Below are positions 1 through 64,000 of a stretch of DNA of 64,000 nt, piece by piece. Position numbers and translations under genes: made by a program. This stretch comes from Streptomyces sp. NRRL F-5727 (lineage in GTDB: Bacteria; Actinomycetota; Actinomycetes; Streptomycetales; Streptomycetaceae), in contig NZ_JOGX01000002.1 of assembly GCF_000719555.1 (NCBI RefSeq), forward strand, positions 1-64,000, written 5' to 3'. Position 1 is the first letter of the stretch. The number at the start of each line of letters is the position of its first letter. The notes under the pieces are model-generated. The model had not been told where the DNA came from. It was given only the letters and a program-made list of their open reading frames with translations, and did not search any database.

Positions 1-94
1 TCCAGTACGAGGACTTCCACCCGGCACGCCGAGAGCACGCACCTGACGCCGCGGGGCCGCCCTTCGGGCGACGACGGGAGTTTGACGACAGGAC

Positions 95-730
95 CTAGAG
101 CCCCAGCTGCTTCGTGGAGCTCAGCAGCTCGATGGCGTCCGGCTCGCCCTCCAGGCCCACCTTCGCCACCTCCGTACGCCCGTACAGGTACATCGTCAGC
201 TCGCCCGGCTCCCCGGAGACCGTCACCACCGGGGTGCCGCGGTGCGCGACCACCGTCTGGCCGTTCGGGCGGCGCAGCACCAGACCGACCGGGGCCTTCC
301 GGCCGAGCAGCCGGGCGCCCTTCTCCAGCCGGGACCAAAGGGCGTCCGCGAAGACCGGGTCCAGCTCCCGCGCCGACCAGCCGGGCTGGGCCCGCCGGAC
401 GTCCTCGGCGTGGACGTAGAACTCGACGACGTTCGCCCCCTCGTCCACCTGCTTGACCGCGAACGGCGAGAACCGCGGCGGACCCGTCCGGACGAGCCGG
501 ATCAGCTCCTCGTACGGCTTCGCCGCGAACTCGTCCTGCACCCGCTGCAGCCGCTCCCTCAGCGCCGGTACGAGCGTCCCGGCCGCCGCGTCCGGGCGCC
601 GCTCCCGCACCACCACGTGCGCCGCGAGGTCCCGGGTCCGCCAGCCCTCGCACAGCGTCGCGGCGTCCGGACCGGCCGCCTCCAACAGATCAGCGAGCAG
701 AAGCCGTTCACGTTTGGCATGGGTCGACAT
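95..730 (-). CDS. TIGR03085 family metal-binding protein (DinB/maleylpyruvate isomerase-like fold)
   Basis: The protein has 211 residues from the ATG at 730. A longer reading frame opens at 787, but its extra 19 residues are Arg/Gly-rich and look non-coding, so the internal ATG ([17 protein letters not shown]) is preferred. The N-terminal part carries the pattern '[22 protein letters not shown]', typical of the mycothiol-dependent maleylpyruvate isomerase/DinB-like four-helix fold, where the conserved His binds a metal. A second His lies in '[17 protein letters not shown]'. The family is common in actinobacteria next to his genes. Its reaction is unknown; a thiol-transfer or metal-dependent role is inferred from the fold only. 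It is divergent from hisI, with 84 nt between the starts. Confidence 0.85.
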
Positions 731-814
731 GCCCGCCAGCGTACGACCGCTCCGCGCCGTCCGCCCAGTGGACGCCCCGCCGGACACCCCCGCGCGTCAC
801 GGCACAATGGCGTC

Positions 815-1186
815 ATGCCCAGCACGCCCCGGACCCCCAGCGACCTCGACCCGGCCATCGCCGCCCGCCTCAAGCGCAGCGCGGACGGCCTGGTCCCGGC
901 CATCGCCCAGCAGTACGACACCGGCGAGGTGCTCATGCTCGGCTGGATGGACGACGAGGCCCTGCACCGCACCCTCACCACCGGCCGCTGCACCTACTGG
1001 TCCCGCAGCCGGAACGAGTACTGGGTCAAGGGCGACACCTCCGGGCACGTCCAGCACGTCAAGTCCGTCGCCCTCGACTGCGACGCCGACACCGTCCTCG
1101 TCAAGGTCGACCAGGTCGGCGCCGCCTGCCACACCGGCACCCGCACCTGCTTCGACACCGACGTGCTCCTCCCCGCGGCCGAGTAG
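815..1186 (+). CDS. hisI: phosphoribosyl-AMP cyclohydrolase HisI
   Basis: This 123-residue cytoplasmic enzyme opens the adenine ring of phosphoribosyl-AMP, the third step of histidine synthesis. The family signature is complete: '[14 protein letters not shown]', '[17 protein letters not shown]', the Mg-binding run '[11 protein letters not shown]', and the Zn ligands in '[12 protein letters not shown]'. The length matches monofunctional HisI; there is no fused HisE pyrophosphohydrolase domain. The ATG at 815 was chosen because translation upstream of it in the same frame is low-complexity Arg/Pro. Only 11 nt separate its stop from trpE, so the histidine and tryptophan genes are probably cotranscribed here. 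Confidence 0.96.
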
Positions 1187-1197
1187 GGTCTGGCGCC

Positions 1198-2697
1198 ATG
1201 GATCTCGAGACCTTCCGCAAGCTGGCGGCGGACCGCCGCGTCATCCCCGTCAGCCGCAGGCTCCTCGCGGACGGCGACACCCCGGTCGGGCTCTACCGCA
1301 AGCTCGCCGCCGAACGCCCCGGCACCTTCCTCCTCGAATCCGCGGAGAACGGCCGCAGCTGGTCCCGCTACTCCTTCATCGGCGTCCGCAGCGACGCCAC
1401 CCTCACCGTGAAGGACGGCGAGGCCCACTGGCTCGGCACGCCGCCCGTCGGCGTCCCCGTCGACGGCGACCCGCTCGCCGCCCTCCGCGCCACCGTCGAG
1501 ACCCTCCACACCCCCCGCGACCTGGCCGGCGGCCTCCCGCCGTTCACCGGCGGCATGGTCGGCTACCTCGGGTACGACATCGTCCGCCGCCTGGAGCGCA
1601 TCGGCGACTCCACCCGCGACGACCTGGAGTTCCCCGAGCTCACCATGCTGCTCACCAGTGACCTCGCCGTCCTCGACCACTGGGACGGCTCGGTCCTGCT
1701 GATCGCCAACGCGATCAACCACAACGACCTGGAGACCGGCGTCGACGAGGCGTACGCGCACGCCGTCGCCCGCCTCGACGCGATGGAGGCCGACCTGGCC
1801 CGCCCCGTCGCCACCACCCCCGTCGCCCTCCCGGCCTCCGAGCTCCCCGAGTACTCCGCGCTCTGGGGCGGCCCGGCGTACCAGGACGCCGTCGACGACA
1901 TCAAGGAGCGCATCCGGTCCGGCGAGGCGTTCCAGGTCGTCCCCTCGCAGCGCTTCGAGACCCCCTGCGCCGCCTCCGCCCTCGACGTCTACCGGGTCCT
2001 GCGGGCCACCAACCCGTCCCCGTACATGTACCTCTTCCGGTTCGAGAACGGCTTCGACGTCGTCGGCTCCAGCCCCGAGGCCCTCGTCAAGGTCGAGGAC
2101 GGGCAGGCGATGCTCCACCCCATCGCCGGCACCCGGCACCGCGGCGCCACCCCGCAGGAGGACCACGACCTCGCCGAGGAGCTGCTCGCCGACCCCAAGG
2201 AGCGCGCCGAGCACCTGATGCTCGTCGACCTCGGCCGCAACGACCTCGGCCGGGTCTGCGCCCCCGGCTCCGTCGAGGTCGTCGACTTCATGTCGATCGA
2301 GCGGTACTCCCACGTCATGCACATCGTCTCCACCGTCACCGGCCGGGTCGCCGAGGGGCGGACCGCCTTCGACGTCCTCACCGCCTGCTTCCCCGCCGGC
2401 ACCCTCTCCGGCGCGCCCAAGCCCCGCGCGATGCAGATCATCGAGGAGCTGGAGCCCTCCCGGCGCGGCCTGTACGGCGGGTGCGTCGGCTACCTGGACT
2501 TCGCCGGCGACTCCGACACCGCCATCGCCATCCGCACCGCCCTGCTCCGCGACGGCACCGCGTACGTCCAGGCCGGAGCGGGCGTCGTCGCCGACTCCGA
2601 CCCGGCCGCCGAGGACGCCGAGTGCCGCAACAAGGCCGCCGCCGTCCTCCGCGCCGTCCACACCGCCAACCGGATGAAAGGTTCATCGCAGCCGTAG
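1198..2697 (+). CDS. trpE: anthranilate synthase component I TrpE
   Basis: This 499-residue chorismate-utilising enzyme makes anthranilate from chorismate, with ammonia supplied by a TrpG subunit that is not in this window. The N-terminal regulatory region holds '[18 protein letters not shown]', the tryptophan-feedback element found in TrpE. The catalytic half has '[19 protein letters not shown]', '[11 protein letters not shown]', 'PIAGTRHRG', '[15 protein letters not shown]', '[15 protein letters not shown]' and '[14 protein letters not shown]'. It is not fused to TrpG. It starts at the ATG 11 nt after hisI and is followed almost at once by the trp-associated membrane protein, so it reads as the middle gene of a short operon. 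No Trp-rich leader peptide fits in the 11-nt gap. Confidence 0.97.
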
Positions 2698-2712
2698 GGG
2701 ATAGTGGGGTAC

Positions 2713-3354
2713 GTGAGTGCCGTACCCGTACCCCAGCCCCGCGCCGCCCGCGCGGCCGTCACCTCCGGCGGCCGGCGGAGCCTCGCCGTCGCCCTGCTCC
2801 TCGGTGCCCTCGGGGCCACCGTCGTACTGCTCTCCGCCGGCCAGATCTGGGCCGAGGGCACCGCGTCGGTCGCCGGGGGCACCGTCCCCGTCGAGGCCGA
2901 CGGCGGCACCGTCACCGGCGTCCCGACCGCCCTCGCGATCGTCGGCCTCGCCGCCCTCGTCGCCGTCTTCGCCGTCCGCCGGGCCGGCCGCACCCTCGTC
3001 GCCGGGCTCCTCGCCCTCAGCGGCGCCGGCGCCGCCCTCGCCGCCCTCCTCGGCGCCTCCGACAGCGCCGCCCTCGACGCCGAGGCCGCCCGGATCAGCG
3101 GCGACACCGCCGCCGCCGTCGCCGGTCTCAGCCACACGGCCTGGCCCTACGTCGCCGCCGCCGGCGCCCTGCTCATCCTCGTCGCCGGCCTCTTCGCCCT
3201 CCGCTACGGCAAGAGCTGGCCCGCGATGGGCGGCCGCTACGAGCGCTCCGGCGCGCCCCGCGCGGCGCGCCGCCCCGCCGCCGGCGACCCCGACCGGCCC
3301 GAGGACCTGTGGAAGGCGCTCGACCGCGGCGAGGACCCGACACACGACGCGTGA
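2713..3354 (+). CDS. Trp biosynthesis-associated membrane protein (TIGR02234 type)
   Basis: The 213-residue integral membrane protein has four hydrophobic segments, near residues 22-44, 72-92, 97-120 and 141-165, and a basic, Pro-rich C-terminal tail. Position after trpE, size and topology match the actinobacterial 'trp operon conserved hypothetical' family TIGR02234. Two in-frame GTG codons are possible, 2704 and 2713. The purine-rich AGGGGAT just downstream of the trpE stop sits about 10 nt before 2713 but only about 1 nt before 2704, so 2713 is preferred. The function is unknown; membrane linkage to tryptophan synthesis is inferred from gene order. Confidence 0.85.
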   Translation: MSAVPVPQPRAARAAVTSGGRRSLAVALLLGALGATVVLLSAGQIWAEGTASVAGGTVPVEADGGTVTGVPTALAIVGLAALVAVFAVRRAGRTLVAGLLALSGAGAALAALLGASDSAALDAEAARISGDTAAAVAGLSHTAWPYVAAAGALLILVAGLFALRYGKSWPAMGGRYERSGAPRAARRPAAGDPDRPEDLWKALDRGEDPTHDA

Positions 3355-3406
3355 TCGTCCGGGACCCCCCGAGTCACCTCCGCGGGGTCATGTGCGGAAG
3401 AATGAC

Positions 3407-3425
3407 GCCGTCATCACATGACGGC
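3407..3425. promoter_or_regulatory. inverted repeat upstream of the HGxxPAAW gene
   Basis: GCCGTCAT-CAC-ATGACGGC is a perfect 8-bp inverted repeat with a 3-nt centre, 48 nt upstream of the next ATG. It could be an operator or a small RNA hairpin. No regulator is adjacent. Confidence 0.35.
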
Positions 3426-3472
3426 CGTCGTCTTCGACGTCACCACCGAGCAACATCTACGAGGAGCAACTC

Positions 3473-3727
3473 ATGGCGGGCAGCGCCCACGGACACACCC
3501 CGGCCGCCTGGACCGGTGTCATCATCTCCTTCATCGGCTTCTGCATCGCCGGAGTCTTCATGGTGGCGGCGAACGTGCCCGGCTTCTGGGCCGGTATCGG
3601 CGTCATCGTGCTCGGCGGTGTCGTCGGCGGCGCGATGAAGATCGCCGGTCTCGGCATGCCCAAGGAGTCCCAGGCCGTCATCGACGCCCGCGAGAGCGCG
3701 ACCGCCGCGGCCAAGGCCCGCGCCTGA
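3473..3727 (+). CDS. small two-TM HGxxPAAW family membrane protein
   Basis: The 84-residue protein carries the family-defining N-terminal motif HGHTPAAW at residues 6-13, followed by two hydrophobic segments (about 15-35 and 39-60) and a charged, Ala-rich tail. It is a conserved actinobacterial membrane protein of unknown role, usually found beside trp genes. The start is supported by the Shine-Dalgarno sequence CGAGGAG about 6 nt before the ATG. It has its own 118-nt upstream gap and a following hairpin, so it may be a separate transcript. Confidence 0.88.
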
Positions 3728-3748
3728 CCCCGAGCCCCCAGGGCCCAC

Positions 3749-3811
3749 GGGACGCGCGCACCACACGAACGGCGCAGTCCGGCACCGCCGGGCTGCGCCG
3801 TCGTGCGTCCC
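3749..3811 (+). terminator. complex hairpin terminator
   Basis: The outer arms GGGACGCGCGCA / TCGTGCGTCCC enclose a second stem, GGCGCAG (3771-3777) with CTGCGCC (3793-3799). It lies 22 nt after the HGxxPAAW stop and before the DUF2752 gene. It has no T-run, as is usual for Streptomyces terminators. Confidence 0.6.
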
Positions 3812-3837
3812 GCCGCCTCCCGGGCGACAATCACCGC

Positions 3838-4335
3838 GTGACCGCCGAGCCGCCGCCGCAGACCACCCCGCCCGCCCCGCAGCCCGTCCCGCCCCTCCTG
3901 CCGAGGCCGCTCACCGAGGCCGAGGAGTTCCGGCGGCGCCTGCTCCGGCGGCGGCTGCTCGCCCCGCTCGCCACCCTCGCCGGCACCGCCGCCGCCTTCA
4001 CCTACGTCGGCCTCGTCGACCCCAACGAACCGGGCCACTACCCGGTCTGCCCGCTGCTCCGCCTCACCGGCCTGTACTGCCCCGGCTGCGGCGGCCTGCG
4101 CAGCGCCCACGCCGTCGCCCACGGCGACCTCGCCGCCGCCCTCGGCGCCAACGCGCTCGCCGTCGCCGGCTACGCGGTCTGCGCGGTCCTCATGGCGGTC
4201 TGGCTGGTTCACGCCGTCCGCGGCGCGCCGACCCGGATCACCGTGCGGCCCGCCTGGTGGTGGGCGCTCGGCGCGCTGACCGCGGCGTTCGCCGTGGTGC
4301 GGAACCTGCCGTTCGGCTCCGCGCTCGTCCCGTGA
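3838..4335 (+). CDS. DUF2752 domain membrane protein
   Basis: The 165-residue membrane protein has a Pro-rich N-terminus, a first TM segment near residues 40-60, the DUF2752 signature '[20 protein letters not shown]' near residues 80-100, two more hydrophobic segments, and a final 'RNLPFG' motif. The CPxCG...R cluster defines the family, whose function is not established. The GTG at 3838 is chosen because it removes the implausible upstream Arg-rich extension and places Pro-rich sequence at the cytosolic N-terminus. It is cotranscribable with neighbouring trp genes but is separated from trpC by 131 nt. Confidence 0.85.
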
Positions 4336-4466
4336 AGTCCCAGGGATTGGGACACCGCGCCGCTCGATGCGGATCAGACGGCCTCCTGCGGATACCATCG
4401 GACATGGCTGAACCGTGTTCATCAGGTTCCGTGGAACCGTCACCGTCCCGGAAGGGGGCCTCTCGC

Positions 4467-5276
4467 GTGAGTGTGCTCGACGAGATCATCGAAGGCGTGC
4501 GCGCCGACCTCGCAGAGCGGCAGGCGCGGGTCTCCCTCGACGAGCTCAAGGAGCGCGCCGCCAAGGCCCCGCAGGCCAAGGACGGGGTCGCCGCGCTGCG
4601 CGGCGACGGCGTCACCGTGATCTGCGAGGTCAAGCGCTCCAGCCCGTCCAAGGGAGCGCTCGCGGCGATCGCCGACCCGGCGGGACTCGCCGCCGACTAC
4701 GAGGCGGGCGGCGCCGCCGTCATCTCCGTCCTCACCGAGCAGCGCCGCTTCGGCGGCTCGCTCGCCGACCTGGAGGCCGTGCGCGCCCGGGTCGACATCC
4801 CGGTCCTGCGCAAGGACTTCATCGTCACCGCCTACCAGCTCTGGGAGGCCCGGGCGTACGGAGCGGATCTCGCGCTCCTCATCGTCGCGGCCCTGGAGCA
4901 GGAGGCCCTCGTCTCCCTCATCGAGCGCGCCGAGTCCATCGGGCTCACCCCGCTCGTCGAGGTCCACGACGAGGAGGAGGTCGAGCGCGCGGTCGAGGCC
5001 GGCGCCCGGATCATCGGCGTCAACGCCCGCAACCTCAAGACCCTCCAGGTCGACCGCTCCACCTTCGAGCGCGTCGCCCCCGAGATCCCGGCCGGCATCG
5101 TCAAGGTCGCCGAGTCCGGCGTCCGCGGCCCGCACGACCTCATCGCGTACGCCAACGCCGGCGCCGACGCGGTCCTGGTCGGCGAGTCCCTCGTCACCGG
5201 CCGCGACCCGAAGACCGCCGTCGCCGACCTCGTCGCCGCCGGCGCGCACCCGGCCCTGCGGCACGGCCGGAGCTGA
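4467..5276 (+). CDS. trpC: indole-3-glycerol phosphate synthase TrpC
   Basis: The 269-residue TIM-barrel enzyme closes the indole ring from carboxyphenylamino-deoxyribulose phosphate. Motifs visible in order are '[13 protein letters not shown]' (catalytic Lys, phosphate contact), 'VLRKDFI', '[12 protein letters not shown]', '[17 protein letters not shown]', '[11 protein letters not shown]' and 'VAESGV'. Start: the GTG at 4467 has GGAAGGGGG about 8 nt upstream and gives the standard family length. An in-frame ATG at 4404 would add 21 residues unlike TrpC. The region before it contains TACCAT (4393-4398), which fits a -10 box but has no good -35 partner, and a short GGTTCC/GGAACC repeat. It heads the trpC-trpM-trpB-trpA group. 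Confidence 0.96.
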
Positions 5277-5286
5277 CGGCCGCGTC

Positions 5287-5523
5287 ATGACCCCTCGCCG
5301 CGTCGCCGTGCCGACCGCCCCGGGCTCCACGGCCCAGGGGCCGGTCGGCCTGCGCGCGGTCGCCGTCCCGGCCCACGCCCGGCTCGCCCGCGGCTGCCGG
5401 CCCCGGGGCTGCCGGGCGCCGGCCCGCCGGGTCCACGGCCGCCGGGTCCGCCACTGCATCGGCTCCGAACCGGGCACGGTCCCGGGCATGCGATGGCGCG
5501 CCCGCCTCACACGCGCGCGCTGA
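5287..5523 (+). CDS. trpM: TrpM-type tryptophan biosynthesis modulator
   Basis: This small basic protein (78 residues from the ATG at 5287) lies 11 nt after trpC, exactly where Streptomyces carries trpM (formerly trpX). The recognisable core is '[17 protein letters not shown]' followed by '[16 protein letters not shown]'. In S. coelicolor the related small protein is reported to modulate tryptophan synthesis and development. No catalytic motif is visible; two Cys in an Arg-rich stretch could contact nucleic acid or metal, which is inference. The N-terminal 20 residues are poorly conserved in kind, so a shorter form starting further in is possible. Confidence 0.75.
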
Positions 5524-5536
5524 CCGCCCCCGGCCC

Positions 5537-5586
5537 TGTGGGCAGGCGTCCCGCAGGGCGGGACGGGTGGGCACAGGGACGGCGCC
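5537..5586 (+). repeat. TGTGGGCA-type dispersed repeat, copy 1
   Basis: A roughly 50-nt element with the order TGTGGGCA, GCGTCCCGC, GCGGGACGGGTGGGCACA, GGGACGGCGCC. It matches, in opposite orientation, the element at 5683-5745 with a few substitutions and two short indels. The internal CGTCCCGC / GCGGGACG arms form a hairpin. Confidence 0.65.
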
Positions 5587-5616
5587 CCTGCCGGGCCCAG
5601 GCTTTCCGGGCCTGAG

Positions 5617-5651
5617 CCCGCACCGCCGGTACGGCTCCGTACGGGTGCGGG
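5617..5651 (+). terminator. large hairpin between trpM and trpB
   Basis: CCCGCACC (5617-5624) pairs with GGTGCGGG (5644-5651), and GTACGG (5629-5634) pairs with CCGTAC (5637-5642), with a small asymmetric bulge. It may terminate or attenuate transcripts before trpB. No T-run follows. Confidence 0.5.
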
Positions 5652-5682
5652 TCCAGGCACGGGGAGCGGAGGCACCCGCAAC

Positions 5683-5745
5683 GGTGCCGTCCCGTTGTGC
5701 CCACCCGTTCCGCCCCGGCGGAACGCATGCCCACAACGGGACGGC
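5683..5745 (-). repeat. TGTGGGCA-type dispersed repeat, copy 2 (inverted)
   Basis: An element with perfect 14-bp outer arms, GCCGTCCCGTTGTG (5686-5699) and CACAACGGGACGGC (5732-5745), around an inner perfect palindrome GTTCCGCC-CC-GGCGGAAC (5707-5724). Read on the minus strand it parallels copy 1. Together the two copies fill most of the trpM-trpB gap. Confidence 0.7.
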
Positions 5746-5833
5746 GGGGCCGTCACAGAGGCCGCACGCGCGCGCGTGGAAGCGAGTCACGTCCCTCACA
5801 CGACCGCATCGCCCCGCGAGGAGCAGCATCCGC

Positions 5834-7068
<1,235 letters not shown>

Positions 7069-7072
<4 letters not shown>

Positions 7073-7890
7073 CCACCGGCAACATCCAGCTGCTCGCCGA
7101 CACCCTGGAGCGCGCCAAGGCCGAGGACCGGGCCGCGCTCATCGCCTACCTCCCGGCCGGCTTCCCGACCGTGGACGGCGGCATCAAGGCCGTCAAGGCC
7201 GTCTTCGACGGCGGCGCCGACATCGTCGAGGTCGGCCTCCCGCACAGCGACCCGGTCCTGGACGGCCCCGTCATCCAGACCGCCGACGACATCGCCCTGC
7301 GCGGCGGCGTCAAGATCGCCGACGTCATGCGGACCGTGAAGGAGGCCCACGAGGCCACCGGCAAGCCGGTCCTCGTGATGACCTACTGGAACCCGATCGA
7401 CCGGTACGGCGTCGAGCGCTTCACCGAGGAGCTCGCCGCGGCCGGCGGCGCCGGCTGCATCCTGCCCGACCTGCCGGTCCAGGAGTCCGCCCTGTGGCGG
7501 GAGCACGCGGAGCGGCACGGCCTCGCCACCGTCTTCGTCGTCGCCCCCAGCAGCAAGGACGAGCGGCTCGCCACCATCACCGCGGCCGGATCCGGCTTCG
7601 TCTACGCCGCCTCCCTGATGGGCGTCACCGGCACCCGCGCCTCGGTCGGCGAGCAGGCCGCCGACCTGGTCCGCCGCACCCGCGTGACCTCGAAGATCCC
7701 GGTCTGCGTCGGCCTCGGCGTCTCCAACGCCGACCAGGCCCGCGAGGTCGCCGCCTTCGCCGACGGCGTCATCGTCGGCTCGGCCTTCGTCCAGCGGATC
7801 CTCGACGCCGACGGCGACGAGGCCGCCGGACTCGCCGCCGTAAAGGAACTGGCGGCCGAACTCGCCGAGGGCGTGCGCCGCACCCCGTAG
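7069..7890 (+). CDS. trpA: tryptophan synthase alpha chain TrpA
   Basis: The 273-residue TIM-barrel subunit cleaves indole-3-glycerol phosphate and passes indole to TrpB. Catalytic residues are E54 ('[12 protein letters not shown]') and D65 ('VLDGPVIQ'). '[15 protein letters not shown]', '[10 protein letters not shown]' and 'SLMGVTGTR' follow. The commoner P-x-S-D-P-x-A-D-G loop reads PHSDPVLDG here. The GTG start lies inside the TrpB stop region (GTGA overlap, 7069-7072), so translation is probably coupled. A strong hairpin 30 nt after the stop ends the trp operon. Confidence 0.98.
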
Positions 7891-7919
7891 TCGATGTAGT
7901 CCATTCGGGTGGATATCGG

Positions 7920-7949
7920 ACCGGGGAGGCGCGGACGCGCCTCCCCGGT
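7920..7949 (+). terminator. trp operon terminator
   Basis: ACCGGGGAGGCGCG (7920-7933) and CGCGCCTCCCCGGT (7936-7949) form a perfect 14-bp stem with almost no loop, followed by TCGTT. It separates trpA from the DsbA-like gene. Confidence 0.85.
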
Positions 7950-7963
7950 TCGTTGCTGTGGGC

Positions 7964-8800
7964 GTGAGCGAGAAGAACCGTGACGGTAGTAACAAGAGCG
8001 CGCGGGAGCGCCTCCAGCAGCAGCGCGAGCGCGAGAAGGCCCGGGAGAAGCAGCGGCGGGTCCTGATCGTGACGGCGGGAGTGGTCGGCGTCCTCGGCCT
8101 CGCCGCCGTCGTCGGCGTGATCGCCGCCAACAGCGGCAAGGACAGCGACTCGGCCAAGGCCGGGCCCGTCGTCGCCCCCACCGGCTCGATCGAGGGCGAC
8201 AAGCCGGCCATCCCCACCGGCAAGGCGGACGCCCCGTCCACCCTCCAGATCTGGGAGGACTTCCGCTGCCCCGCCTGCGCCCAGTTCGAGAACGTCATGC
8301 GGGACACCATCCACGAGCTGGAGGCCACCGGCGCGCTCAAGGCCGAGTACCACCTCGCCACCCTCATCGACGGCAACATGGGCGGCAGCGGCTCCCTGCG
8401 CGCGGCGAACGCGGCGGCCTGCGCCCAGGACGCCGGCAAGTTCACCGCGTACCACGACACGCTCTACATCAACCAGCCGCAGGAGACCGACGACGCCTTC
8501 GGCAAGAACGACAAGCTGATCGAGCTGGCCGCCAAGGTCCCCGGCCTCGACACGCCGGCGTTCCGCTCCTGCGTCGAGGACGGCACGCACGACAGCTGGG
8601 TCGAGAAGTCCAACGATGCTTTCCAGGCCGGCGGCTTCCGCGGCACCCCCTCCGTGCTGCTCAACGGAGAATCGATCTTCCCGACCAAGGGCGGCGAACA
8701 GATCTCGCCGGAGAACCTGAAGAAGTGGGTCGCCGAGGCCAACAAGGGCAAGAAGCCGGGCACGGCCTCCCCCTCGGCCGGACAGTCACCGGCGGGTTAG
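7964..8800 (+). CDS. membrane-anchored DsbA/thioredoxin-like protein
   Basis: The 278-residue protein has a highly charged N-terminus (residues 1-32), one TM anchor (about 33-55), a linker, and an extracytoplasmic DsbA-type thioredoxin fold whose redox motif is C102-P-A-C105 in 'EDFRCPACAQFENV'. The cis-Pro loop is in 'GGFRGTPSVLLNG'. The family reduces, oxidises or isomerises disulfides in exported proteins. In-frame GTG codons occur at 7958 and 7964; 7964 (MSEKN) is taken as start. No clear Shine-Dalgarno is seen because the trp terminator lies immediately upstream. It ends before a hairpin and lgt. Confidence 0.88.
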   Translation: MSEKNRDGSNKSARERLQQQREREKAREKQRRVLIVTAGVVGVLGLAAVVGVIAANSGKDSDSAKAGPVVAPTGSIEGDKPAIPTGKADAPSTLQIWEDFRCPACAQFENVMRDTIHELEATGALKAEYHLATLIDGNMGGSGSLRAANAAACAQDAGKFTAYHDTLYINQPQETDDAFGKNDKLIELAAKVPGLDTPAFRSCVEDGTHDSWVEKSNDAFQAGGFRGTPSVLLNGESIFPTKGGEQISPENLKKWVAEANKGKKPGTASPSAGQSPAG

Positions 8801-8812
8801 TTATCCAGACGT

Positions 8813-8845
8813 TGCCGGGCGGGCTGCCGGTCCGCCCGCCCGGCA
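8813..8845 (+). terminator. hairpin between the DsbA-like gene and lgt
   Basis: TGCCGGGCGGG (8813-8823) pairs perfectly with CCCGCCCGGCA (8835-8845). It lies 12 nt after the upstream stop and 19 nt before the lgt start. Confidence 0.65.
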
Positions 8846-8864
8846 GGGTAGCGTCGGACCTGCC

Positions 8865-9833
8865 ATGGACCTTGCCTACATTCCCAGCCCGTCGACCGGT
8901 GTCATCCACCTCGGACCGATCCCGCTGCGCGGCTACGCCTTCTGCATCATCCTCGGTGTCTTCGTCGCCGTCTGGCTCGGCAACAAGCGCTGGATCGCCC
9001 GGGGCGGCACCGCCGGCACCGTGGCCGACATCGCCGTCTGGGCGGTGCCCTTCGGCCTGGTCGGCGGACGCCTCTACCACGTGATCACCGACTACCAGCT
9101 GTACTTCAGCGAGGGTGAGAACTGGGTCGACGCCTTCAAGATCTGGGAGGGCGGCCTCGGCATCTGGGGCGCCATCGCCTTCGGCGCCGTCGGTGCCTGG
9201 ATCGGCTGCCGCCGCCGGGGCATCCCGCTTCCCGCGTACGCGGACGCCATCGCCCCCGGCATCGCCCTCGCCCAGGCCATCGGCCGCTGGGGCAACTGGT
9301 TCAACCAGGAGCTGTACGGCAAGCCGACCGACCTGCCGTGGGCGCTGAAGATCACCGAGAGCGCCAACCGCGAGGCCGGGCTCTACCACCCGACCTTCCT
9401 GTACGAGTCGCTCTGGTGCGTCGGCGTCGCCCTCCTCGTCATCTGGGCCGACCGCCGCTTCACGCTCGGCCACGGCCGCGCCTTCGCCCTCTACGTGGCC
9501 GCCTACTGCGCCGGCCGCGTCTGGACCGAGTACCTGCGCGTCGACGAGGCCCACCACATCCTGGGCCTGCGCCTCAACGTGTGGACCGCGATCGTCGTCT
9601 TCCTGCTCGCCGTGGTCTACATGGTCCTCTCGGCGCGGATGCGCCCGGGCCGCGAGGAGATCGTGGAGCCGCGCTCCCGCAAGGCCGTGGAGCCCGCCGG
9701 GGACGCCGACGAGGACGCGGCCGACGGCAAGGACGCGGACACGGACGCGGACCCGGCGGAGGCCGTCGAGGAGCCGGCCGACGAGGCGGAGAACGGGGCC
9801 GGGAACGGCGCCGGGTCGGCCGCCAAGGGCTGA
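8865..9833 (+). CDS. lgt: prolipoprotein diacylglyceryl transferase Lgt
   Basis: The 322-residue polytopic membrane enzyme transfers diacylglyceryl from phosphatidylglycerol to the lipobox Cys of prolipoproteins. Signature segments are 'IPLRGYAFCIILG', 'GLVGGRLYHVITD', 'AQAIGRWGNWFNQELYG' and 'HPTFLYESLW'. About seven TM segments precede a hydrophilic acidic C-terminal tail of about 60 residues (Asp/Glu/Ala-rich), common in actinobacterial Lgt. ATG start; TAGCGT (8849-8854) just upstream could be a -10 element. Lipoproteins it would process include LivK in this same window. Confidence 0.97.
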   Translation: MDLAYIPSPSTGVIHLGPIPLRGYAFCIILGVFVAVWLGNKRWIARGGTAGTVADIAVWAVPFGLVGGRLYHVITDYQLYFSEGENWVDAFKIWEGGLGIWGAIAFGAVGAWIGCRRRGIPLPAYADAIAPGIALAQAIGRWGNWFNQELYGKPTDLPWALKITESANREAGLYHPTFLYESLWCVGVALLVIWADRRFTLGHGRAFALYVAAYCAGRVWTEYLRVDEAHHILGLRLNVWTAIVVFLLAVVYMVLSARMRPGREEIVEPRSRKAVEPAGDADEDAADGKDADTDADPAEAVEEPADEAENGAGNGAGSAAKG

Positions 9834-9853
9834 CACCGCCTTCCGTACCGAGA

Positions 9854-9891
9854 CGAGGGCCGCCGGGACCGAGAGGTTCCGGCGGCCCTCG
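9854..9891. terminator. bidirectional terminator between lgt and the CoA lyase operon
   Basis: CGAGGGCCGCCGGGACC (9854-9870) pairs with GGTTCCGGCGGCCCTCG (9875-9891) with one G-T pair and a 4-nt loop. It lies between two convergent genes and can serve both. Confidence 0.85.
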
Positions 9892-9909
9892 TGCGTGTCC
9901 GGGCGCGGA

Positions 9910-10749
9910 TCAGCCGGCGCGCTCCGCGAGGGCGAGGACCCGGTGGGCGCCCGCCACCACCGCCGCGTCCACGAACCGGCCGTCCGCCAGGGCCAGCGCG
10001 CCCCGGTCGGCCGTGGCCGCCGCCACCACCTCGCGGGCCGCGTCGACCTCCTGCGCGGTCGGCAGATAGGCCCGCTCGATCACCGGGAGCTGCCGGGGGT
10101 GGATCGCGGCCCGGCCGAGGAAGCCGAGCGCCCGGCCCCGGGCGCAGCCGGCGGCGAGCGCGTCGAGGTCGGCGACGTCCGCGTGGACCGACTGGACCGG
10201 CGGCGGCAGCGCGGCCGCCCGGGCGGCGACCACGACCCGGCTGCGCGGCCAGTCGAGGCCGCTGTCGTCGCGCACCCCCAGGTCGGCCCGGAGGTCGGCC
10301 TCGCCGAGGGAGAGGCCGCGGACGGCCGGGTGGGCGGTGGCGATGGCGTACGCCTGCTCCACGGCCAGGGCGTTCTCCAGGAGCGGGTAGAGCGGGAGAC
10401 CGGGGGCGAGCTCGCTGATCCGGTGGATGTCAGTGGCGTGTGTCACCTTGGGGACACGGAGACCGCCGAGGCCGGGGAGGGAGGCCAGGACGGGGATGTC
10501 GCGCGGGGTGTGGATGCGGACGTGCACCGGGACGGGGTGGGCGTCGGAGAGCAGATCGACGGTGGCGTCGAGGGCGTACGCCTTGCGGTCCGGGGCGACC
10601 GCGTCCTCCAGGTCGACGATGACCACGTCGGCGCCGGAGCCGAGCGCCTTGCGGACCACGTCGGGGCGGTCGCCGGGGGCGTACAGCCAGGTGAGGGGGA
10701 GTCTGCGGCCCCGGTGCCGCAGGCCGTCCACGGCGCCCGGGGCGCTCAT
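9910..10749 (-). CDS. HpcH/HpaI-citrate lyase beta-like CoA ester lyase
   Basis: This 279-residue TIM-barrel protein is the last gene of the seven-gene minus-strand operon. 'LTWLYAPGDRPDVVRKAL' and 'GADVVIVDLEDAVAPDRK' carry the conserved acyl-CoA and Mg-binding residues of the CitE-like family. 'VRIHTPRD', 'LRVPKVTHATDI', 'PLLENALAV' and 'GLSLGEADLRADLG' follow in family order. The short form suggests a stand-alone lyase or thioesterase acting on a beta-hydroxy or malyl/citramalyl-type CoA ester rather than a citrate lyase complex subunit; no CitD/CitF is nearby. Its ATG overlaps the CaiB stop by 4 nt. The substrate is unknown; pairing with a CoA-transferase suggests activation of an organic acid, then C-C cleavage. 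Confidence 0.85.
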   Translation of the reverse strand: MSAPGAVDGLRHRGRRLPLTWLYAPGDRPDVVRKALGSGADVVIVDLEDAVAPDRKAYALDATVDLLSDAHPVPVHVRIHTPRDIPVLASLPGLGGLRVPKVTHATDIHRISELAPGLPLYPLLENALAVEQAYAIATAHPAVRGLSLGEADLRADLGVRDDSGLDWPRSRVVVAARAAALPPPVQSVHADVADLDALAAGCARGRALGFLGRAAIHPRQLPVIERAYLPTAQEVDAAREVVAAATADRGALALADGRFVDAAVVAGAHRVLALAERAG

Positions 10750-11981
10750 ACCGCCCCCTGGGCGCGCAGGGCGGCGATCTCGGCCGGGGTGAGGCCGGCC
10801 GCCGTCAGGACCTCGTCGGTGTCGGCGCCGTGCGGGCGGCCGGCCCAGCGGATGCCGCCCGGGGTCTCGGAGAGCCGGAAGAGCACGTTCTGCATCCGGA
10901 TCGGGCCGAGCTCCGGGTCGGGGACCTCGGTGACCGTGCCGAGCGCCTGGTACTGGGGGTCGGCGAGGACGTCCCGGACGTCGTAGACCGGGGCGATCGC
11001 CGCCTCCGCCTTCTCGAAGGCGGCCATGGCCTCGTCGCGGGTGTGGCGGGCGATCCACGAGCCGACCGCCTCGTCGAGGACGTCGGCGTGCGCGGCCCGG
11101 CCCGAGCCGTCGGCGAACCACGGCTCGTCGATCAGCTCGGCCCGGTCCACCAGGCGCATCACGCGTTCGGCGATGGACTGCGCCGAGGTGGAGACGGCCA
11201 CCCAGGAGCCGTCGGAGGTCCGGTAGGTGTTGCGGGGGGCGTTGTTGCGGGAGCGGTTGCCGGTGCGCGGCTGGACGTAGCCGAGCTGGTCGTACCAGAG
11301 GGGGTGGGGGCCGATGACGGAGAGCATCGGTTCGATGATGGCCATGTCCACGACCTGGCCGTGGCCGGTCGTCGTCCTCGCGGTGAGCGCGGTCATCACC
11401 GCGTACGCGGTGGCGAGGGCGGCGATCGAGTCGGCGAGGCCGAAGGGGGGCAGGGTCGGCGGCCCCTCCGGCTCGCCGGTGATGGCGGCGAAGCCGCTCA
11501 TCGCCTCGGCGAGGGTGCCGAAGCCGGGGCGGTGGGCGTACGGGCCGAACTGGCCGAAGCCGGTGACCCGGGCGAGGACGAGCCGGGGGTTGACCGTGGA
11601 CAGCTCCTCCCAGCCCAGACCCCAGCGTTCCAGGGTGCCCGGGCGGAAGTTCTCCACGATCACGTCGGCGTCGGCGGCCAGCCGGAGCAGGGCGTCCCGG
11701 CCGCCGGGGGTGGACAGGTCGAGGGTGACGGTCCGCTTGTTGCGGCCCAGGACCTTCCACCACAGGCCCACCCCGTCCTTGGCCGGGCCGTGGCCCCGGG
11801 ACGGGTCGGGCTTGCGGGGGTGCTCGACCTTCACGACGTCGGCGCCGAAGTCGCCGAGCATCATGGCGGCCAGCGGCCCGGCGAAGAGCGTCGCCAGATC
11901 GAGGACCCGCAGCCCCTGGAGCGGCGGGACCTTCGCGGCGGGGGGAGAGGCGGGGGCGGGGGGCGCGGTGGGGGTGGTCAT
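10746..11981 (-). CDS. CaiB/BaiF (family III) CoA-transferase
   Basis: The 411-residue enzyme moves CoA between acyl-CoA and a free carboxylic acid. The N-terminal 'LQGLRVLDLATLFAGPLAAMMLGDFGADVVKVE' region fits the family, and the catalytic aspartate that forms the aspartyl-CoA anhydride is D184 in 'PPFGLADSIAAL'. 'VIVENFRPGTLERWG', 'TGFGQFGPYAHRPGF' and 'NNAPRNTYRTSDGSW' are also family landmarks. Length and motifs are complete. It starts inside the ribokinase stop (11978-11981) and ends inside the CoA lyase start (10746-10749), so expression is tightly coupled on both sides. The substrate acid is not deducible. Confidence 0.92.
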   Translation of the reverse strand: MTTPTAPPAPASPPAAKVPPLQGLRVLDLATLFAGPLAAMMLGDFGADVVKVEHPRKPDPSRGHGPAKDGVGLWWKVLGRNKRTVTLDLSTPGGRDALLRLAADADVIVENFRPGTLERWGLGWEELSTVNPRLVLARVTGFGQFGPYAHRPGFGTLAEAMSGFAAITGEPEGPPTLPPFGLADSIAALATAYAVMTALTARTTTGHGQVVDMAIIEPMLSVIGPHPLWYDQLGYVQPRTGNRSRNNAPRNTYRTSDGSWVAVSTSAQSIAERVMRLVDRAELIDEPWFADGSGRAAHADVLDEAVGSWIARHTRDEAMAAFEKAEAAIAPVYDVRDVLADPQYQALGTVTEVPDPELGPIRMQNVLFRLSETPGGIRWAGRPHGADTDEVLTAAGLTPAEIAALRAQGAV

Positions 11982-12898
11982 ACGGGATCGGCCTCCAGGG
12001 ACTCGGGGGTGTCGAGGGCCGCGTCGATCTCGGTGCGGTACGGCATCGAGGTCGAGGCGCCCTCGCGCCGGACGGAGAGCGCGGCGGCCGTGCCGGCCCG
12101 GGTGAGGGCCTCCGGCATCGGCAGGCCCTCGGCGACCGCGACCGCGAGGGCGCCGACGAAGGTGTCGCCGGCGGCGGTGGTGTCGACGGCCCGCACCCGG
12201 GGGGCGGGCACGGTGAGCGGTTCCGCGCCGCGTGCCACGTAGAGGCAGCCGGCCGCGCCGAGGGTGACGACCACCTCGGGCACCGCGTCGAGGAGGGCGA
12301 GCGCGGCGGCGTGCGGGTCGGTGCGGCCGGTGAGCGCGACGGCCTCGTGCTCGTTGGGCACCAACAGGTCGGTGACGTCGAAGAGTTCGGGCGGCAGCGG
12401 CTGGGCCGGCGCCGGGGTGAGGACGGTGCGGACGCCGCGGTCGTGGGCGTGGGCGGCGCCCTCGACGACGACGGAGAGGGGGAGTTCGAGCTGGAGGAGG
12501 AGCAGCTGGGCGGAGGCGATCAGGGCCTCGTCGCCGGCGGTGAGGGAGGTGACGGTGGCGTTGGCGCCGGGGACGACGACGATCGCGTTGCCGCCCTCGT
12601 CGTCGACGACGATGTGCGCGGTGCCGGACGGGCCCTCGACGGTGCGGAGCAGGTCGGTGTCGACGGAGGAGTGCTCCAGGACGTCCCGGAGCCGGTAGCC
12701 GAAGTCGTCGGCGCCGACCGCGCCGATCAGGGCGACCTCGCCGCCCGCGCGGGCGGCGGCGACCGCCTGGTTGGCGCCCTTGCCGCCGGGGATCGTGCGG
12801 AACGCGCGGCCGGTGACGGTCTCGCCGCGTGCCGGGGCCTTCGCCACGTAGGCGACGAGGTCCATGTTGGTGCTCCCGAGCACCACGATGCTGGTCAT
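11978..12898 (-). CDS. rbsK: ribokinase (PfkB family)
   Basis: The 306-residue PfkB-fold sugar kinase has the ribokinase N-terminus 'VVLGSTNMDLVAYV', the substrate loop 'TIPGGKGANQAVAAARAGG', and the anion hole/catalytic base 'DTTAAGDTFVGAL'. 'TPAPAQPLPPELFDVTDLLV' followed by 'PNEHEA' is also ribokinase-like. The likely reaction is D-ribose + ATP to ribose-5-phosphate. It sits directly after four ADP-ribosylglycohydrolase-fold genes and overlaps the last by 4 nt, which suggests it captures ribose released by them. No ribose ABC transporter or LacI-type RbsR lies nearby. Confidence 0.93.
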   Translation of the reverse strand: MTSIVVLGSTNMDLVAYVAKAPARGETVTGRAFRTIPGGKGANQAVAAARAGGEVALIGAVGADDFGYRLRDVLEHSSVDTDLLRTVEGPSGTAHIVVDDEGGNAIVVVPGANATVTSLTAGDEALIASAQLLLLQLELPLSVVVEGAAHAHDRGVRTVLTPAPAQPLPPELFDVTDLLVPNEHEAVALTGRTDPHAAALALLDAVPEVVVTLGAAGCLYVARGAEPLTVPAPRVRAVDTTAAGDTFVGALAVAVAEGLPMPEALTRAGTAAALSVRREGASTSMPYRTEIDAALDTPESLEADPV

Positions 12899-14358
12899 GG
12901 GCGTACTGCCTCCAGGTGGGTCAGGTCGGCGAGGGTGTCGAAGCCGGTGCCGTCGAAGCCCGGCACCGAGGTGGCGAGCCGGTTCTTCAGGGGGGAGGTC
13001 CAGCGGTCCGGCAGCCGGGCCGGGTGGCCGGCGAGGAGGCCGGCGACCGAGCCGGCGGTGGCGCCGTTGGAGTCGGTGTCCCAGCCGCCGGAGACGGCCG
13101 CGCAGATCGAGCGGGTGAAGTCGCCGTCGGCGTGGGTGAGGGCGGCGGCGAGGAGCGCGGAGTTCGGCACGGCATGGACCCAGTGGTACCCGCCGTACCG
13201 GGCGTGCAGCCGGTCCACGACGGTGTCGAACGTGGGGGTGGCGCGGGCGGCGGCGATGCCGTACCGGACGGCCTCGGCGAGCCGGGAGCGGGGCGGGACG
13301 ACGGAGAGTCCGGCGGCGAGCGCCCGGTGGACGTCGGCGGTGCCGCCCGCGGCGGCGGCCACGGTGGCGGCGACGAACAGGGCGCCGTGGACGCCGCTGC
13401 CGGTGTGGCTGAGGACCGCGTCCCGGTGGGCCTGGGCGGCGGCCGCGGCGGGGTCGCCGGGGTGGGTCCAGCCGTGGACGTCGGCCCGGATCTGGGCGCC
13501 GATCCACTCCCGGAAGGGGTTGCGGCGGACGGCGGTCAGCGGTGGCTCGATCCCGTCCAGGAGGTTGCGGTAGGCGATCCGCTCGGCGGTGAAGGTGCGG
13601 CCGGCGGGGAGTTCGTCGAGCCAGAGGTGGGCCACGTCGGCGGTGGTGAAGCCGCGGCCGTGGCGGCGGAGGAGGAGCAGGGCGAGGAGGGGGTAGTTGA
13701 GGTCGTCGTCCTCGGGCATGCCGTCGATGGTCTCGGCGAGCGAGGTGGCGGCGGAGCGGCGGTTCCAGGGGTGGGCGGCCAGCAGCTCCGGCGGCACCCC
13801 GCGGGCGGTGAACCAGTCGTCGAGCGGCCAGTTCCCGGCGGCCCGGGCGAGCGCGCGGATCGCGTCGAGCGGCAGCTTCTCGACGGGCTTCCCGAGCAGG
13901 CACCCGGCGGCCCGCCCGAGCCAGGCGGCGTGCAGGCGGTCGCGGAGGGCCGGGTCCTCGGTGGCGCCGGGGAGCGGGGCGGGCCGGTCGGGGCAGGCGG
14001 CGGTGATCGCGTCGAGGCCGGTGGGTTCGTCGGGGGCGAGGGGCGAGGGGAGGGCGGCCAGCTCGTCGAGCAGCTCCTCGGCGAGCGGCCGCAGCTCGGG
14101 CCGGGGGACGGGCGAGGCGCCTGCGGCGGGCGGTGCGGGGTCCCCGCCGGCCGCGTACCAGCGCGCCGCGATCTCCCGCGCGTCCCGCCCGTCCTCGGCC
14201 GCCTGGCGCAGCTCGTGCCCGACGAGGTCCTCGGGCTGCACCCAGGTGAGGCGCACGGTGGCGGCCTCCGGCCGGCCCCCGGCCCGGACCTCGGCGCCCG
14301 ACGCCCCGGTTCTGGTGCCCGGGGGGTGGGCCGGGTGGCTGAGGGTGGTGTCCGTCAT
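12895..14358 (-). CDS. ADP-ribosylglycohydrolase family protein D (487 aa)
   Basis: This is the fourth ADP-ribosylglycohydrolase-fold gene of the operon. An N-terminal extension of about 150 residues ('VRLTWVQPEDLVGHELRQA', then a Pro/Ala-rich section) precedes the catalytic domain. The domain opens with 'RLHAAWLGRAAGCLLGKPVEKL' and has 'MPEDDDLNYPLLALLLL' (first metal-binding Asp cluster) and 'SGGWDTDSNGATAGSVAGLL' (second cluster D-T-D-S). The family hydrolyses ADP-ribose or other ribosyl linkages with two Mg ions in the cytoplasm. GKPVE replaces the usual GDALG. Its start lies within the stop of gene C and its stop within the ribokinase start. The substrate is unknown. Confidence 0.88.
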   Translation of the reverse strand: MTDTTLSHPAHPPGTRTGASGAEVRAGGRPEAATVRLTWVQPEDLVGHELRQAAEDGRDAREIAARWYAAGGDPAPPAAGASPVPRPELRPLAEELLDELAALPSPLAPDEPTGLDAITAACPDRPAPLPGATEDPALRDRLHAAWLGRAAGCLLGKPVEKLPLDAIRALARAAGNWPLDDWFTARGVPPELLAAHPWNRRSAATSLAETIDGMPEDDDLNYPLLALLLLRRHGRGFTTADVAHLWLDELPAGRTFTAERIAYRNLLDGIEPPLTAVRRNPFREWIGAQIRADVHGWTHPGDPAAAAAQAHRDAVLSHTGSGVHGALFVAATVAAAAGGTADVHRALAAGLSVVPPRSRLAEAVRYGIAAARATPTFDTVVDRLHARYGGYHWVHAVPNSALLAAALTHADGDFTRSICAAVSGGWDTDSNGATAGSVAGLLAGHPARLPDRWTSPLKNRLATSVPGFDGTGFDTLADLTHLEAVRP

Positions 14359-15506
14359 CGGGACGGGTCCGTGAGGGCGGCGCGGGCGGACTCGTGGGCG
14401 CGGCGGCGGGCGGTGTCGCGGGCGAAGACCTCGTGGGCGACGGCGGTCAGGGACCGCGCCGGGGCGTGCAGGTCGAGGCGGCTGGCCTCCGCCACCCGCT
14501 TCGCCCAGTCCGCGGGGACGGCCGCCTCGCCGTGCAGGGCGCCGGCGATCGCGCCCGCCATGGTGGCGATGGAGTCGCAGTCGCGGCCGTAGTTGACCGC
14601 GCCGAGGACCGTACGGCGGTAGTCGCCCTCGCCGACCAGGAGCATGCCGAGCGCGATCGGCAGTTCCTCGATGGAGTGGAGGCGGGAGGGGCGGCGGGCG
14701 CCGAGGCCGGGGTTGCGGTAGTCGGGGCCGACGGAGTCGTACGGGGCGACCGCCTTGCGGAGCGGTACGAGCGCGGTCTCGAAGTCGCGGTGCCGGTCGG
14801 CGACTTCGGCGACTGCCTCGATCGCGGCGCGGGTGCCGTCCTTGGCGAGGCCGAGGACGGTGTCGACGACCGTGCGCGGGCCGGCGCCGGGGACGCAGGC
14901 CGCCGCGACCGCCGCCGCGAAGACGCCCGCCGCCTCGCGGCCGTACGAGGACTGGTGGGCGCCCGCGACGTCGATCGCCTCGGCGTAGGCGCCGTCCGGG
15001 TCGGCCGCGTTGACCAGGCCGACCGGGGCCATGTACATCGCGGCGCCGCAGTTGACGATGTTTCCGGTGCCGGCCTCGCGGGGGTCGTGGTGCCCGTAGT
15101 GGAGGCGGGCGACGATCCACTTCTCGGCGAGGAAGATCCGCTGGAGGGGGAGGGCCTCCGCCTCCAGTTCGGGGATCCACACGGGGGTGCCCATGAGTTC
15201 GGGGACGAGGTGGTCCGCGACGGCGTACGCGTCGAGGTGGTCGCGGACCCTCTCGTACACCCGGATCAGCGCGTGGGTCATCAGGGTGTCGTCGGTGACG
15301 TGCCCGTCGCCCTTGTGATACGGGGCGATGGGGCGGGCGGTGCGCCAGGAGTCGCCGTTCCAGGGGCCGACGACGCCGGTGACGCGGCCGCCGTGGCGTT
15401 CGGCGATCTGCTCGGGGGTGTACCCCTCCACGGGGCCGCCGAGGGCGTCGCCCACGGCGGCACCGAGGAGACTTCCGGTGATCCGGTCATCCAGTGTGGG
15501 TGTCAT
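14355..15506 (-). CDS. ADP-ribosylglycohydrolase family protein C (383 aa)
   Basis: This is the most canonical member of the four. It has 'GSLLGAAVGDALGGPVEGY' at the N-terminus, 'GDGHVTDDTLMTHALIRVY' (first Asp pair) and 'NYGRDCDSIATMAGAIAGAL' (second Asp pair), spaced as in crystallin J1/ADP-ribosylglycohydrolase enzymes. An insertion with 'GTGNIVNCGAAMYMAPVGLV' lines the pocket. ATG 15506 is preferred: AGGTGG sits about 11 nt upstream, and the upstream gene overlaps by 20 nt. A GTG at 15521 would add five residues. All metal ligands expected for hydrolase activity are present, so this is probably an active ribosyl hydrolase. Confidence 0.9.
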   Translation of the reverse strand: MTPTLDDRITGSLLGAAVGDALGGPVEGYTPEQIAERHGGRVTGVVGPWNGDSWRTARPIAPYHKGDGHVTDDTLMTHALIRVYERVRDHLDAYAVADHLVPELMGTPVWIPELEAEALPLQRIFLAEKWIVARLHYGHHDPREAGTGNIVNCGAAMYMAPVGLVNAADPDGAYAEAIDVAGAHQSSYGREAAGVFAAAVAAACVPGAGPRTVVDTVLGLAKDGTRAAIEAVAEVADRHRDFETALVPLRKAVAPYDSVGPDYRNPGLGARRPSRLHSIEELPIALGMLLVGEGDYRRTVLGAVNYGRDCDSIATMAGAIAGALHGEAAVPADWAKRVAEASRLDLHAPARSLTAVAHEVFARDTARRRAHESARAALTDPSR

Positions 15507-17022
15507 GTCGGAATTGTCCACCTGGCGGGGCCGGTTCCGTGGTTCCCAGCAGCCCGGCGAGTTCCACCAGGTCCGTGCCGGCGAGCCGGGGGAGCGCGCA
15601 GCCGGACAGCGTCCGGCAGGCGTCCCGCCAGCTCGCCGGGACCGAACGGCCGCCGCCCAGCGCGCCGGTGAGCGCGCCGGCCAGGGCGGGCGCGGAGTCG
15701 GCGACCCGGGAGAGGCAGGCCGCGGCCGGGACCGCGGCCGTCATCGCGCCGCGCGCGGCGACGGTCAGCGCGAGGGCCACCGGGACGGTCTCGGCGGCGG
15801 CGATGCCGTAGCTGTAGACGTGGTCGACGATCTGGTGCTCCAGGAGCGGGACCAGTTCGAAGGCGGAGTCGGCGGTACGGGCCAGCTTCACGGCGTGCCG
15901 GGCGTTGCGGCCGATCTCGGTGACGGGCGGGAGTTCGGCGAGCGCGGCCTCGACGGCGGTGTCGGGGTCGGCGCCGCCGAGGGCCGCCGCGACGGCCGCC
16001 GCGGTGGCGCGGGCGCCGTGCACGCCGTCGCCGTCCTGGGTGTACCGGGCGTCGAACTCGGCGAGTTCGGCGGCGGCGCGCGGGTCGCCGGGGTGGACGA
16101 CGGCGAGGACCGCTGCCCGGACGCAGGCGGCGTCGTCGAAGTAGTGCGGGTTGTCGTGGCCGGTGGCGGGCGGGCGCAGACCGGTGGCCAGGTTGCCGAG
16201 GCCGGCCCGGACCGAGATCCGGGCGCGCAGCGGGAGGACGGCGGACTCGATCTCGGGGGCACGGTCGGCGGCCGCCGCGACCTGGCCCGCGAGGTGGTTC
16301 CAGGCGAGGTCGACGGCGGCGCGGAGGCGGCGCTCGCGGGGGAGGGCGGCGAAGAGCGGGCCGCCGGCGGCCAGGACCGCCTCCGCCGTGAAGGCCGCCC
16401 ACTCGGCGTCGTCGGAGGGGCCGAGGCGGAGGGGCTCGGGGGGCTGGTTCAGGGCGATGGGGACGGGGAGGGTGGTCGTCGCGTTCTGCTCCGCGAAGGT
16501 GTCGAGTTCGCGGGTGAGGCGGCGGGTCCACTCGGGCATGCGGGCGGCGCGGTGGCGTGCGGCGGGCCAGCCGGCGGCGTCGCCCGCGGCGAGGCCGAGG
16601 AGGAGGCCCTCGATCCTCTCGCGGTCCGCCCTGCGCGGCGGCGCGGACCGTGGGGCCTCCTGGGGCGCGCCCCAGGTCCCCGTGGCCTGTGGCGCGGGGG
16701 CCTGGGCGGCGGCGCGTGGTGCCGGGTCGGGGTCCAGCGGGGCGAGGAGCTGCGCGTCGGCGCCCGGCACGGGGGCCGGGTCCAGCGGGGTCAGGAGCTG
16801 CGCGTCGGCGCCCGGCACCGGGGGGAGGTCCAGCGGCGCGTCGGTCGCCGGAGCGGCGCCCGCCATCGGGGGCTGGGCCCACCCTCCCCCGGAGGGGGGA
16901 CCCCCACGCCCCGCGGAACGACGGCCCACGGCGGGTGCGGAACGGGTGTCGGCGGCCGGGGTGGCGGGGGCGGGCGAGCCGGCCGGGGGCGCCGGCTCGG
17001 TCGTGGTCAGGTCGGCGCTCAT
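15487..17022 (-). CDS. divergent ADP-ribosylglycohydrolase family protein B (511 aa)
   Basis: An N-terminal Pro/Ala-rich low-complexity region of about 130 residues contains tandem 16-residue units of the form LDPAPVPGADAQLLAP. The hydrolase-fold domain begins at 'IEGLLLGLAAGDAAGWPAARH'. The first Asp cluster is present ('LGPSDDAEWAAFTAEAVL'), but the C-terminal cluster reads 'CLSRVADSAPALAGALTGAL', where paralogues have GRDxDS or WDTDS. One of the two metal-binding Asp is therefore Val, and the site may be altered or inactive. Its start overlaps gene A by 4 nt. A regulatory or scaffold role beside the active paralogues is possible but is inference. Confidence 0.85.
   Translation of the reverse strand: MSADLTTTEPAPPAGSPAPATPAADTRSAPAVGRRSAGRGGPPSGGGWAQPPMAGAAPATDAPLDLPPVPGADAQLLTPLDPAPVPGADAQLLAPLDPDPAPRAAAQAPAPQATGTWGAPQEAPRSAPPRRADRERIEGLLLGLAAGDAAGWPAARHRAARMPEWTRRLTRELDTFAEQNATTTLPVPIALNQPPEPLRLGPSDDAEWAAFTAEAVLAAGGPLFAALPRERRLRAAVDLAWNHLAGQVAAAADRAPEIESAVLPLRARISVRAGLGNLATGLRPPATGHDNPHYFDDAACVRAAVLAVVHPGDPRAAAELAEFDARYTQDGDGVHGARATAAAVAAALGGADPDTAVEAALAELPPVTEIGRNARHAVKLARTADSAFELVPLLEHQIVDHVYSYGIAAAETVPVALALTVAARGAMTAAVPAAACLSRVADSAPALAGALTGALGGGRSVPASWRDACRTLSGCALPRLAGTDLVELAGLLGTTEPAPPGGQFRHDTHTG
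16732..16836 (-). repeat. 48-bp in-frame tandem repeat in protein B
   Basis: GTCCAGCGG recurs at 16732, 16780 and 16828, exactly 48 nt apart. The two intervening units are nearly identical and encode 16 residues each, so the repeat keeps the reading frame and lengthens the Pro-rich N-terminal linker. Confidence 0.85.
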
Positions 17023-18011
17023 CGGGGGTCCTCTTCGGTCAGGAGGTCGGCCACGTCCAGGACGTGGTAGCCGCGCATGGTGGGGAGGCAGCTGCCGGTC
17101 ACGGGGGTGATGGCGGTGGCCCACTCCTCGGGGATGGCGGTCAGGCCGCCCGCCGCGCCGGCCAGCGCGCCGGCCACCGCCGCCGTGGTGTCGGCGTCGC
17201 GGCCCATGTTCACGGCCGTCAGGACCGCCGTGCGGAAGTCGCCGCGGGCCGCCGCGAAGGCGCCGAAGGCGAGGCCGACGGCCTCCGGGGCCAGGTCGGT
17301 CCACGGGTAGCCGCCGATGACGACCGCCGAGCGGACCTGGCGTTCGCGGGTGAGCGGGTCCGGCTGGACGCGCTGCGCCGCGACCACCGCCCGCCGCAGC
17401 GAGCGGGCCGTCCAGGAGTCCATGGGGATCACCGAGAGGGCCGCCGCGATGACGGACGTGACGCCGGCGCCGGACATGGCCGCCGCGACGCCCGCCGCCA
17501 CCGCCTGGCCGCCGTAGATGCCCTCGCCCTCGTGGCTGACGCTGCCGTCGATGGCGACGAGCCGGGCCGCCTCCGCCGGGCGGCCGGCCGCGAAGACGCC
17601 GAAGGGCGCGGCCCGCATGGCCAGTCCGTCCGACCAGGCGTGCCGGTGCTGGGCGGAGATGGGGGCCGCCAGGCCCCGGCGGAGGTTCTCCAGGGTGCCG
17701 CGCTCGGAGAAGCCCGCGCCGCGGAAGGGGCCCTCGTCGAGGTCGGCGATCCAGCGGTGCCACGCCCGCTCGACGTGGGCGACGGTGAGCGCCGAGCCGT
17801 GCCGGGCGAGCAGCAGCGCCGAGAAGATCGCGTACTCGGTGTCGTCGGTGCCGGCCGGACGGTCCGTCAGGAAGCCCTCGATCCGCCCCCACCTGCGGCG
17901 GATCTCGGAGGGCTTCATGTTCTCGGCGGGGGCGCCGAGCGCGTCGCCGACGGCGAGGCCGAGCAGCGCCCCCCTCGCCCGTTCCCTGGTGTCGCATGTC
18001 GTGGTCACCAT
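17019..18011 (-). CDS. ADP-ribosylglycohydrolase family protein A (330 aa)
   Basis: This is the first gene of the seven-gene operon. A compact catalytic domain starts at once: 'ARGALLGLAVGDALGAPAEN', 'PAGTDDTEYAIFSALLLARHG' (first Asp pair), 'SVSHEGEGIYGGQAVAAGVA', and 'NMGRDADTTAAVAGALAGAAGG' (second Asp pair). All expected Mg ligands are present. The ATG at 18011 has GGAAGGGGCGCGGAG upstream, a strong ribosome site for the first gene of a coupled operon. The 278-nt gap to the divergent VIT gene must contain the operon promoter, but no convincing -35/-10 pair was recognised. The substrate is unknown; ADP-ribose conjugates or other ribosides are the family norm. Confidence 0.9.
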   Translation of the reverse strand: MVTTTCDTRERARGALLGLAVGDALGAPAENMKPSEIRRRWGRIEGFLTDRPAGTDDTEYAIFSALLLARHGSALTVAHVERAWHRWIADLDEGPFRGAGFSERGTLENLRRGLAAPISAQHRHAWSDGLAMRAAPFGVFAAGRPAEAARLVAIDGSVSHEGEGIYGGQAVAAGVAAAMSGAGVTSVIAAALSVIPMDSWTARSLRRAVVAAQRVQPDPLTRERQVRSAVVIGGYPWTDLAPEAVGLAFGAFAAARGDFRTAVLTAVNMGRDADTTAAVAGALAGAAGGLTAIPEEWATAITPVTGSCLPTMRGYHVLDVADLLTEEDPR

Positions 18012-18289
18012 CTCCGCGCCCCTTCCTCGGTGCCCGCACCTCTTCGGCGGTACCCCTTCGCCTGGATCTGTGCCACGACGGGCGGACGACTCGCCGGTGG
18101 ACGGCTTCTGTCACCCGTCTGTCAGTGGGGCGGCGGGGCATGACGGAAGGTCAGGGAAGGGTCACCACACTGAGGCGGGCCTTACTAAGTACGGCCTGCC
18201 TTGCTGGCGGGCCCCTTACATCGCGCGTATTTTCGAGGGTGTTGGGGGGCGGCGGGTACGACCCGGCCCGCCGGAACGAGGGGAGAGCC

Positions 18290-19018
18290 ATGTCCATCAT
18301 CGAAGCCCAGGCACCGCTGCACGAGGCCCACCGCGACAACCACACCCACCGTGACGTCAACGGCGGTTGGCTGCGGCCCGCCGTCTTCGGCGCGATGGAC
18401 GGCCTGGTCTCGAACCTCGCCCTCATGACCGGTGTGGCGGGCGGCGCGGTCTCCTCGCAGACGATCGTCGTCACCGGACTCGCCGGGCTCGCGGCCGGAG
18501 CCTTCTCGATGGCGGCCGGCGAGTACACCTCCGTCGCCTCGCAGCGCGAGCTCGTCCAGGCCGAACTGGACGTGGAACGCGTCCAGTTGCGCAAGCACCC
18601 GATCGACGAGATGGAGGAGCTGGCCGCCCTCTACGCCTCCCGCGGCGTCGAGCCCGCGCTCGCCCGCGAGGTCGCGATGCAGCTCTCCCGGGACCCCGAG
18701 CAGGCGCTGGAGATCCACGCCCGCGAGGAGCTGGGCATCGACCCCGACGACCTGCCGTCGCCGCTCGTCGCCGCCGTCTCGTCCTTCGGCTCCTTCGCAC
18801 TGGGCGCGCTGCTGCCGCTGCTGCCGTACCTGCTCGGCGCGACCGCGCTCTGGCCGGCCGTGCTGCTCGCCCTGATCGGCCTCTTCGGCTGCGGCGCGCT
18901 GGTCGCCCGGGTCACCGCGCGCGGCTGGTGGTTCAGCGGCCTGCGCCAGCTGGTGCTCGGCGGCGCCGCCGCGGCCGTCACGTACGGACTCGGCATGCTC
19001 ATCGGCGCGGCCGTCTAG
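18290..19018 (+). CDS. VIT1/CCC1 family metal transporter
   Basis: The 242-residue membrane protein belongs to the vacuolar-iron-transporter family, which exports or sequesters Fe(II)/Mn(II) from the cytosol. TM1 contains 'FGAMDGLVSNLALMTGVAGG', and the sequence 'GLAAGAFSMAAGEYTSVASQREL' is the family hallmark. A charged cytosolic metal-binding helix domain follows (about 80-150, Glu-rich), then three C-terminal TM segments. ATG start with AGGGGAGAG 6 nt upstream. It is divergent from the ADP-ribosylglycohydrolase operon. No IdeR/DmdR-type iron box was recognised upstream, so iron control is not supported by the sequence. Confidence 0.9.
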   Translation: MSIIEAQAPLHEAHRDNHTHRDVNGGWLRPAVFGAMDGLVSNLALMTGVAGGAVSSQTIVVTGLAGLAAGAFSMAAGEYTSVASQRELVQAELDVERVQLRKHPIDEMEELAALYASRGVEPALAREVAMQLSRDPEQALEIHAREELGIDPDDLPSPLVAAVSSFGSFALGALLPLLPYLLGATALWPAVLLALIGLFGCGALVARVTARGWWFSGLRQLVLGGAAAAVTYGLGMLIGAAV

Positions 19019-19023
19019 CCCGT

Positions 19024-19053
19024 CCCGGGCGGCCCTCACGAGGGCCGCCCGGG
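19024..19053 (+). terminator. terminator of the VIT gene
   Basis: CCCGGGCGGCCCT (19024-19036), loop CACG, AGGGCCGCCCGGG (19041-19053): a perfect 13-bp stem 5 nt after the stop codon. Confidence 0.85.
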
Positions 19054-19123
19054 AGGCCGCTCCCGCTGCCGTGACCTCCCGTTTTCCCGCGGGACCGGCG
19101 GAACGGAATCCGTACCTCCGCAG

Positions 19124-19162
19124 AAGCCCGAGAGGCCCCCGCACGGGGCCTTTCGGGCTTTT
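19124..19162 (+). terminator. second terminator-like hairpin with T-run
   Basis: AAGCCCGAGAGGCCCC (19124-19139) pairs with GGGGCCTTTCGGGCTT (19145-19160), with one G-T pair, and is followed by TT. This is the only hairpin in the window that looks like a classical factor-independent terminator. It separates VIT from the gltB leader. Confidence 0.75.
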
Positions 19163-19454
19163 CGGGGTGACAAAAAGGGGCGTAGGCCGCATTCTCGCTG
19201 TGACGAATATCCCTGGTCGCAATCCGCGCGGCGGTGAGACACTATGCAGGACGCCACATATGTAGCCGGTTACTCGGCGGTTTCGAACCCGTGACCAACG
19301 GGAAAGAGGCTGAAGCGTCGTGGGGCAATGAGGCCCTGCCCGGACGAGCCGGTACGGCTCCGTCCCCCGCGGATCAGTCACGGTGCAGTCACTGTCCCCG
19401 CACCCAGAGAGAACAGGTGAACGCACACCACCGCTCCGTGTCGGAGGTGTCCGC

Positions 19455-19478
19455 ATGCTGGAACGAGCTATCCGCTAG
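19455..19478 (+). CDS. candidate 7-codon upstream leader ORF (MLERAIR)
   Basis: ATG at 19455 is preceded by GGAGGT (19443-19448), a near-perfect Shine-Dalgarno sequence at 6-nt spacing, and runs seven codons (Met-Leu-Glu-Arg-Ala-Ile-Arg) to TAG. It ends 98 nt before the gltB ATG and is followed by nested hairpins. The Shine-Dalgarno quality is better than that of most real genes here. The peptide itself need have no function; translation could control downstream folding. Only the sequence pattern supports it. Confidence 0.4.
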   Translation: MLERAIR

Positions 19479-19528
19479 GCGAGAAGCACGCCATCATGTA
19501 ACCTGCACGAAATTTCGCGGAGGGCCAA

Positions 19529-19561
19529 CGTCGTCCCTCGGCATCTGCATATGCCACGACG
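19529..19561 (+). promoter_or_regulatory. nested hairpin just before the gltB ribosome site
   Basis: CGTCGT (19529-19534) pairs with ACGACG (19556-19561) and encloses GGCAT (19540-19544) with ATGCC (19551-19555). The gltB Shine-Dalgarno GGGAGA begins 6 nt later. It is a candidate RNA element controlling translation initiation. Confidence 0.4.
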
Positions 19562-19576
19562 ACGACGGGAGAGCCG

Positions 19577-24143
<4,567 letters not shown>

Positions 24144-24151
<8 letters not shown>

Positions 24152-25604
24152 CCCGAAGGGCTTCCTCACCACCGGCCGCGAGGTCGCCGAGACCCGTCCC
24201 GTCGCGGAGCGCGTCCGCGACTGGAACGAGGTCTACGTCCCCGGCTCCCTGCTGCCGATCATCAGCAAGCAGGCCGGCCGCTGCATGGACTGCGGCATCC
24301 CGTTCTGCCACAACGGCTGCCCGCTCGGGAACCTCATCCCCGAGTGGAACGACTACGCCTACCGCGAGGACTGGTCGGCGGCGTCCGAGCGCCTCCACGC
24401 CACCAACAACTTCCCGGAGTTCACCGGTCGCCTGTGCCCGGCTCCGTGCGAGTCGGCGTGCGTGCTCGGCATCAACCAGCCGGCCGTCACCATCAAGAAC
24501 GTCGAAGTCTCCATCATCGACAAGGCGTGGGACGCCAACGACGTCAAGCCGCAGGTGCCCGAGCGCCTCTCCGGCAAGACCGTCGCGGTCGTCGGCTCCG
24601 GCCCGGCCGGCCTCGCCGCCGCCCAGCAGCTGACCCGGGCGGGCCACACCGTGGTCGTGTACGAGCGCGCCGACCGCATCGGCGGCCTGCTGCGCTACGG
24701 CATCCCCGAGTTCAAGATGGAGAAGCGGCACATCAACCGCCGCATCGAGCAGATGCGCGCGGAGGGCACCAAGTTCCGCACCGGCGTCGAGGTCGGCCGC
24801 GACATCACCGCCACCGACCTGCGCAAGCGGTTCGACGCGGTCGTGGTCGCCGCCGGCGCCACCACCGCCCGCGACCTGCCGGTGCCGGGCCGCGAGCTCA
24901 AGGGCATCCACCAGGCGATGGAGTACCTGCCGCTCGCCAACAAGGTCGTCGAGGGCGACTTCGTGGCCTCGCCGATCAGCGCCGAGGGCAAGCACGTCGT
25001 CGTCATCGGCGGCGGCGACACCGGCGCCGACTGCGTCGGCACCGCCCACCGCCAGGGCGCGGCCTCCGTCACCCAGCTGGAGATCATGCCGAAGCCGGGC
25101 GAGGAGCGGAACGCCAACCAGCCCTGGCCGACCTTCCCCATGCTCTACAAGGTCACCTCGGCGCACGAGGAGGGCGGCGAGCGGGTCTACTCCGTCTCCA
25201 CCACCCACTTCGAGGGCGACGAGGACGGCAACGTCCAGTACCTCCACCTCGTCGAGGTCGAGTTCGTCGACGGCAAGCTGACCCAGAAGCCCGGCACCGA
25301 GCGGAAGATCCCCGCCCAGCTGGTCACCCTCGCCATGGGCTTCACCGGCACCGACGTCCAGAACGGCCTGGTCGCGCAGTTCGGCGTCGAGCTCGACGAG
25401 CGGGGCAACATCGCCCGCGACGCCGAGTTCGCCACCAACGTCGACGGCGTGTACGTCGCCGGCGACGCCGGCCGCGGCCAGTCGCTGATCGTCTGGGCGA
25501 TCGCCGAGGGCCGCTCGGCCGCCCGCGGCGTCGACCGCTACCTCACCGGCGCCAGCTCCCTGCCGGCCCCGATCCGCCCGACGGACCGGTCCCTGCTGGT
25601 CTGA
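24144..25604 (+). CDS. gltD: glutamate synthase small subunit GltD
   Basis: The 486-residue FAD/NADPH subunit feeds electrons to GltB. N-terminal Cys clusters for [4Fe-4S] centres are '[17 protein letters not shown]' and '[12 protein letters not shown]'. The FAD fingerprint is '[15 protein letters not shown]', the NADPH fold is '[16 protein letters not shown]', and the second FAD contact is '[19 protein letters not shown]'. Length is typical. The start codon lies inside the end of gltB. A 14-bp-stem hairpin 43 nt downstream ends the operon. Confidence 0.97.
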
Positions 25605-25646
25605 CGGGCCCCACCGAACGTCCCGTACAACGGCGTACGGAACCGA

Positions 25647-25697
25647 ACGACGCCCGCCCCACCGTCCCCGACCAAGGACACCCGGGGCGGGCGTCGT
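25647..25697 (+). terminator. gltBD terminator
   Basis: ACGACGCCCGCCCC (25647-25660) pairs perfectly with GGGGCGGGCGTCGT (25684-25697) across a 23-nt loop. The rest of the 293-nt gap to the VWA gene shows no gene. Confidence 0.75.
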
Positions 25698-25897
25698 GGC
25701 GCCCGCCCCCGAACGCCGCCCCGGCGGGACGCGGCGGAACCGTCCCGTCGCCCCGCCCGTCCTCCAGGACGAGCCCGCCGGGGCTCCCCCTCGGCCACCG
25801 CCCCCACGCGGTACTACGCTGCCGGGCACGACCTGGCCGACGCCATGCTCGCGGACACGGAGAACCGGCACCGACAGAGCCGAGGGGGAGCGCTGAC

Positions 25898-26617
25898 ATG
25901 GCACTGAGCCTGCGCAAGGTGGAGGAGACCGCGCCCGCGCTGGTCAGCCTGTACAAGACGGCCGGCGAGTCGCTGCGCCGGCACGGTGTCGACGGGCAGC
26001 GGGTGGCGGTGTACCTCGTCGTCGACTACTCCGGCTCGATGAAGCCGTACTACAACGACGGCAGCGTCCAGGCCCTCGCCGACCGGGTGCTCGGGCTCTC
26101 CGCCCAGCTCGACGACGACGGCCGGGTGCCGGTCGTCTTCTTCTCCACCGACGTCGACGCCGAGACCGAGATCCGGCTCGACGACCACCAGGGCCGGGTC
26201 GACCGGATCGTCGCCGGCCTCGGCCACATGGGCAAGACCAGCTACCACCTCGCCATGGACGCGGTCATCGACCACTACCTCGACAGCGGGGCCACCGCGC
26301 CCGCCCTCGTCGTCTTCCAGACCGACGGCGGCCCCATCAACCGGCTCGCCGCCGAGCGGTACGTCTGCAAGGCGGCCCGGCTGCCGCTGTTCTGGCAGTT
26401 CGTCGGCTTCGGCGACCCCGGCAGCAAGCAGTTCGACTTCCTCCGCCGGCTCGACGAACTCGCCGTCCCCGAGCGGCGGTGCGTCGACAACTCCGGCTTC
26501 TTCCACGCCGGGAAGGACCCCGGCCGGATCGCGGACGCGGAGCTGTACGACCGGCTGGTCGCCGAGTTCCCCCGCTGGCTCACCGCCGCCCGCGCCCAGG
26601 GCATCGTCCGGTCATGA
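25898..26617 (+). CDS. VWA domain protein of the TerF/TerY type
   Basis: The 239-residue cytoplasmic protein is a single von Willebrand A domain. The metal-ion-dependent adhesion site is visible as D-x-S-G-S in 'YLVVDYSGSMKPYYNDG', with 'GKTSYHLAMDAVID' and 'VVFQTDGGPIN' supplying further ligands. The sequence style ('FWQFVGFGDPGSKQFDFL') matches the vWA modules found in tellurite-resistance TerF/TerY proteins. No terBCDE genes are adjacent, so stress or metal roles are inferred from family only. ATG start with GAGGGGGAGCG about 6 nt upstream. Its last 6 nt overlap the convergent aldo/keto reductase gene. Confidence 0.85.
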   Translation: MALSLRKVEETAPALVSLYKTAGESLRRHGVDGQRVAVYLVVDYSGSMKPYYNDGSVQALADRVLGLSAQLDDDGRVPVVFFSTDVDAETEIRLDDHQGRVDRIVAGLGHMGKTSYHLAMDAVIDHYLDSGATAPALVVFQTDGGPINRLAAERYVCKAARLPLFWQFVGFGDPGSKQFDFLRRLDELAVPERRCVDNSGFFHAGKDPGRIADAELYDRLVAEFPRWLTAARAQGIVRS

Positions 26618-27496
26618 CCCGGCGCCGAGCCGGGCGAACTGCTCGTCCGTGAGCCGCACGTCCAGCGCGCCCAGGTTCTCCTTCAGATGGTGCTCGGAGG
26701 AGGTGCCGGGGATCGGCAGCACGTGCGGCGCCCGGTGCAGCAGCCAGGCCAGCGCCGTCTGCGACGGGGTGGCCCCGACCTCGCGGGCCACGGCCGCGAC
26801 CGGCCCGGCCGGATCCGTGTGCCCGCCCATCGCGATCGGGAAGAAGGGGACGAACGCGATCCCGCGCCCGGCGGTGTGCTCCAGGACCGCCTCGTGGTCA
26901 CGGGCCGCCAGGTTGTACAGGTTCTGCACCGCCGCCACCGGCGCCACCGCCTCGGCCTCCGTCAGCTGCGCCACCGTCACCTCGGAGAGGCCGACGTGCC
27001 GGACCTTCCCCTCCTCCTGGAGCCGCCGCAGCGCCCCGACCTGCTCGGCCACCGGCACGTTCTCGTCCAGCCGGTGCAGGTACAGCAGGTCGATCCGGTC
27101 GGTGCGGAGCCGGCGCAGGCTCAGCTCGGCCTGCTGGCGCAGATAGGCGGGGTGGCCGAGCGGCACCCACTCGGTGGGGGAGGGCCGCACCACGCCCACC
27201 TTGGTCGCGACGGCGACCTCGTCCCCGTACGGGGCGAGCGCCTCGGCGAGCAGCTCCTCGCCGGCGCCCAGGGCGTACGCGTCCGCCGTGTCGAAGAGCG
27301 TCACCCCGGCCTCGGCGGCCGTCCGCAGCAGCCGGACCGCCGCCGCCCGGTCGGCCGGTGCCGTCCAGATCCGCGCCTCGGGCCCGGTGGGGTCCCCGGG
27401 GCCGTCGGCGAGCCGCATGGTGCCGTAGCCGATGCGGCGGACCGGAAGATCGCCGCCCAGCAGGAATACGGTGGAGTCGTTCGTGTTCGTCGTCAT
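26612..27496 (-). CDS. aldo/keto reductase
   Basis: The 294-residue NADPH-dependent (beta/alpha)8 oxidoreductase has the tetrad D-x3-Y in 'LFDTADAYALGAGEELL', Lys in 'VAVATKVGVV' and His in 'DLLYLHRLDENV'. The cofactor pocket is 'VLPIPGTSSEHHLKENLGAL'. The substrate is not evident. The gene is divergent from a merR gene and its promoter contains the MerR operator. The predicted -10 box ends 7 nt before the ATG, so the mRNA may be leaderless, consistent with no Shine-Dalgarno. Confidence 0.94.
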   Translation of the reverse strand: MTTNTNDSTVFLLGGDLPVRRIGYGTMRLADGPGDPTGPEARIWTAPADRAAAVRLLRTAAEAGVTLFDTADAYALGAGEELLAEALAPYGDEVAVATKVGVVRPSPTEWVPLGHPAYLRQQAELSLRRLRTDRIDLLYLHRLDENVPVAEQVGALRRLQEEGKVRHVGLSEVTVAQLTEAEAVAPVAAVQNLYNLAARDHEAVLEHTAGRGIAFVPFFPIAMGGHTDPAGPVAAVAREVGATPSQTALAWLLHRAPHVLPIPGTSSEHHLKENLGALDVRLTDEQFARLGAGS

Positions 27497-27503
27497 GCGG
27501 CAG

Positions 27504-27535
27504 ACGCTAGGAGCTCACATGGATGTGAGCTTCAA
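27504..27535 (-). promoter_or_regulatory. MerR-type promoter of the aldo/keto reductase gene
   Basis: On the minus strand TTGAAG (-35, 27535-27530) and TAGCGT (-10, 27509-27504) are separated by 20 nt, longer than the optimal 17. The palindromic operator lies in the spacer. Over-long spacers are the hallmark of promoters activated by MerR-family DNA distortion. Confidence 0.6.
27513..27530. promoter_or_regulatory. palindromic MerR operator
   Basis: GCTCACAT-GG-ATGTGAGC is a perfect 8-bp palindrome with a 2-nt centre, between the divergent AKR and merR genes. Confidence 0.7.
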
Positions 27536-27565
27536 GTCCCGCCAGGGCGTTGTGAGGGGGATCAC

Positions 27566-27934
27566 ATGAGGATCGGTGAGCTGTCACGGGAGACGGGCGT
27601 CGCGGTCCGGCTGCTCCGCTACTACGAGGAGCAGGGCCTGCTCGTCCCGGACCGCACCCCGGGCGGCCAGCGCCGCTACGGCCCCGACGCCCCGGCCGTG
27701 GTCCGCCGCATCCGCGCCCTCCTGGGCGCCGGCCTCCCCACCCGGGTCATCGCCGAGGTGCTGGACTGCGTCTGCGGCAGCGAGGCGGAGATCGAACCCT
27801 GCCTCAGCCCCCTCCTGGTGGCCCGCCTCGACGCGATCGACGCCCAGATCCACGACCTCCAGGGCGCCCGTTCCTCGCTGGCGGCCCTGGTCGCCGCCAC
27901 GGAGGGCAAGGGCCTGGCGCCCGCCGCCGGCTGA
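27566..27934 (+). CDS. MerR family transcriptional regulator
   Basis: The 122-residue regulator has a winged helix at the N-terminus ('MRIGELSRETGVAVRLLRYY', 'LLVPDRTPGGQRRYGP') and a short coiled-coil dimerisation helix near residues 85-110. Three Cys (C68, C70, C79 in 'LDCVCGSEAEIEPC') sit at the start of the dimer helix, where metal- or redox-sensing MerR proteins carry their effector ligands, so thiol sensing is plausible but unproven. ATG start with GAGGGGG about 6 nt upstream. It is divergent from the AKR gene over a shared palindrome, so autoregulation and AKR activation are likely. Confidence 0.92.
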   Translation: MRIGELSRETGVAVRLLRYYEEQGLLVPDRTPGGQRRYGPDAPAVVRRIRALLGAGLPTRVIAEVLDCVCGSEAEIEPCLSPLLVARLDAIDAQIHDLQGARSSLAALVAATEGKGLAPAAG

Positions 27935-27988
27935 CGGATGGTCGGAAAGCGATGGCGGCCGTCCGGGCGGCCGGGGGATCATCGGGCC

Positions 27989-28366
27989 ATGAGCTCTCTC
28001 GTACGCCATGTGACCATCGACTGCGCCGACGCCCACGCCCTCGCCACGTTCTGGGCGGAGGTCCTCGACGGCCGGCTCGACGACGACGACCACCCCGGGG
28101 ACCCCGAGGCCACGGTCGAGTCGGCGGGCGCCTCCCTGCTCTTCATCCGGGTCCCCGAGGGGAAGTCGGTGAAGAACCGGGTCCACCTCGACCTCCAGCC
28201 GCAGGACCGGACCCGGGACGAGGAGGTCGAGCGGCTGCTCGCGCTCGGGGCGAAGCTGGTCGGCGACCACCGCAGGCCGGACGGCACCGGCTGGGCGACG
28301 CTGACCGACCCGGAGGGCAACGAGTTCTGCGTGGAGCGCAGCAAGGCGGAGCGGGCCGGTTCCTGA
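27989..28366 (+). CDS. VOC (glyoxalase/bleomycin resistance-like) family protein
   Basis: The 125-residue protein contains a single vicinal-oxygen-chelate unit: 'LVRHVTIDCADAHALATFW' at the N-terminus, 'VKNRVHLDLQ' in the middle and 'TDPEGNEFCVERS' at the end, giving the usual His/Glu metal positions. The substrate is unknown; family members include glyoxalases and drug-binding proteins. ATG 27989 is preferred over an upstream GTG-frame opening at 27938, because the extra 17 residues are not VOC-like and GGGGG lies about 9 nt before 27989. Confidence 0.88.
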   Translation: MSSLVRHVTIDCADAHALATFWAEVLDGRLDDDDHPGDPEATVESAGASLLFIRVPEGKSVKNRVHLDLQPQDRTRDEEVERLLALGAKLVGDHRRPDGTGWATLTDPEGNEFCVERSKAERAGS

Positions 28367-28430
28367 CTCCTCGGGAACGCTCGGAGCAATCCGGACGGAA
28401 GATGTCGGGTATCCGGTGTTACCTGGGACC

Positions 28431-28943
28431 ATGCGTGACACCGGAACCCTCGCCTGGGCGGCCTTCGAGGCCGCCGAACCCGCCCTCGCCGCCACCGTCC
28501 GGGAGCGCTTCGGGCAGTACACCCACCACGCCCTCGCCACCCTCCGGAAGGACGGCTCGCCGCGGCTCAGCGGCATCGAGGCCGACTTCCGGGACGGCGA
28601 GCTGTGGCTCGGCATGATGCCGAACTCGCGGAAGGCGCTCGACCTGCGGCGCGACCCCCGGTTCTCGCTGCTCGCCAACCCCGGCGCCGGCACGGACATG
28701 GGCGGCGGGGACGTGCGGATCTCCGGGCGGGCCGTCGAGGTCACCGACCCCGCAGAGGTCGCCCGGTACGCCGCGGAGGCCGGGGCGCCGCTGCCCTTCC
28801 ACCTCTTCCGGGTGGAGCCCGCCGAGGTCGTACGGACCTGGGTGGAGGGCGACGAGATCTGCTTCACCACCTGGCGCCCGGGACGCCCGCCGCGCACCCT
28901 GCGGCGCGGCAACGACGACGCCCCGCCGCGCGAGGACCGCTGA
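28431..28943 (+). CDS. pyridoxamine 5'-phosphate oxidase-like (split-barrel flavin) protein
   Basis: The 170-residue split-barrel protein has 'HHALATLRKDGSPRLSGIEA', 'ELWLGMMPNSRKALDLRRDP' and 'VRISGRAVEVTD', the usual pattern of FMN- or F420-binding PNPOx-like proteins. Cofactor and substrate cannot be told from sequence. ATG at 28431; an in-frame GTG five codons upstream exists but would add a rare TTA codon. It is followed after 39 nt by the tetR gene on the same strand. Confidence 0.85.
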   Translation: MRDTGTLAWAAFEAAEPALAATVRERFGQYTHHALATLRKDGSPRLSGIEADFRDGELWLGMMPNSRKALDLRRDPRFSLLANPGAGTDMGGGDVRISGRAVEVTDPAEVARYAAEAGAPLPFHLFRVEPAEVVRTWVEGDEICFTTWRPGRPPRTLRRGNDDAPPREDR

Positions 28944-28982
28944 GCCCGCCGACGGCCGCCCGGGACCGACGACAATGGGCGG

Positions 28983-29600
28983 GTGTCAGCGACCAAGAAG
29001 AAGAACCAGGTGAACGCCGCCGCGCCGGAGCGGCGCCGCGAACTCCTCGACACCGCCGCCGAGGTGTTCGCCGCCCAGGGCTACAACGCCACCACCGTCC
29101 GCAAGATCGCGGACGCCGCCGGCATGCTCGCCGGCAGCCTCTACTACCACTTCGACTCCAAGGAGTCGATGCTCGACGAGATCCTCTCCACCTTCCTCAC
29201 CGAGCTGTGGGAGGGGTACGACGCCGTCCTCGCCGCCGGTCTCGGCCCCCGGGAGACGGTCGAGGCGCTCGTCACCGAGTCCTTCCGCGAGATCGACCGG
29301 CACCGCGCCGCCGTCGCCATCTACCAGAAGGAGTCCCGCCACCTCACCGACCTGCCCCGGTTCGCCTATCTCGCGGACTCGCAGCGCCGGTTCGAGAAGG
29401 CGTGGCTCGGCACGCTGGAGCGCGGGGTGGCGGACGGGGTGTTCCGGGCCGACCTCGACATCCGGCTCACCTACCGCTTCCTCCGCGACACCGTCTGGGT
29501 CGCGGCCTCCTGGTACCGGCCGGGCGGGCACCACGGCCCCGAGGAGATCGCCCGCCAGTACCTGTCCATGGTCCTCGACGGGGTCGCCGTACGCGCCTGA
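28983..29600 (+). CDS. TetR family regulator, KstR2-like
   Basis: The 205-residue regulator has an N-terminal helix-turn-helix ('ELLDTAAEVFAAQGYNATTV', 'RKIADAAGMLAGSLYYHFDSK'). The ligand domain resembles mycobacterial KstR2, the repressor of late cholesterol-ring catabolism: compare 'AIYQKESRHLTDLPRFAYL' and 'YRFLRDTVWVAASWYRPGG'. KstR2 binds a CoA thioester ligand, so an acyl-CoA effector is a reasonable inference. No steroid-catabolism cluster is present; the nearest possible target is the SDR gene 1.2 kb downstream. GTG start; no strong Shine-Dalgarno, so possibly leaderless. Confidence 0.88.
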   Translation: MSATKKKNQVNAAAPERRRELLDTAAEVFAAQGYNATTVRKIADAAGMLAGSLYYHFDSKESMLDEILSTFLTELWEGYDAVLAAGLGPRETVEALVTESFREIDRHRAAVAIYQKESRHLTDLPRFAYLADSQRRFEKAWLGTLERGVADGVFRADLDIRLTYRFLRDTVWVAASWYRPGGHHGPEEIARQYLSMVLDGVAVRA

Positions 29601-29631
29601 CCCGCCCGGCCGTCGTCCCACCGGGCGGGTC
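29599..29631. terminator. terminator between tetR and the phosphatase gene
   Basis: GACCCGCCCGG (29599-29609) pairs with CCGGGCGGGTC (29621-29631). A second GC-rich hairpin (GCGCGGCCC/GGGCCGCGC, about 29648-29672) follows. Convergent genes flank it, so it probably acts in both directions. Confidence 0.7.
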
Positions 29632-29682
29632 GGGTCGTACGCGGGCGGGCGCGGCCCCCGCACGGGCCGCGCCGCACCCGCG

Positions 29683-30576
29683 TCAGCCGGCGAGCCGCTC
29701 CCGCAGACCCGTCAGGGTGCGCAGGTCCAGGCCCAGGCCGGCCGTCACATAGCGGTACAGGCCGCCGTAGCCGGAGCGGACCTCGGCCAGGGCCGCGTCC
29801 AGGTACTCCCGGCGGACCTCCTGGAGCGGCACGATCAGCTCCGGGTTCTGCATCAGGCCCGCCGCCTTCAGGCCCTCGCGGACCCGGGCGTCGTGCGCGG
29901 CGCGGAACGCGTTGGAGGCCAGGTAGTCCTCGGTGGCGAGCTGCTCGGGCACCCCGGCGAGCCGCAGGATCAGCCAGCTCGCCCAGCCGGTGCGGTCCTT
30001 GCCCGAGGTGCAGTGGTAGAGCACCGGACCCGTGCCGGGGGCGGCCGGTTCGCGCAGGGTGCGCCCGAAGGCGTCCCGGTTCGCCGCGTCGGTGACGAAG
30101 GTGCGGTACACGTCCGTCATGAAGGCGGCCGCGCGGCCGCCGCCCAGCATCTCCTCCTGCCGCACCGGGTCGCGCGAGCCGATCGCGGCGAGCAGCTGCC
30201 CGAAGAGGCCGTGGTCGGTGACCGGCCGGGAGACGGCGGCGACCCCGGCGGGCAGCCGGTCGGCCCCGTCGTACCCGACCTCCAGCGGGATACGGAAGTC
30301 GATCGCCCGGGAGAGGCCGAGCCCGCCGAGCGTGGTCACGTCGGCGTCGGTCAGCCTGCCGAGGTGGTCGGCCCGGTAGACGAGGCCGTGCCGGACCCGC
30401 GCGCCGTCGTAGGTGGGGTATCCGCCCAGGTCGCGGACGTTCACCGCGCCCTGGAGCGGGATCTGGCGGATGGGACTCGTGGTCAGGGGGCGAGCGGCGG
30501 CGGCGGACGGCGGGACGGTCGCCACGAGGGTGGCGGCCCCGGCGGTGGTCAGCAGTGCGCGTCTCGACAGGGACAT
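29683..30576 (-). CDS. exported tyrosine/serine phosphatase
   Basis: The 297-residue protein starts with a signal peptide, 'MSLSRRALLTTAGAATLVA', whose paired Arg and hydrophobic core suggest Tat export, with cleavage near 'PSAAAARP'. The mature domain begins with 'NVRDLGGYPTYDGARVRHG' and carries the protein-tyrosine-phosphatase P-loop 'YHCTSGKDRTGWA' (Cys nucleophile, Arg of the CX5R loop). It belongs to the IphP/LipA-like bacterial family that can act on phosphotyrosine or phosphoinositides. ATG 30576 has GGGAGT about 6 nt upstream; a longer opening at 30633 would place non-signal sequence first. Confidence 0.9.
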   Translation of the reverse strand: MSLSRRALLTTAGAATLVATVPPSAAAARPLTTSPIRQIPLQGAVNVRDLGGYPTYDGARVRHGLVYRADHLGRLTDADVTTLGGLGLSRAIDFRIPLEVGYDGADRLPAGVAAVSRPVTDHGLFGQLLAAIGSRDPVRQEEMLGGGRAAAFMTDVYRTFVTDAANRDAFGRTLREPAAPGTGPVLYHCTSGKDRTGWASWLILRLAGVPEQLATEDYLASNAFRAAHDARVREGLKAAGLMQNPELIVPLQEVRREYLDAALAEVRSGYGGLYRYVTAGLGLDLRTLTGLRERLAG

Positions 30577-30660
30577 GCGGACTCCCTTGCTGAGGGGGGA
30601 AGGGGGTTCGGTTCGGCCGCGGGGTGCAGACACGCGGGAGCGCGTCGGCTATGTTCCCAC

Positions 30661-30670
30661 CAAACGTTTG
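30661..30670. promoter_or_regulatory. CAAACGTTTG palindrome upstream of the SDR and phosphatase genes
   Basis: A perfect 10-bp palindrome, CAAACGTTTG, sits in the extended context ACCAAACGTTTGTTA, in the 253-nt divergent gap. It resembles TetR-type operators of fatty-acid/acyl-CoA genes in actinobacteria. Which regulator binds is not shown. Confidence 0.4.
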
Positions 30671-30829
30671 TTAGGCGGCTTCCCGGTGAGGAAGGTAGCA
30701 GCCGACGGGTCGGACGGGGAGGGGCGTGCTCACCCCCGCCGGAAGGGCACCCCGGCCGCACCGGGGGCGCCGCCGCCGGTCCGTACCGCAGCGGCCGTGG
30801 GGTCGCGACAGCCGTGAGGGAGAGCTCGG

Positions 30830-31714
30830 ATGGGGATCTGCCAAGGCCGCGTGGTCGTCGTCACCGGAGCGGGCCGCGGGCTCGGGCGGGCCCACGCGCT
30901 CGCCTTCGCCGCCGAGGGCGCCCGGGTCGTCGTCAACGACCTCGGCGTCGGCCTCGACGGCACGCCCGGACCCGACAGCCCGGCCACCGCCGTCGTCGAG
31001 GAGATCAGGGCCGCCGGCGGCGAGGCCGTCGCCCACGGCGGCGACATCGCCTCCAGCGAGGGCGCCGCCTCGCTCGTCACCACCGCCCTCGACGCCTTCG
31101 GCCGGCTCGACACCCTGGTCTGCAACGCCGGCTTCCTGCGCGACCGGATGCTGGTCAACCTGGACGAGAAGGACTGGGACGCGGTGATGCGCGTCCACGC
31201 CAAGGGGCACTTCCTGCCGCTGCGGTACGCCGCCGCGCACTGGCGCGCCGAGGCGAAGGCGGGGCGCACGCCCGAGGCGCGGGTCGTGCAGACGACCTCC
31301 GGCGCGGGGCTGCTCGGCAGCGTCGGACAGGGGAACTACGCGGCGGCGAAGGCGGCCGTCGTCGGCCTCACCCTGGTCGCCGCCGCCGAACTCGCCCGCT
31401 ACGGCGTGCAGGTCAACGCCGTCGCCCCGGCGGCCCGCACCCGGATGACCGAGCGGGTCTTCGACGGCCTGCAGGCCCTCCCCGAGGACGTCTCCCCGCT
31501 GGTGGTCTGGCTCGGCTCGGCGGCCTCGGCGGGCGTCACCGGCCGGGTCTTCGAGGCCGAGGGCGGCCGGCTGACGGTGATGGAGGGCTGGCGCCCGGGT
31601 CCGGGCGAGACCGGCGGCGGCCGCAGGACCCCGGCGGAGGCGGGCGAGACCGCCCGCAAGCTGCTGGCCCTCGCCGAGCCGCCGCAGCCGGTGTACGGCG
31701 CCGAGGGCTCCTAG
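30830..31714 (+). CDS. short-chain dehydrogenase/reductase
   Basis: The 294-residue Rossmann-fold oxidoreductase has the NAD(P)-binding Gly motif 'VVVVTGAGRGLGRAHALAFA', 'DLGVGLDG', 'VCNAGFLRDRMLVNL', and the active-site Tyr-x3-Lys in 'GNYAAAKAAVVGL' with Ser in 'TTSGAGLLGS'. The sequence resembles the hydroxyacyl-CoA dehydrogenase branch (17-beta-HSD type 4-like): 'GRGLGRAHALAFAAEGARVV' followed by 'VNDLG'. It would fit control by an acyl-CoA-responsive TetR regulator. ATG start with GGGAGAG 6 nt upstream. Its last 4 nt overlap the convergent marR gene. Confidence 0.92.
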   Translation: MGICQGRVVVVTGAGRGLGRAHALAFAAEGARVVVNDLGVGLDGTPGPDSPATAVVEEIRAAGGEAVAHGGDIASSEGAASLVTTALDAFGRLDTLVCNAGFLRDRMLVNLDEKDWDAVMRVHAKGHFLPLRYAAAHWRAEAKAGRTPEARVVQTTSGAGLLGSVGQGNYAAAKAAVVGLTLVAAAELARYGVQVNAVAPAARTRMTERVFDGLQALPEDVSPLVVWLGSAASAGVTGRVFEAEGGRLTVMEGWRPGPGETGGGRRTPAEAGETARKLLALAEPPQPVYGAEGS

Positions 31715-32196
31715 CTCTCCGGGTCCGCGAGGCGGCGGGTCGCGGCGCGCTGGCGCTCGGTGGCGCCGGTCAGGAAGCGCAGGACCGTGCGCAGTTCGGC
31801 GGTGCTGAACTCCTCGTACAGCTCGTGCACCTCGCGGGCCCAGTCGTCGAAGAGCGGGGCCAGCTCGGCCAGTTTCTCGGGGCGGGGCTCGATCAGCACC
31901 CGGCGCTTGTCCGTCGGGTGCTTCACCCTGCGCACGTACCCCTTGCGCTCCAGGCGGTCGACGAGGCCGGTGACGGAGGCGGGGGCCAGGCCGGAGTGCC
32001 CGGCCAGCTCCTTCGCGGTGAGCGGGCCGTGCCGCTGGAGCAGGTCGAGCGTCTTGGTCTCGGTGGCGCCCAGGTCCTGCCGGGCGGCGATGGCCGTGTG
32101 GAAGGCGACCGAGGCCGCGCTGGAGTCGCGGCCGGCGGTGGTCAGGGCGGCGACGACCTCCGCCCGCTCCTGCCCGTCTGGGGTCTGCTCGCTCAT
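31711..32196 (-). CDS. MarR family transcriptional regulator
   Basis: The 161-residue winged-helix regulator has 'LGATETKTLDLLQRHGPLTA', the recognition region 'KELAGHSGLAPASVTGLVDR', and the wing 'KGYVRRVKHPTDKRRVLIE' with the DxRR signature of MarR. It is divergent from an MFS exporter gene. Two matching palindromes lie in the gap, one 22 nt from the MarR ATG, so repression of both genes with release by a small ligand is the likely circuit. Confidence 0.93.
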   Translation of the reverse strand: MSEQTPDGQERAEVVAALTTAGRDSSAASVAFHTAIAARQDLGATETKTLDLLQRHGPLTAKELAGHSGLAPASVTGLVDRLERKGYVRRVKHPTDKRRVLIEPRPEKLAELAPLFDDWAREVHELYEEFSTAELRTVLRFLTGATERQRAATRRLADPES

Positions 32197-32218
32197 GGCG
32201 GCAGCCTAGCAAAATTCA

Positions 32219-32238
32219 TTTCGTTCGACCGAACGAAA
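32219..32238. promoter_or_regulatory. MarR operator 1
   Basis: TTTCGTTCG-AC-CGAACGAAA, a perfect 9-bp palindrome 22 nt upstream of the marR start. It shares its half-site with operator 2. Confidence 0.8.
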
Positions 32239-32272
32239 GACTTGCGGCGGCCGGCCGCAGTGTGGGACCTTT

Positions 32273-32294
32273 ATTTCGTTCGCCCGAACGAAAT
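32273..32294. promoter_or_regulatory. MarR operator 2
   Basis: ATTTCGTTCG and CGAACGAAAT are perfect 10-bp arms with a CC centre, 27 nt before the MFS start. The centre lies 55 bp from that of operator 1, about five helical turns, so two dimers would lie on the same DNA face. Confidence 0.8.
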
Positions 32295-32321
32295 AACTGT
32301 GAAGCTCCTGGAGGGGTTCCC

Positions 32322-33713
32322 ATGCCGTCCCTGACCGTGTCGAGCGCCCCCGGCGCCGACACCGCCCACCCGCGCCGCTGGGCCGCGGCCGCCGTCCTGA
32401 TGACCGCCGCCCTGATGGACCTGGTCGACGTCACGATCGTCAACGTCGCCCTGCCCTCCCTCGGGCAGGGCCTCGGCGCCTCCGACAGCGCCCTCCAGTG
32501 GACGGTCTCCGCCTACCTCCTCGGCTTCGCCGCCACCCTCGTCGTCGCCGGCCGCCTCGGCGACCGCTACGGCCGGCGCCCGCTCTTCCTCGCCGGCACC
32601 GCCGCCTTCGGCCTCGCCAGCCTGGCCTGCGGACTCGCCCAGACCCCCGGCCAGCTGATCGCCGCCCGGGCCGTGCAGGGCGTCGCCGCCGCCGTCCTCA
32701 TGCCGCAGGTCCTCGGCTCCTTCCACAGCCTCTTCCGGGGCCGGGAGCGCGGCAAGGTCTTCGGCATGTACGGGGCGGTGGCCGGCTTCGCCTCCGCGCT
32801 GGGCCTGCTGCTCGGCGGGATCCTCACCGACGCCGACCTCTTCGGCCTCGGCTGGCGCACGGTCTTCCTGGTGAACGTCCCGGTGGCCGCCCTCACCCTC
32901 GCGGCCGCCGTCGTCCTCGTCCCCTCCACCCGCGAGCGCTCGACGACCCGGCCGCCGGTCCTCGGCAGCCTGGTCCTCGCCGCCGGTCTGGTCGCCGTGG
33001 TCCTCCCCCTGGTCCAGGGCGGCGAGTGGGGCTGGCCGCTGTGGGGCTGGGGGCTGCTCGCGGCCGGCGTGCTCGCGGTGACCGGCGTCGCCGCCCGCGG
33101 CGCGGTGATCCCGCGCCGCCTCTTCACCGTCCCGGCCTTCTCCCTCGGCCTCGCCGTCCAGCTCCTCTTCGCCCTCGGCATGCAGGGCTTCTTCCTGGTC
33201 CTCGCCCTCTGGCTGCAGGGCGGCCAGGGCTACACCCCGACCCAGGCGGGCGTCCTCATGGTCGCCTTCTCCGCCGGCGGCTTCCTCACCGCGCCGGCCG
33301 CCGAACCCCTCGCCGTGAAGCTGGGCCGGTACGTCCCCGCCGCCGGCGCGGTGCTGATGGGCGCGGGCTACGGCTGGGTCTGGTACGCCATGGAGCACGC
33401 CTCCCCGCACGCCACCGCCGCCTGGCCGCTCGTCCCCGGCCTCGTCGTCGCGGGTGCCGGGCTCGGACTCCTCGTCGTCCCGCTGGTGAACATCGTCCTC
33501 TCCGCCGCCCCCGCCGCACTCGCCGGCGGCGCCTCCGGGGTCTTCTCCACCGCCCAGCAGTTCGGCGGCGCCCTCGGCGCGGCCGTCGTCGGCACCGCCT
33601 ACTTCGCCGACCTCTCCCTCGCGGCGGCCCTCCCCTGGGTCCTCGGCGCCTACGCCCTCACCGCCCTGCTGAGCCTCGGCCTGCCGCGTACGGCGGTGCC
33701 GGAGACCCCCTGA
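32322..33713 (+). CDS. DHA2-type MFS drug exporter
   Basis: The 463-residue membrane protein of 12-14 TM segments has the DHA2 motif 'MDLVDVTIVNVALPSLGQGL' in TM1, the loop motif 'GRLGDRYGRRPLFLAG' after TM2, and 'AVQGVAAAVLMPQVLGSF'. It is a proton-driven exporter of lipophilic compounds; the actual drug is unknown. ATG 32322 has GGAGGGG 7 nt upstream; a frame opening 20 codons earlier lies inside operator 2 and is rejected. Control by the divergent MarR protein is strongly suggested. Confidence 0.93.
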   Translation: MPSLTVSSAPGADTAHPRRWAAAAVLMTAALMDLVDVTIVNVALPSLGQGLGASDSALQWTVSAYLLGFAATLVVAGRLGDRYGRRPLFLAGTAAFGLASLACGLAQTPGQLIAARAVQGVAAAVLMPQVLGSFHSLFRGRERGKVFGMYGAVAGFASALGLLLGGILTDADLFGLGWRTVFLVNVPVAALTLAAAVVLVPSTRERSTTRPPVLGSLVLAAGLVAVVLPLVQGGEWGWPLWGWGLLAAGVLAVTGVAARGAVIPRRLFTVPAFSLGLAVQLLFALGMQGFFLVLALWLQGGQGYTPTQAGVLMVAFSAGGFLTAPAAEPLAVKLGRYVPAAGAVLMGAGYGWVWYAMEHASPHATAAWPLVPGLVVAGAGLGLLVVPLVNIVLSAAPAALAGGASGVFSTAQQFGGALGAAVVGTAYFADLSLAAALPWVLGAYALTALLSLGLPRTAVPETP

Positions 33714-33724
33714 CCCGGGGCGGT

Positions 33725-33749
33725 CCCGCGCCGTCAGCGACGGCGCGGG
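33725..33749. terminator. shared terminator of MFS and ankyrin-HEAT genes
   Basis: CCCGCGCCGTC (33725-33735), loop AGC, GACGGCGCGGG (33739-33749). It lies between convergent genes and overlaps the last codons of the minus-strand gene. Confidence 0.7.
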
Positions 33750-35203
33750 GGGATCCACTCCAGCCGGGTCCTGACCCGGGCGTCGCGCACGAACTCCAGG
33801 GCGGCCAGCGCCGTCTCGCGGGGCGCGCCGTCCGGGTCGCCGTCCGCCAGGACCGCCGCCAGCGCGTCCACCGCCCGCGGGTCCTGGCGGATCGCGAGCC
33901 CGCGGGCCGCCTCCGCCGCCGTCTCCGGATCGGGGTCGGCGAGCCGCTCCGCCAGCGCCTCCCGCACCAGCGGCGTGTCGTCCGGCAGTTCGGCGAGGGC
34001 CAGCACCGCCCAGTCCCGCACCCGCGCGTCCCCGTCCCGGCTCAGCGCGAGCAGCACCCCCAGCGCCTCCATGTCGCCGGCCGGTACGAGCCCCGCCAGC
34101 GCCCCCGCCGCCGCCCGCCGCACCTCCGGGTCCGGATGGGCCGCGGCGGCCAGCAGCTCCGGCACCGCGGCCGGTTCCGCGCAGGCCCCGAGCGCCGTCA
34201 CCGCCGACAGGAGCGGCTCCCGCGCCGGGCCCGCCGCCCCGGCCGCGAGCCGCCGCAGCACCGGCACCGCGCTCGCCGCGAACCCGGGCAGCGCGCCGAG
34301 GACCCGCGCGCCGAGCGCCCGCCGCAGCGGATCGCGGTCGGCGCACCAGCCGGCCGCCGCCACGAAGGTCTCCTCGTCGGCCCGCCCGGCGAGTTCGTCC
34401 ACCGCCGTCGTCCAGTCGTCGAGCTCCGGGTCCCCCTGCCGCAGCGCCCGCGCGGCCAGCTCCTCGGCCGGGGTGCGCCGCCCGAGCGCCGCCTCCAGGA
34501 GGGTCGCGACGGCCGCGTGCCCGGTCTGCCGCTCGTCCCCGCTGCCCGGCCGCCCGTCCTCCCGCAGCAGCTCGACGACGACGGTGATCCCGCCGTCCTC
34601 CCGTACCCGCCGCACCACGGCCTCGTACGTCTCCCCGCCCCCGTGCCCGGCGACGAGCCCACGCCGCAGCTCGGCCGCCACGTCCACCCCGATCCACCGC
34701 CGCGCCTCCCGCAGCGCCGCCTCGGCGCCCCGCGCGCCGCGGTCGAGCAGCGCCCGTACACAGGCGGTCGAGCCGCGCCGGGCGGCGGCGGTCAGCGGGG
34801 CGAGCCCGTCGGGGCCGGTCCGATCGGCGTCGGCGCCTGCCGCGAGCAGCGCGCGGACGACCTCCGCGTGCCCGAGCCGCACCGCCCAGGCGAGCGCGGT
34901 GAAGCCGAACTCCTCCTCCTGGTCGGGCGCGGCCCCCGCCGCGAGCAGCGCCCGCACGGTCCCCGCGTGCCCGCCGCAGGCCGCGCCGCAGAGCGGCAGG
35001 TCGCCGCCGTCCGCCCCGCTCGCCCGCCCGGGGTCGGCCCCGGCGGCGAGCAACAGCCGCACGATCCCCGGCTCGTCGGCGACGGCCGCGCGGTAGAGGG
35101 CGGTCTCCCCGTCGTCGGTGGCCTCGGGATCGGCCCCCGCCCGCAGGGCCCGGACGACCGCGTCCTCGTCCCCGCCCGCGATCGCGTCGAACAGCGTGCT
35201 CAT
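33734..35203 (-). CDS. ankyrin-repeat plus HEAT-repeat protein
   Basis: The 489-residue repeat protein has about four N-terminal ankyrin units ('GETALYRAAVADEPGIVRLL', 'FGFTALAWAVRLGHAEVVRA', 'DGLAPLTAAARRGSTACVRA', each with LLAAGAD-like turns; residues 1-150). After a linker come C-terminal HEAT/armadillo-type helices (residues 260-480: 'HPDPEVRRAAAGALAGL', 'DARVRDWAVLALAELPDD'). There is no signal peptide or catalytic motif. It is probably a cytosolic protein-binding scaffold. ATG 35203 is chosen; GGAGG abuts it, closer than usual, so the exact start is uncertain. Confidence 0.85.
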   Translation of the reverse strand: MSTLFDAIAGGDEDAVVRALRAGADPEATDDGETALYRAAVADEPGIVRLLLAAGADPGRASGADGGDLPLCGAACGGHAGTVRALLAAGAAPDQEEEFGFTALAWAVRLGHAEVVRALLAAGADADRTGPDGLAPLTAAARRGSTACVRALLDRGARGAEAALREARRWIGVDVAAELRRGLVAGHGGGETYEAVVRRVREDGGITVVVELLREDGRPGSGDERQTGHAAVATLLEAALGRRTPAEELAARALRQGDPELDDWTTAVDELAGRADEETFVAAAGWCADRDPLRRALGARVLGALPGFAASAVPVLRRLAAGAAGPAREPLLSAVTALGACAEPAAVPELLAAAAHPDPEVRRAAAGALAGLVPAGDMEALGVLLALSRDGDARVRDWAVLALAELPDDTPLVREALAERLADPDPETAAEAARGLAIRQDPRAVDALAAVLADGDPDGAPRETALAALEFVRDARVRTRLEWIPPRRR

Positions 35204-35255
35204 CCTCCGACCCTGACCCGCCGTCGGCCGCCGGCGCAAATCCGTCCCGGCCGGC

Positions 35256-35411
35256 TCAGGGCTTGCGGGCCTCGACGAGGAAGCGGGCGGTGTGCGCCAC
35301 GAAGGGACCCTCCCGGCCGATCCGTCCGTGCAGCTCCCACAGCCGGTCCCGGTACGGGGGCAGGCGGCCCCACGACGAGACGGCGGTGCGGCGTTGTCCG
35401 CCGGTGGCCCG
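35256..35411 (-). pseudogene. C-terminal remnant resembling a SAM-dependent methyltransferase
   Basis: In the 208-nt gap a minus-strand frame of 51 codons ends '...EGPFVAHTARFLVEARKP' at the TGA 35256-35258, a tail typical of small class I methyltransferases. It has no start codon or N-terminal domain. It is in frame with, and directly follows, the stop of the zincin gene (35412-35414), so it is probably debris left by a deletion. The alternative is stop-codon read-through giving an extended zincin. Confidence 0.35.
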
Positions 35412-36317
35412 TCACCCGGCGCAGTCGTGGACCGTCCGGCACAGCCGGCAGCGGGCCCGCAGCGTCCGGCCGGCCGGGACGCGGAGGCGCTGGTGGCAGA
35501 CGGGGCAGGGGAAGGCGACGGCGGTCGCCGGTGCGCCGCCGTCGAAGGCGTACGGCGCGCCCGGCGCGGCCCGCCCCAGGCGCCGCTCGCGGGCGTAGCG
35601 GCGGCGGTCGGCCCAGCCGGCCCCGGCCAGCGGGGGCAGCCGGCGCTCCCGGTCGGCCTCGGCCGCGCCCCGCCGCCACGCCTCGTACGCGACGGCGCTG
35701 GTGAACCAGGGGGAGGGGTCCTCGCCGAAGAGCGCGGCCCGCCGCGCGAGGACCCAGCCGAACTCCTCCGGGGTGAGGTAGCCGAGCTTCTGGCTCTCGG
35801 CGCCGTCCTGCCGGAAGGCGTCGAGAAGCAGCCATCCGGCGCCGAGGTACGCGGCCGTCACGTCCGTGAGGATCTCGTTCCGCCCGGTGTCGGGGAAGCC
35901 CAGGTCCAGCCGGTGCAGCAGGACATGGGTGAGCTCGTGGGCGAGGGCGGCGCCGATGTCCCGCGGCCGGGCCCGGAAGCGCGCGTTGAGCTCGACCTGG
36001 TACGCGGGTCCGGCCGCGGGCTCGACGGTCGCGGCGTGCTCCATCGTCCGGAAGGTCACCACCGTGGGCGCCTCGGGGAGGCGCAGGTGGCGCACCAGGA
36101 CGCCGGCCACCCGGGTGGCGCCGAGGAGCGGGTCCTCGCCGGGGGAGAGGGCCACGTCGGCGGCGGTCACGCTGGTCGGGTAGCGGGCGACGCCGTCGGG
36201 GCCGACGCGCCGCCAGAGCGCGGTGAGCGAGGCCCGTACGGCCTCCCGGTGGGGGAAGCCGTGCCGCACTCCGTGGGCGTCCTCGCCGACCCGGTCGGCC
36301 CTGTGGCGGTCCGTCAT
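35412..36317 (-). CDS. putative zinc metallopeptidase with C-terminal zinc ribbon
   Basis: The 301-residue protein has the zincin motif HELTH in 'IGAALAHELTHVLLHRLDLG', followed by 'NEILTDVTAAYLGAGWLLLD', where the Glu/Asp pair may give the third metal ligand. Near the C-terminus 'CPVCHQRL' and 'CRLCRTVHDC' form a probable zinc ribbon. There is no signal peptide, so it is intracellular. It resembles uncharacterised actinobacterial 'HExxH plus zinc ribbon' proteins. The substrate is unknown. It is divergent from the secreted trypsin gene. Confidence 0.7.
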   Translation of the reverse strand: MTDRHRADRVGEDAHGVRHGFPHREAVRASLTALWRRVGPDGVARYPTSVTAADVALSPGEDPLLGATRVAGVLVRHLRLPEAPTVVTFRTMEHAATVEPAAGPAYQVELNARFRARPRDIGAALAHELTHVLLHRLDLGFPDTGRNEILTDVTAAYLGAGWLLLDAFRQDGAESQKLGYLTPEEFGWVLARRAALFGEDPSPWFTSAVAYEAWRRGAAEADRERRLPPLAGAGWADRRRYARERRLGRAAPGAPYAFDGGAPATAVAFPCPVCHQRLRVPAGRTLRARCRLCRTVHDCAG

Positions 36318-36379
36318 CCGCGATCACCCCCGCCCTCCACTGTACGGTCCCGTTGTGGCGTCTGGCCGAAAAGGCTTTC

Positions 36380-36409
36380 TTGTGGCGGCAGTTGAGCCCT
36401 GTCCATAAT
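36380..36409 (+). promoter_or_regulatory. candidate promoter of the trypsin-like gene
   Basis: TTGTGG (36380-36385) and CATAAT (36404-36409) are separated by 18 nt, a good match to vegetative promoters. It lies about 100 nt before the GTG start. Confidence 0.45.
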
Positions 36410-36424
36410 CCGGACATGCCTTGA

Positions 36425-37297
<873 letters not shown>

Positions 37298-37306
37298 CCC
37301 ACGGAC

Positions 37307-37346
37307 GGAGGGGCCCCGGGGCGGCACAGCGCCCCGGGGCCCCTCC
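37307..37346. terminator. terminator of the trypsin and beta-galactosidase genes
   Basis: GGAGGGGCCCCGGGGC (37307-37322) pairs perfectly with GCCCCGGGGCCCCTCC (37331-37346), with an 8-nt loop, between convergent genes. Confidence 0.85.
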
Positions 37347-37356
37347 CCGCGCACGC

Positions 37357-39111
37357 TCAGCCCAGCTCCACACCCCCCGGGCCCTCGCCCTCGACCTCCA
37401 GCACCCACACCTCGTTCGCGCCCTCCCGGAGCACCGGCCCCGGCACGAACAGGCCCTCCTGTGGACCCGCCGCCGGCCAGTACCGGCCCAGACAGAAGCC
37501 GTTCACCCAGACGAAGCCCCGGCCCGCGCCCGGCAGCCGCAGTTCCGCGTCGCCCGCGCCCGCGACCTCCACCGAGGCCCGGTACAGCCCCCGCCCCCCG
37601 CGGCGCTCCACCGCCTTCCGGAACGGCACCCGGCCGCCCACCGCCTCCGCCGTGAACGCGCCGAGCCGCAGCCCCCGGGCCCGCACCCCGTGCACGTACT
37701 GCCGCTCGTGCAGCAGCCCGCCGGTGATCCCCTTCGGCTCGGCCAGCCGCGGCCCGTAGTTCACCCGGCCCAGCGACTCCACCCACAGCTCCACCACGGC
37801 CGGGCCCGCCACCGGCTCCGGCAGCACCGCGTCCTCCTCCGTGAGCACCCCGGCGAAGACCCCGTCCACCCACACCTGCGCCCGGTCCCGCAGACCCGTC
37901 ACCCGGAGCGGATACGGCTGCCGGGGACCCGGCACGGCGAAGCGGTACCGCACCAGCCCCCGGTCCACGTCCAGCTCCTCGAAGGCCGGCGGCGCCCCCG
38001 CCTCGACCTCCGCGCCGCCCAGCGCCTCCAGGACCGCGTCCAGCGGCGCCCACTCCGCCACGTCCGCCCGCACCGGCGCCGCCAGCCGGGCCGGCGGCTC
38101 CGGCACCTCCGGCAGCGGCCCCGCCGCGTACCGCGCCAGCACCTCCCGGAAGCGGTGGAACTTCTCCGTCGGCCGCCCCCACTCGTCCACCGGCGCGTCG
38201 TAGTCGTACGAGGTCACCGTCGGCAGCAGCCGCCCGTCGTGCAGGTCGCCGGAGCGGTTCGCCCCCGCCCAGCCGCCGAAGTTCGAGCCCCCGTGCGCCA
38301 TGTAGACGTTCACCGACGCCCCGCACTCCAGGATCTCCCGCAGCGCCTCCGCCGCGTCCGCCGCGCCCCGCGCCGTGTGCTCCGTGCCCCAGTGGTCGAA
38401 CCAGCCGCACCAGAACTCCATGCACATCAGCGGCCCCGACGGCCGGTGCCGGCGCAGCACCGCGAAGCCCTCCGCCGCGCCCGAACCGAAGTTCGCCGTC
38501 GCCAGCACCCCCGGCACCGAACCGCCCGTCAGCATGTGGTCCTCCGGCCCGTCCGAGGTGAAGAGCGGCACCGTCACCCCGCACCCCCGCAGCAGTCCCG
38601 CCAGCCACTCCAGATAGCGGGCGTCACTCCCGTAACTCCCGTACTCGTTCTCCACCTGGACCATCACCACCGGCCCGCCCCGGTCCACCTGCCGCGCCAC
38701 CACCTGCGGCAGCAGCCGCCGGAACCACCGCTCCACCGGCGCCAGGAACTCCGGGTCCCGGGTCCGCACCCGCCGCCCCAGCGGCCCCGTCAGCCAGTGC
38801 GGCAGCCCGCCGTTCTCCCACTCGGCGCAGATGTACGGCCCCGGCCGCACGATCGCCCGCATCCCGGCCGCCGCCACCGCGTCCAGGAAGCGGCCCAGCG
38901 CCTCCGGATCCGCGTACCGGCCCGGCTCCGGCTCGTGCAGGTTCCACGGCACGTACGTCTCCACGCAGTCCAGGCCCATCGCCCGCAGCATGCCGAGCCG
39001 GTGCGCCCAGTGCCCCTCGTGCACCCGGAAGTAGTGCAGCGCCCCCGACAGCAGCCGCACCGGCCGCCCGTCGAGCAGAAAGTCCTCGTCACCCACGGCG
39101 AACGTGCTCAT
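37357..39111 (-). CDS. GH35 beta-galactosidase
   Basis: The 584-residue glycoside hydrolase has an N-terminal TIM barrel with 'SGALHYFRVHEGHWAHRL', 'YVPWNLHEPEPG' and 'RPGPYICAEWENGGLPHWL'. The acid/base is E156 in 'VQVENEYGSYG' and the nucleophile is E232 in 'LMCMEFWCGWFDHWG'. C-terminal beta-sandwich domains follow ('FVWVNGFCLGRYWPAAGPQ'). There is no signal peptide, so it acts inside the cell on imported galactosides. ATG start. It is divergent from an araC gene across 81 nt, the probable local regulator. Confidence 0.95.
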   Translation of the reverse strand: MSTFAVGDEDFLLDGRPVRLLSGALHYFRVHEGHWAHRLGMLRAMGLDCVETYVPWNLHEPEPGRYADPEALGRFLDAVAAAGMRAIVRPGPYICAEWENGGLPHWLTGPLGRRVRTRDPEFLAPVERWFRRLLPQVVARQVDRGGPVVMVQVENEYGSYGSDARYLEWLAGLLRGCGVTVPLFTSDGPEDHMLTGGSVPGVLATANFGSGAAEGFAVLRRHRPSGPLMCMEFWCGWFDHWGTEHTARGAADAAEALREILECGASVNVYMAHGGSNFGGWAGANRSGDLHDGRLLPTVTSYDYDAPVDEWGRPTEKFHRFREVLARYAAGPLPEVPEPPARLAAPVRADVAEWAPLDAVLEALGGAEVEAGAPPAFEELDVDRGLVRYRFAVPGPRQPYPLRVTGLRDRAQVWVDGVFAGVLTEEDAVLPEPVAGPAVVELWVESLGRVNYGPRLAEPKGITGGLLHERQYVHGVRARGLRLGAFTAEAVGGRVPFRKAVERRGGRGLYRASVEVAGAGDAELRLPGAGRGFVWVNGFCLGRYWPAAGPQEGLFVPGPVLREGANEVWVLEVEGEGPGGVELG

Positions 39112-39192
39112 GGCCTCACCCTCACCCCCTGGCGGCGGGCCGGTCCATGGACAAAGATCGTCGCAGTTTGGACGTTACGGAGGGCCACCGGC

Positions 39193-40080
39193 ATGTACCA
39201 CACCTGGATGCGCTACTTCACGCCCGGACCCGTCCACCACCGCCTCGGCCTGGTCTGCCTCGGCGTCGGACTCCAGCACGGCCGGCTCCCCGTCGTCGGC
39301 CCCCGCACCCTCGACCACCACGTCGCCGTCGTCGTCTCCGCCGGCGGCGGCTGGTACCGCACCGCCGACGGCCGCACCACCCCCGTCGCCGCCCCCGCCC
39401 TCCTCTGGCTCACCCCCGGCGTCCCCCACCACTACGGCGCCGACCCCGCCACCGGCTGGGACGAGTCCTTCGTCGACTTCACCGGACCCGCCGCCGCCAC
39501 CTACACCGAACTCGGCTACATCGAACCCGACCGGCCCGTCGTCCCGCTCGCCGACGCCGCCCCCGCCCGCGCCGCCATCGGCCGCGTCGCCCGCGCCGCC
39601 CGCCCCGGCAACCCGCTCCTGGAGGTCGAGACCGCCGCCGCCGTCCACGAACTCCTCGTCGCCCTGCGCCGCGGCCGCGCCGACACCGACGCCGACGGCG
39701 ACCCCGTCCTCACCGGCCTCGCCCGCGACGCCTTCCAGCCGTACTCCGTCGCCGAGCACGCCGCCCGGCACGGCATGACCGCCGCCGAGCTGCGCGCCGC
39801 CGTCCGCCGCGCCGCCGGATGCAGCCCCAAGGACTACCTGCTCACCGTCCGGCTCGGCCGCGCCAAGGAACTCCTCGCCGCCACCGAACTGCCCGTCGCC
39901 GCCGTCGCCCGGCGCGTCGGCTACGACGACCCCGCCTACTTCTCCCGGCTCTTCACCCGAAGGGTCGGTCTCGCCCCCGTCCGCTTCCGCGAGCAGCAGG
40001 GCCGCGCCGTCCACGGCGGCTGGAGCGACCGGATCCCGGATCCCGAACACCCGCCGACCATCGGCGGAGACTCCGTCTAA
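39193..40080 (+). CDS. AraC family transcriptional regulator
   Basis: The 295-residue regulator has an N-terminal cupin-like effector domain ('GPRTLDHHVAVVVSAGGGWY', 'LLWLTPGVPHHYG', residues 15-110). A C-terminal pair of helix-turn-helix motifs includes 'SVAEHAARHGMTAAELRAAV' and 'LPVAAVARRVGYDDPAYFSR', ending in the family signature 'LFTRRVGLAPVRFRE'. A sugar effector and control of the divergent GH35 gene are likely by context. ATG 39193 has CGGAGGG 8 nt upstream. It is followed after 11 nt by the chorismate mutase gene. Confidence 0.92.
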   Translation: MYHTWMRYFTPGPVHHRLGLVCLGVGLQHGRLPVVGPRTLDHHVAVVVSAGGGWYRTADGRTTPVAAPALLWLTPGVPHHYGADPATGWDESFVDFTGPAAATYTELGYIEPDRPVVPLADAAPARAAIGRVARAARPGNPLLEVETAAAVHELLVALRRGRADTDADGDPVLTGLARDAFQPYSVAEHAARHGMTAAELRAAVRRAAGCSPKDYLLTVRLGRAKELLAATELPVAAVARRVGYDDPAYFSRLFTRRVGLAPVRFREQQGRAVHGGWSDRIPDPEHPPTIGGDSV

Positions 40081-40091
40081 GCTCGCTGACC

Positions 40092-40418
40092 ATGAGCGAC
40101 ACCAGGAACGACTCCAGCGACATCGACCCGTCCGTCCGCGCCGAGCTGACCCGGCTGCGCGAGTCGATCGACAACATCGACGCCGCCGTCGTCCACATGC
40201 TCGCCGAGCGCTTCAAGTGCACCCAGCAGGTCGGCGTCCTCAAGGCCGAGCACCAGCTGCCGCCCGCCGACCCGGCCCGCGAGGCCCGCCAGATCGCCCG
40301 GCTGCGGGAACTCGCCGAGAGCGCCAAACTCGACCCGGCCTTCGCCGAGAAGCTCCTCAACTTCATCATCGCCGAGGTCATCCGCCACCACGAGACGATC
40401 GCGGACGGAGCCCGCTGA
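40092..40418 (+). CDS. AroQ-class chorismate mutase
   Basis: The 108-residue all-helical protein converts chorismate to prephenate for Phe/Tyr. 'LRESIDNIDAAVVHMLAERF' and 'QQVGVLKAEHQLPPADPARE' supply the Arg/Lys active-site residues, and 'LLNFIIAEVIRHHETI' closes the pocket. It is monofunctional; no prephenate dehydratase or DAHP synthase is fused. It sits 11 nt after araC, and its stop overlaps the asparaginase ATG by one base (TGATG). It competes for the same chorismate pool as TrpE in this window. Confidence 0.93.
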   Translation: MSDTRNDSSDIDPSVRAELTRLRESIDNIDAAVVHMLAERFKCTQQVGVLKAEHQLPPADPAREARQIARLRELAESAKLDPAFAEKLLNFIIAEVIRHHETIADGAR

Positions 40419-41407
40419 TGGCCCCGGTCACCGTCTTCACCCTCGGCGGCACCATCTCCGCGCGCGGCGGCGAACTGGGCCGGATGACCGGCCCCGAGGT
40501 CCTCGCCGCGCTCGGCGCCCCCGACGACGTCGACCTCCGCGACTTCCGCCGGCTCCCCTCCTCCACGCTCACCCCCGAGGACCTCACCGCCCTCGCCGCC
40601 GAGGTGAACGAGGCCGTCGCCGCCGGCTCCGGCGTCGTCGTCGTCCAGGGCACCGACACCCTGGAGGAGACCGCCTTCCTCCTCGACCTGCTCTGCCCCA
40701 CCGAACGGGCCCCCATCGCCGTCACCGGCGCCATGCGCCGCCCCGACCTGCCCGGCGCCGACGGCCCCGCCAACCTCGCCGCCGCGCTCGCCGTCGCCGC
40801 CGACCCCGCCTGCCGCGGCCTCGGCGTCCTCGTCGTCCTCGCCGACGAGATCCACGCCGCCCGGCACGCCCGCAAGACCCACACCACCTCCGTCGCCACC
40901 TTCGCCTCGCCCGGCGCCGGACCCCTCGGCACCGTCGTCGAGGGCACCCCGCGGATCCTGCTCCGCCCCACCGTGCCCACCGCGCCCTGCCGGCTCTCCT
41001 ACGACCCCACGGTCCGGATCGCCCTCGTCACCCTCACCCTCGGCGACCGCGGCGAACTCCTCTCCGCCGTCGACGACCGCTTCCAGGGCCTCGTCGTCGC
41101 CGCCTTCGGCGCCGGCCACGCCCCCGCCTGGCTCGTCGAACCGCTCGCCGCCATCGCCCGCCGCATCCCGGTCGTCCTCGCCTCCCGTACCGGGTCGGGC
41201 GCCGGCCTCAGCGACACCTACCGCGGCCCCGGCTCCGAGTACGACCTCCTCCACCACGGCCTGATCCCGGCCGGACCGCTCGACCCCGCCAAGGCCCGGC
41301 TGCTGCTCGCCGCCCTCGTCTCCAGCGGCGCCGCCGGCCCCGCCGGCTACGACCGGCCCCGGATCACCGCCGCCTTCGCCCACCTCGACGGCACCGGCCT
41401 CGCCTAG
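40418..41407 (+). CDS. L-asparaginase
   Basis: The 329-residue cytoplasmic amidohydrolase releases ammonia from asparagine. The two catalytic Thr motifs are present: 'FTLGGTISARGGEL' near residue 10 and 'VVVVQGTDTLEETAFLLDL' near residue 75. 'PIAVTGAMRRPDLPGADGP' and 'LADEIHAARHARKTHTT' are also canonical. There is no signal peptide, favouring the type I housekeeping enzyme. Its start overlaps the chorismate mutase stop, so the two are translationally coupled. Confidence 0.94.
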   Translation: MAPVTVFTLGGTISARGGELGRMTGPEVLAALGAPDDVDLRDFRRLPSSTLTPEDLTALAAEVNEAVAAGSGVVVVQGTDTLEETAFLLDLLCPTERAPIAVTGAMRRPDLPGADGPANLAAALAVAADPACRGLGVLVVLADEIHAARHARKTHTTSVATFASPGAGPLGTVVEGTPRILLRPTVPTAPCRLSYDPTVRIALVTLTLGDRGELLSAVDDRFQGLVVAAFGAGHAPAWLVEPLAAIARRIPVVLASRTGSGAGLSDTYRGPGSEYDLLHHGLIPAGPLDPAKARLLLAALVSSGAAGPAGYDRPRITAAFAHLDGTGLA

Positions 41408-41479
41408 GCCGAGTCCTCAGCCAGCCGGCTTGCGCAACCCCCCTGCCCGCCGACCGGACGATCGGGCAGCATAGGGCGC

Positions 41480-43966
41480 ATGTCCGTACTGACGCGCGAC
41501 GAAGCGCAGACCCGTGCCCAGCTGCTCGACGTCCACCACTACGCGGTGGACCTCGACCTCACCGGCGGCGACGAGACCTTCGGGTCCACCAGCCGCATCC
41601 GCTTCACCGCCCGCGCCGCCGGGTCCACCTTCGTCGAAGTCAAGCCGGACGCCCTGCACTCCGTCACCCTCGACGGCGAACCCCTCGACCCCGCCGCCCT
41701 CACCGAGAACCGCCTCCCGCTCACCCTCGCCGAGGGCGAGCACGAGCTGACCGTCACCGCCACCATGCGCTACTCGCACACCGGCGAGGGCATGCACCGT
41801 TTCCTCGACCCCACCGACGGCGAGTCCTACGTCTACACCCAGCTCTTCATGGAGGACGTCCAGCGAGTCTTCGCCGCCTTCGACCAGCCCGACCTGAAGG
41901 CCGTCTTCGACATCTCCGTCACCGCCCCCGAAGGCTGGACCGTCCTCTCCAACGGCATCACCGAGCAGCAGGAGGACGGCCGCTGGACCGCGGCCACCAC
42001 CCCGCCGCTCTCCACCTACTTCGTCTGCGTCGCCGCCGGACCCTGGCACTCGGTCCGCACCGAGCACGCCGGACTGCCCTTCGGCATCCACTGCCGCCGC
42101 TCCCTCGCGCCCTACCTCGACGCCGACGCCGACGAGATCATCGCCGTCACCAAGGCGTGCTACGACCGCTTCCACGAGAAGTTCGACGAGCCCTACCCCT
42201 TCGACTCCTACGACCAGGCGTTCGTCCCCGAGTTCAACGCCGGCGCCATGGAGAACCCCGGCCTCGTCACCTTCCGCGACGAGTTCGTCTTCCGCTCCGC
42301 CGTCACCGCCACCGAGCGGATGACCCGCGCCATGGTCATCGCCCACGAGATGGCCCACATGTGGTTCGGCGACCTCGTCACCCTCCGCTGGTGGGACGAC
42401 ATCTGGCTGAACGAGTCCTTCGCCGAGTACATGGGCTACCAGACCGTCAACGAAGCCTGCTCCGACCTCTTCGCCGACACCTGGATCGACTTCGGCGTCA
42501 CCCGCAAGTCCTGGGGATACGACGCCGACCAGCGCCCCTCCACCCACCCCGTCGCCCCGGACCCCGAGGCCGTCCCCGACACCGCCTCCGCCCTCCTCAA
42601 CTTCGACGGCATCTCCTACGCCAAGGGCGCCTCCGCGCTGCGCCAGCTCGTCGCCTGGCTCGGCGAGACCGACTTCCTCGCCGGCATCAACATCCACTTC
42701 AAGCGGCACCGGTTCGGCAACGCCACCCTCGCCGACTTCATCGACAACCTCGCCGCCGCCACCGACCGCGACGTCCACGCCTGGGCCGAGCAGTGGCTCC
42801 GCACCACCGGCGTCGACACCCTCACCCCCCGCCTCACCGGCGAGGGCAACCGCTGGGACCTCGCCGTCGACCGCGCGGGCAGCCGCCCCCACCGCATCGA
42901 GGCCGGCCTCTACGACCGCCGCCCCGACGGCGAACTCGCCCTGCGCGAGCGACTCCTCCTCGACGTCCCGCAGCAGGAGCCCGCCCGCCTCACCGGCCCC
43001 CGCCCCGCCCTCGTCGTCCTCAACGACGGCGACCTCAGCTACGCCAAGCTCCGCTTCGACGAGGTCTCCGAGGAGTCCGCCCTCCGCGGCCTCTCCCGCA
43101 TCCCCGACCCGCTCACCCGGGCCGTGGTGTGGAACGCGATGCGCGACATGGTCCGCGACGGCGAACTGCCCCCCGCCGACTACCTGGAGTTCGCCCGCGC
43201 CCACCTCCCCGAGGAGACCGAGCTCGGCATCGTCCAGGGCGTCCTGGCCTTCGCCCGGCAGCAGATCGCCGACCGGTACGTCGCCGCGGAGCAGCGCCCC
43301 GCCGCCCTCGCGACCCTCCGGGAGATCGCCCGCGCCCTGCTCCGCCGCACCGAGGACGGCGACGACCCGGGCCTGCGCCTCACCGCCGTCCGCGCCCTGA
43401 TCGACAGCGCCACCACCCCCGACCAGATCGCCTCCTGGCTCGACGAGGGCACCGTCCACGGCGGCCCCGAGCTCGACCCCGAGCTGCGCTGGCGCATCCT
43501 CGCCCGGCTCGCCGTCCTCGGCGCCACCGACGAGGCCGCCATCGCCGCCGAACTGGAGCGCGACCCCAGCGCCACCGGCCAGGAAGGCGCGGCCCGCTGC
43601 CGCGCCGCGCTCCCGGACCCGGCGGCCAAGGCCACCGCCTGGGCCGCCATGTTCGACTCCGACGACCTGTCGAACTACCTGTTCACCGCCACCGCCCTCG
43701 GCTTCTGGCAGCCCGAACAGGCCGACCTGGTCGAGGAGTACGTGGAGCGCTTCTACGACGCGGCCATCGCCCTCGGCGACCGCCGCGGCCCCGCCATGGC
43801 CGAGGCCGCCGGCCGCTACGCCTTCCCCGCGTACGCGGTCGACGCCGGCTCCCTCGCCCTCGGCGAGCGCCGGCTCGCCGACGGCACCATGATCCCGGCC
43901 CTCCACCGCAAGCTGGTCGACCAGCTCGACGACCTGGCCCGCGCCCTGCGCGTCCGCGAGGCGTAG
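41480..43966 (+). CDS. pepN: aminopeptidase N (M1 family)
   Basis: The 828-residue zinc aminopeptidase has an N-terminal beta domain ('HYAVDLDLTGGDETFGSTSR'), the substrate loop 'GAMENPGLVTF', the zinc site H289-E290-x2-H293 in 'IAHEMAHMWFGDLV', and the third ligand Glu in 'WLNESFAEYMG'. A helical ERAP1-like C-terminal domain follows (residues 500-825). It removes N-terminal residues from peptides in the cytosol. ATG at 41480; no strong Shine-Dalgarno. It has its own 72-nt upstream gap after the asparaginase gene. Confidence 0.97.
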   Translation: MSVLTRDEAQTRAQLLDVHHYAVDLDLTGGDETFGSTSRIRFTARAAGSTFVEVKPDALHSVTLDGEPLDPAALTENRLPLTLAEGEHELTVTATMRYSHTGEGMHRFLDPTDGESYVYTQLFMEDVQRVFAAFDQPDLKAVFDISVTAPEGWTVLSNGITEQQEDGRWTAATTPPLSTYFVCVAAGPWHSVRTEHAGLPFGIHCRRSLAPYLDADADEIIAVTKACYDRFHEKFDEPYPFDSYDQAFVPEFNAGAMENPGLVTFRDEFVFRSAVTATERMTRAMVIAHEMAHMWFGDLVTLRWWDDIWLNESFAEYMGYQTVNEACSDLFADTWIDFGVTRKSWGYDADQRPSTHPVAPDPEAVPDTASALLNFDGISYAKGASALRQLVAWLGETDFLAGINIHFKRHRFGNATLADFIDNLAAATDRDVHAWAEQWLRTTGVDTLTPRLTGEGNRWDLAVDRAGSRPHRIEAGLYDRRPDGELALRERLLLDVPQQEPARLTGPRPALVVLNDGDLSYAKLRFDEVSEESALRGLSRIPDPLTRAVVWNAMRDMVRDGELPPADYLEFARAHLPEETELGIVQGVLAFARQQIADRYVAAEQRPAALATLREIARALLRRTEDGDDPGLRLTAVRALIDSATTPDQIASWLDEGTVHGGPELDPELRWRILARLAVLGATDEAAIAAELERDPSATGQEGAARCRAALPDPAAKATAWAAMFDSDDLSNYLFTATALGFWQPEQADLVEEYVERFYDAAIALGDRRGPAMAEAAGRYAFPAYAVDAGSLALGERRLADGTMIPALHRKLVDQLDDLARALRVREA

Positions 43967-44076
43967 CCAGAGCGTCCCCGCCTCCCCGTCCCCGCCGGCG
44001 GACAGGGGCATGAGGGCCGACCCCGAACCGGTCCGACCCGGACGGGCCGCAAGTCGGCATCCCTCGTTCGGGTCAC

Positions 44077-45513
44077 GTGACCGCGGTCGCCGGACAGGGC
44101 CCGGCGGCCCCCGGCACGCTGTCGTCCATGCGTGCCGCACCCCCGCCACCCCTCGCCGCCCAGCCCACCCCGCTCAGCCGCCTGCTCGGCATCGCCCTGG
44201 ACGCCCTGCGCACCGGCGCGGACGAACGGGGCGGACCGCTGCCGGCCGGCGGGCCCGCGGCGGTCACGGCACGCGTCCGCGACACCCTCGGGGACGTCCT
44301 CCCCGAGACCGGCACCGGACCGGACGAGGCCCTGCGCACCCTGGTCCACCTGGTCGCCGCCGGCGCCGCCGACCCCGCCCACCCGCTGTGCGCCGCCCAT
44401 CTGCACACCCCGCCGCTGGCCCTCGCCGCCGCCGCCGACCTGGCCGCCACCGCCCTCAACCCGTCCATGGACTCCTGGGACCAGGCGCCCTCCGCCTCCG
44501 CCCTGGAGGCGGAGGTCACCGCGGCCCTCGCCGCCGAGGTCTTCCCGCGCGCGAGCCGCCCCGACGCGCTCGTCACCACCGGCGGCACCGAGTCCAACCA
44601 GCTGGCCCTGCTCCTCGCCCGCGAACGGCACGGCCCCGCCCTCACCACCGTCGTCGGCGCCAACGCCCACCACTCCTTCCGCCGCGCCGCCTGGCTCCTC
44701 GGCCTCTCCGAACCGGTCACCGTCCCCACCCCCCGCGGCGTCCTCGACCCGGCGGCGGTCGCCCGCACCCTCGACGCCCTGGACGGGCCCGTCCTCCTCG
44801 CCGCCACGGCCGGCACCACCGAGGAGGGCCTGATCGACCCGCTGCCGGAGCTCGCCGACCTCTGCGCCGAGCACGGCGCCGAACTCCACGCCGACGCGGC
44901 CTACGGCGGCCCGGTCCTCCTCAGCCGCGCCCACCGGCACCTCCTGGCGGGCCTGGACCGGGCCCGCACCGTCACCCTCGACCTGCACAAGCTCGGCTGG
45001 CAGCCGGTCGCCGCCGGACTCCTCGCCGTCCGCGACCCCGGCGACCTCACCTCCCTCGGCCACACCGCCGCCTACCTCAACGCCGGCGACGACACCGAGG
45101 CCGGCCTCCCCGACCTCCTCGGCCGCTCCCTGCGCACCACCCGCCGCCCCGACGTCCTCAAGGCCGCCGTCACCCTGCGCGCCCTCGGCCGCTCCGGACT
45201 CGGCGCCCTGGTGGACCTCTGCATGGAACGCGCCCAGGACCTCGCCGACCTGGTGGAGAAGGCCCCGGGCCTGGAGCTGCGCGACCGGCCCGTCCTCACC
45301 ACCGTCCTGCTCCGGCCTGCCGGCGCCGACGACGCCCGGGTGGCCCGGGTCCGGCGCACCCTCCTCGCCGGCGGCCGGGCCGTCCTCGGCCGTGCCGAGG
45401 CCGACGGCCGGCTGTGGCTGAAGGCCACCCTGCTCAACCCCCACACCACCCCCGACGACCTGGCCCAGCTCATCTCCCTCGTGGAACTCGCGGAAGGCGA
45501 CACCGACCGATGA
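44077..45513 (+). CDS. PLP-dependent group II decarboxylase (DABA/lysine decarboxylase type)
   Basis: The 478-residue fold-type I PLP enzyme has the substrate region 'ALNPSMDSWDQAPSASALEA', the cofactor segment 'VTTGGTESNQLALLLARE', 'ELHADAAYGGPVLLS', and the Schiff-base Lys in 'VTLDLHKLGWQPVAAGLL'. The D-x-HK-x3-QP form is typical of diaminobutyrate/lysine-type decarboxylases such as DesA rather than aromatic ones. GTG 44077 keeps a codon-biased N-terminus; an ATG at 44128 would give 461 residues. It is coupled to an N-hydroxylase by a 4-nt overlap. A diamine product (cadaverine or putrescine) is the likely substrate of that partner. No iron box is seen upstream. Confidence 0.85.
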   Translation: MTAVAGQGPAAPGTLSSMRAAPPPPLAAQPTPLSRLLGIALDALRTGADERGGPLPAGGPAAVTARVRDTLGDVLPETGTGPDEALRTLVHLVAAGAADPAHPLCAAHLHTPPLALAAAADLAATALNPSMDSWDQAPSASALEAEVTAALAAEVFPRASRPDALVTTGGTESNQLALLLARERHGPALTTVVGANAHHSFRRAAWLLGLSEPVTVPTPRGVLDPAAVARTLDALDGPVLLAATAGTTEEGLIDPLPELADLCAEHGAELHADAAYGGPVLLSRAHRHLLAGLDRARTVTLDLHKLGWQPVAAGLLAVRDPGDLTSLGHTAAYLNAGDDTEAGLPDLLGRSLRTTRRPDVLKAAVTLRALGRSGLGALVDLCMERAQDLADLVEKAPGLELRDRPVLTTVLLRPAGADDARVARVRRTLLAGGRAVLGRAEADGRLWLKATLLNPHTTPDDLAQLISLVELAEGDTDR

Positions 45514-46922
45514 CCGGCAGCACCCCCCAGCAGGACCTCGACCGCCCGCACGATCTGGTGGGCGTCGGCATCGGCCCGTTCAACCTCTCGCTCGCCGCCC
45601 TCGCCGACGGCGTCCCCGGCGGGCTCGCCGCGACCTTCTTCGAGCAGCGTCCCGCCTTCCACTGGCACCCGGGCCTCCTCATCGAGGGCGCCACCCTCCA
45701 GGTGCCCTTCCTGGCCGACCTGGTCACCCTCGCCGACCCGGCCAGCCCCTGGTCCTTCCTCAGCTACCTGCGCAGCCGCGAGCGGCTCTTCCCCTTCTAC
45801 TTCGCCGAGAAGTTCCACATCCAGCGCGCCGAGTACGACGCCTACTGCCGCTGGGTCAGCGAGCGGCTGCCCGGCCTGCACTTCGGCCACCAGGTCGACT
45901 CGGTCCGCTGGAACCCCGAACGGAAGCTGTTCGAGGTCGACTTCACCCAGCTCGACCAGGACGGCGAGGCCGCCGCCCTCGGCCGCGCCTACACCCGGAA
46001 CGTGGTCCTCGGCGTGGGCACCGAGCCGTACGTCCCCGAGCCGCTGCGCCCGCTCGCCGACGCCCCCGGCGTCCCGGTGATCCACTCCGCCGACTACCTC
46101 GCCCACCGCGAGACGCTGCTGCGCGCCGGGCACGTCACCGTCATCGGCTCCGGCCAGTCCGGCGCCGAGGTCTTCCTCGACCTGCTCCGGGCCCGCCCGG
46201 CCGGCGCCGAGCGGATCAGCTGGCTCTCCCGCACCGAGGCGTTCGCGCCCATGGAGTACTCGAAGCTGGGCCTGGAGCACTTCACGCCCGACTACACCCG
46301 CTACTTCCACGCCCTCCCGGAGCCCGTCCGGGGCGAACTGATGCCCCGCCAGTGGCAGTTGCACAAGGGCATCGACGCGGACACCATCGCCGCCATCCAC
46401 GACGAGCTCTACCGCCGCACCCTGCACGGCGGCTGGCCGGACGCCGTCCTCACCCCGGGGGTCCGGGTCCGCACGGCGGGCCGGGTCGCCACCACCCAGG
46501 TCGAGCTGCACCTGGAACACGTCCAGCAGGGCAGCCGCTCCCGGCTCACCACCGACGCCGTCGTCCTCGCCACCGGCTACCGGGAGCGCCCGGTCGACCG
46601 GATGCTGGCCGGCCTCGACCCCTATCTGCGGCACGACTCGGCGGGCCGGGCGAAGATCGACGAGCGGTACCGGCTGGTCCTCGACCCGTCGGTGACCGGC
46701 TCGGTGTACGTGCAGAACGCGGAGCGCCACACCCACGGCGTGGGCGCCCCCGACCTGGGGCTGGCCGCCTGGCGCAGCGCGGTCATCCTCAACGCGGTCA
46801 CCGGGAAGGAGCCGTACCCGCTGCCGCGCCGGACCGCCTTCACCAGCTTCGGCCTGGACGCGCGAGAGGCGCCGAGCATCCCGTCCCAGGACCGGAAGCT
46901 GACGCCTCTCGTGGAGCACTGA
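45510..46922 (+). CDS. L-lysine/L-ornithine/diamine N-hydroxylase
   Basis: The 470-residue flavin monooxygenase hydroxylates a terminal amine. The FAD motif is 'LVGVGIGPFNLSLAALADGV', the substrate region 'PGLLIEGATLQVPFLADLVT' (LQ...FLADLVTL is the lysine-hydroxylase version), the NADPH motif 'VTVIGSGQSGAEVFLDLL', and the C-terminal 'VVLATGYRERPVDRML' and 'QNAERHTHGVGAPDLG' follow. It belongs to the IucD/DesB/SidA group. The usual siderophore partners, an acyl-CoA N-acyltransferase and an IucA/IucC synthetase, are absent. The ATG overlaps the decarboxylase stop (ATGA). Confidence 0.92.
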   Translation: MTGSTPQQDLDRPHDLVGVGIGPFNLSLAALADGVPGGLAATFFEQRPAFHWHPGLLIEGATLQVPFLADLVTLADPASPWSFLSYLRSRERLFPFYFAEKFHIQRAEYDAYCRWVSERLPGLHFGHQVDSVRWNPERKLFEVDFTQLDQDGEAAALGRAYTRNVVLGVGTEPYVPEPLRPLADAPGVPVIHSADYLAHRETLLRAGHVTVIGSGQSGAEVFLDLLRARPAGAERISWLSRTEAFAPMEYSKLGLEHFTPDYTRYFHALPEPVRGELMPRQWQLHKGIDADTIAAIHDELYRRTLHGGWPDAVLTPGVRVRTAGRVATTQVELHLEHVQQGSRSRLTTDAVVLATGYRERPVDRMLAGLDPYLRHDSAGRAKIDERYRLVLDPSVTGSVYVQNAERHTHGVGAPDLGLAAWRSAVILNAVTGKEPYPLPRRTAFTSFGLDAREAPSIPSQDRKLTPLVEH

Positions 46923-46926
46923 ACCG

Positions 46927-48723
46927 CTAGAAGACCGGCACGCCGTCCCGGGTCAGCTTCCAGCCCACGGACGCAAACTGCGCCGGGTCGACCGTGCCCT
47001 TGGCCCGCACCCACTGGATGATCGTGTTGCGGATCTCGTCCGAGTTCGCCCACAGCTGCTCGGCCTTGGCGACGTGCGGGAAGGCGCCGCCGCCGCTGGC
47101 GCGGTAGTTGTTGACGGCGAGGACGAACGTCGCGGCCGGGTCGAGCGGCTTGCCCTCGAAGGACAGGCCGGTGATCCGCTGTCCGGCCGGCTTGGCGATG
47201 TCGATCTCGTAGGTGAGCCCGTACACGGCGTCGTAGTTGTAGTCCGGGGTGTTGTCCGCGTTGGTGAGCTTCGCGGTGTCGACGGGGGCGCCGGCCGGGG
47301 TCTGCACGTAGTACTTCGCCGAGTACTCCAGGTACTCCTTCAGCTGGGCGCCCGTCATCAGACGGGCCTCCAGGGTGTTCTCGAAGGGGTAGAGCCCGGC
47401 GGCGTCCTTGATGGTGATCTGGCCGGCCGGGATGCGGGCGGTCCGGGAGAAGCAGGACGCCTGCGAGAGCACCGGCAGGGCGGCGTGCGCGCCGCCGGCC
47501 AGCGCGGCCTTCACGGTCTCGGCCTGGACGACGTTGATCAGGTCGATGATCGGCTCGTCCTTCCACGGCGCGTCGGCCGTGGTCATGACGGCGGTGGAGG
47601 TGCCGATCACGGTGTTGACGTACTCCACGACCTTCTTGTGCTCGTCGGCGAGGAGACCGGTGATCTCCGGGTCCTCCTCGACGGTGTTGGAGTTGAGGAC
47701 CTGGGCGGCGACCTTCTCCACCGTCCAGCGGCCCTTCTCCCACACGAGGTCGAAGTCGAAGAGGGTGAGGCGCTGGCCCCACTTCAGCGGCTCGGAGAGC
47801 ACGACCTCGCGGCCGGTCTCCTTGTTGGCTATCCGGTACTCGGGGATCTCGGTGTGGGCGTGGCCGACGAGGATCGCGTCGATGCCGGGGACCTGCTCGG
47901 CGACGAGCCCGGCCGCGTTCTCGATGTGGGGCAGCTGGTCACCGTACGAGGAGGTGCCGCTGGAGCCGGAGTGGGCGGAGACGATCACGACGTCGGCGCC
48001 CATCGAGCGCAGCTTCGGCACCCACTTCGCGGCCTGCTCCTCCAGCCCGGGGAAGACCATCTTGCCGTTGACGTTGGCCTTGTCCCAGATGGCGATGCCG
48101 GGGTTGGTCAGCCCGAGCACCGCGACCCGGACGTCCTTGCCGTGCGGGGTGCGCAGCCGGTGGAGGCTGTACGGGGGGAAGGCCGGGCGCAGCGTCTTCG
48201 CGTCGAGCGCGTTGGCGCCGAGCAGCGGGAAGTCGCACTGCTCCTCGAACTTCCGCAGCACCGGGATGCCGTAGTTGAACTCGTGGTTGCCGAGCGCGGC
48301 GGCGTCGTAGCCGATGGCGTTCATGGCCTGCGCCATCGGGTGGACCGGGCCGCCGGCCTGCGTGATGGGGTCGATCTTGGCGTAGTAGTACGAGAGCTGG
48401 GTGCCCTGGATGGTGTCGCCGGCGTCGATGAGGAGGGTGTTGCGGCGGCCCTTGGCGGCGCGGACCTGGTTGACGAGGGTGGAGATCTTGGCGAGGCCGA
48501 CGTCGTTGTGGGCCTTGTCGTCGAACTCCTTGTCCGTGAAGTAGTCCCAGTTGAGGACGTTCCCGTGCAGGTCGGTGGTGCCCATGACGGTGAAGGAGTA
48601 CCGCTTGGCCGGCCTGGGGCGGCGCTCCTGGGCCGCGGCGGGGGCGACGGTCCCGGCGGTGAGGGCGGCCCCGGCCCCGATGGCTGCGGAGCTCTCCAGG
48701 AAAGTCCGGCGGTTCAGCGGCAT
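46927..48723 (-). CDS. Tat-exported 5'-nucleotidase / 2',3'-cyclic phosphodiesterase
   Basis: The 598-residue exported metallophosphoesterase has a Tat signal 'MPLNRRTFLESSAAIGAGAA' with cleavage near residue 30. The N-terminal metallophosphatase domain has 'MGTTDLHGNVLNWDYF', 'LIDAGDTIQGT', 'AALGNHEFNYG' and 'AILVGHAHTEIP', all two-metal ligands. The C-terminal 5'-nucleotidase domain binds the base ('AVNNYRASGGGAFPHV'). The layout resembles CpdB/YfkN. It likely salvages phosphate and nucleosides outside the membrane. ATG start. It is convergent with the N-hydroxylase, with 4 nt between stops and no terminator visible. Confidence 0.94.
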   Translation of the reverse strand: MPLNRRTFLESSAAIGAGAALTAGTVAPAAAQERRPRPAKRYSFTVMGTTDLHGNVLNWDYFTDKEFDDKAHNDVGLAKISTLVNQVRAAKGRRNTLLIDAGDTIQGTQLSYYYAKIDPITQAGGPVHPMAQAMNAIGYDAAALGNHEFNYGIPVLRKFEEQCDFPLLGANALDAKTLRPAFPPYSLHRLRTPHGKDVRVAVLGLTNPGIAIWDKANVNGKMVFPGLEEQAAKWVPKLRSMGADVVIVSAHSGSSGTSSYGDQLPHIENAAGLVAEQVPGIDAILVGHAHTEIPEYRIANKETGREVVLSEPLKWGQRLTLFDFDLVWEKGRWTVEKVAAQVLNSNTVEEDPEITGLLADEHKKVVEYVNTVIGTSTAVMTTADAPWKDEPIIDLINVVQAETVKAALAGGAHAALPVLSQASCFSRTARIPAGQITIKDAAGLYPFENTLEARLMTGAQLKEYLEYSAKYYVQTPAGAPVDTAKLTNADNTPDYNYDAVYGLTYEIDIAKPAGQRITGLSFEGKPLDPAATFVLAVNNYRASGGGAFPHVAKAEQLWANSDEIRNTIIQWVRAKGTVDPAQFASVGWKLTRDGVPVF

Positions 48724-48870
48724 GTCGTACTCCTCGGTGTTCGTGGCGCTGTCTCAGGTGCACAACGCGCGTAGATTCTGGCTCAGACGCCTCCCGGGCA
48801 ACACCCCTTTCGGGTTACGGAGTGGGAAAGTGTTCCTACGCCACCGACCCCCGGCCCGGAGGAGCACGCC

Positions 48871-49554
48871 GTGACGCACACCCACCCCACCCCCCAGGCG
48901 CCGCAGGTGACGGTCCGCGGCGAGGGCCGTCTGGAAGTCGATCCGGAGCTGGCCCGGTTCTGGATCGGCGTCTCCGCGCGGGGCGCCGACCGGGCCGCGG
49001 TCCTCGCGGACCTCACCCGCCGCAACACCGAGGTCCTCGATCTGCTCAGGGCGCGCGGGACGGCGGTGGGGAAGCTGGAGACGGGCAGCTTCTCGATCGC
49101 GCCCGAACAGCCCCGCCGGGCCCGGGGCGAGCAGGTGCGGGCCTACCGGGGGCGGGTGCGGATCGGCGTCGAACTGACCGACTTCACGGTCCTCGGCGAA
49201 CTGGTGCCCCAGCTCGCCGACCGCGACCAGACGGAGGTGGACGGCCCGTGGTGGGAGCTGCGCCAGGACTCGGAGGCGTACGCCGAGGCGCGCCGGCTCG
49301 CGGTGGCGGAGGCGGTCCGGCGGGCCCGCGCCTACGCGGAGGCGCTGGGCACCTCGCTCGGCTCACTCCTCGAACTGTCGGACGCCGGGCTGCCGGAGGC
49401 GGGGACGCCGAAGGGCGGCGGCTTCGCGCCGATGCTCGCCTCCTTCGCGGGGGAGGGCGCCGGCGGGGCCCCCTCGCTCGACCTCGAACCGCAGCGCCGG
49501 ACGGTGACCGCCGAGGTCATCGCGCGCTTCACGATGCTGCCGCCCGCACTCTGA
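48871..49554 (+). CDS. SIMPL (DUF541) domain protein
   Basis: The 227-residue SIMPL-fold protein has 'VTVRGEGRLEVDPELARFWI', typical of the family N-terminus, the middle 'YRGRVRIGVELTDFTVLGEL', and 'EARRLAVAEAVRRARAYAEA', the long helix before 'ALGTSLGSLLEL'. There is no clear signal peptide, unlike many family members. Function is unknown; relatives are linked to oxidative stress or IRAK-interacting pore-like assemblies. GTG start with CCGGAGGAG about 8 nt upstream. Confidence 0.87.
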   Translation: MTHTHPTPQAPQVTVRGEGRLEVDPELARFWIGVSARGADRAAVLADLTRRNTEVLDLLRARGTAVGKLETGSFSIAPEQPRRARGEQVRAYRGRVRIGVELTDFTVLGELVPQLADRDQTEVDGPWWELRQDSEAYAEARRLAVAEAVRRARAYAEALGTSLGSLLELSDAGLPEAGTPKGGGFAPMLASFAGEGAGGAPSLDLEPQRRTVTAEVIARFTMLPPAL

Positions 49555-49619
49555 GACGAGCGGTCCGGGGGCGCGGAAATCGCTCATCGGAGCACGCCGG
49601 CGCACAGATTCAAGTCTTG

Positions 49620-49648
49620 TCAACAACGTTTCACGGAAAGGTTGTTGA
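49620..49648. promoter_or_regulatory. inverted repeat upstream of pyk
   Basis: TCAACAAC (49620-49627) and GTTGTTGA (49641-49648) are perfect 8-bp arms 13 nt apart, in an AT-richer patch about 55 nt before the start. Candidate operator for pyk; no adjacent regulator recognises it by context. Confidence 0.45.
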
Positions 49649-49689
49649 GTAGTCATGCCGGACCCACCGGCTACTGATGGGTAAGGCCC

Positions 49690-49695
49690 TAGGCT
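49690..49695 (+). promoter_or_regulatory. candidate -10 box of pyk (possible leaderless mRNA)
   Basis: TAGGCT matches the vegetative Streptomyces -10 consensus exactly and ends 6 nt before the pyk ATG, which places the transcription start at or next to the A of ATG. No convincing -35 hexamer is present at 17-18 nt. Confidence 0.45.
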
Positions 49696-49701
49696 CGACT
49701 C

Positions 49702-51129
49702 ATGCGCCGAGCGAAAATCGTTTGTACCCTTGGGCCCGCCACCGAAACATACGACCAGATCAAGGCGTTGATCGAGGCCGGAATGGACGTGGCCCGCCTC
49801 AACCTCAGCCACGGCACCTACGCCGAGCACGAGGAGCGCTACCAGCGCGTCCGCAAGGCGGCCGAGGAGACCGGTCGCAGCGTCGGGGTGCTTGCCGACC
49901 TTCAAGGCCCGAAGATCCGGCTCGGCCGCTTCCGCGAGGGTCCCGTACTCCTTGAACGCGGCGACGCGTTCACCATCACCGTGGAGCCCACCGAGGGCGA
50001 CCGCCACTGCTGCGGCACCACCTACTCCGGCCTCGCCGGGGACGTCGCCGCCGGTGAGCGGATCCTCGTCGACGACGGGCGGGTCACCCTGGAGGTCACC
50101 TCCGTCGACGGCCCCCGGGTGCACACCCGGGTCGTCGAGGGCGGCATGGTCTCCGACCACAAGGGGCTCAACCTGCCGGGCGTCGCCGTCTCGGTCCCCG
50201 CGCTCTCCGCGAAGGACGTCGAGGACCTCCGCTGGGCGCTGCGCACCGGCGCCGACGTCATCGCCCTCTCCTTCGTCCGCTCCGCCCGGGACATCGAGGA
50301 CGTCCACCGGATCATGGACGAGGAGGGCCGCCGCCTCCCGGTCATCGCCAAGATCGAGAAGCCGCAGGCGGTCGAGAACATCGAGGAGATCGTCGCCGCC
50401 TTCGACGGCATCATGGTCGCCCGTGGCGACCTCGGCGTCGAGATGCCGCTGGAGCAGGTCCCGATCGTCCAGAAGCGCGCGGTGAAGCTGGCGAAGCGCA
50501 ACGCCAAGCCGGTCATCGTCGCCACCCAGATGCTCGACTCGATGATCGACAACTCCCGGCCCACCCGCGCCGAGGCGTCCGACGTCGCCAACGCCGTCAT
50601 CGACGGCACCGACGCCGTGATGCTCTCCGGCGAGACCAGCGTCGGGCGCTACCCGATCGAGACGGTCCGCACCATGAGCCGGATCGTCGAGGCCGCCGAG
50701 GAGGACGTCCTCGCCAAGGGCCTGCCGCCGCTGACCGAGCGGAACAAGCCGCGCACCCAGGGCGGCGCGGTGGCCCGGGCCGCCGCCGAGATGGGCGACT
50801 TCCTCGGCGCGAAGTTCCTGGTCGCCTTCACCCAGTCCGGCGACACCGTGCGGCGGCTCTCCCGCTACCGCTCGCCGATCCCGCTGCTGGCCTTCACCCC
50901 GGACCCGGGGACCCGCTCGCAGCTCAACCTGACCTGGGGCGTCGAGACCTTTCTCGGCCCGCACGTCGACTCCACGGACGCGATGGTCGCCCAGGTCGAC
51001 GAGGAGCTGCTGCGGATCGGGCGCTGCCGGAAGGGTGACGTCGTGGTGATCACGGCCGGCTCCCCGCCCGGCGTCTCGGGCTCCACGAACCTGGTGCGCG
51101 TGCACCACATCGGAGACCCGCTCGCCTAG
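49702..51129 (+). CDS. pyk: pyruvate kinase
   Basis: The 475-residue glycolytic enzyme has 'MRRAKIVCTLGPATETYDQI', 'MDVARLNLSHGTYAEHEERY', 'LADLQGPKIRLG', the K+/Mg-binding and catalytic region 'VIAKIEKPQAVENIEEIV' and 'GIMVARGDLGVEMPLEQVP', then 'ATQMLDSMIDNSRPTRAEAS' with 'DVANAVIDGTDAVMLSGETS'. The C-terminal allosteric domain is present. There is no Shine-Dalgarno in the expected window, fitting a leaderless transcript. A weak hairpin lies 36 nt downstream. Confidence 0.97.
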   Translation: MRRAKIVCTLGPATETYDQIKALIEAGMDVARLNLSHGTYAEHEERYQRVRKAAEETGRSVGVLADLQGPKIRLGRFREGPVLLERGDAFTITVEPTEGDRHCCGTTYSGLAGDVAAGERILVDDGRVTLEVTSVDGPRVHTRVVEGGMVSDHKGLNLPGVAVSVPALSAKDVEDLRWALRTGADVIALSFVRSARDIEDVHRIMDEEGRRLPVIAKIEKPQAVENIEEIVAAFDGIMVARGDLGVEMPLEQVPIVQKRAVKLAKRNAKPVIVATQMLDSMIDNSRPTRAEASDVANAVIDGTDAVMLSGETSVGRYPIETVRTMSRIVEAAEEDVLAKGLPPLTERNKPRTQGGAVARAAAEMGDFLGAKFLVAFTQSGDTVRRLSRYRSPIPLLAFTPDPGTRSQLNLTWGVETFLGPHVDSTDAMVAQVDEELLRIGRCRKGDVVVITAGSPPGVSGSTNLVRVHHIGDPLA

Positions 51130-51165
51130 CCGCCCGGCCTCGCGCCGCGACGGTCTGCCGGGAAG

Positions 51166-51195
51166 GACCCCGCCACAGCACGAGGCGGCGGGGTT
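51166..51195 (+). terminator. pyk terminator
   Basis: GACCCCGCC (51166-51174) pairs with GGCGGGGTT (51187-51195) with one G-T pair, followed by CTC. Moderate strength. Confidence 0.5.
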
Positions 51196-51305
51196 CTCGC
51201 GTTCTCCGCGCCCACGCCCTGCCCCGGCCGGAGGCGATCCTCGACCGGCCGCTGCCGAAGGGGGGAGGGGTCCGTCAGGTGCGGACCTTGGAATTGAAGG
51301 TAAAG

Positions 51306-51379
51306 TACCCCGGGTGGGATTCGAACCCACGCTGGATGGTGTTTGAGACCATTGCCTCTAACCGCTGGGCTACCGGGGC
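51306..51379 (-). tRNA. tRNA with anticodon CAA (Leu by anticodon), class I length
   Basis: The minus-strand cloverleaf has acceptor GCCCCGG / CCGGGGT (first pair G-U) with discriminator A at 51306. The anticodon stem is ATGGT/ACCAT around the loop CTCAAAC (anticodon CAA at 51345-51343), and the T-arm is GTGGG-TTCGAAT-CCCAC. The variable region is only five bases (CCAGC), whereas tRNA-Leu normally has a long class II variable arm. The D-arm has a mispair or bulge of a kind seen in other actinobacterial tRNAs. No CCA is encoded. Identity as Leu rests on the anticodon and A73 only. Confidence 0.85.
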
Positions 51380-51413
51380 TTCCTTTGAAACGAAGGTCGG
51401 CAGTTACCCGCCG

Positions 51414-51443
51414 TGGCACCACCTTACAGGAGGTAGGTAGGCT
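51414..51443 (+). promoter_or_regulatory. candidate promoter of the ANTAR response regulator
   Basis: TGGCAC (51414-51419), an 18-nt spacer and TAGGCT (51438-51443); the -10 is a full consensus match. The transcription start would be near 51450, giving a leader of about 45 nt. Confidence 0.5.
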
Positions 51444-51494
51444 CATGGGGAGCTGTATCCGCCTCGGAACGAGGCCATCGAACGAGGAGCCCGC

Positions 51495-52148
51495 GTGACC
51501 GCCCCCGAGTCGCCCCAGCCCGCCGAGGACGCCGAGGCGTCCCACGTCCCGCCGCTGACCACCCGCGTCGTCATCGCCGAGGACGAGGCCCTCATCCGCC
51601 TCGACCTCAAGGAGATGCTGGAGGAAGAGGGCTACACGGTCGTCGGCGAGGCCGGCGACGGCGAGGCCGCCATCGAGCTGGCCCGCGAGCACCGCCCGGA
51701 CCTGGTCATCCTCGACGTGAAGATGCCCAAGCTCGACGGCATCTCCGCCGCCGAGAAGATCGCCGGCGAGTCCATCGCCCCGGTCCTCATGCTCACCGCC
51801 TTCTCCCAGCGCGACCTCGTCGAGCGCGCCCGTGACGCCGGTGCCATGGCGTACCTGGTCAAGCCCTTCAGCAAGAGCGACGTCGTGCCGGCCATCGAGA
51901 TGGCCGTCTCCCGCTTCGCCGAGCTGCGCGCCCTGGAGCAGGAGGTCGCCGACCTCACCCAGCGCCTGGAGACCCGCAAGCTGGTCGACCGCGCCAAGTC
52001 GATCCTCCAGACCCAGTACGGCCTCTCCGAGCCGGCCGCCTTCCGCTGGATCCAGAAGACGTCCATGGACCGCCGCATGTCCATGCAGCAGGTCGCCGAG
52101 GCCGTCATCGAGGACGCCGAGGAGAAGAAGGCCGCCAAGGGGCAGTAG
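51495..52148 (+). CDS. ANTAR-domain response regulator (PdtaR-like)
   Basis: The 217-residue two-component regulator acts on RNA. The receiver domain has the acidic pair E29-D30 ('VVIAEDEALIRLDLKEML'), phospho-acceptor D74 ('LVILDVKMPKLDG'), T101 and K123 ('AYLVKPFSKSD'). A coiled-coil linker leads to the C-terminal ANTAR RNA-binding three-helix domain ('RKLVDRAKSILQTQYGLSEP', 'AFRWIQKTSMDRRMSMQQVA'). ANTAR proteins bind dual-hexaloop hairpins and prevent termination. No histidine kinase is adjacent. GTG start with GAGGAG 5 nt upstream. Confidence 0.94.
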   Translation: MTAPESPQPAEDAEASHVPPLTTRVVIAEDEALIRLDLKEMLEEEGYTVVGEAGDGEAAIELAREHRPDLVILDVKMPKLDGISAAEKIAGESIAPVLMLTAFSQRDLVERARDAGAMAYLVKPFSKSDVVPAIEMAVSRFAELRALEQEVADLTQRLETRKLVDRAKSILQTQYGLSEPAAFRWIQKTSMDRRMSMQQVAEAVIEDAEEKKAAKGQ

Positions 52149-52171
52149 CCCCGGCCGGCCCGTACACGGCG

Positions 52172-52206
52172 GAAGGCCCGCCCCGCGCGATGCGGGGCGG
52201 GCCTTC
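52172..52206. terminator. bidirectional terminator between response regulator and livF
   Basis: GAAGGCCCGCCCCGC (52172-52186) pairs perfectly with GCGGGGCGGGCCTTC (52192-52206), between convergent genes. Confidence 0.88.
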
Positions 52207-52223
52207 TCGTCGTCGTACCGGAC

Positions 52224-52940
52224 TCAGTCCTCGCCGAGGTACGCCTTGCGGACGGACTCGTCGTGCAGGAGGTCGCCGCCCGTGCCCGAGAGCACGATCT
52301 TGCCGATCTCCATCACGTGACCGTGGTCCGCCAGCGCCAGCGCGGCCTGGGCGTTCTGCTCGACGAGCAGGATCGTGGTGCCCTGGGCCTTCAGCTCGGC
52401 GATGGTCGCCATGATCTTCTGCATCATGATCGGCGACAGACCCATGGAGGGCTCGTCGAGCATGAGCAGCTTGGGCTGGGACATCAGCGCCCGGCCCATG
52501 GCGAGCATCTGCTGCTCACCGCCGGAGAGCGTGCCGGCCGCCTGCTTGCGACGCTCGCCCAGGATCGGGAAGAGGTCGTAGGCGCGCTGCACGTCCTTGG
52601 CGATGCCGGCGGTGTCCTTCCGGAGGAAGGCGCCGAGGAGGAGGTTCTCCTCGATGGTCATGCGCGGGAAGATGTGCCGGCCCTCGGGGGAGTGGGCCAG
52701 ACCCAGCGAGACGATCTTGTGCGCGGGGATCTTGCGGAGGGACTTGCCCTCGAACTTGATCTGCCCGCCGACCGGCTTGAGGAGCCCGGAGAGGGTCCGC
52801 AGGGTGGTGGTCTTGCCGGCGCCGTTGGTGCCGATGAGGGTGACGACCTCGCCCGCCTCCACGGAGAAGGAGATGCCCTTGACGGCCTCGATCTTTCCGT
52901 AGGCGACGCGCAGGTCCTCGACTTCGAGCAGTGCGGTCAT
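52224..52940 (-). CDS. livF: branched-chain amino acid ABC transporter ATPase LivF
   Basis: The 238-residue ATP-binding subunit has Walker A 'IGTNGAGKTTTLRTLSG', the Q-loop region 'LAHSPEGRHIFPRMTIEENL', the signature 'GTLSGGEQQMLAMGRAL', Walker B 'LLMLDEPSMGLSP' and the switch His region 'ILLVEQNAQAALALADHG'. 'SPEGRHIFPRMTIEENL' is specific to LivF. It pairs with LivG to power uptake of leucine, isoleucine, valine or similar substrates. It is the last gene of the operon and its ATG overlaps the livG stop by 4 nt. Confidence 0.96.
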   Translation of the reverse strand: MTALLEVEDLRVAYGKIEAVKGISFSVEAGEVVTLIGTNGAGKTTTLRTLSGLLKPVGGQIKFEGKSLRKIPAHKIVSLGLAHSPEGRHIFPRMTIEENLLLGAFLRKDTAGIAKDVQRAYDLFPILGERRKQAAGTLSGGEQQMLAMGRALMSQPKLLMLDEPSMGLSPIMMQKIMATIAELKAQGTTILLVEQNAQAALALADHGHVMEIGKIVLSGTGGDLLHDESVRKAYLGED

Positions 52941-53965
52941 GCGTCGTTCTCCTTGCCCGGAGCGGCGTCCTTCGCGGCGTCCGCCGCGTCCGCCGGGGTG
53001 TCGTCCTCGGCCGGGGTCTCCTCCGCCGGGGCCTCGTCGTCCGCCGGGGCCTCGTCCGCCGGAGCGTCGTCCTCGGCCTCGGTCTCCTCGGCCTCGGTCT
53101 CCGCCTCGGGGGTCTCCGCCTCGGGAGCCGCCGGAGCGGCGGCCTTCGGCGCCTCCTCGATCGGCTCGCCGAGGTACGCGGCGATGACCCGCTCGTCGCT
53201 CTGGACGGTCTGGCTGTCGCCCTCGATCAGCTTCTGGCCCTGCACGAGCACGGCGACCCGGTCGCACAGGTTGAAGATGAAGCGCATGTCGTGCTCGATG
53301 ACGAGCACGGCGATGCCCATGTCCCGGATCGCGAAGATGAGTTCCTCCGCCGCACGGGTCTCCTGCGGGTTCATGCCCGCCGTCGGCTCGTCCAGCAGGA
53401 TCAGACCCGGGTCGCTCGCCAGCGCACGGGCGATCTCCAGCTTGCGCTGCTCGCCGTACGGCAGGTTCTTCGACAGGAGCTGCGCCTTGTGCGCCAGACC
53501 GACGAACTCCAGGAGCTCCATCGCGCGCTTCTCGGAGGCCGCCTCGGCCTTCTTGAAGCCCGGACCGCGCAGCAGGGCGGACCAGAGGCCCTCCTTGGTG
53601 CGGGTGTGCCGGCCGACGAGCACGTTCTCCAGGACCGTCATGTTGTTGAAGAGACGGATGTTCTGGAAGGTACGGGCGATGCCGGCCGCGGTGACCTTGA
53701 AGGACTTCGGCGGCAGGACCTGGCCCTTGTAGCGGACCTCGCCCTCGGTGGGCACGTACAGACCGGTGAGGCAGTTGAAGAAGGTGGTCTTGCCGGCGCC
53801 GTTCGGGCCGATCAGACCGACGATCTCGCCGCTGTTGACGGTGAGGTTCACGTCGCGGACGGCGGTCAGGCCGCCGAAGCGCATGGTGACCCCGCGCGCG
53901 TCCAGCACGGTCTCGCGGGCGGCCGGCTCCGTGGTGGCACCGGCCTCGGTGGTGGTGGTCGTCAT
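52937..53965 (-). CDS. livG: branched-chain amino acid ABC transporter ATPase LivG with acidic C-terminal tail
   Basis: The 342-residue ATPase has Walker A 'IGPNGAGKTTFFNCLTGLY', 'GIARTFQNIRLFNNMTVLEN' (LivG-specific), the signature 'LPYGEQRKLEIARAL', Walker B 'LILLDEPTAGMNP' and 'VLVIEHDMRFIFNLCDRV'. The catalytic domain ends near residue 268. The last 72 residues are a low-complexity Ala/Pro/Asp/Glu tail absent from standard LivG (about 255-270 aa). ATG start, 3 nt after the livM stop. The tail may be a disordered interaction segment. Confidence 0.95.
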   Translation of the reverse strand: MTTTTTEAGATTEPAARETVLDARGVTMRFGGLTAVRDVNLTVNSGEIVGLIGPNGAGKTTFFNCLTGLYVPTEGEVRYKGQVLPPKSFKVTAAGIARTFQNIRLFNNMTVLENVLVGRHTRTKEGLWSALLRGPGFKKAEAASEKRAMELLEFVGLAHKAQLLSKNLPYGEQRKLEIARALASDPGLILLDEPTAGMNPQETRAAEELIFAIRDMGIAVLVIEHDMRFIFNLCDRVAVLVQGQKLIEGDSQTVQSDERVIAAYLGEPIEEAPKAAAPAAPEAETPEAETEAEETEAEDDAPADEAPADDEAPAEETPAEDDTPADAADAAKDAAPGKENDA

Positions 53966-53968
53966 GGT

Positions 53969-55819
53969 TCAGGCACCTGCCTTGGCGGGCTCAGCGGCCG
54001 GCTGCTCGTCGTGCTCGTGGAACTCCAGCTGACGGCGCTTGTCGGCCACGATGCCCTCCGGACGGAAGCGCATGATCAGGATGAGCGCCACGCCGAAGGC
54101 GAACAGCTGGTACTCGCCCATGAACTGGAGCTTGTTCGGGATGAGGAAGAGCAGGGCCGCGCCGACCAGCGGGCCGCTCATCGTGCCCATGCCGCCGAGG
54201 ACGACGGCCGCGAGCAGGAAGGCGGAGTTGGGCGGGATGGGACCGGCGAAGAGGTACTGCTCCGGCGTCACCGTGTACGTGACGTGGGCCTGCACCGTAC
54301 CGGCGAGGCCGGCCAGACCGGCACCGAGCGCGAAGGCGATCAGCTTCACGCGGAAGCCGTTGATGCCCATCGCGAGCGCGGCGGTCTCGTCCTCGCGGAT
54401 CGCCACCCAGGCGCGGCCGATGCGGGAGTCGCCCGAGCGCCGGAAGACCAGCACGACGACCGCCATGATCAGCAGCATCAGGAAGAAGTAGTTGGCGAAG
54501 CGGCCGATGGTGAAGCCGGCGATGGTGTGCGTCTGCCCGAAGTCGAACCCGAAGAAGTTCAGGTTCGGGATGGACGCGATGCCGTTGGAGCCGTTGGTGA
54601 TGTCCGGGCCCGAGGTGCCGTCGGTGTTCATCACCGCGATGCGGAAGATCTCACCGAAGCCGAGCGTCACGATGGCGAGGTAGTCGCCGCGCAGCCGCAG
54701 GGTCGGGGCGCCGATCAGGACACCGAAGACCACCGAGGCCGCGGCGCCGACCAGGACCGCCGCCCAGAAGGGGAAGTGGACGCCGAAGGGGGAGGTCGGG
54801 GCGCCCGAGACGAGGGCCGCCGCGTAGGCGCCGACGCCGAGGAAGGCCACGTAACCGAGGTCGAGCAGACCGGCGAGGCCGACGACGATGTTCAGGCCCA
54901 GGGCGACCGTGGCGAAGATCAGGATGTAGACGCCGAGCGTCGCGTACTGGTCGTCGGTCTGGGTGAAGGGGAACAGCGCCGCGGCGATGAACGCGCCCGC
55001 GATCGACAGGTTCTGGTGCTTCGAGGTGAGCTGCGTGGCCTGCTTGAGGAGGCCGGAGGCGCTGATCGCGGCGAAGCCGAGGCCGGCCGTGATCAGGAAG
55101 CCGAGGAACAGCTCGTCGTACTCGGTGCCGATGCCGTAGGTGAAGACGCCGAGCGCCAGGCCGAGGACCACGGCGATGATCAGGATCTCGACGGTGGACG
55201 ACAGCGGCGGGAGCTTGCGCACCGGCTGGGGCGCGGAGAAGGCGGCCTTGACGGCGGCCCAGTGGTTGCGCCGCTGCTGCCTGTGCTGGTCCCAGCGGGT
55301 GTCCTCCGGGTCGACCGGCAGCACGGCCGGCCGGGTGAACGGCAGGTCGAGGGCGGCGAGCAGGGTGGCCAGGGTGGCCACCGCGAGCACGGCGCCGCCG
55401 GGCTCCAGGTTGACCAGGCCGCCGAGCTGGACGCTGATCGCGCCGAGGGTGAACCAGGCGGTGGCGAAGGAGGCCAGCGCGCCGAACTTGATGGCGGCGT
55501 CGGCGCCGGCCGGCGTCAGCCAGCCGAGCCCCTTGATCCCGTAGGAGGAGAGGGCGAAGAGGGCGGTCAGGGCCCCGAGCAGCAGGACCTGGAGCTGGAG
55601 GCCGGCGGGGTAGCCGTACACGGTGAGGTCGCCCGGGAAGCCGGGGTCCCAGGTCCAGGCGAGGAAGCAGCTCGCGATGGTGAGGAGGGAGCCGCCGAGC
55701 ACGACGGCGCGGGCGATCGGCTCCGGCATGAGGCCGATCAGGCCGCGGTCGGCGGTCTTCGCGGTCTCCGTGGCGGCGGGGGCCTGGGGGTTCTCGGAGA
55801 TGGTGGTCATGGTGCTCAC
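53969..55819 (-). CDS. livM: branched-chain amino acid ABC transporter permease LivM, N-terminally extended
   Basis: The 616-residue permease has a canonical LivM domain in about the last 330 residues ('GLNIVVGLAGLLDLGYVAFL', 'TLRLRGDYLAIVTLGFGEIF', 'GRAWVAIREDETAALAMGIN', 'GFRVKLIAFALGAGLAGLAG'). Ahead of it are about 280 residues with several extra hydrophobic segments (near 38-60, 75-95, 108-130, 140-160, 215-260), roughly doubling the usual length. The GTG at 55819 overlaps the livH stop by 4 nt; an ATG at 55810 is an alternative. It forms the translocation pore with LivH. Confidence 0.94.
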   Translation of the reverse strand: MSTMTTISENPQAPAATETAKTADRGLIGLMPEPIARAVVLGGSLLTIASCFLAWTWDPGFPGDLTVYGYPAGLQLQVLLLGALTALFALSSYGIKGLGWLTPAGADAAIKFGALASFATAWFTLGAISVQLGGLVNLEPGGAVLAVATLATLLAALDLPFTRPAVLPVDPEDTRWDQHRQQRRNHWAAVKAAFSAPQPVRKLPPLSSTVEILIIAVVLGLALGVFTYGIGTEYDELFLGFLITAGLGFAAISASGLLKQATQLTSKHQNLSIAGAFIAAALFPFTQTDDQYATLGVYILIFATVALGLNIVVGLAGLLDLGYVAFLGVGAYAAALVSGAPTSPFGVHFPFWAAVLVGAAASVVFGVLIGAPTLRLRGDYLAIVTLGFGEIFRIAVMNTDGTSGPDITNGSNGIASIPNLNFFGFDFGQTHTIAGFTIGRFANYFFLMLLIMAVVVLVFRRSGDSRIGRAWVAIREDETAALAMGINGFRVKLIAFALGAGLAGLAGTVQAHVTYTVTPEQYLFAGPIPPNSAFLLAAVVLGGMGTMSGPLVGAALLFLIPNKLQFMGEYQLFAFGVALILIMRFRPEGIVADKRRQLEFHEHDEQPAAEPAKAGA

Positions 55820-56745
55820 GCCCTGTCCGCGACGCGCTCGCCGAGCAGACCCTGGGGCCTGGCGAGGAGGACGACGATGAGGAGTACGAAGGCCCAGACG
55901 TTGGCCCAGGACTGGCCGCCGAGCTGCTCCATACCGGGGATCTGGTCGACGTAGGCGGTCGCCATCGTCTCGGCGACGCCGAGGACGAGGCCGCCGATCA
56001 TGGCGCCGTAGATGTTGCCGATGCCGCCGAGGACGGCGGCGGTGAACGCCTTGAGTCCGAGGAGGAAGCCCATCTTGTAGTCGACGACGCCGTACTTGAG
56101 GCCGTAGGCGACGGCACCGACGGCGGCGAACACGGCGCCGAGGGCGAACGCGATCACGATGATCCGGTCGGTGTTGACGCCCATGAGCTTCGCGGTGTCC
56201 GGGTCCTGCGCCGTGGCCTGCATGCCGCGCCCGGTGCGGGTGCGCATGACGAAGAAGGCGAGGAAGGCCATGCAGATCGGGGCCGCGATCACCAGGAAGA
56301 TGTCACCCGTCTGGATGGTGACCGAGCCCAGCTCGATCGGGCCGCCGGGGATCTGCGGGAAGGTCCGGGCGGACTTGGCCTCCGGGTACCAGACCCAGAC
56401 GGCGTACTGCAGGGCGAGCGAGAGGCCGATGGCCGTGATGAGCGGCGCGAGGCGCGGGCCGCCACGGAGCGGGCGGTAGGCGAACCGTTCCGCTCCGACG
56501 GCTATCGCCGTCGCGACGATCACGGCACCGATGATCATGAGGGGCAGCGCGACCCACATGCTGGTGCCGCCGGGCAGGATGAGCCAGACCGTCAGGGCCC
56601 CGAAGCCGCCGGTCATGAAGATCTCGCCGTGGGCGAAGTTGATGAGCTGGACGATGCCGTAGACCATCGTGTAGCCGACGGCGACCAGCCCGTACATGGA
56701 TCCCAGTAGCAGGCCGTTGACCAGCTGCTGCGGCAGTTCGTTCAC
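55816..56745 (-). CDS. livH: branched-chain amino acid ABC transporter permease LivH
   Basis: The 309-residue membrane permease has 'NELPQQLVNGLLLGSMYGLV' at the start, 'MVYGIVQLINFAHGEIFMTG', 'PLRGGPRLAPLITAIGLSLA', 'GRGMQATAQDPDTAKLMGVN' and 'GLKAFTAAVLGGIGNIYGAM', all canonical LivH sequences. The GTG at 56745 is chosen because GGAGG lies 8 nt upstream and the family starts at this point. A frame opening at 56781 would begin inside the intercistronic hairpin. An out-of-frame ATG-CGG-TGA overlaps the start codon. Confidence 0.95.
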   Translation of the reverse strand: MNELPQQLVNGLLLGSMYGLVAVGYTMVYGIVQLINFAHGEIFMTGGFGALTVWLILPGGTSMWVALPLMIIGAVIVATAIAVGAERFAYRPLRGGPRLAPLITAIGLSLALQYAVWVWYPEAKSARTFPQIPGGPIELGSVTIQTGDIFLVIAAPICMAFLAFFVMRTRTGRGMQATAQDPDTAKLMGVNTDRIIVIAFALGAVFAAVGAVAYGLKYGVVDYKMGFLLGLKAFTAAVLGGIGNIYGAMIGGLVLGVAETMATAYVDQIPGMEQLGGQSWANVWAFVLLIVVLLARPQGLLGERVADRA

Positions 56746-56778
56746 CGCATTGTCCTCCGAGACTTTCGACGGATATGA

Positions 56779-56820
56779 CACCGCGCGGGGTGCCTGTGGT
56801 GTGCGGCCCCCCGCGCGGTG
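56779..56820 (-). terminator. livK-livH intercistronic hairpin (attenuator)
   Basis: CACCGCGCGGGG (56779-56790) pairs perfectly with CCCCGCGCGGTG (56809-56820). It lies between the binding-protein gene and the permease genes; partial termination or 3'-end protection would give more LivK than permease. A tandem 10-bp repeat GTGGTGCTGA (56825-56844) lies next to it. Confidence 0.65.
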
Positions 56821-56862
56821 AAAGGTGGTGCTGAGTGGTGCTGAGTGGGGTGGAGCTGAGGA

Positions 56863-58101
56863 TCAGCCGCCGAAGGTGCCGGACTTGACCGGCTTGTGGG
56901 CGCCGCCCGTGACCTGGTAGACGGTGAGCTGCTTGTTGGTGGTGTCACCGAACTCGTCGAAGGCGACCGAGCCGGTCACGCCCTCGAAGGAGACACCCTG
57001 GACGGCCTCGACGACCTTGGCGCGGGCGTCGTCCGGGAGCTTGCCGCCGTTGCCCTCGACGACCTTCTTGACGGCCTCGATGATGGCCCAGGTCGAGTCG
57101 TAGGAGTAGCCGCCGTACGCCTCGAACGCCTCCTTGTAGTTCGCGGCCTTGTAGTTGGCCAGGAACTCCTTGGCGGAGGCGAGGGACTCGATCGGGGCGC
57201 CGACGGAGGTGGCGATGTCGCCCTCGGCCGCGGCGGCACCCGCGAGCTTGACGTACTCGGGGGAGAAGAGCGCGTCACCGCCGACGACGGTGACCTTGGC
57301 GCCGGCCTCCTTGATCTGCTTGGCCAGCGGGCCGGCGGCCGGGTACTCGCCACCGTAGTAGACGACGTCCGCACCGGAGCTCTTGACCTGGGTGGCGACC
57401 GCGGAGAAGTCCTTGGTGTCCGGGTCGATGTGCTGGGTGCCGACGACCTTGCCGCCGAGCTTCTCGAACTCGCCCTTGAAGGTGCCCGCGAGGCCGGCGC
57501 CGTAGGTCTTCTTGTCGTCGATGATGAACGCCTTGGTCTTCTTGGCGTCCTTGAAGACGTACTGGGCGGCGAACGGGCCCTGGATGGCGTCCGTGGTGGC
57601 CGTGCGGAAGTACGACTTGTAGCCGCGCTTCTTGTCACCGGAGGCCCAGTTCGGGCCCTGGGACAGCGACGGGTTGGTGTTGGCCGGGGAGACCTGGACC
57701 AGCTTCGCGTCGTCGAAGACCTTCTGCATGGACTCGGCGACGCCGGAGTTCAGCGGGCCGACCACGCCGAGGACGGACTTGTCGGCGACCAGCTTGGTGG
57801 CGTTCTGCTGGCCGGACGACGGCTGGGCCTGGTCGTCCAGGGCGACCAGCTTGAAGGTGACGCCCTTGACGTACTCCTTCTTGTTGGCCGTGTTGACCGC
57901 GAGGTCGGCCGAGTTCTTGATGCCCAGGCCGAGGGCGGTCAGCTCGCCCGTGAGCGGGGCGTCCAGACCGATGGTGACGGTGATGCCGCCGCCCGCGTTG
58001 GAGCCGTCGCCGCCCTTGTCGTCGCGCGAACCGCAGGCGGTGAGGGTGAGTGCTCCCGCGGTGACCGCGGTGGTGAGTATGAGCAACGAACGGTTTCGCA
58101 C
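56863..58101 (-). CDS. livK: branched-chain amino acid-binding lipoprotein LivK
   Basis: The 412-residue periplasmic-binding-protein type I lipoprotein has a signal peptide ending in the lipobox 'LTLTACGS' (Cys23 would be lipidated by Lgt), then 'ITVTIGLDAPLTGELTALGL' and 'GVVGPLNSGVAESMQKV'. 'YKSYFRTATTDAIQGPFAAQ' and 'GYSYDSTWAIIEAVKKV' complete the two lobes. It captures leucine, isoleucine, valine or related amino acids and delivers them to LivHM. GTG start with GGA about 8 nt upstream. It heads the operon, with a long leader. Confidence 0.95.
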   Translation of the reverse strand: MRNRSLLILTTAVTAGALTLTACGSRDDKGGDGSNAGGGITVTIGLDAPLTGELTALGLGIKNSADLAVNTANKKEYVKGVTFKLVALDDQAQPSSGQQNATKLVADKSVLGVVGPLNSGVAESMQKVFDDAKLVQVSPANTNPSLSQGPNWASGDKKRGYKSYFRTATTDAIQGPFAAQYVFKDAKKTKAFIIDDKKTYGAGLAGTFKGEFEKLGGKVVGTQHIDPDTKDFSAVATQVKSSGADVVYYGGEYPAAGPLAKQIKEAGAKVTVVGGDALFSPEYVKLAGAAAAEGDIATSVGAPIESLASAKEFLANYKAANYKEAFEAYGGYSYDSTWAIIEAVKKVVEGNGGKLPDDARAKVVEAVQGVSFEGVTGSVAFDEFGDTTNKQLTVYQVTGGAHKPVKSGTFGG

Positions 58102-58760
58102 GAAGGGTCCTTTCCCTGGCGCGGCCCCCTCTGCCGAGGCGGTGCCGTGGAGCTGCGGAGCAAGAGGTGCCGTTGGTGATTGCCGGGCCGTACTGAGTGC
58201 TGGTACGAGGCCGTGCAGTAGGTCGCGCCCAGTGGCGCGGTGACTGGCGGTGACTCTAAGCGCAGGTGGGGAGGGTCGGGGAGCGGCGAGTGAAGGATGT
58301 GACTGTCTTGTTATGCCGACGGGGTGAGCGGGGCTGAGAGGTCGGTCTAAATCCGGGCATAGCGACGTGTAACAAGGTGTTCACATGCTGAGAACGCCCA
58401 GTTCCGCTAAGGGGCTTGAGTGAATCTTGGTACTGACGCGGAACTTCGCCGACTCTCCGGATATCGGACAGGGCGCCCGAACTGAGCGGACGGATGTCAA
58501 GCCTCGGCCCCTCCTCGGCACCTCGCCTCCGTGATCACGGAGGGTGACGGAAGCGGGGTGGCGGCGGGGCGGGCGGCCGCCCCCGCGATCGGCCGGATCC
58601 CCTCGCTTTCGAACGTACCTCCGAGGCCCGGGAGTTGGGAGGGGCTGGCGTGAAAACGCCCTGAGGGGACGGGAATTGATGCGCGCACGGTGACGGACGC
58701 GGGTCCGACGCCCGTGGGGCACGGACCGGTCGGCCGCCGGCGATCCGGTGCCGGACACGC
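58102..58760. other. intergenic region upstream of livK
   Basis: This 659-nt stretch without a credible gene separates livK from the terminator of the thioesterase gene. The livK-proximal half (to about 58460) is AT-richer and holds the candidate promoter. The other half is GC-rich without coding character: its longest frame, minus strand 58381-58758, is Arg/Pro-rich and lacks a Shine-Dalgarno. No RNA gene was recognised. Confidence 0.6.
58346..58375 (-). promoter_or_regulatory. candidate promoter of livKHMGF
   Basis: On the minus strand TTGTTA (58375-58370) and TTTAGA (58351-58346) are 18 nt apart, in an AT-richer patch. The predicted leader would be about 240 nt. Confidence 0.35.
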
Positions 58761-58798
58761 CGAAGGGGGCGGTACGCCTCCGCGTACCGCCCCCTTCG
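58761..58798 (-). terminator. terminator of the thioesterase gene
   Basis: CGAAGGGGGCGGTACGC (58761-58777), loop CTCC, GCGTACCGCCCCCTTCG (58782-58798): a perfect 17-bp stem, the strongest in the window, 25 nt past the stop. Confidence 0.9.
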
Positions 58799-58822
58799 TG
58801 AAACCGGCCGACCGGCCCCGGC

Positions 58823-59326
58823 TCAGGCGCCGTTGAGCCTCGCCTCCTGCGGCAGGCTGCCCGCGTCGAGCGGACCGATCTCCCGCAGCATGCAGGTCAG
58901 ACGCGCCGAGCAGACCCGGCGGCCCTGCTCGTCGCTGATGACGATCTCGTACGTCGCCGTCGACCGCCCGCGGTGCACCGGCGTCGCCACACCGGTCACG
59001 AGACCGCTCCGCGCGCCCCGGTGATGGGTGCAGTTCAGGTCCACGCCGACCGCGATCTTCGACGAGCCGCCGTGCAGCATCGAACCCACCGAACCGAGCG
59101 TCTCCGCGAGCACCGCCGAGGCGCCGCCGTGCAGCAGCCCGTACGGCTGGGTGTTGCCCTCCACCGGCATGGTGCCGACGACCTTCTCCGCCGACGCCTC
59201 CAGGATCTGGACGCCCATCCGGTTCCCCAGGTGCCCCGCCGAGAAGAGTGCCGGCAGATCCACGCCGAGCGCGGCGTACTCGTCGATGACCTCCTGCGGG
59301 AACTTCACGTGCTGCTGCTCACCCAT
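58823..59326 (-). CDS. PaaI-type hotdog thioesterase
   Basis: The 167-residue hotdog-fold acyl-CoA thioesterase has 'YGLLHGGASAVLAETLGSVG', the family signature (HGG...E active site), 'AVGVDLNCTHHRGARSGLVT', and the C-terminal strand 'TYEIVISDEQGRRVCSARLT'. The substrate is probably an aromatic or hydroxyaryl CoA ester. ATG 59326 has GGAGCCGGG upstream; a TTG-opened frame at 59386 is rejected. It lies 64 nt downstream of the oxidoreductase gene on the same strand and may be cotranscribed with it. Confidence 0.9.
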   Translation of the reverse strand: MGEQQHVKFPQEVIDEYAALGVDLPALFSAGHLGNRMGVQILEASAEKVVGTMPVEGNTQPYGLLHGGASAVLAETLGSVGSMLHGGSSKIAVGVDLNCTHHRGARSGLVTGVATPVHRGRSTATYEIVISDEQGRRVCSARLTCMLREIGPLDAGSLPQEARLNGA

Positions 59327-59390
59327 GACCCGGCTCCGTTCGTCGTCGTACGGCTGATCCTTCCCGCCCTCCCGCTGGCTGAGCAAGCGC

Positions 59391-61679
59391 TTAGGCGGAC
59401 GGTTGCGGCGATTCTTCCAGACGCACGATCACGGACTTGCTCGCGGGGGTGTTGCTGATGTCGGCCGTCGACTCCAGCGGCACCAGCACGTTGGTCTCCG
59501 GGTAGTACGCCGCCGCGCACCCCCGCGCGGTCGGATAGTGCACCACCCGGAAACCGGGCGCCCGCCGCTCGCTGCCGTCCGACCACTCGCTCACCAGATC
59601 CGCGTACACCCCGTCGGCGAAGCCCAGCGCCGCCGCGTCCTCCGGGTGCACCAGCACCACCCGGCGGCCGCCCCGGATCCCCCGGTAGCGGTCGTCCAGA
59701 CCGTAGATCGTGGTGTTGTACTGGTCGTGCGAACGCAGCGTCTGCAGCAGCAGCCGCCCCTCCGGCACCTTCGGGTACTCCACCGGCGCCGCCGTGAAAT
59801 TGGCCTTCCCGGTCTTCGTCGGGAAGCGCCGCTCGTCCCGGGGCGCGTGCGGCAGCGCGAAACCGCCCGGGTTCGCCGCCAGCCGCGCGTTGAAGTCCTC
59901 GAAACCGGGCACCACGCGCGCGATCCGGTCCCGGACGGCCGCGTAGTCCGCCTCGAACGCCTCCCACGGCGTCGCCGACCCCTCGCCCAGCACCGCCCGT
60001 GCCATCCGGGCCACGATCGCCGGCTCCGAGAGCAGATGCGGACTCGCCGGCGGCAGATTGCCGCGCGAGGCGTGCACCAGCCCCATCGAGTCCTCGACCG
60101 TCACGAACTGCCGCCTGCTCTTCTGCACGTCCTTGTCCGTGCGCCCCAGCGTCGGCAGGATCAGCGCCCGCCGGCCGGTCACCGCGTGCGAGCGGTTCAG
60201 CTTCGTCGACACGTGCACGGTCAGCCGCGCGTTGCGCATCGCCGCCTCCGTGACCTCCGTGTCCGGGGTGGCGCCGACGAAGTTCCCGCCCATCGCGAAG
60301 AACACCTTCGCCTCGCCGTCCCGCAGCGCCTGGATCGACCGCACCACGTCGAAGCCGTGGTGGCGCGGCGAGACGATCCCGAACTCCTTGTCCAGCGCGT
60401 CCAGGAAGGCCGGCGCCGGACGCTCGAAGATGCCCATCGTCCGGTCGCCCTGCACATTGGAATGCCCGCGGACCGGGCACACGCCCGCACCGGGCCGCCC
60501 GATGTTCCCCCGGAGCAGCAGCAGGTTGACCACCTCGCGGATGGTCGGCACGGAGTGCTTGTGCTGGGTCAGGCCCATCGCCCAGCAGACGATCGTCCGC
60601 TCCGAGGCCAGCACCATCTCCAGGGCCCGCTCGATCTCCGCGCGGGACAGCCCCGTCGCCGCGAGGGTCTCCTCCCAGCCGGCCTCCCCGGCCGCCGCCG
60701 CGAACTCCTCGAAGCCGTGGGTGTGGTCCCGTACGAACTCCTCGTCGACCGCCCCGGGCGTCTCCAGGACCAGCTTGTTGAGCAGCCGGAAGAGGGCCTG
60801 GTCGCCGCCGATCCGGATCTGCAGGAAGAGGTCGGTGAGCGCCGCGCCCCGCAGCATGCCCTGCGGGGTCTGCGGGTTCTTGAACCGCTCCAGACCCGCC
60901 TCCGGCAGCGGGTTCACCGAGATGATCCGCGCGCCCCCGGCCTTCGCCTTCTCCAGCGCCGACAGCATCCGCGGATGGTTCGTGCCCGGGTTCTGCCCCG
61001 CCACGATGATCAGGTCCGCCCGGTGCAGGTCCTCCAGGGAGACGCTGCCCTTGCCGATGCCGATCGTCTCGGTCAGCGCCGAGCCCGAGGACTCGTGGCA
61101 CATGTTCGAGCAGTCCGGCAGGTTGTTGGTGCCGAACTCGCGCGCGAAGAGCTGGAGCAGGAACGCGGCCTCGTTGCTGGTCCGGCCCGAGGTGTAGAAG
61201 AGCGCCTCGTCGGGGGAGGAGAGCGCGGTCAGCTCCTCCGCGATGATCGCGAAGGCCCGCTCCCAGGTCACCGGCTCGTAGCGGTCGGCGCCCTCCGGCA
61301 GGTACATCGGCTGGGTGATCCGGCCCTGCTGGCCCAGCCAGTAGCCGCTCCGCTCGGCCAGCTCGGCCACCGGGTGCGCGGCGAAGAACTCCGGCGTCAC
61401 CCGCCGCAGCGTCGCCTCCTCGGCGACCGCCTTCGCCCCGTTCTCGCAGAACTCCGCCAGGTGCCGCTTGTCGCCCTCCGGCCAGGCGCAGCCCGGACAG
61501 TCGAAGCCGTCCTTCTGATTGACCTTGAGCAGCGTCCGCGCCGTGCGGACGGCGCCCATCTGCTCCTGCGCGATCCGGAGGGTGTGCCCGATGGCGGGCA
61601 GGCCGGCTGCGGCGTGCTGCGGCGGCGTGACCTGCGGTGCGTCCTGGACCGGGTCACCGGCCGGCGGCTTGCTGACCAT
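59391..61679 (-). CDS. YdeP/FdhF-like molybdopterin oxidoreductase
   Basis: The 762-residue bis-MGD-type oxidoreductase of the formate-dehydrogenase-alpha-like YdeP family has N-terminal Fe-S ligands in 'DGFDCPGCAWPEG' and 'LAEFCENG'. 'FYTSGRTSNEAAFLLQLFAR' and 'CSNMCHESSGSALTETIGIG' (Cys as possible Mo ligand) follow, then 'GQNPGTNHPRMLSALEKA' and 'MGLTQHKHSVPTIREVVNLL'. The C-terminal MGD-binding domain is 'LRSHDQYNTTIYGLDDRYRG'. In other bacteria YdeP is linked to acid resistance; the electron acceptor is unknown. ATG start with GGGAGAG 6 nt upstream. It is divergent from polA. Confidence 0.92.
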   Translation of the reverse strand: MVSKPPAGDPVQDAPQVTPPQHAAAGLPAIGHTLRIAQEQMGAVRTARTLLKVNQKDGFDCPGCAWPEGDKRHLAEFCENGAKAVAEEATLRRVTPEFFAAHPVAELAERSGYWLGQQGRITQPMYLPEGADRYEPVTWERAFAIIAEELTALSSPDEALFYTSGRTSNEAAFLLQLFAREFGTNNLPDCSNMCHESSGSALTETIGIGKGSVSLEDLHRADLIIVAGQNPGTNHPRMLSALEKAKAGGARIISVNPLPEAGLERFKNPQTPQGMLRGAALTDLFLQIRIGGDQALFRLLNKLVLETPGAVDEEFVRDHTHGFEEFAAAAGEAGWEETLAATGLSRAEIERALEMVLASERTIVCWAMGLTQHKHSVPTIREVVNLLLLRGNIGRPGAGVCPVRGHSNVQGDRTMGIFERPAPAFLDALDKEFGIVSPRHHGFDVVRSIQALRDGEAKVFFAMGGNFVGATPDTEVTEAAMRNARLTVHVSTKLNRSHAVTGRRALILPTLGRTDKDVQKSRRQFVTVEDSMGLVHASRGNLPPASPHLLSEPAIVARMARAVLGEGSATPWEAFEADYAAVRDRIARVVPGFEDFNARLAANPGGFALPHAPRDERRFPTKTGKANFTAAPVEYPKVPEGRLLLQTLRSHDQYNTTIYGLDDRYRGIRGGRRVVLVHPEDAAALGFADGVYADLVSEWSDGSERRAPGFRVVHYPTARGCAAAYYPETNVLVPLESTADISNTPASKSVIVRLEESPQPSA

Positions 61680-61801
61680 CGCGCTCTCCCTTGAGCGATC
61701 GACCTGTGGCGTACGTCTCCGATCCTGTCACGGACCGCCGACAGCCCGGCACCCCGACCGGTGTGGACGGGATTGTCGGTGGTCCGTGGCAGGATCGTCG
61801 T

Positions 61802-64000
61802 GTGGCCGAGACAGCATCGAAGAACCCCGCAGACACCCGCCCCCGCCTGCTCCTCATGGACGGGCACTCGCTCGCGTACCGGGCGTTCTTCGCGCTCCCC
61901 GCGGAGAACTTCACCACCGCGACCGGGCAGCCGACGAACGCGATCTACGGCTTCGCGTCGATGCTGGCGAACACCCTGCGCGACGAGGCGCCCACGCACT
62001 TCGCCGTCGCCTTCGACGTGTCCCGCAAGACCTGGCGCTCGCAGGAGTTCCCCGAGTACAAGGCGAACCGCTCGAAGACCCCCGACGAGTTCAAGGGGCA
62101 GGTCGAGCTGATCGGCGAGCTCCTCGACGCCATGAACGCGCCGCGGTTCGCCGTCGACGGCTTCGAGGCCGACGACGTCATCGCCACCCTCGCCACCCAG
62201 GCCGAGGCCGCCGGCTTCGAGGTCCTCATCGTCACCGGCGACCGGGACTCCTTCCAGCTGGTCACCGACCACACCACCGTGCTCTACCCCACCAAGGGCG
62301 TCTCCGAGCTGACCCGCTTCACCCCGGAGAAGGTCCAGGAGAAGTACGGCCTCACCCCCTCCCAGTACCCGGACTTCGCCGCCCTGCGCGGCGACCCGTC
62401 CGACAACCTCCCGGGCATCCCCGGCGTCGGCGAGAAGACCGCCGCCAAGTGGATCAACCAGTTCGGCTCCTTCGCCGAGCTGGTCGAGCGCGCCGACGAG
62501 GTCAAGGGCAAGGCCGGGCAGAACCTCCGGGACCACCTGGAGTCCGTCAAGCTCAACCGCGTCCTCACCGAGATGGTCCGGGACGTCGAGCTGCCGAAGA
62601 CCGTCGCCGACCTGGCCCGCGAGCCGTACGACCGCAAGGCCGTCGCCCTGGTCCTCGACACCCTGGAGATCCGCAACCCCTCGCTGCGCGAGCGGCTGCT
62701 CGCCGTCGACCCCGGCTCCGCCGAGGCCGCCGAGCCGGCCCCCGCCCCCGGCGTCGAGCTCGACTTCACCGTCCTCGGCTCCGGCGAGCTCGCCCCCTGG
62801 CTGGCCGCCCACGGCGAGCAGCCCCTCGGCGTCGCCACCGTCGACAGCTGGGCGCTCGGCACCGGCAGCGTCTCCGAGATCGCCCTGGCCGGCGCCGGCG
62901 GCGAGGCCGCCTGGTTCGACCCCAGCGAGCTGGACGAGGCCGACGAGCGGGCCTGGTCCGCCTGGATCGCCGACCCCGCGCGCCCCAAGGTCCTGCACAA
63001 CGCCAAGGGCGCCCTCCGGGTCTTCCCCGAGCACGGCTGGAGCGTCGCCGGCGTCACCATGGACACCGCGCTCGCCGCCTACCTGGTCAAGCCCGGCCGC
63101 CGCTCCTTCGCCCTGGACGCCCTCTCCCTGGAGTACCTCGGCCGGGAGCTCGCCCCCGCCGCCGCCTCCGAGGGCCAGCTCGCCTTCGGCGCCGAGGACC
63201 ATGCCGAGGCCGAGGCCCTGATGACCCAGGCCCGCGCCGTCCTCGACCTCGGCACCGCCTTCGAGACCAAGCTCGACGAGGTCGGCGCCCGCGGGCTGCT
63301 GTACGACGTGGAGCTGCCCACCTCCGTCCTCCTCGCCCGCCTGGAGCGGCACGGCATCGCCGCCGACCGCGACCACCTGGAGGCCATGGAGCAGCAGTTC
63401 GCCGGCGCCGTGCAGCAGGCCGTCAAGGAGGCCCACGCCTCCGTCGGCCACGAGTTCAACCTCGGCTCGCCCAAGCAGCTCCAGGAGGTCTTCTTCGGCG
63501 AGCTCAACCTCCCGAAGACCAAGAAGACCAAGACCGGCTACACCACCGACGCCGACGCGCTCGCCTGGCTGGCCGGCCAGACCGAGCACGAGCTGCCGGT
63601 CATCATGCTCCGCCACCGCGAGCAGGCCCGGCTGCGCTCCACCGTCGAGGGCCTGATCAAGACCGTCGCCGCCGACGGCCGGATCCACACCACCTTCAGC
63701 CAGACCGTCGCCGCCACCGGCCGTCTCTCCTCCACCGACCCGAACCTGCAGAACGTGCCGGTGCGGACGGACGAGGGCCGCGCCATCCGGCACGGCTTCG
63801 TCGTCGGCGAGGGCTTCGAGTCCCTCATGACCGCCGACTACAGCCAGATCGAGCTGCGCGTCATGGCCCACCTCTCCGAGGACGAGGGCCTGATCGAGGC
63901 GTTCACCTCCGGCGAGGACCTGCACACCACCGTCGCCTCCCAGGTCTTCGGCGTCGAGCGGTCCGCCGTCGACGCCGAGATGCGCCGCAAGATCAAGGCC
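61802..64000 (+). CDS. polA: DNA polymerase I (partial, right edge)
   Basis: The first 733 codons are present; the frame is open at the window end. The N-terminal 5'-3' exonuclease has 'LLLMDGHSLAYRAFFALP', 'FAVAFDVSRKTWRSQEFPEY', 'GFEADDVIATLA', 'VTGDRDSFQLV' and 'GDPSDNLPGIPGVGEKTAAK'. In the central domain the usual D-x-E proofreading motif is replaced ('GVATVDSW'), so 3'-5' exonuclease is probably lost, as in other actinobacteria. Polymerase motif A is 'SLMTADYSQIELRVMAHLSE', preceded by 'ATGRLSSTDPNLQNVPVRT'. The last visible codons belong to the O-helix approach. GTG start. Confidence 0.97.
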   Translation, partial: MAETASKNPADTRPRLLLMDGHSLAYRAFFALPAENFTTATGQPTNAIYGFASMLANTLRDEAPTHFAVAFDVSRKTWRSQEFPEYKANRSKTPDEFKGQVELIGELLDAMNAPRFAVDGFEADDVIATLATQAEAAGFEVLIVTGDRDSFQLVTDHTTVLYPTKGVSELTRFTPEKVQEKYGLTPSQYPDFAALRGDPSDNLPGIPGVGEKTAAKWINQFGSFAELVERADEVKGKAGQNLRDHLESVKLNRVLTEMVRDVELPKTVADLAREPYDRKAVALVLDTLEIRNPSLRERLLAVDPGSAEAAEPAPAPGVELDFTVLGSGELAPWLAAHGEQPLGVATVDSWALGTGSVSEIALAGAGGEAAWFDPSELDEADERAWSAWIADPARPKVLHNAKGALRVFPEHGWSVAGVTMDTALAAYLVKPGRRSFALDALSLEYLGRELAPAAASEGQLAFGAEDHAEAEALMTQARAVLDLGTAFETKLDEVGARGLLYDVELPTSVLLARLERHGIAADRDHLEAMEQQFAGAVQQAVKEAHASVGHEFNLGSPKQLQEVFFGELNLPKTKKTKTGYTTDADALAWLAGQTEHELPVIMLRHREQARLRSTVEGLIKTVAADGRIHTTFSQTVAATGRLSSTDPNLQNVPVRTDEGRAIRHGFVVGEGFESLMTADYSQIELRVMAHLSEDEGLIEAFTSGEDLHTTVASQVFGVERSAVDAEMRRKIKA

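Follow-up and report, generated by a model that had tools for sequence, protein, structure and literature searches.

What do four proteins of the ADP-ribosylglycohydrolase (ARH) fold do beside a ribokinase, a CoA-transferase and a CoA lyase in one operon of Streptomyces sp. NRRL F-5727? The window analyzed (the whole stretch of 64,000 nucleotides of contig NZ_JOGX01000002.1) carries seven open reading frames in one tightly overlapping run on the minus strand at 9910-18011, from the first gene, A, to the last, G. The junctions overlap by 4 (A/B), 20 (B/C), 4 (C/D), 4 (D/E), 4 (E/F) and 4 nt (F/G), and every 4-nt overlap reads ATGA, which agrees with the seven genes, five 4-nt overlaps and one overlap of about 20 nt described in the initial annotation. 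The start codons of A-G are predictions picked from frame and overlap. The features are as follows.

17019..18011, minus strand: A, ARH-fold hydrolase, 330 aa (PF03747, E 5e-61; TDDTE and GRDADT metal motifs intact)
15487..17022, minus strand: B, ARH-fold paralog, 511 aa, whose N-terminus is long and variable (PF03747, E 7e-35; metal site degenerate)
14355..15506, minus strand: C, ARH-fold hydrolase, 383 aa (PF03747, E 2e-54; TDDTL and GRDxDS intact)
12895..14358, minus strand: D, ARH-fold hydrolase, 487 aa, carrying an additional helical region at the N-terminus (about 100 aa; PF03747, E 1e-46)
11978..12898, minus strand: E, ribokinase, 306 aa (PfkB by Pfam; TIGR02152; similar to the solved ribokinase 6znx)
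10746..11981, minus strand: F, class III (CaiB/BaiF) CoA-transferase, 411 aa (PF02515, CoA_transf_3, E 4e-125)
9910..10749, minus strand: G, CitE-like acyl-CoA lyase, 279 aa (PF03328, HpcH_HpaI, E 2e-21)
18012..18120, minus strand: region upstream of A, opposite a divergent VIT1-family gene, without a LacI-type operator

All four ARH-fold proteins exceeded the curated PF03747 cut-off of 26.2 bits, and they account for four of the ten PF03747 matches in the window genome. The acidic metal motifs (xDD and DxD) were intact in every sequence of A (23/23), C (78/78) and D (79/79). In B, the first Asp of DxD was gone in all 25 sequences and the second in four. The earlier claim of four distinct ARH-fold hydrolases was right in part: four PF03747 genes are present, three with intact motifs, but the four are not equivalent because the metal site of B is degenerate. 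B is probably a partner of A, and the two were always paired, in 14 of the 14 full-flank loci (defined below) having either one. The nearest solved relative of A was DraG (2woe). Nonetheless, the best score of A-D against the DraG equivalog TIGR02662 was 78.5 bits, compared with a cut-off of 337.05, and the scores of A-D were likewise far from the cut-off of the Tri1 equivalog.

The remaining three proteins fitted the functions first proposed for them. E scored 306.2 bits against the ribokinase equivalog TIGR02152 (cut-off 299.65), 269.1 bits against a second ribokinase model, PRK11142 (below its cut-off of 341), and 219.7 bits against the solved ribokinase 6znx; its naming as a ribokinase is borne out by the TIGR02152 score and the similarity to 6znx. 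The nearest solved relatives of F were 4ed9, the formyl-CoA transferase 10uh and the succinate-hydroxymethylglutarate CoA-transferase 9br7. Asp184 of F, the presumed active-site residue, was kept in 65 of 66 sequences, the remaining one having a gap; together with the PF02515 match this places F among the class III CoA-transferases. G, whose nearest solved relatives were 9nzb, 8khl, 3qll and 1z6k, has the HpcH/HpaI domain and the Glu/Asp pair of CitE-type lyases. This pair, E125 and D152, which from family knowledge we take to be metal ligands, was kept in all 66 sequences. G scored 126.3 bits against the RipC model NF038242, below the cut-off of 375. The families of F and G suit the activation and cleavage of an acid, as expected of a pair that processes it as a CoA ester. 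No hydratase recurred beside F and G among the 14 commonest neighbor families, named by eye.

Gene neighborhoods were compared among the best 80 of 530 confirmed relatives, all fetched by the D gene. Genes were called by a codon-position GC gene finder; at three low-GC loci (L107-L109), which lie at contig edges, it yielded no labeled gene and tblastn was used. The full-flank subset excludes these three and comprises 61 named loci whose flanks reach 8.3 kb or more on either side of D. In these loci, which are not phylogenetically independent, a LacI-type regulator was present in 60, both permeases and a binding protein in 61, C in 60, E in 55 and F with G in 55, and the core gene order was collinear in 60. 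Among the best 80 of 530 relatives, the genes share one operon in more than 30 named actinobacterial genera, and the idea of a linked pathway thus passed the genome-neighborhood comparison proposed with it.

Counting against a strict linkage, six of the 61 loci lacked E and six lacked F with G. E was also absent from two loci of the window's genus, L091 and L092; a dedicated kinase is therefore not obligatory. Five of the six genomes without F and G in the operon carry F-like and G-like genes adjacent to each other elsewhere. In five Nonomuraea the F-G pair stands apart from the operon; processing of the acid may thus be a step of its own. There it lies beside a GntR/FCD-type gene (by Pfam for L197, by eye for the other four), with CUT2-type ABC genes at four of the five loci (by eye), and no further enzyme recurred at these five loci.

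The A and B genes alternate with a gene whose product is alpha-amylase-like and carries an FGE-type domain. Twelve of the 61 full-flank loci had A and B only, 47 the amylase-like gene only, two had both and none had neither. An earlier count by the gene finder, over 74 loci that carry C, D and the binding-protein gene and some of which end at contig edges, gave corresponding numbers of 19, 51, 3 and 1. Both states occurred within Microbacterium (L117, L130 and L179 vs. L183 and L185), and in L068 a single frame of 996 residues encodes both the ribokinase and the amylase-like protein. Esterase genes of the PF00756 type recurred beside the operon in 22 of 79 loci by clustering, three of which were checked with Pfam.

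In relatives, the operon that contains C and D begins with genes for the LacI regulator and for a sugar ABC importer. Pfam detected SBP_bac_1, BPD_transp_1 and LacI domains at one locus and SBP_bac_1 at a second, and the nearest solved relatives of the binding protein in the PDB were mostly named general sugar or oligosaccharide binders. In 69 of 70 loci the LacI gene was preceded by a palindromic, operator-like sequence, AAACGTTT, matched with one mismatch or none. The word GGAAACGTTTCC, with at most two mismatches, was present in 66 of 70 loci; ten shuffled words gave 0-2, except for two GC-rich ones (39 and 8). The initial annotation had found no transporter or regulator; this stands for the operon of the window, which itself lacks LacI and a CUT1-type ABC importer, but not for the system, since relatives carry both.

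Most examined relatives in the window's genus have the importer elsewhere in the genome, and a LacI ortholog was not found in most of them. In two genomes (G084 and G087) the operon is complete, LacI gene and operator included. Searches of the window genome yielded no cognate binding protein (best match 27% identity) and no LacI ortholog (best 39%), so expression of the enzymes and supply of their substrate would have to be achieved there by other means. A position weight matrix of the LacI-type operator, applied to the window and to the two parts of split loci, gave no match of at least 11 in the window, L088-L093 or L097-L101, and one in L087; GGAAACGTTTCC with at most three mismatches was rarer in the window than expected (5 observed vs. 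13.6 by chance). In G082, the closest relative found, a candidate operator, GAAACGTTTC, lies 69 nt upstream of A. Among 119 genomes of the window's order, 60 had D and the binding protein, 18 D only, two the binding protein only and 39 neither (Fisher p 4e-15; 7e-10 for the 103 genomes listed as the same genus), and only two genomes had D and the binding protein no more than 10 kb apart. Differences between the window and G082 in A-G were mostly silent, with dN/dS of 0.14-0.33, the dS being lowered by GC-rich third positions; this comparison shows purifying selection on A-G in the window, which a pathway purely for uptake leaves unexplained.

The operon is probably the catabolic half of a LacI-controlled glycoside-utilization system of actinobacteria that takes up a riboside-like conjugate. 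Gene context lends good support to its link with uptake and regulation; the substrate, the order of steps, ribose as the product and the identity of the acid we infer. In the full system, the CUT1-type ABC importer would take up a small conjugate, which the esterase encoded nearby in some genomes, secreted judging by its N-terminus, could release first. The ARH-fold enzymes would be intracellular, metal-dependent glycosidases rather than protein ADP-ribosyl hydrolases, with a first cut made by A and its degenerate partner B, or by the alpha-amylase-like protein in other genomes, and further cuts by C and D. E would then phosphorylate ribose or a close furanose, F would convert the leftover acid to its CoA ester, and G would cleave the ester to acetyl-CoA and a 2-oxo or 3-oxo acid. 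Because no hydratase recurs among the commonest neighbors of F and G, the acid would be expected to bear a beta-hydroxyl from the outset, as in acids of the malate, citramalate or hydroxymethylglutarate type. Methanopterin, cobamides, aminoglycosides, apiosides and hydroxymethylglutaryl glycosides were considered as substrates and set aside. More tentatively, the locus could represent a widespread, previously unrecognized actinobacterial pathway for imported ribosyl conjugates of a beta-hydroxy dicarboxylic acid, with ARH-fold intracellular ribosidases and an active/degenerate heteromer of the A and B type that an amylase-like glycosidase can replace.

From gene order and locus numbering, we take SCO2028-2031 of S. 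coelicolor to correspond to A-D. The S. coelicolor counterparts appear in the available text of papers on Streptomyces ADP-ribosylation as uncharacterized DraG/ARH homologs and putative ADP-ribosyl hydrolases, and such genes are counted there in an unusually rich set of these enzymes (PMC5087735, PMC9411070). This cataloging, along with the ARH3 fold and metal motif of D, would suit true ADP-ribosylhydrolases acting on protein, nucleic acid or small-molecule targets, with E, F and G as incidental operon partners. Moreover, a D-like paralog in the window genome adjoins Nudix and Sir2 genes, and part of the D family therefore does suit ADP-ribose metabolism. For A-D themselves, however, this function appears unlikely given the LacI regulator and sugar importer that accompany them in nearly all full-flank loci; furthermore, Pfam detected no ADP-ribosyltransferase domain in A-G, which also argues against a toxin-immunity module. 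The accessible part of one study reports no detectable activity of SCO2028 and SCO2030 on uracil-linked ADP-ribose (U-ADPr), one substrate only (PMC13036486). Salvage of nucleosides or NAD fragments, with ribosyl nicotinate, modified nucleosides or ADP-ribose imported or made inside the cell and F and G serving an unrelated acid, agrees with E being a ribokinase and with E. coli YegU-YegV, which are accompanied by a nucleoside-type transporter and by a regulator reported, in the text available, to sense ADP-glucose (PMC10819704). Another cluster with a D-like paralog (L080) also contains an inosine-uridine hydrolase gene. Salvage is nevertheless improbable in view of the SBP_bac_1-type binding protein with its mostly sugar-binding relatives and of the presence of F and G inside the stretch in most full-flank loci.

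A glycoside pathway for a sugar other than ribose, with a different furanoside or a hexoside as the target of the ARH-fold enzymes and E as a PfkB kinase of relaxed or altered specificity, is a lesser but real possibility. The protein that replaces A and B is alpha-amylase-like, E is missing from some loci, and esterase genes lie beside the operon as in plant polymer use. E, however, scored above the ribokinase equivalog cut-off and, to our knowledge, all characterized ARH-fold hydrolases act on ribosyl bonds; both points count against another sugar.

The E. coli yegTUV operon, which has its own repressor, GgaR (YegW), is similar in uniting overlapping genes for an ARH-fold protein, a PfkB-type kinase and a transporter, as described in the available text (PMC10819704), which terms the roles of these genes unclear. 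It differs in its single ARH gene, other transporter type and GntR-family repressor, and it has no CoA-transferase, lyase or ABC importer. The four kinds of gene (ARH fold, PfkB kinase, transporter, repressor) are all present in relatives of the window's operon, but the transporter and repressor are of other types there, and sequence similarity is weak (YegU vs. C, 25% identity over its length; YegV vs. E, 22%). DraG, ARH1 and ARH3 share the fold and metal motifs, but differ from the proteins studied here in operon context, in lacking the extra N-terminal region of D and in lacking the degeneracy of B. The itaconate/citramalate CoA pathway, with its RipC-type lyase and succinyl-CoA-dependent CoA-transferases, likewise pairs a CoA-transferase with a CitE-type lyase, but here no hydratase was seen alongside and G scored far under the RipC cut-off. 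The rus locus of Bacteroides thetaiotaomicron around BT2804 also combines a ribokinase, an ARH-fold gene and a nucleoside hydrolase with sugar-uptake genes. Its uptake is the outer-membrane type of Bacteroidota, and we know of no CoA-transferase/CitE pair or A and B pair in it. The part of the literature available lists a ribokinase, a TonB-dependent receptor, a SusD-type protein and a nucleoside hydrolase for this locus (PMC10434189).

Our literature search, in a library with few subscription journals, found no description, in the text available, of the seven-gene set or its sugar-importer link. These results suggest that a set of proteins commonly classed with ADP-ribosylation could instead digest an imported ribose-like compound. 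If the ribosyl-conjugate pathway is correct, four of the eight S. coelicolor proteins listed as DraG/ARH-type "ADP-ribosyl hydrolases" would have no role in ADP-ribosylation. The gene context, sugar catabolism, redirects the search for substrates of such genes, and the binding protein, the LacI effector and the bound ligand offer a natural test system for an ARH-fold glycosidase family. It would also point to an environmental nutrient common enough to retain a system of ten to twelve genes in more than 30 named actinobacterial genera. In the available text of PMC5036795, SCO2028 occurs only in a passage on trpM cloning, apparently as a slip for SCO2038.

Seven open frames run on the minus strand from position 18011 to 9910 of the window, and successive genes, designated A to G in transcription order, overlap by 4, 20, 4, 4, 4 and 4 nt. 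Re-reading of the frames and overlaps showed that the seven-gene overlapping operon described in the initial annotation is right to the base. The genes are as follows:

A, B, C and D, first four genes, minus strand: ADP-ribosylglycohydrolase (ARH; PF03747)
E, fifth gene, minus strand: ribokinase, with a score exceeding the TIGR02152 cut-off
F, sixth gene, minus strand: class III CoA-transferase
G, last gene, minus strand: CitE-like lyase

The operon is flanked by lgt and trp genes on one side and by a VIT1-family gene and gltB on the other (VIT1 was named by Pfam; lgt, trp and glt by eye). The dN/dS values relative to G082, the genome of the closest relative found, were 0.14-0.33 across all seven genes. 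Six more PF03747 genes were detected outside the operon in the 7.9-Mb window genome. In the window's genus, B (window 15487-17022) has a long variable N-terminus that was absent from the B of other genera in the alignment.

From gene order, A-D appear to be SCO2028-SCO2031 of S. coelicolor, called uncharacterised DraG/ARH homologues in two papers (PMC5087735, three of the four; PMC9411070). Another gives no detectable activity of SCO2028 and SCO2030 on uracil-linked ADP-ribose (PMC13036486). The nearest described arrangement found was E. coli yegTUV, whose own function is called unclear (PMC10819704).

When D was searched against the order, 83 of 119 genomes gave a match at 1e-30, and in 78 this was better than 1e-100; in the class, 68 of 394 genomes gave one at 1e-50. 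Stretches of up to 20 kb were sampled around 40 places and around 80 named loci, which were the top 80 among 530 confirmed relatives. The larger operon found there has the order LacI regulator, permease, permease, binding protein, [A, B], C, D, E, [amylase-like/FGE gene], F, G, where the bracketed genes vary and the amylase-like gene, encoding an alpha-amylase-like protein with an FGE-type domain, stands in many loci where A and B are absent. Co-occurrence was counted in the 61 of these best 80 loci with at least 8.3 kb on each side of D (19 with one short side were omitted): each permease and the binding protein were present in all 61, LacI in 60, C in 60, E in 55, and F and G in 55, and the core was collinear in 60. 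The earlier proposal of a linked ribose-release and acid-CoA pathway withstood its test by gene co-occurrence. The reported lack of a transporter and regulator holds for the window operon but not for relatives, where LacI and the importer are now located within the operon. Importer and LacI families were confirmed by Pfam at one locus and the binding protein at a second. Searches of six genomes from the window's genus detected no amylase-like gene; at one locus (L068:2648-5638) a single 996-residue frame fuses ribokinase to the amylase-like/FGE protein.

We regard a pathway for an imported glycoside as probable, and its detailed chemistry as ribose plus a beta-hydroxy acid as rather doubtful. 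The Bacteroides rus locus is a further system for comparison. The nearest solved structures to F were 4ed9 (a CaiB/BaiF family protein), formyl-CoA transferase and succinate-hydroxymethylglutarate CoA-transferase; those to G were acyl-CoA lyases, including 3qll and 1z6k, which we take to be Yersinia RipC and Mycobacterium Rv2498c, respectively. F and G were both missing from six of the 61 loci, five from Nonomuraea and one from Nocardiopsis coralli. In each of the five Nonomuraea genomes, a likely F orthologue (64-67% identity) and a likely G orthologue (51-56%) are neighbours elsewhere, adjoining a divergent GntR-type gene and apart from the ARH operon (L196-L200; neighbours named by eye, with Pfam for L197 only). 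In Nocardiopsis coralli the F-like genes found were all distant, and no match to G reached the cut-off. Therefore, F and G are a two-gene acid module that is usually, but not always, in the operon. CUT2-type ABC genes lay within the stretch at four of the five Nonomuraea F-G loci. Inspection by eye revealed no hydratase among the 14 commonest neighbour families, and our guess is thus that the acid substrate already carries the beta-hydroxyl.

A candidate operator, AAACGTTT, was found with at most one mismatch 5' of the LacI gene in 69 of 70 loci, mostly within the palindrome GGAAACGTTTCC or GTAAACGTTTAC, at a median of 90 nt before the called LacI start. A search of 12 genomes from the window's genus gave a LacI orthologue (61% identity) in just two, G084 and G087, both of which retained the whole operon and the operator; the best LacI match in the others was at most 43% identical. 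A perfect GAAACGTTTC persists 69 nt 5' of A in G082, and no operator-type site was found in the window.

In four other genomes of the window's genus (L097-L100), the permeases and binding protein share a second locus that lacks LacI, and in a fifth (L101) the binding protein is kept in part. With thresholds better than 1e-100 for D and 1e-60 for the binding protein, 60 of 119 genomes from five genera had both, 18 D only, two the binding protein only and 39 neither; the corresponding values for the 103 genomes of the window's genus were 60, 18, 2 and 23 (p 7e-10, not corrected for relatedness). By the given coordinates, the two genes lie within 10 kb of each other only in G084 and G087. The window genome is among the 18 with D only, its best match to the cognate binding protein being just 27% identical. 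That the gene was missed through an assembly gap is possible but unlikely, since the assembly, although in 187 contigs, has an estimated completeness of 99.99%. One of the two genomes with the binding protein only, G039, has a D fragment. G039, G046 and G105, in which the search gave no full-length D orthologue, carry short D fragments (72-84% identity), which suggests recent operon decay or contig ends.

D-like paralogues occur in other settings. One in the window genome (50% identical; L077:7740-10502, contig C6) shares a 4-nt overlap with a Nudix gene and has Sir2 alongside, and one in G022 (L094:9253-13634) has Nudix and macro domain genes nearby (both by Pfam). Other D-like genes (L074, L078, L079 and L080) lie with LacI and ABC-type sugar genes, with a ribokinase gene or with an inosine-uridine hydrolase gene (mostly by eye). 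Because some paralogues, unlike the window's D, adjoin Nudix, Sir2 or macro genes, present evidence places the D family in two contexts, one fitting ADP-ribose metabolism and the other sugar catabolism.

Elsewhere in the window, genes for a PLP-decarboxylase and a lysine/ornithine N-monooxygenase have a 4-nt overlap (44077-46922; Pfam), resembling a hydroxamate siderophore locus; no synthetase was seen beside the pair by eye, and the next gene, on the opposite strand, encodes a 5'-nucleotidase-like protein with a TAT signal (Pfam). A 489-residue protein (33734-35203) combines ankyrin and HEAT repeats (Pfam).
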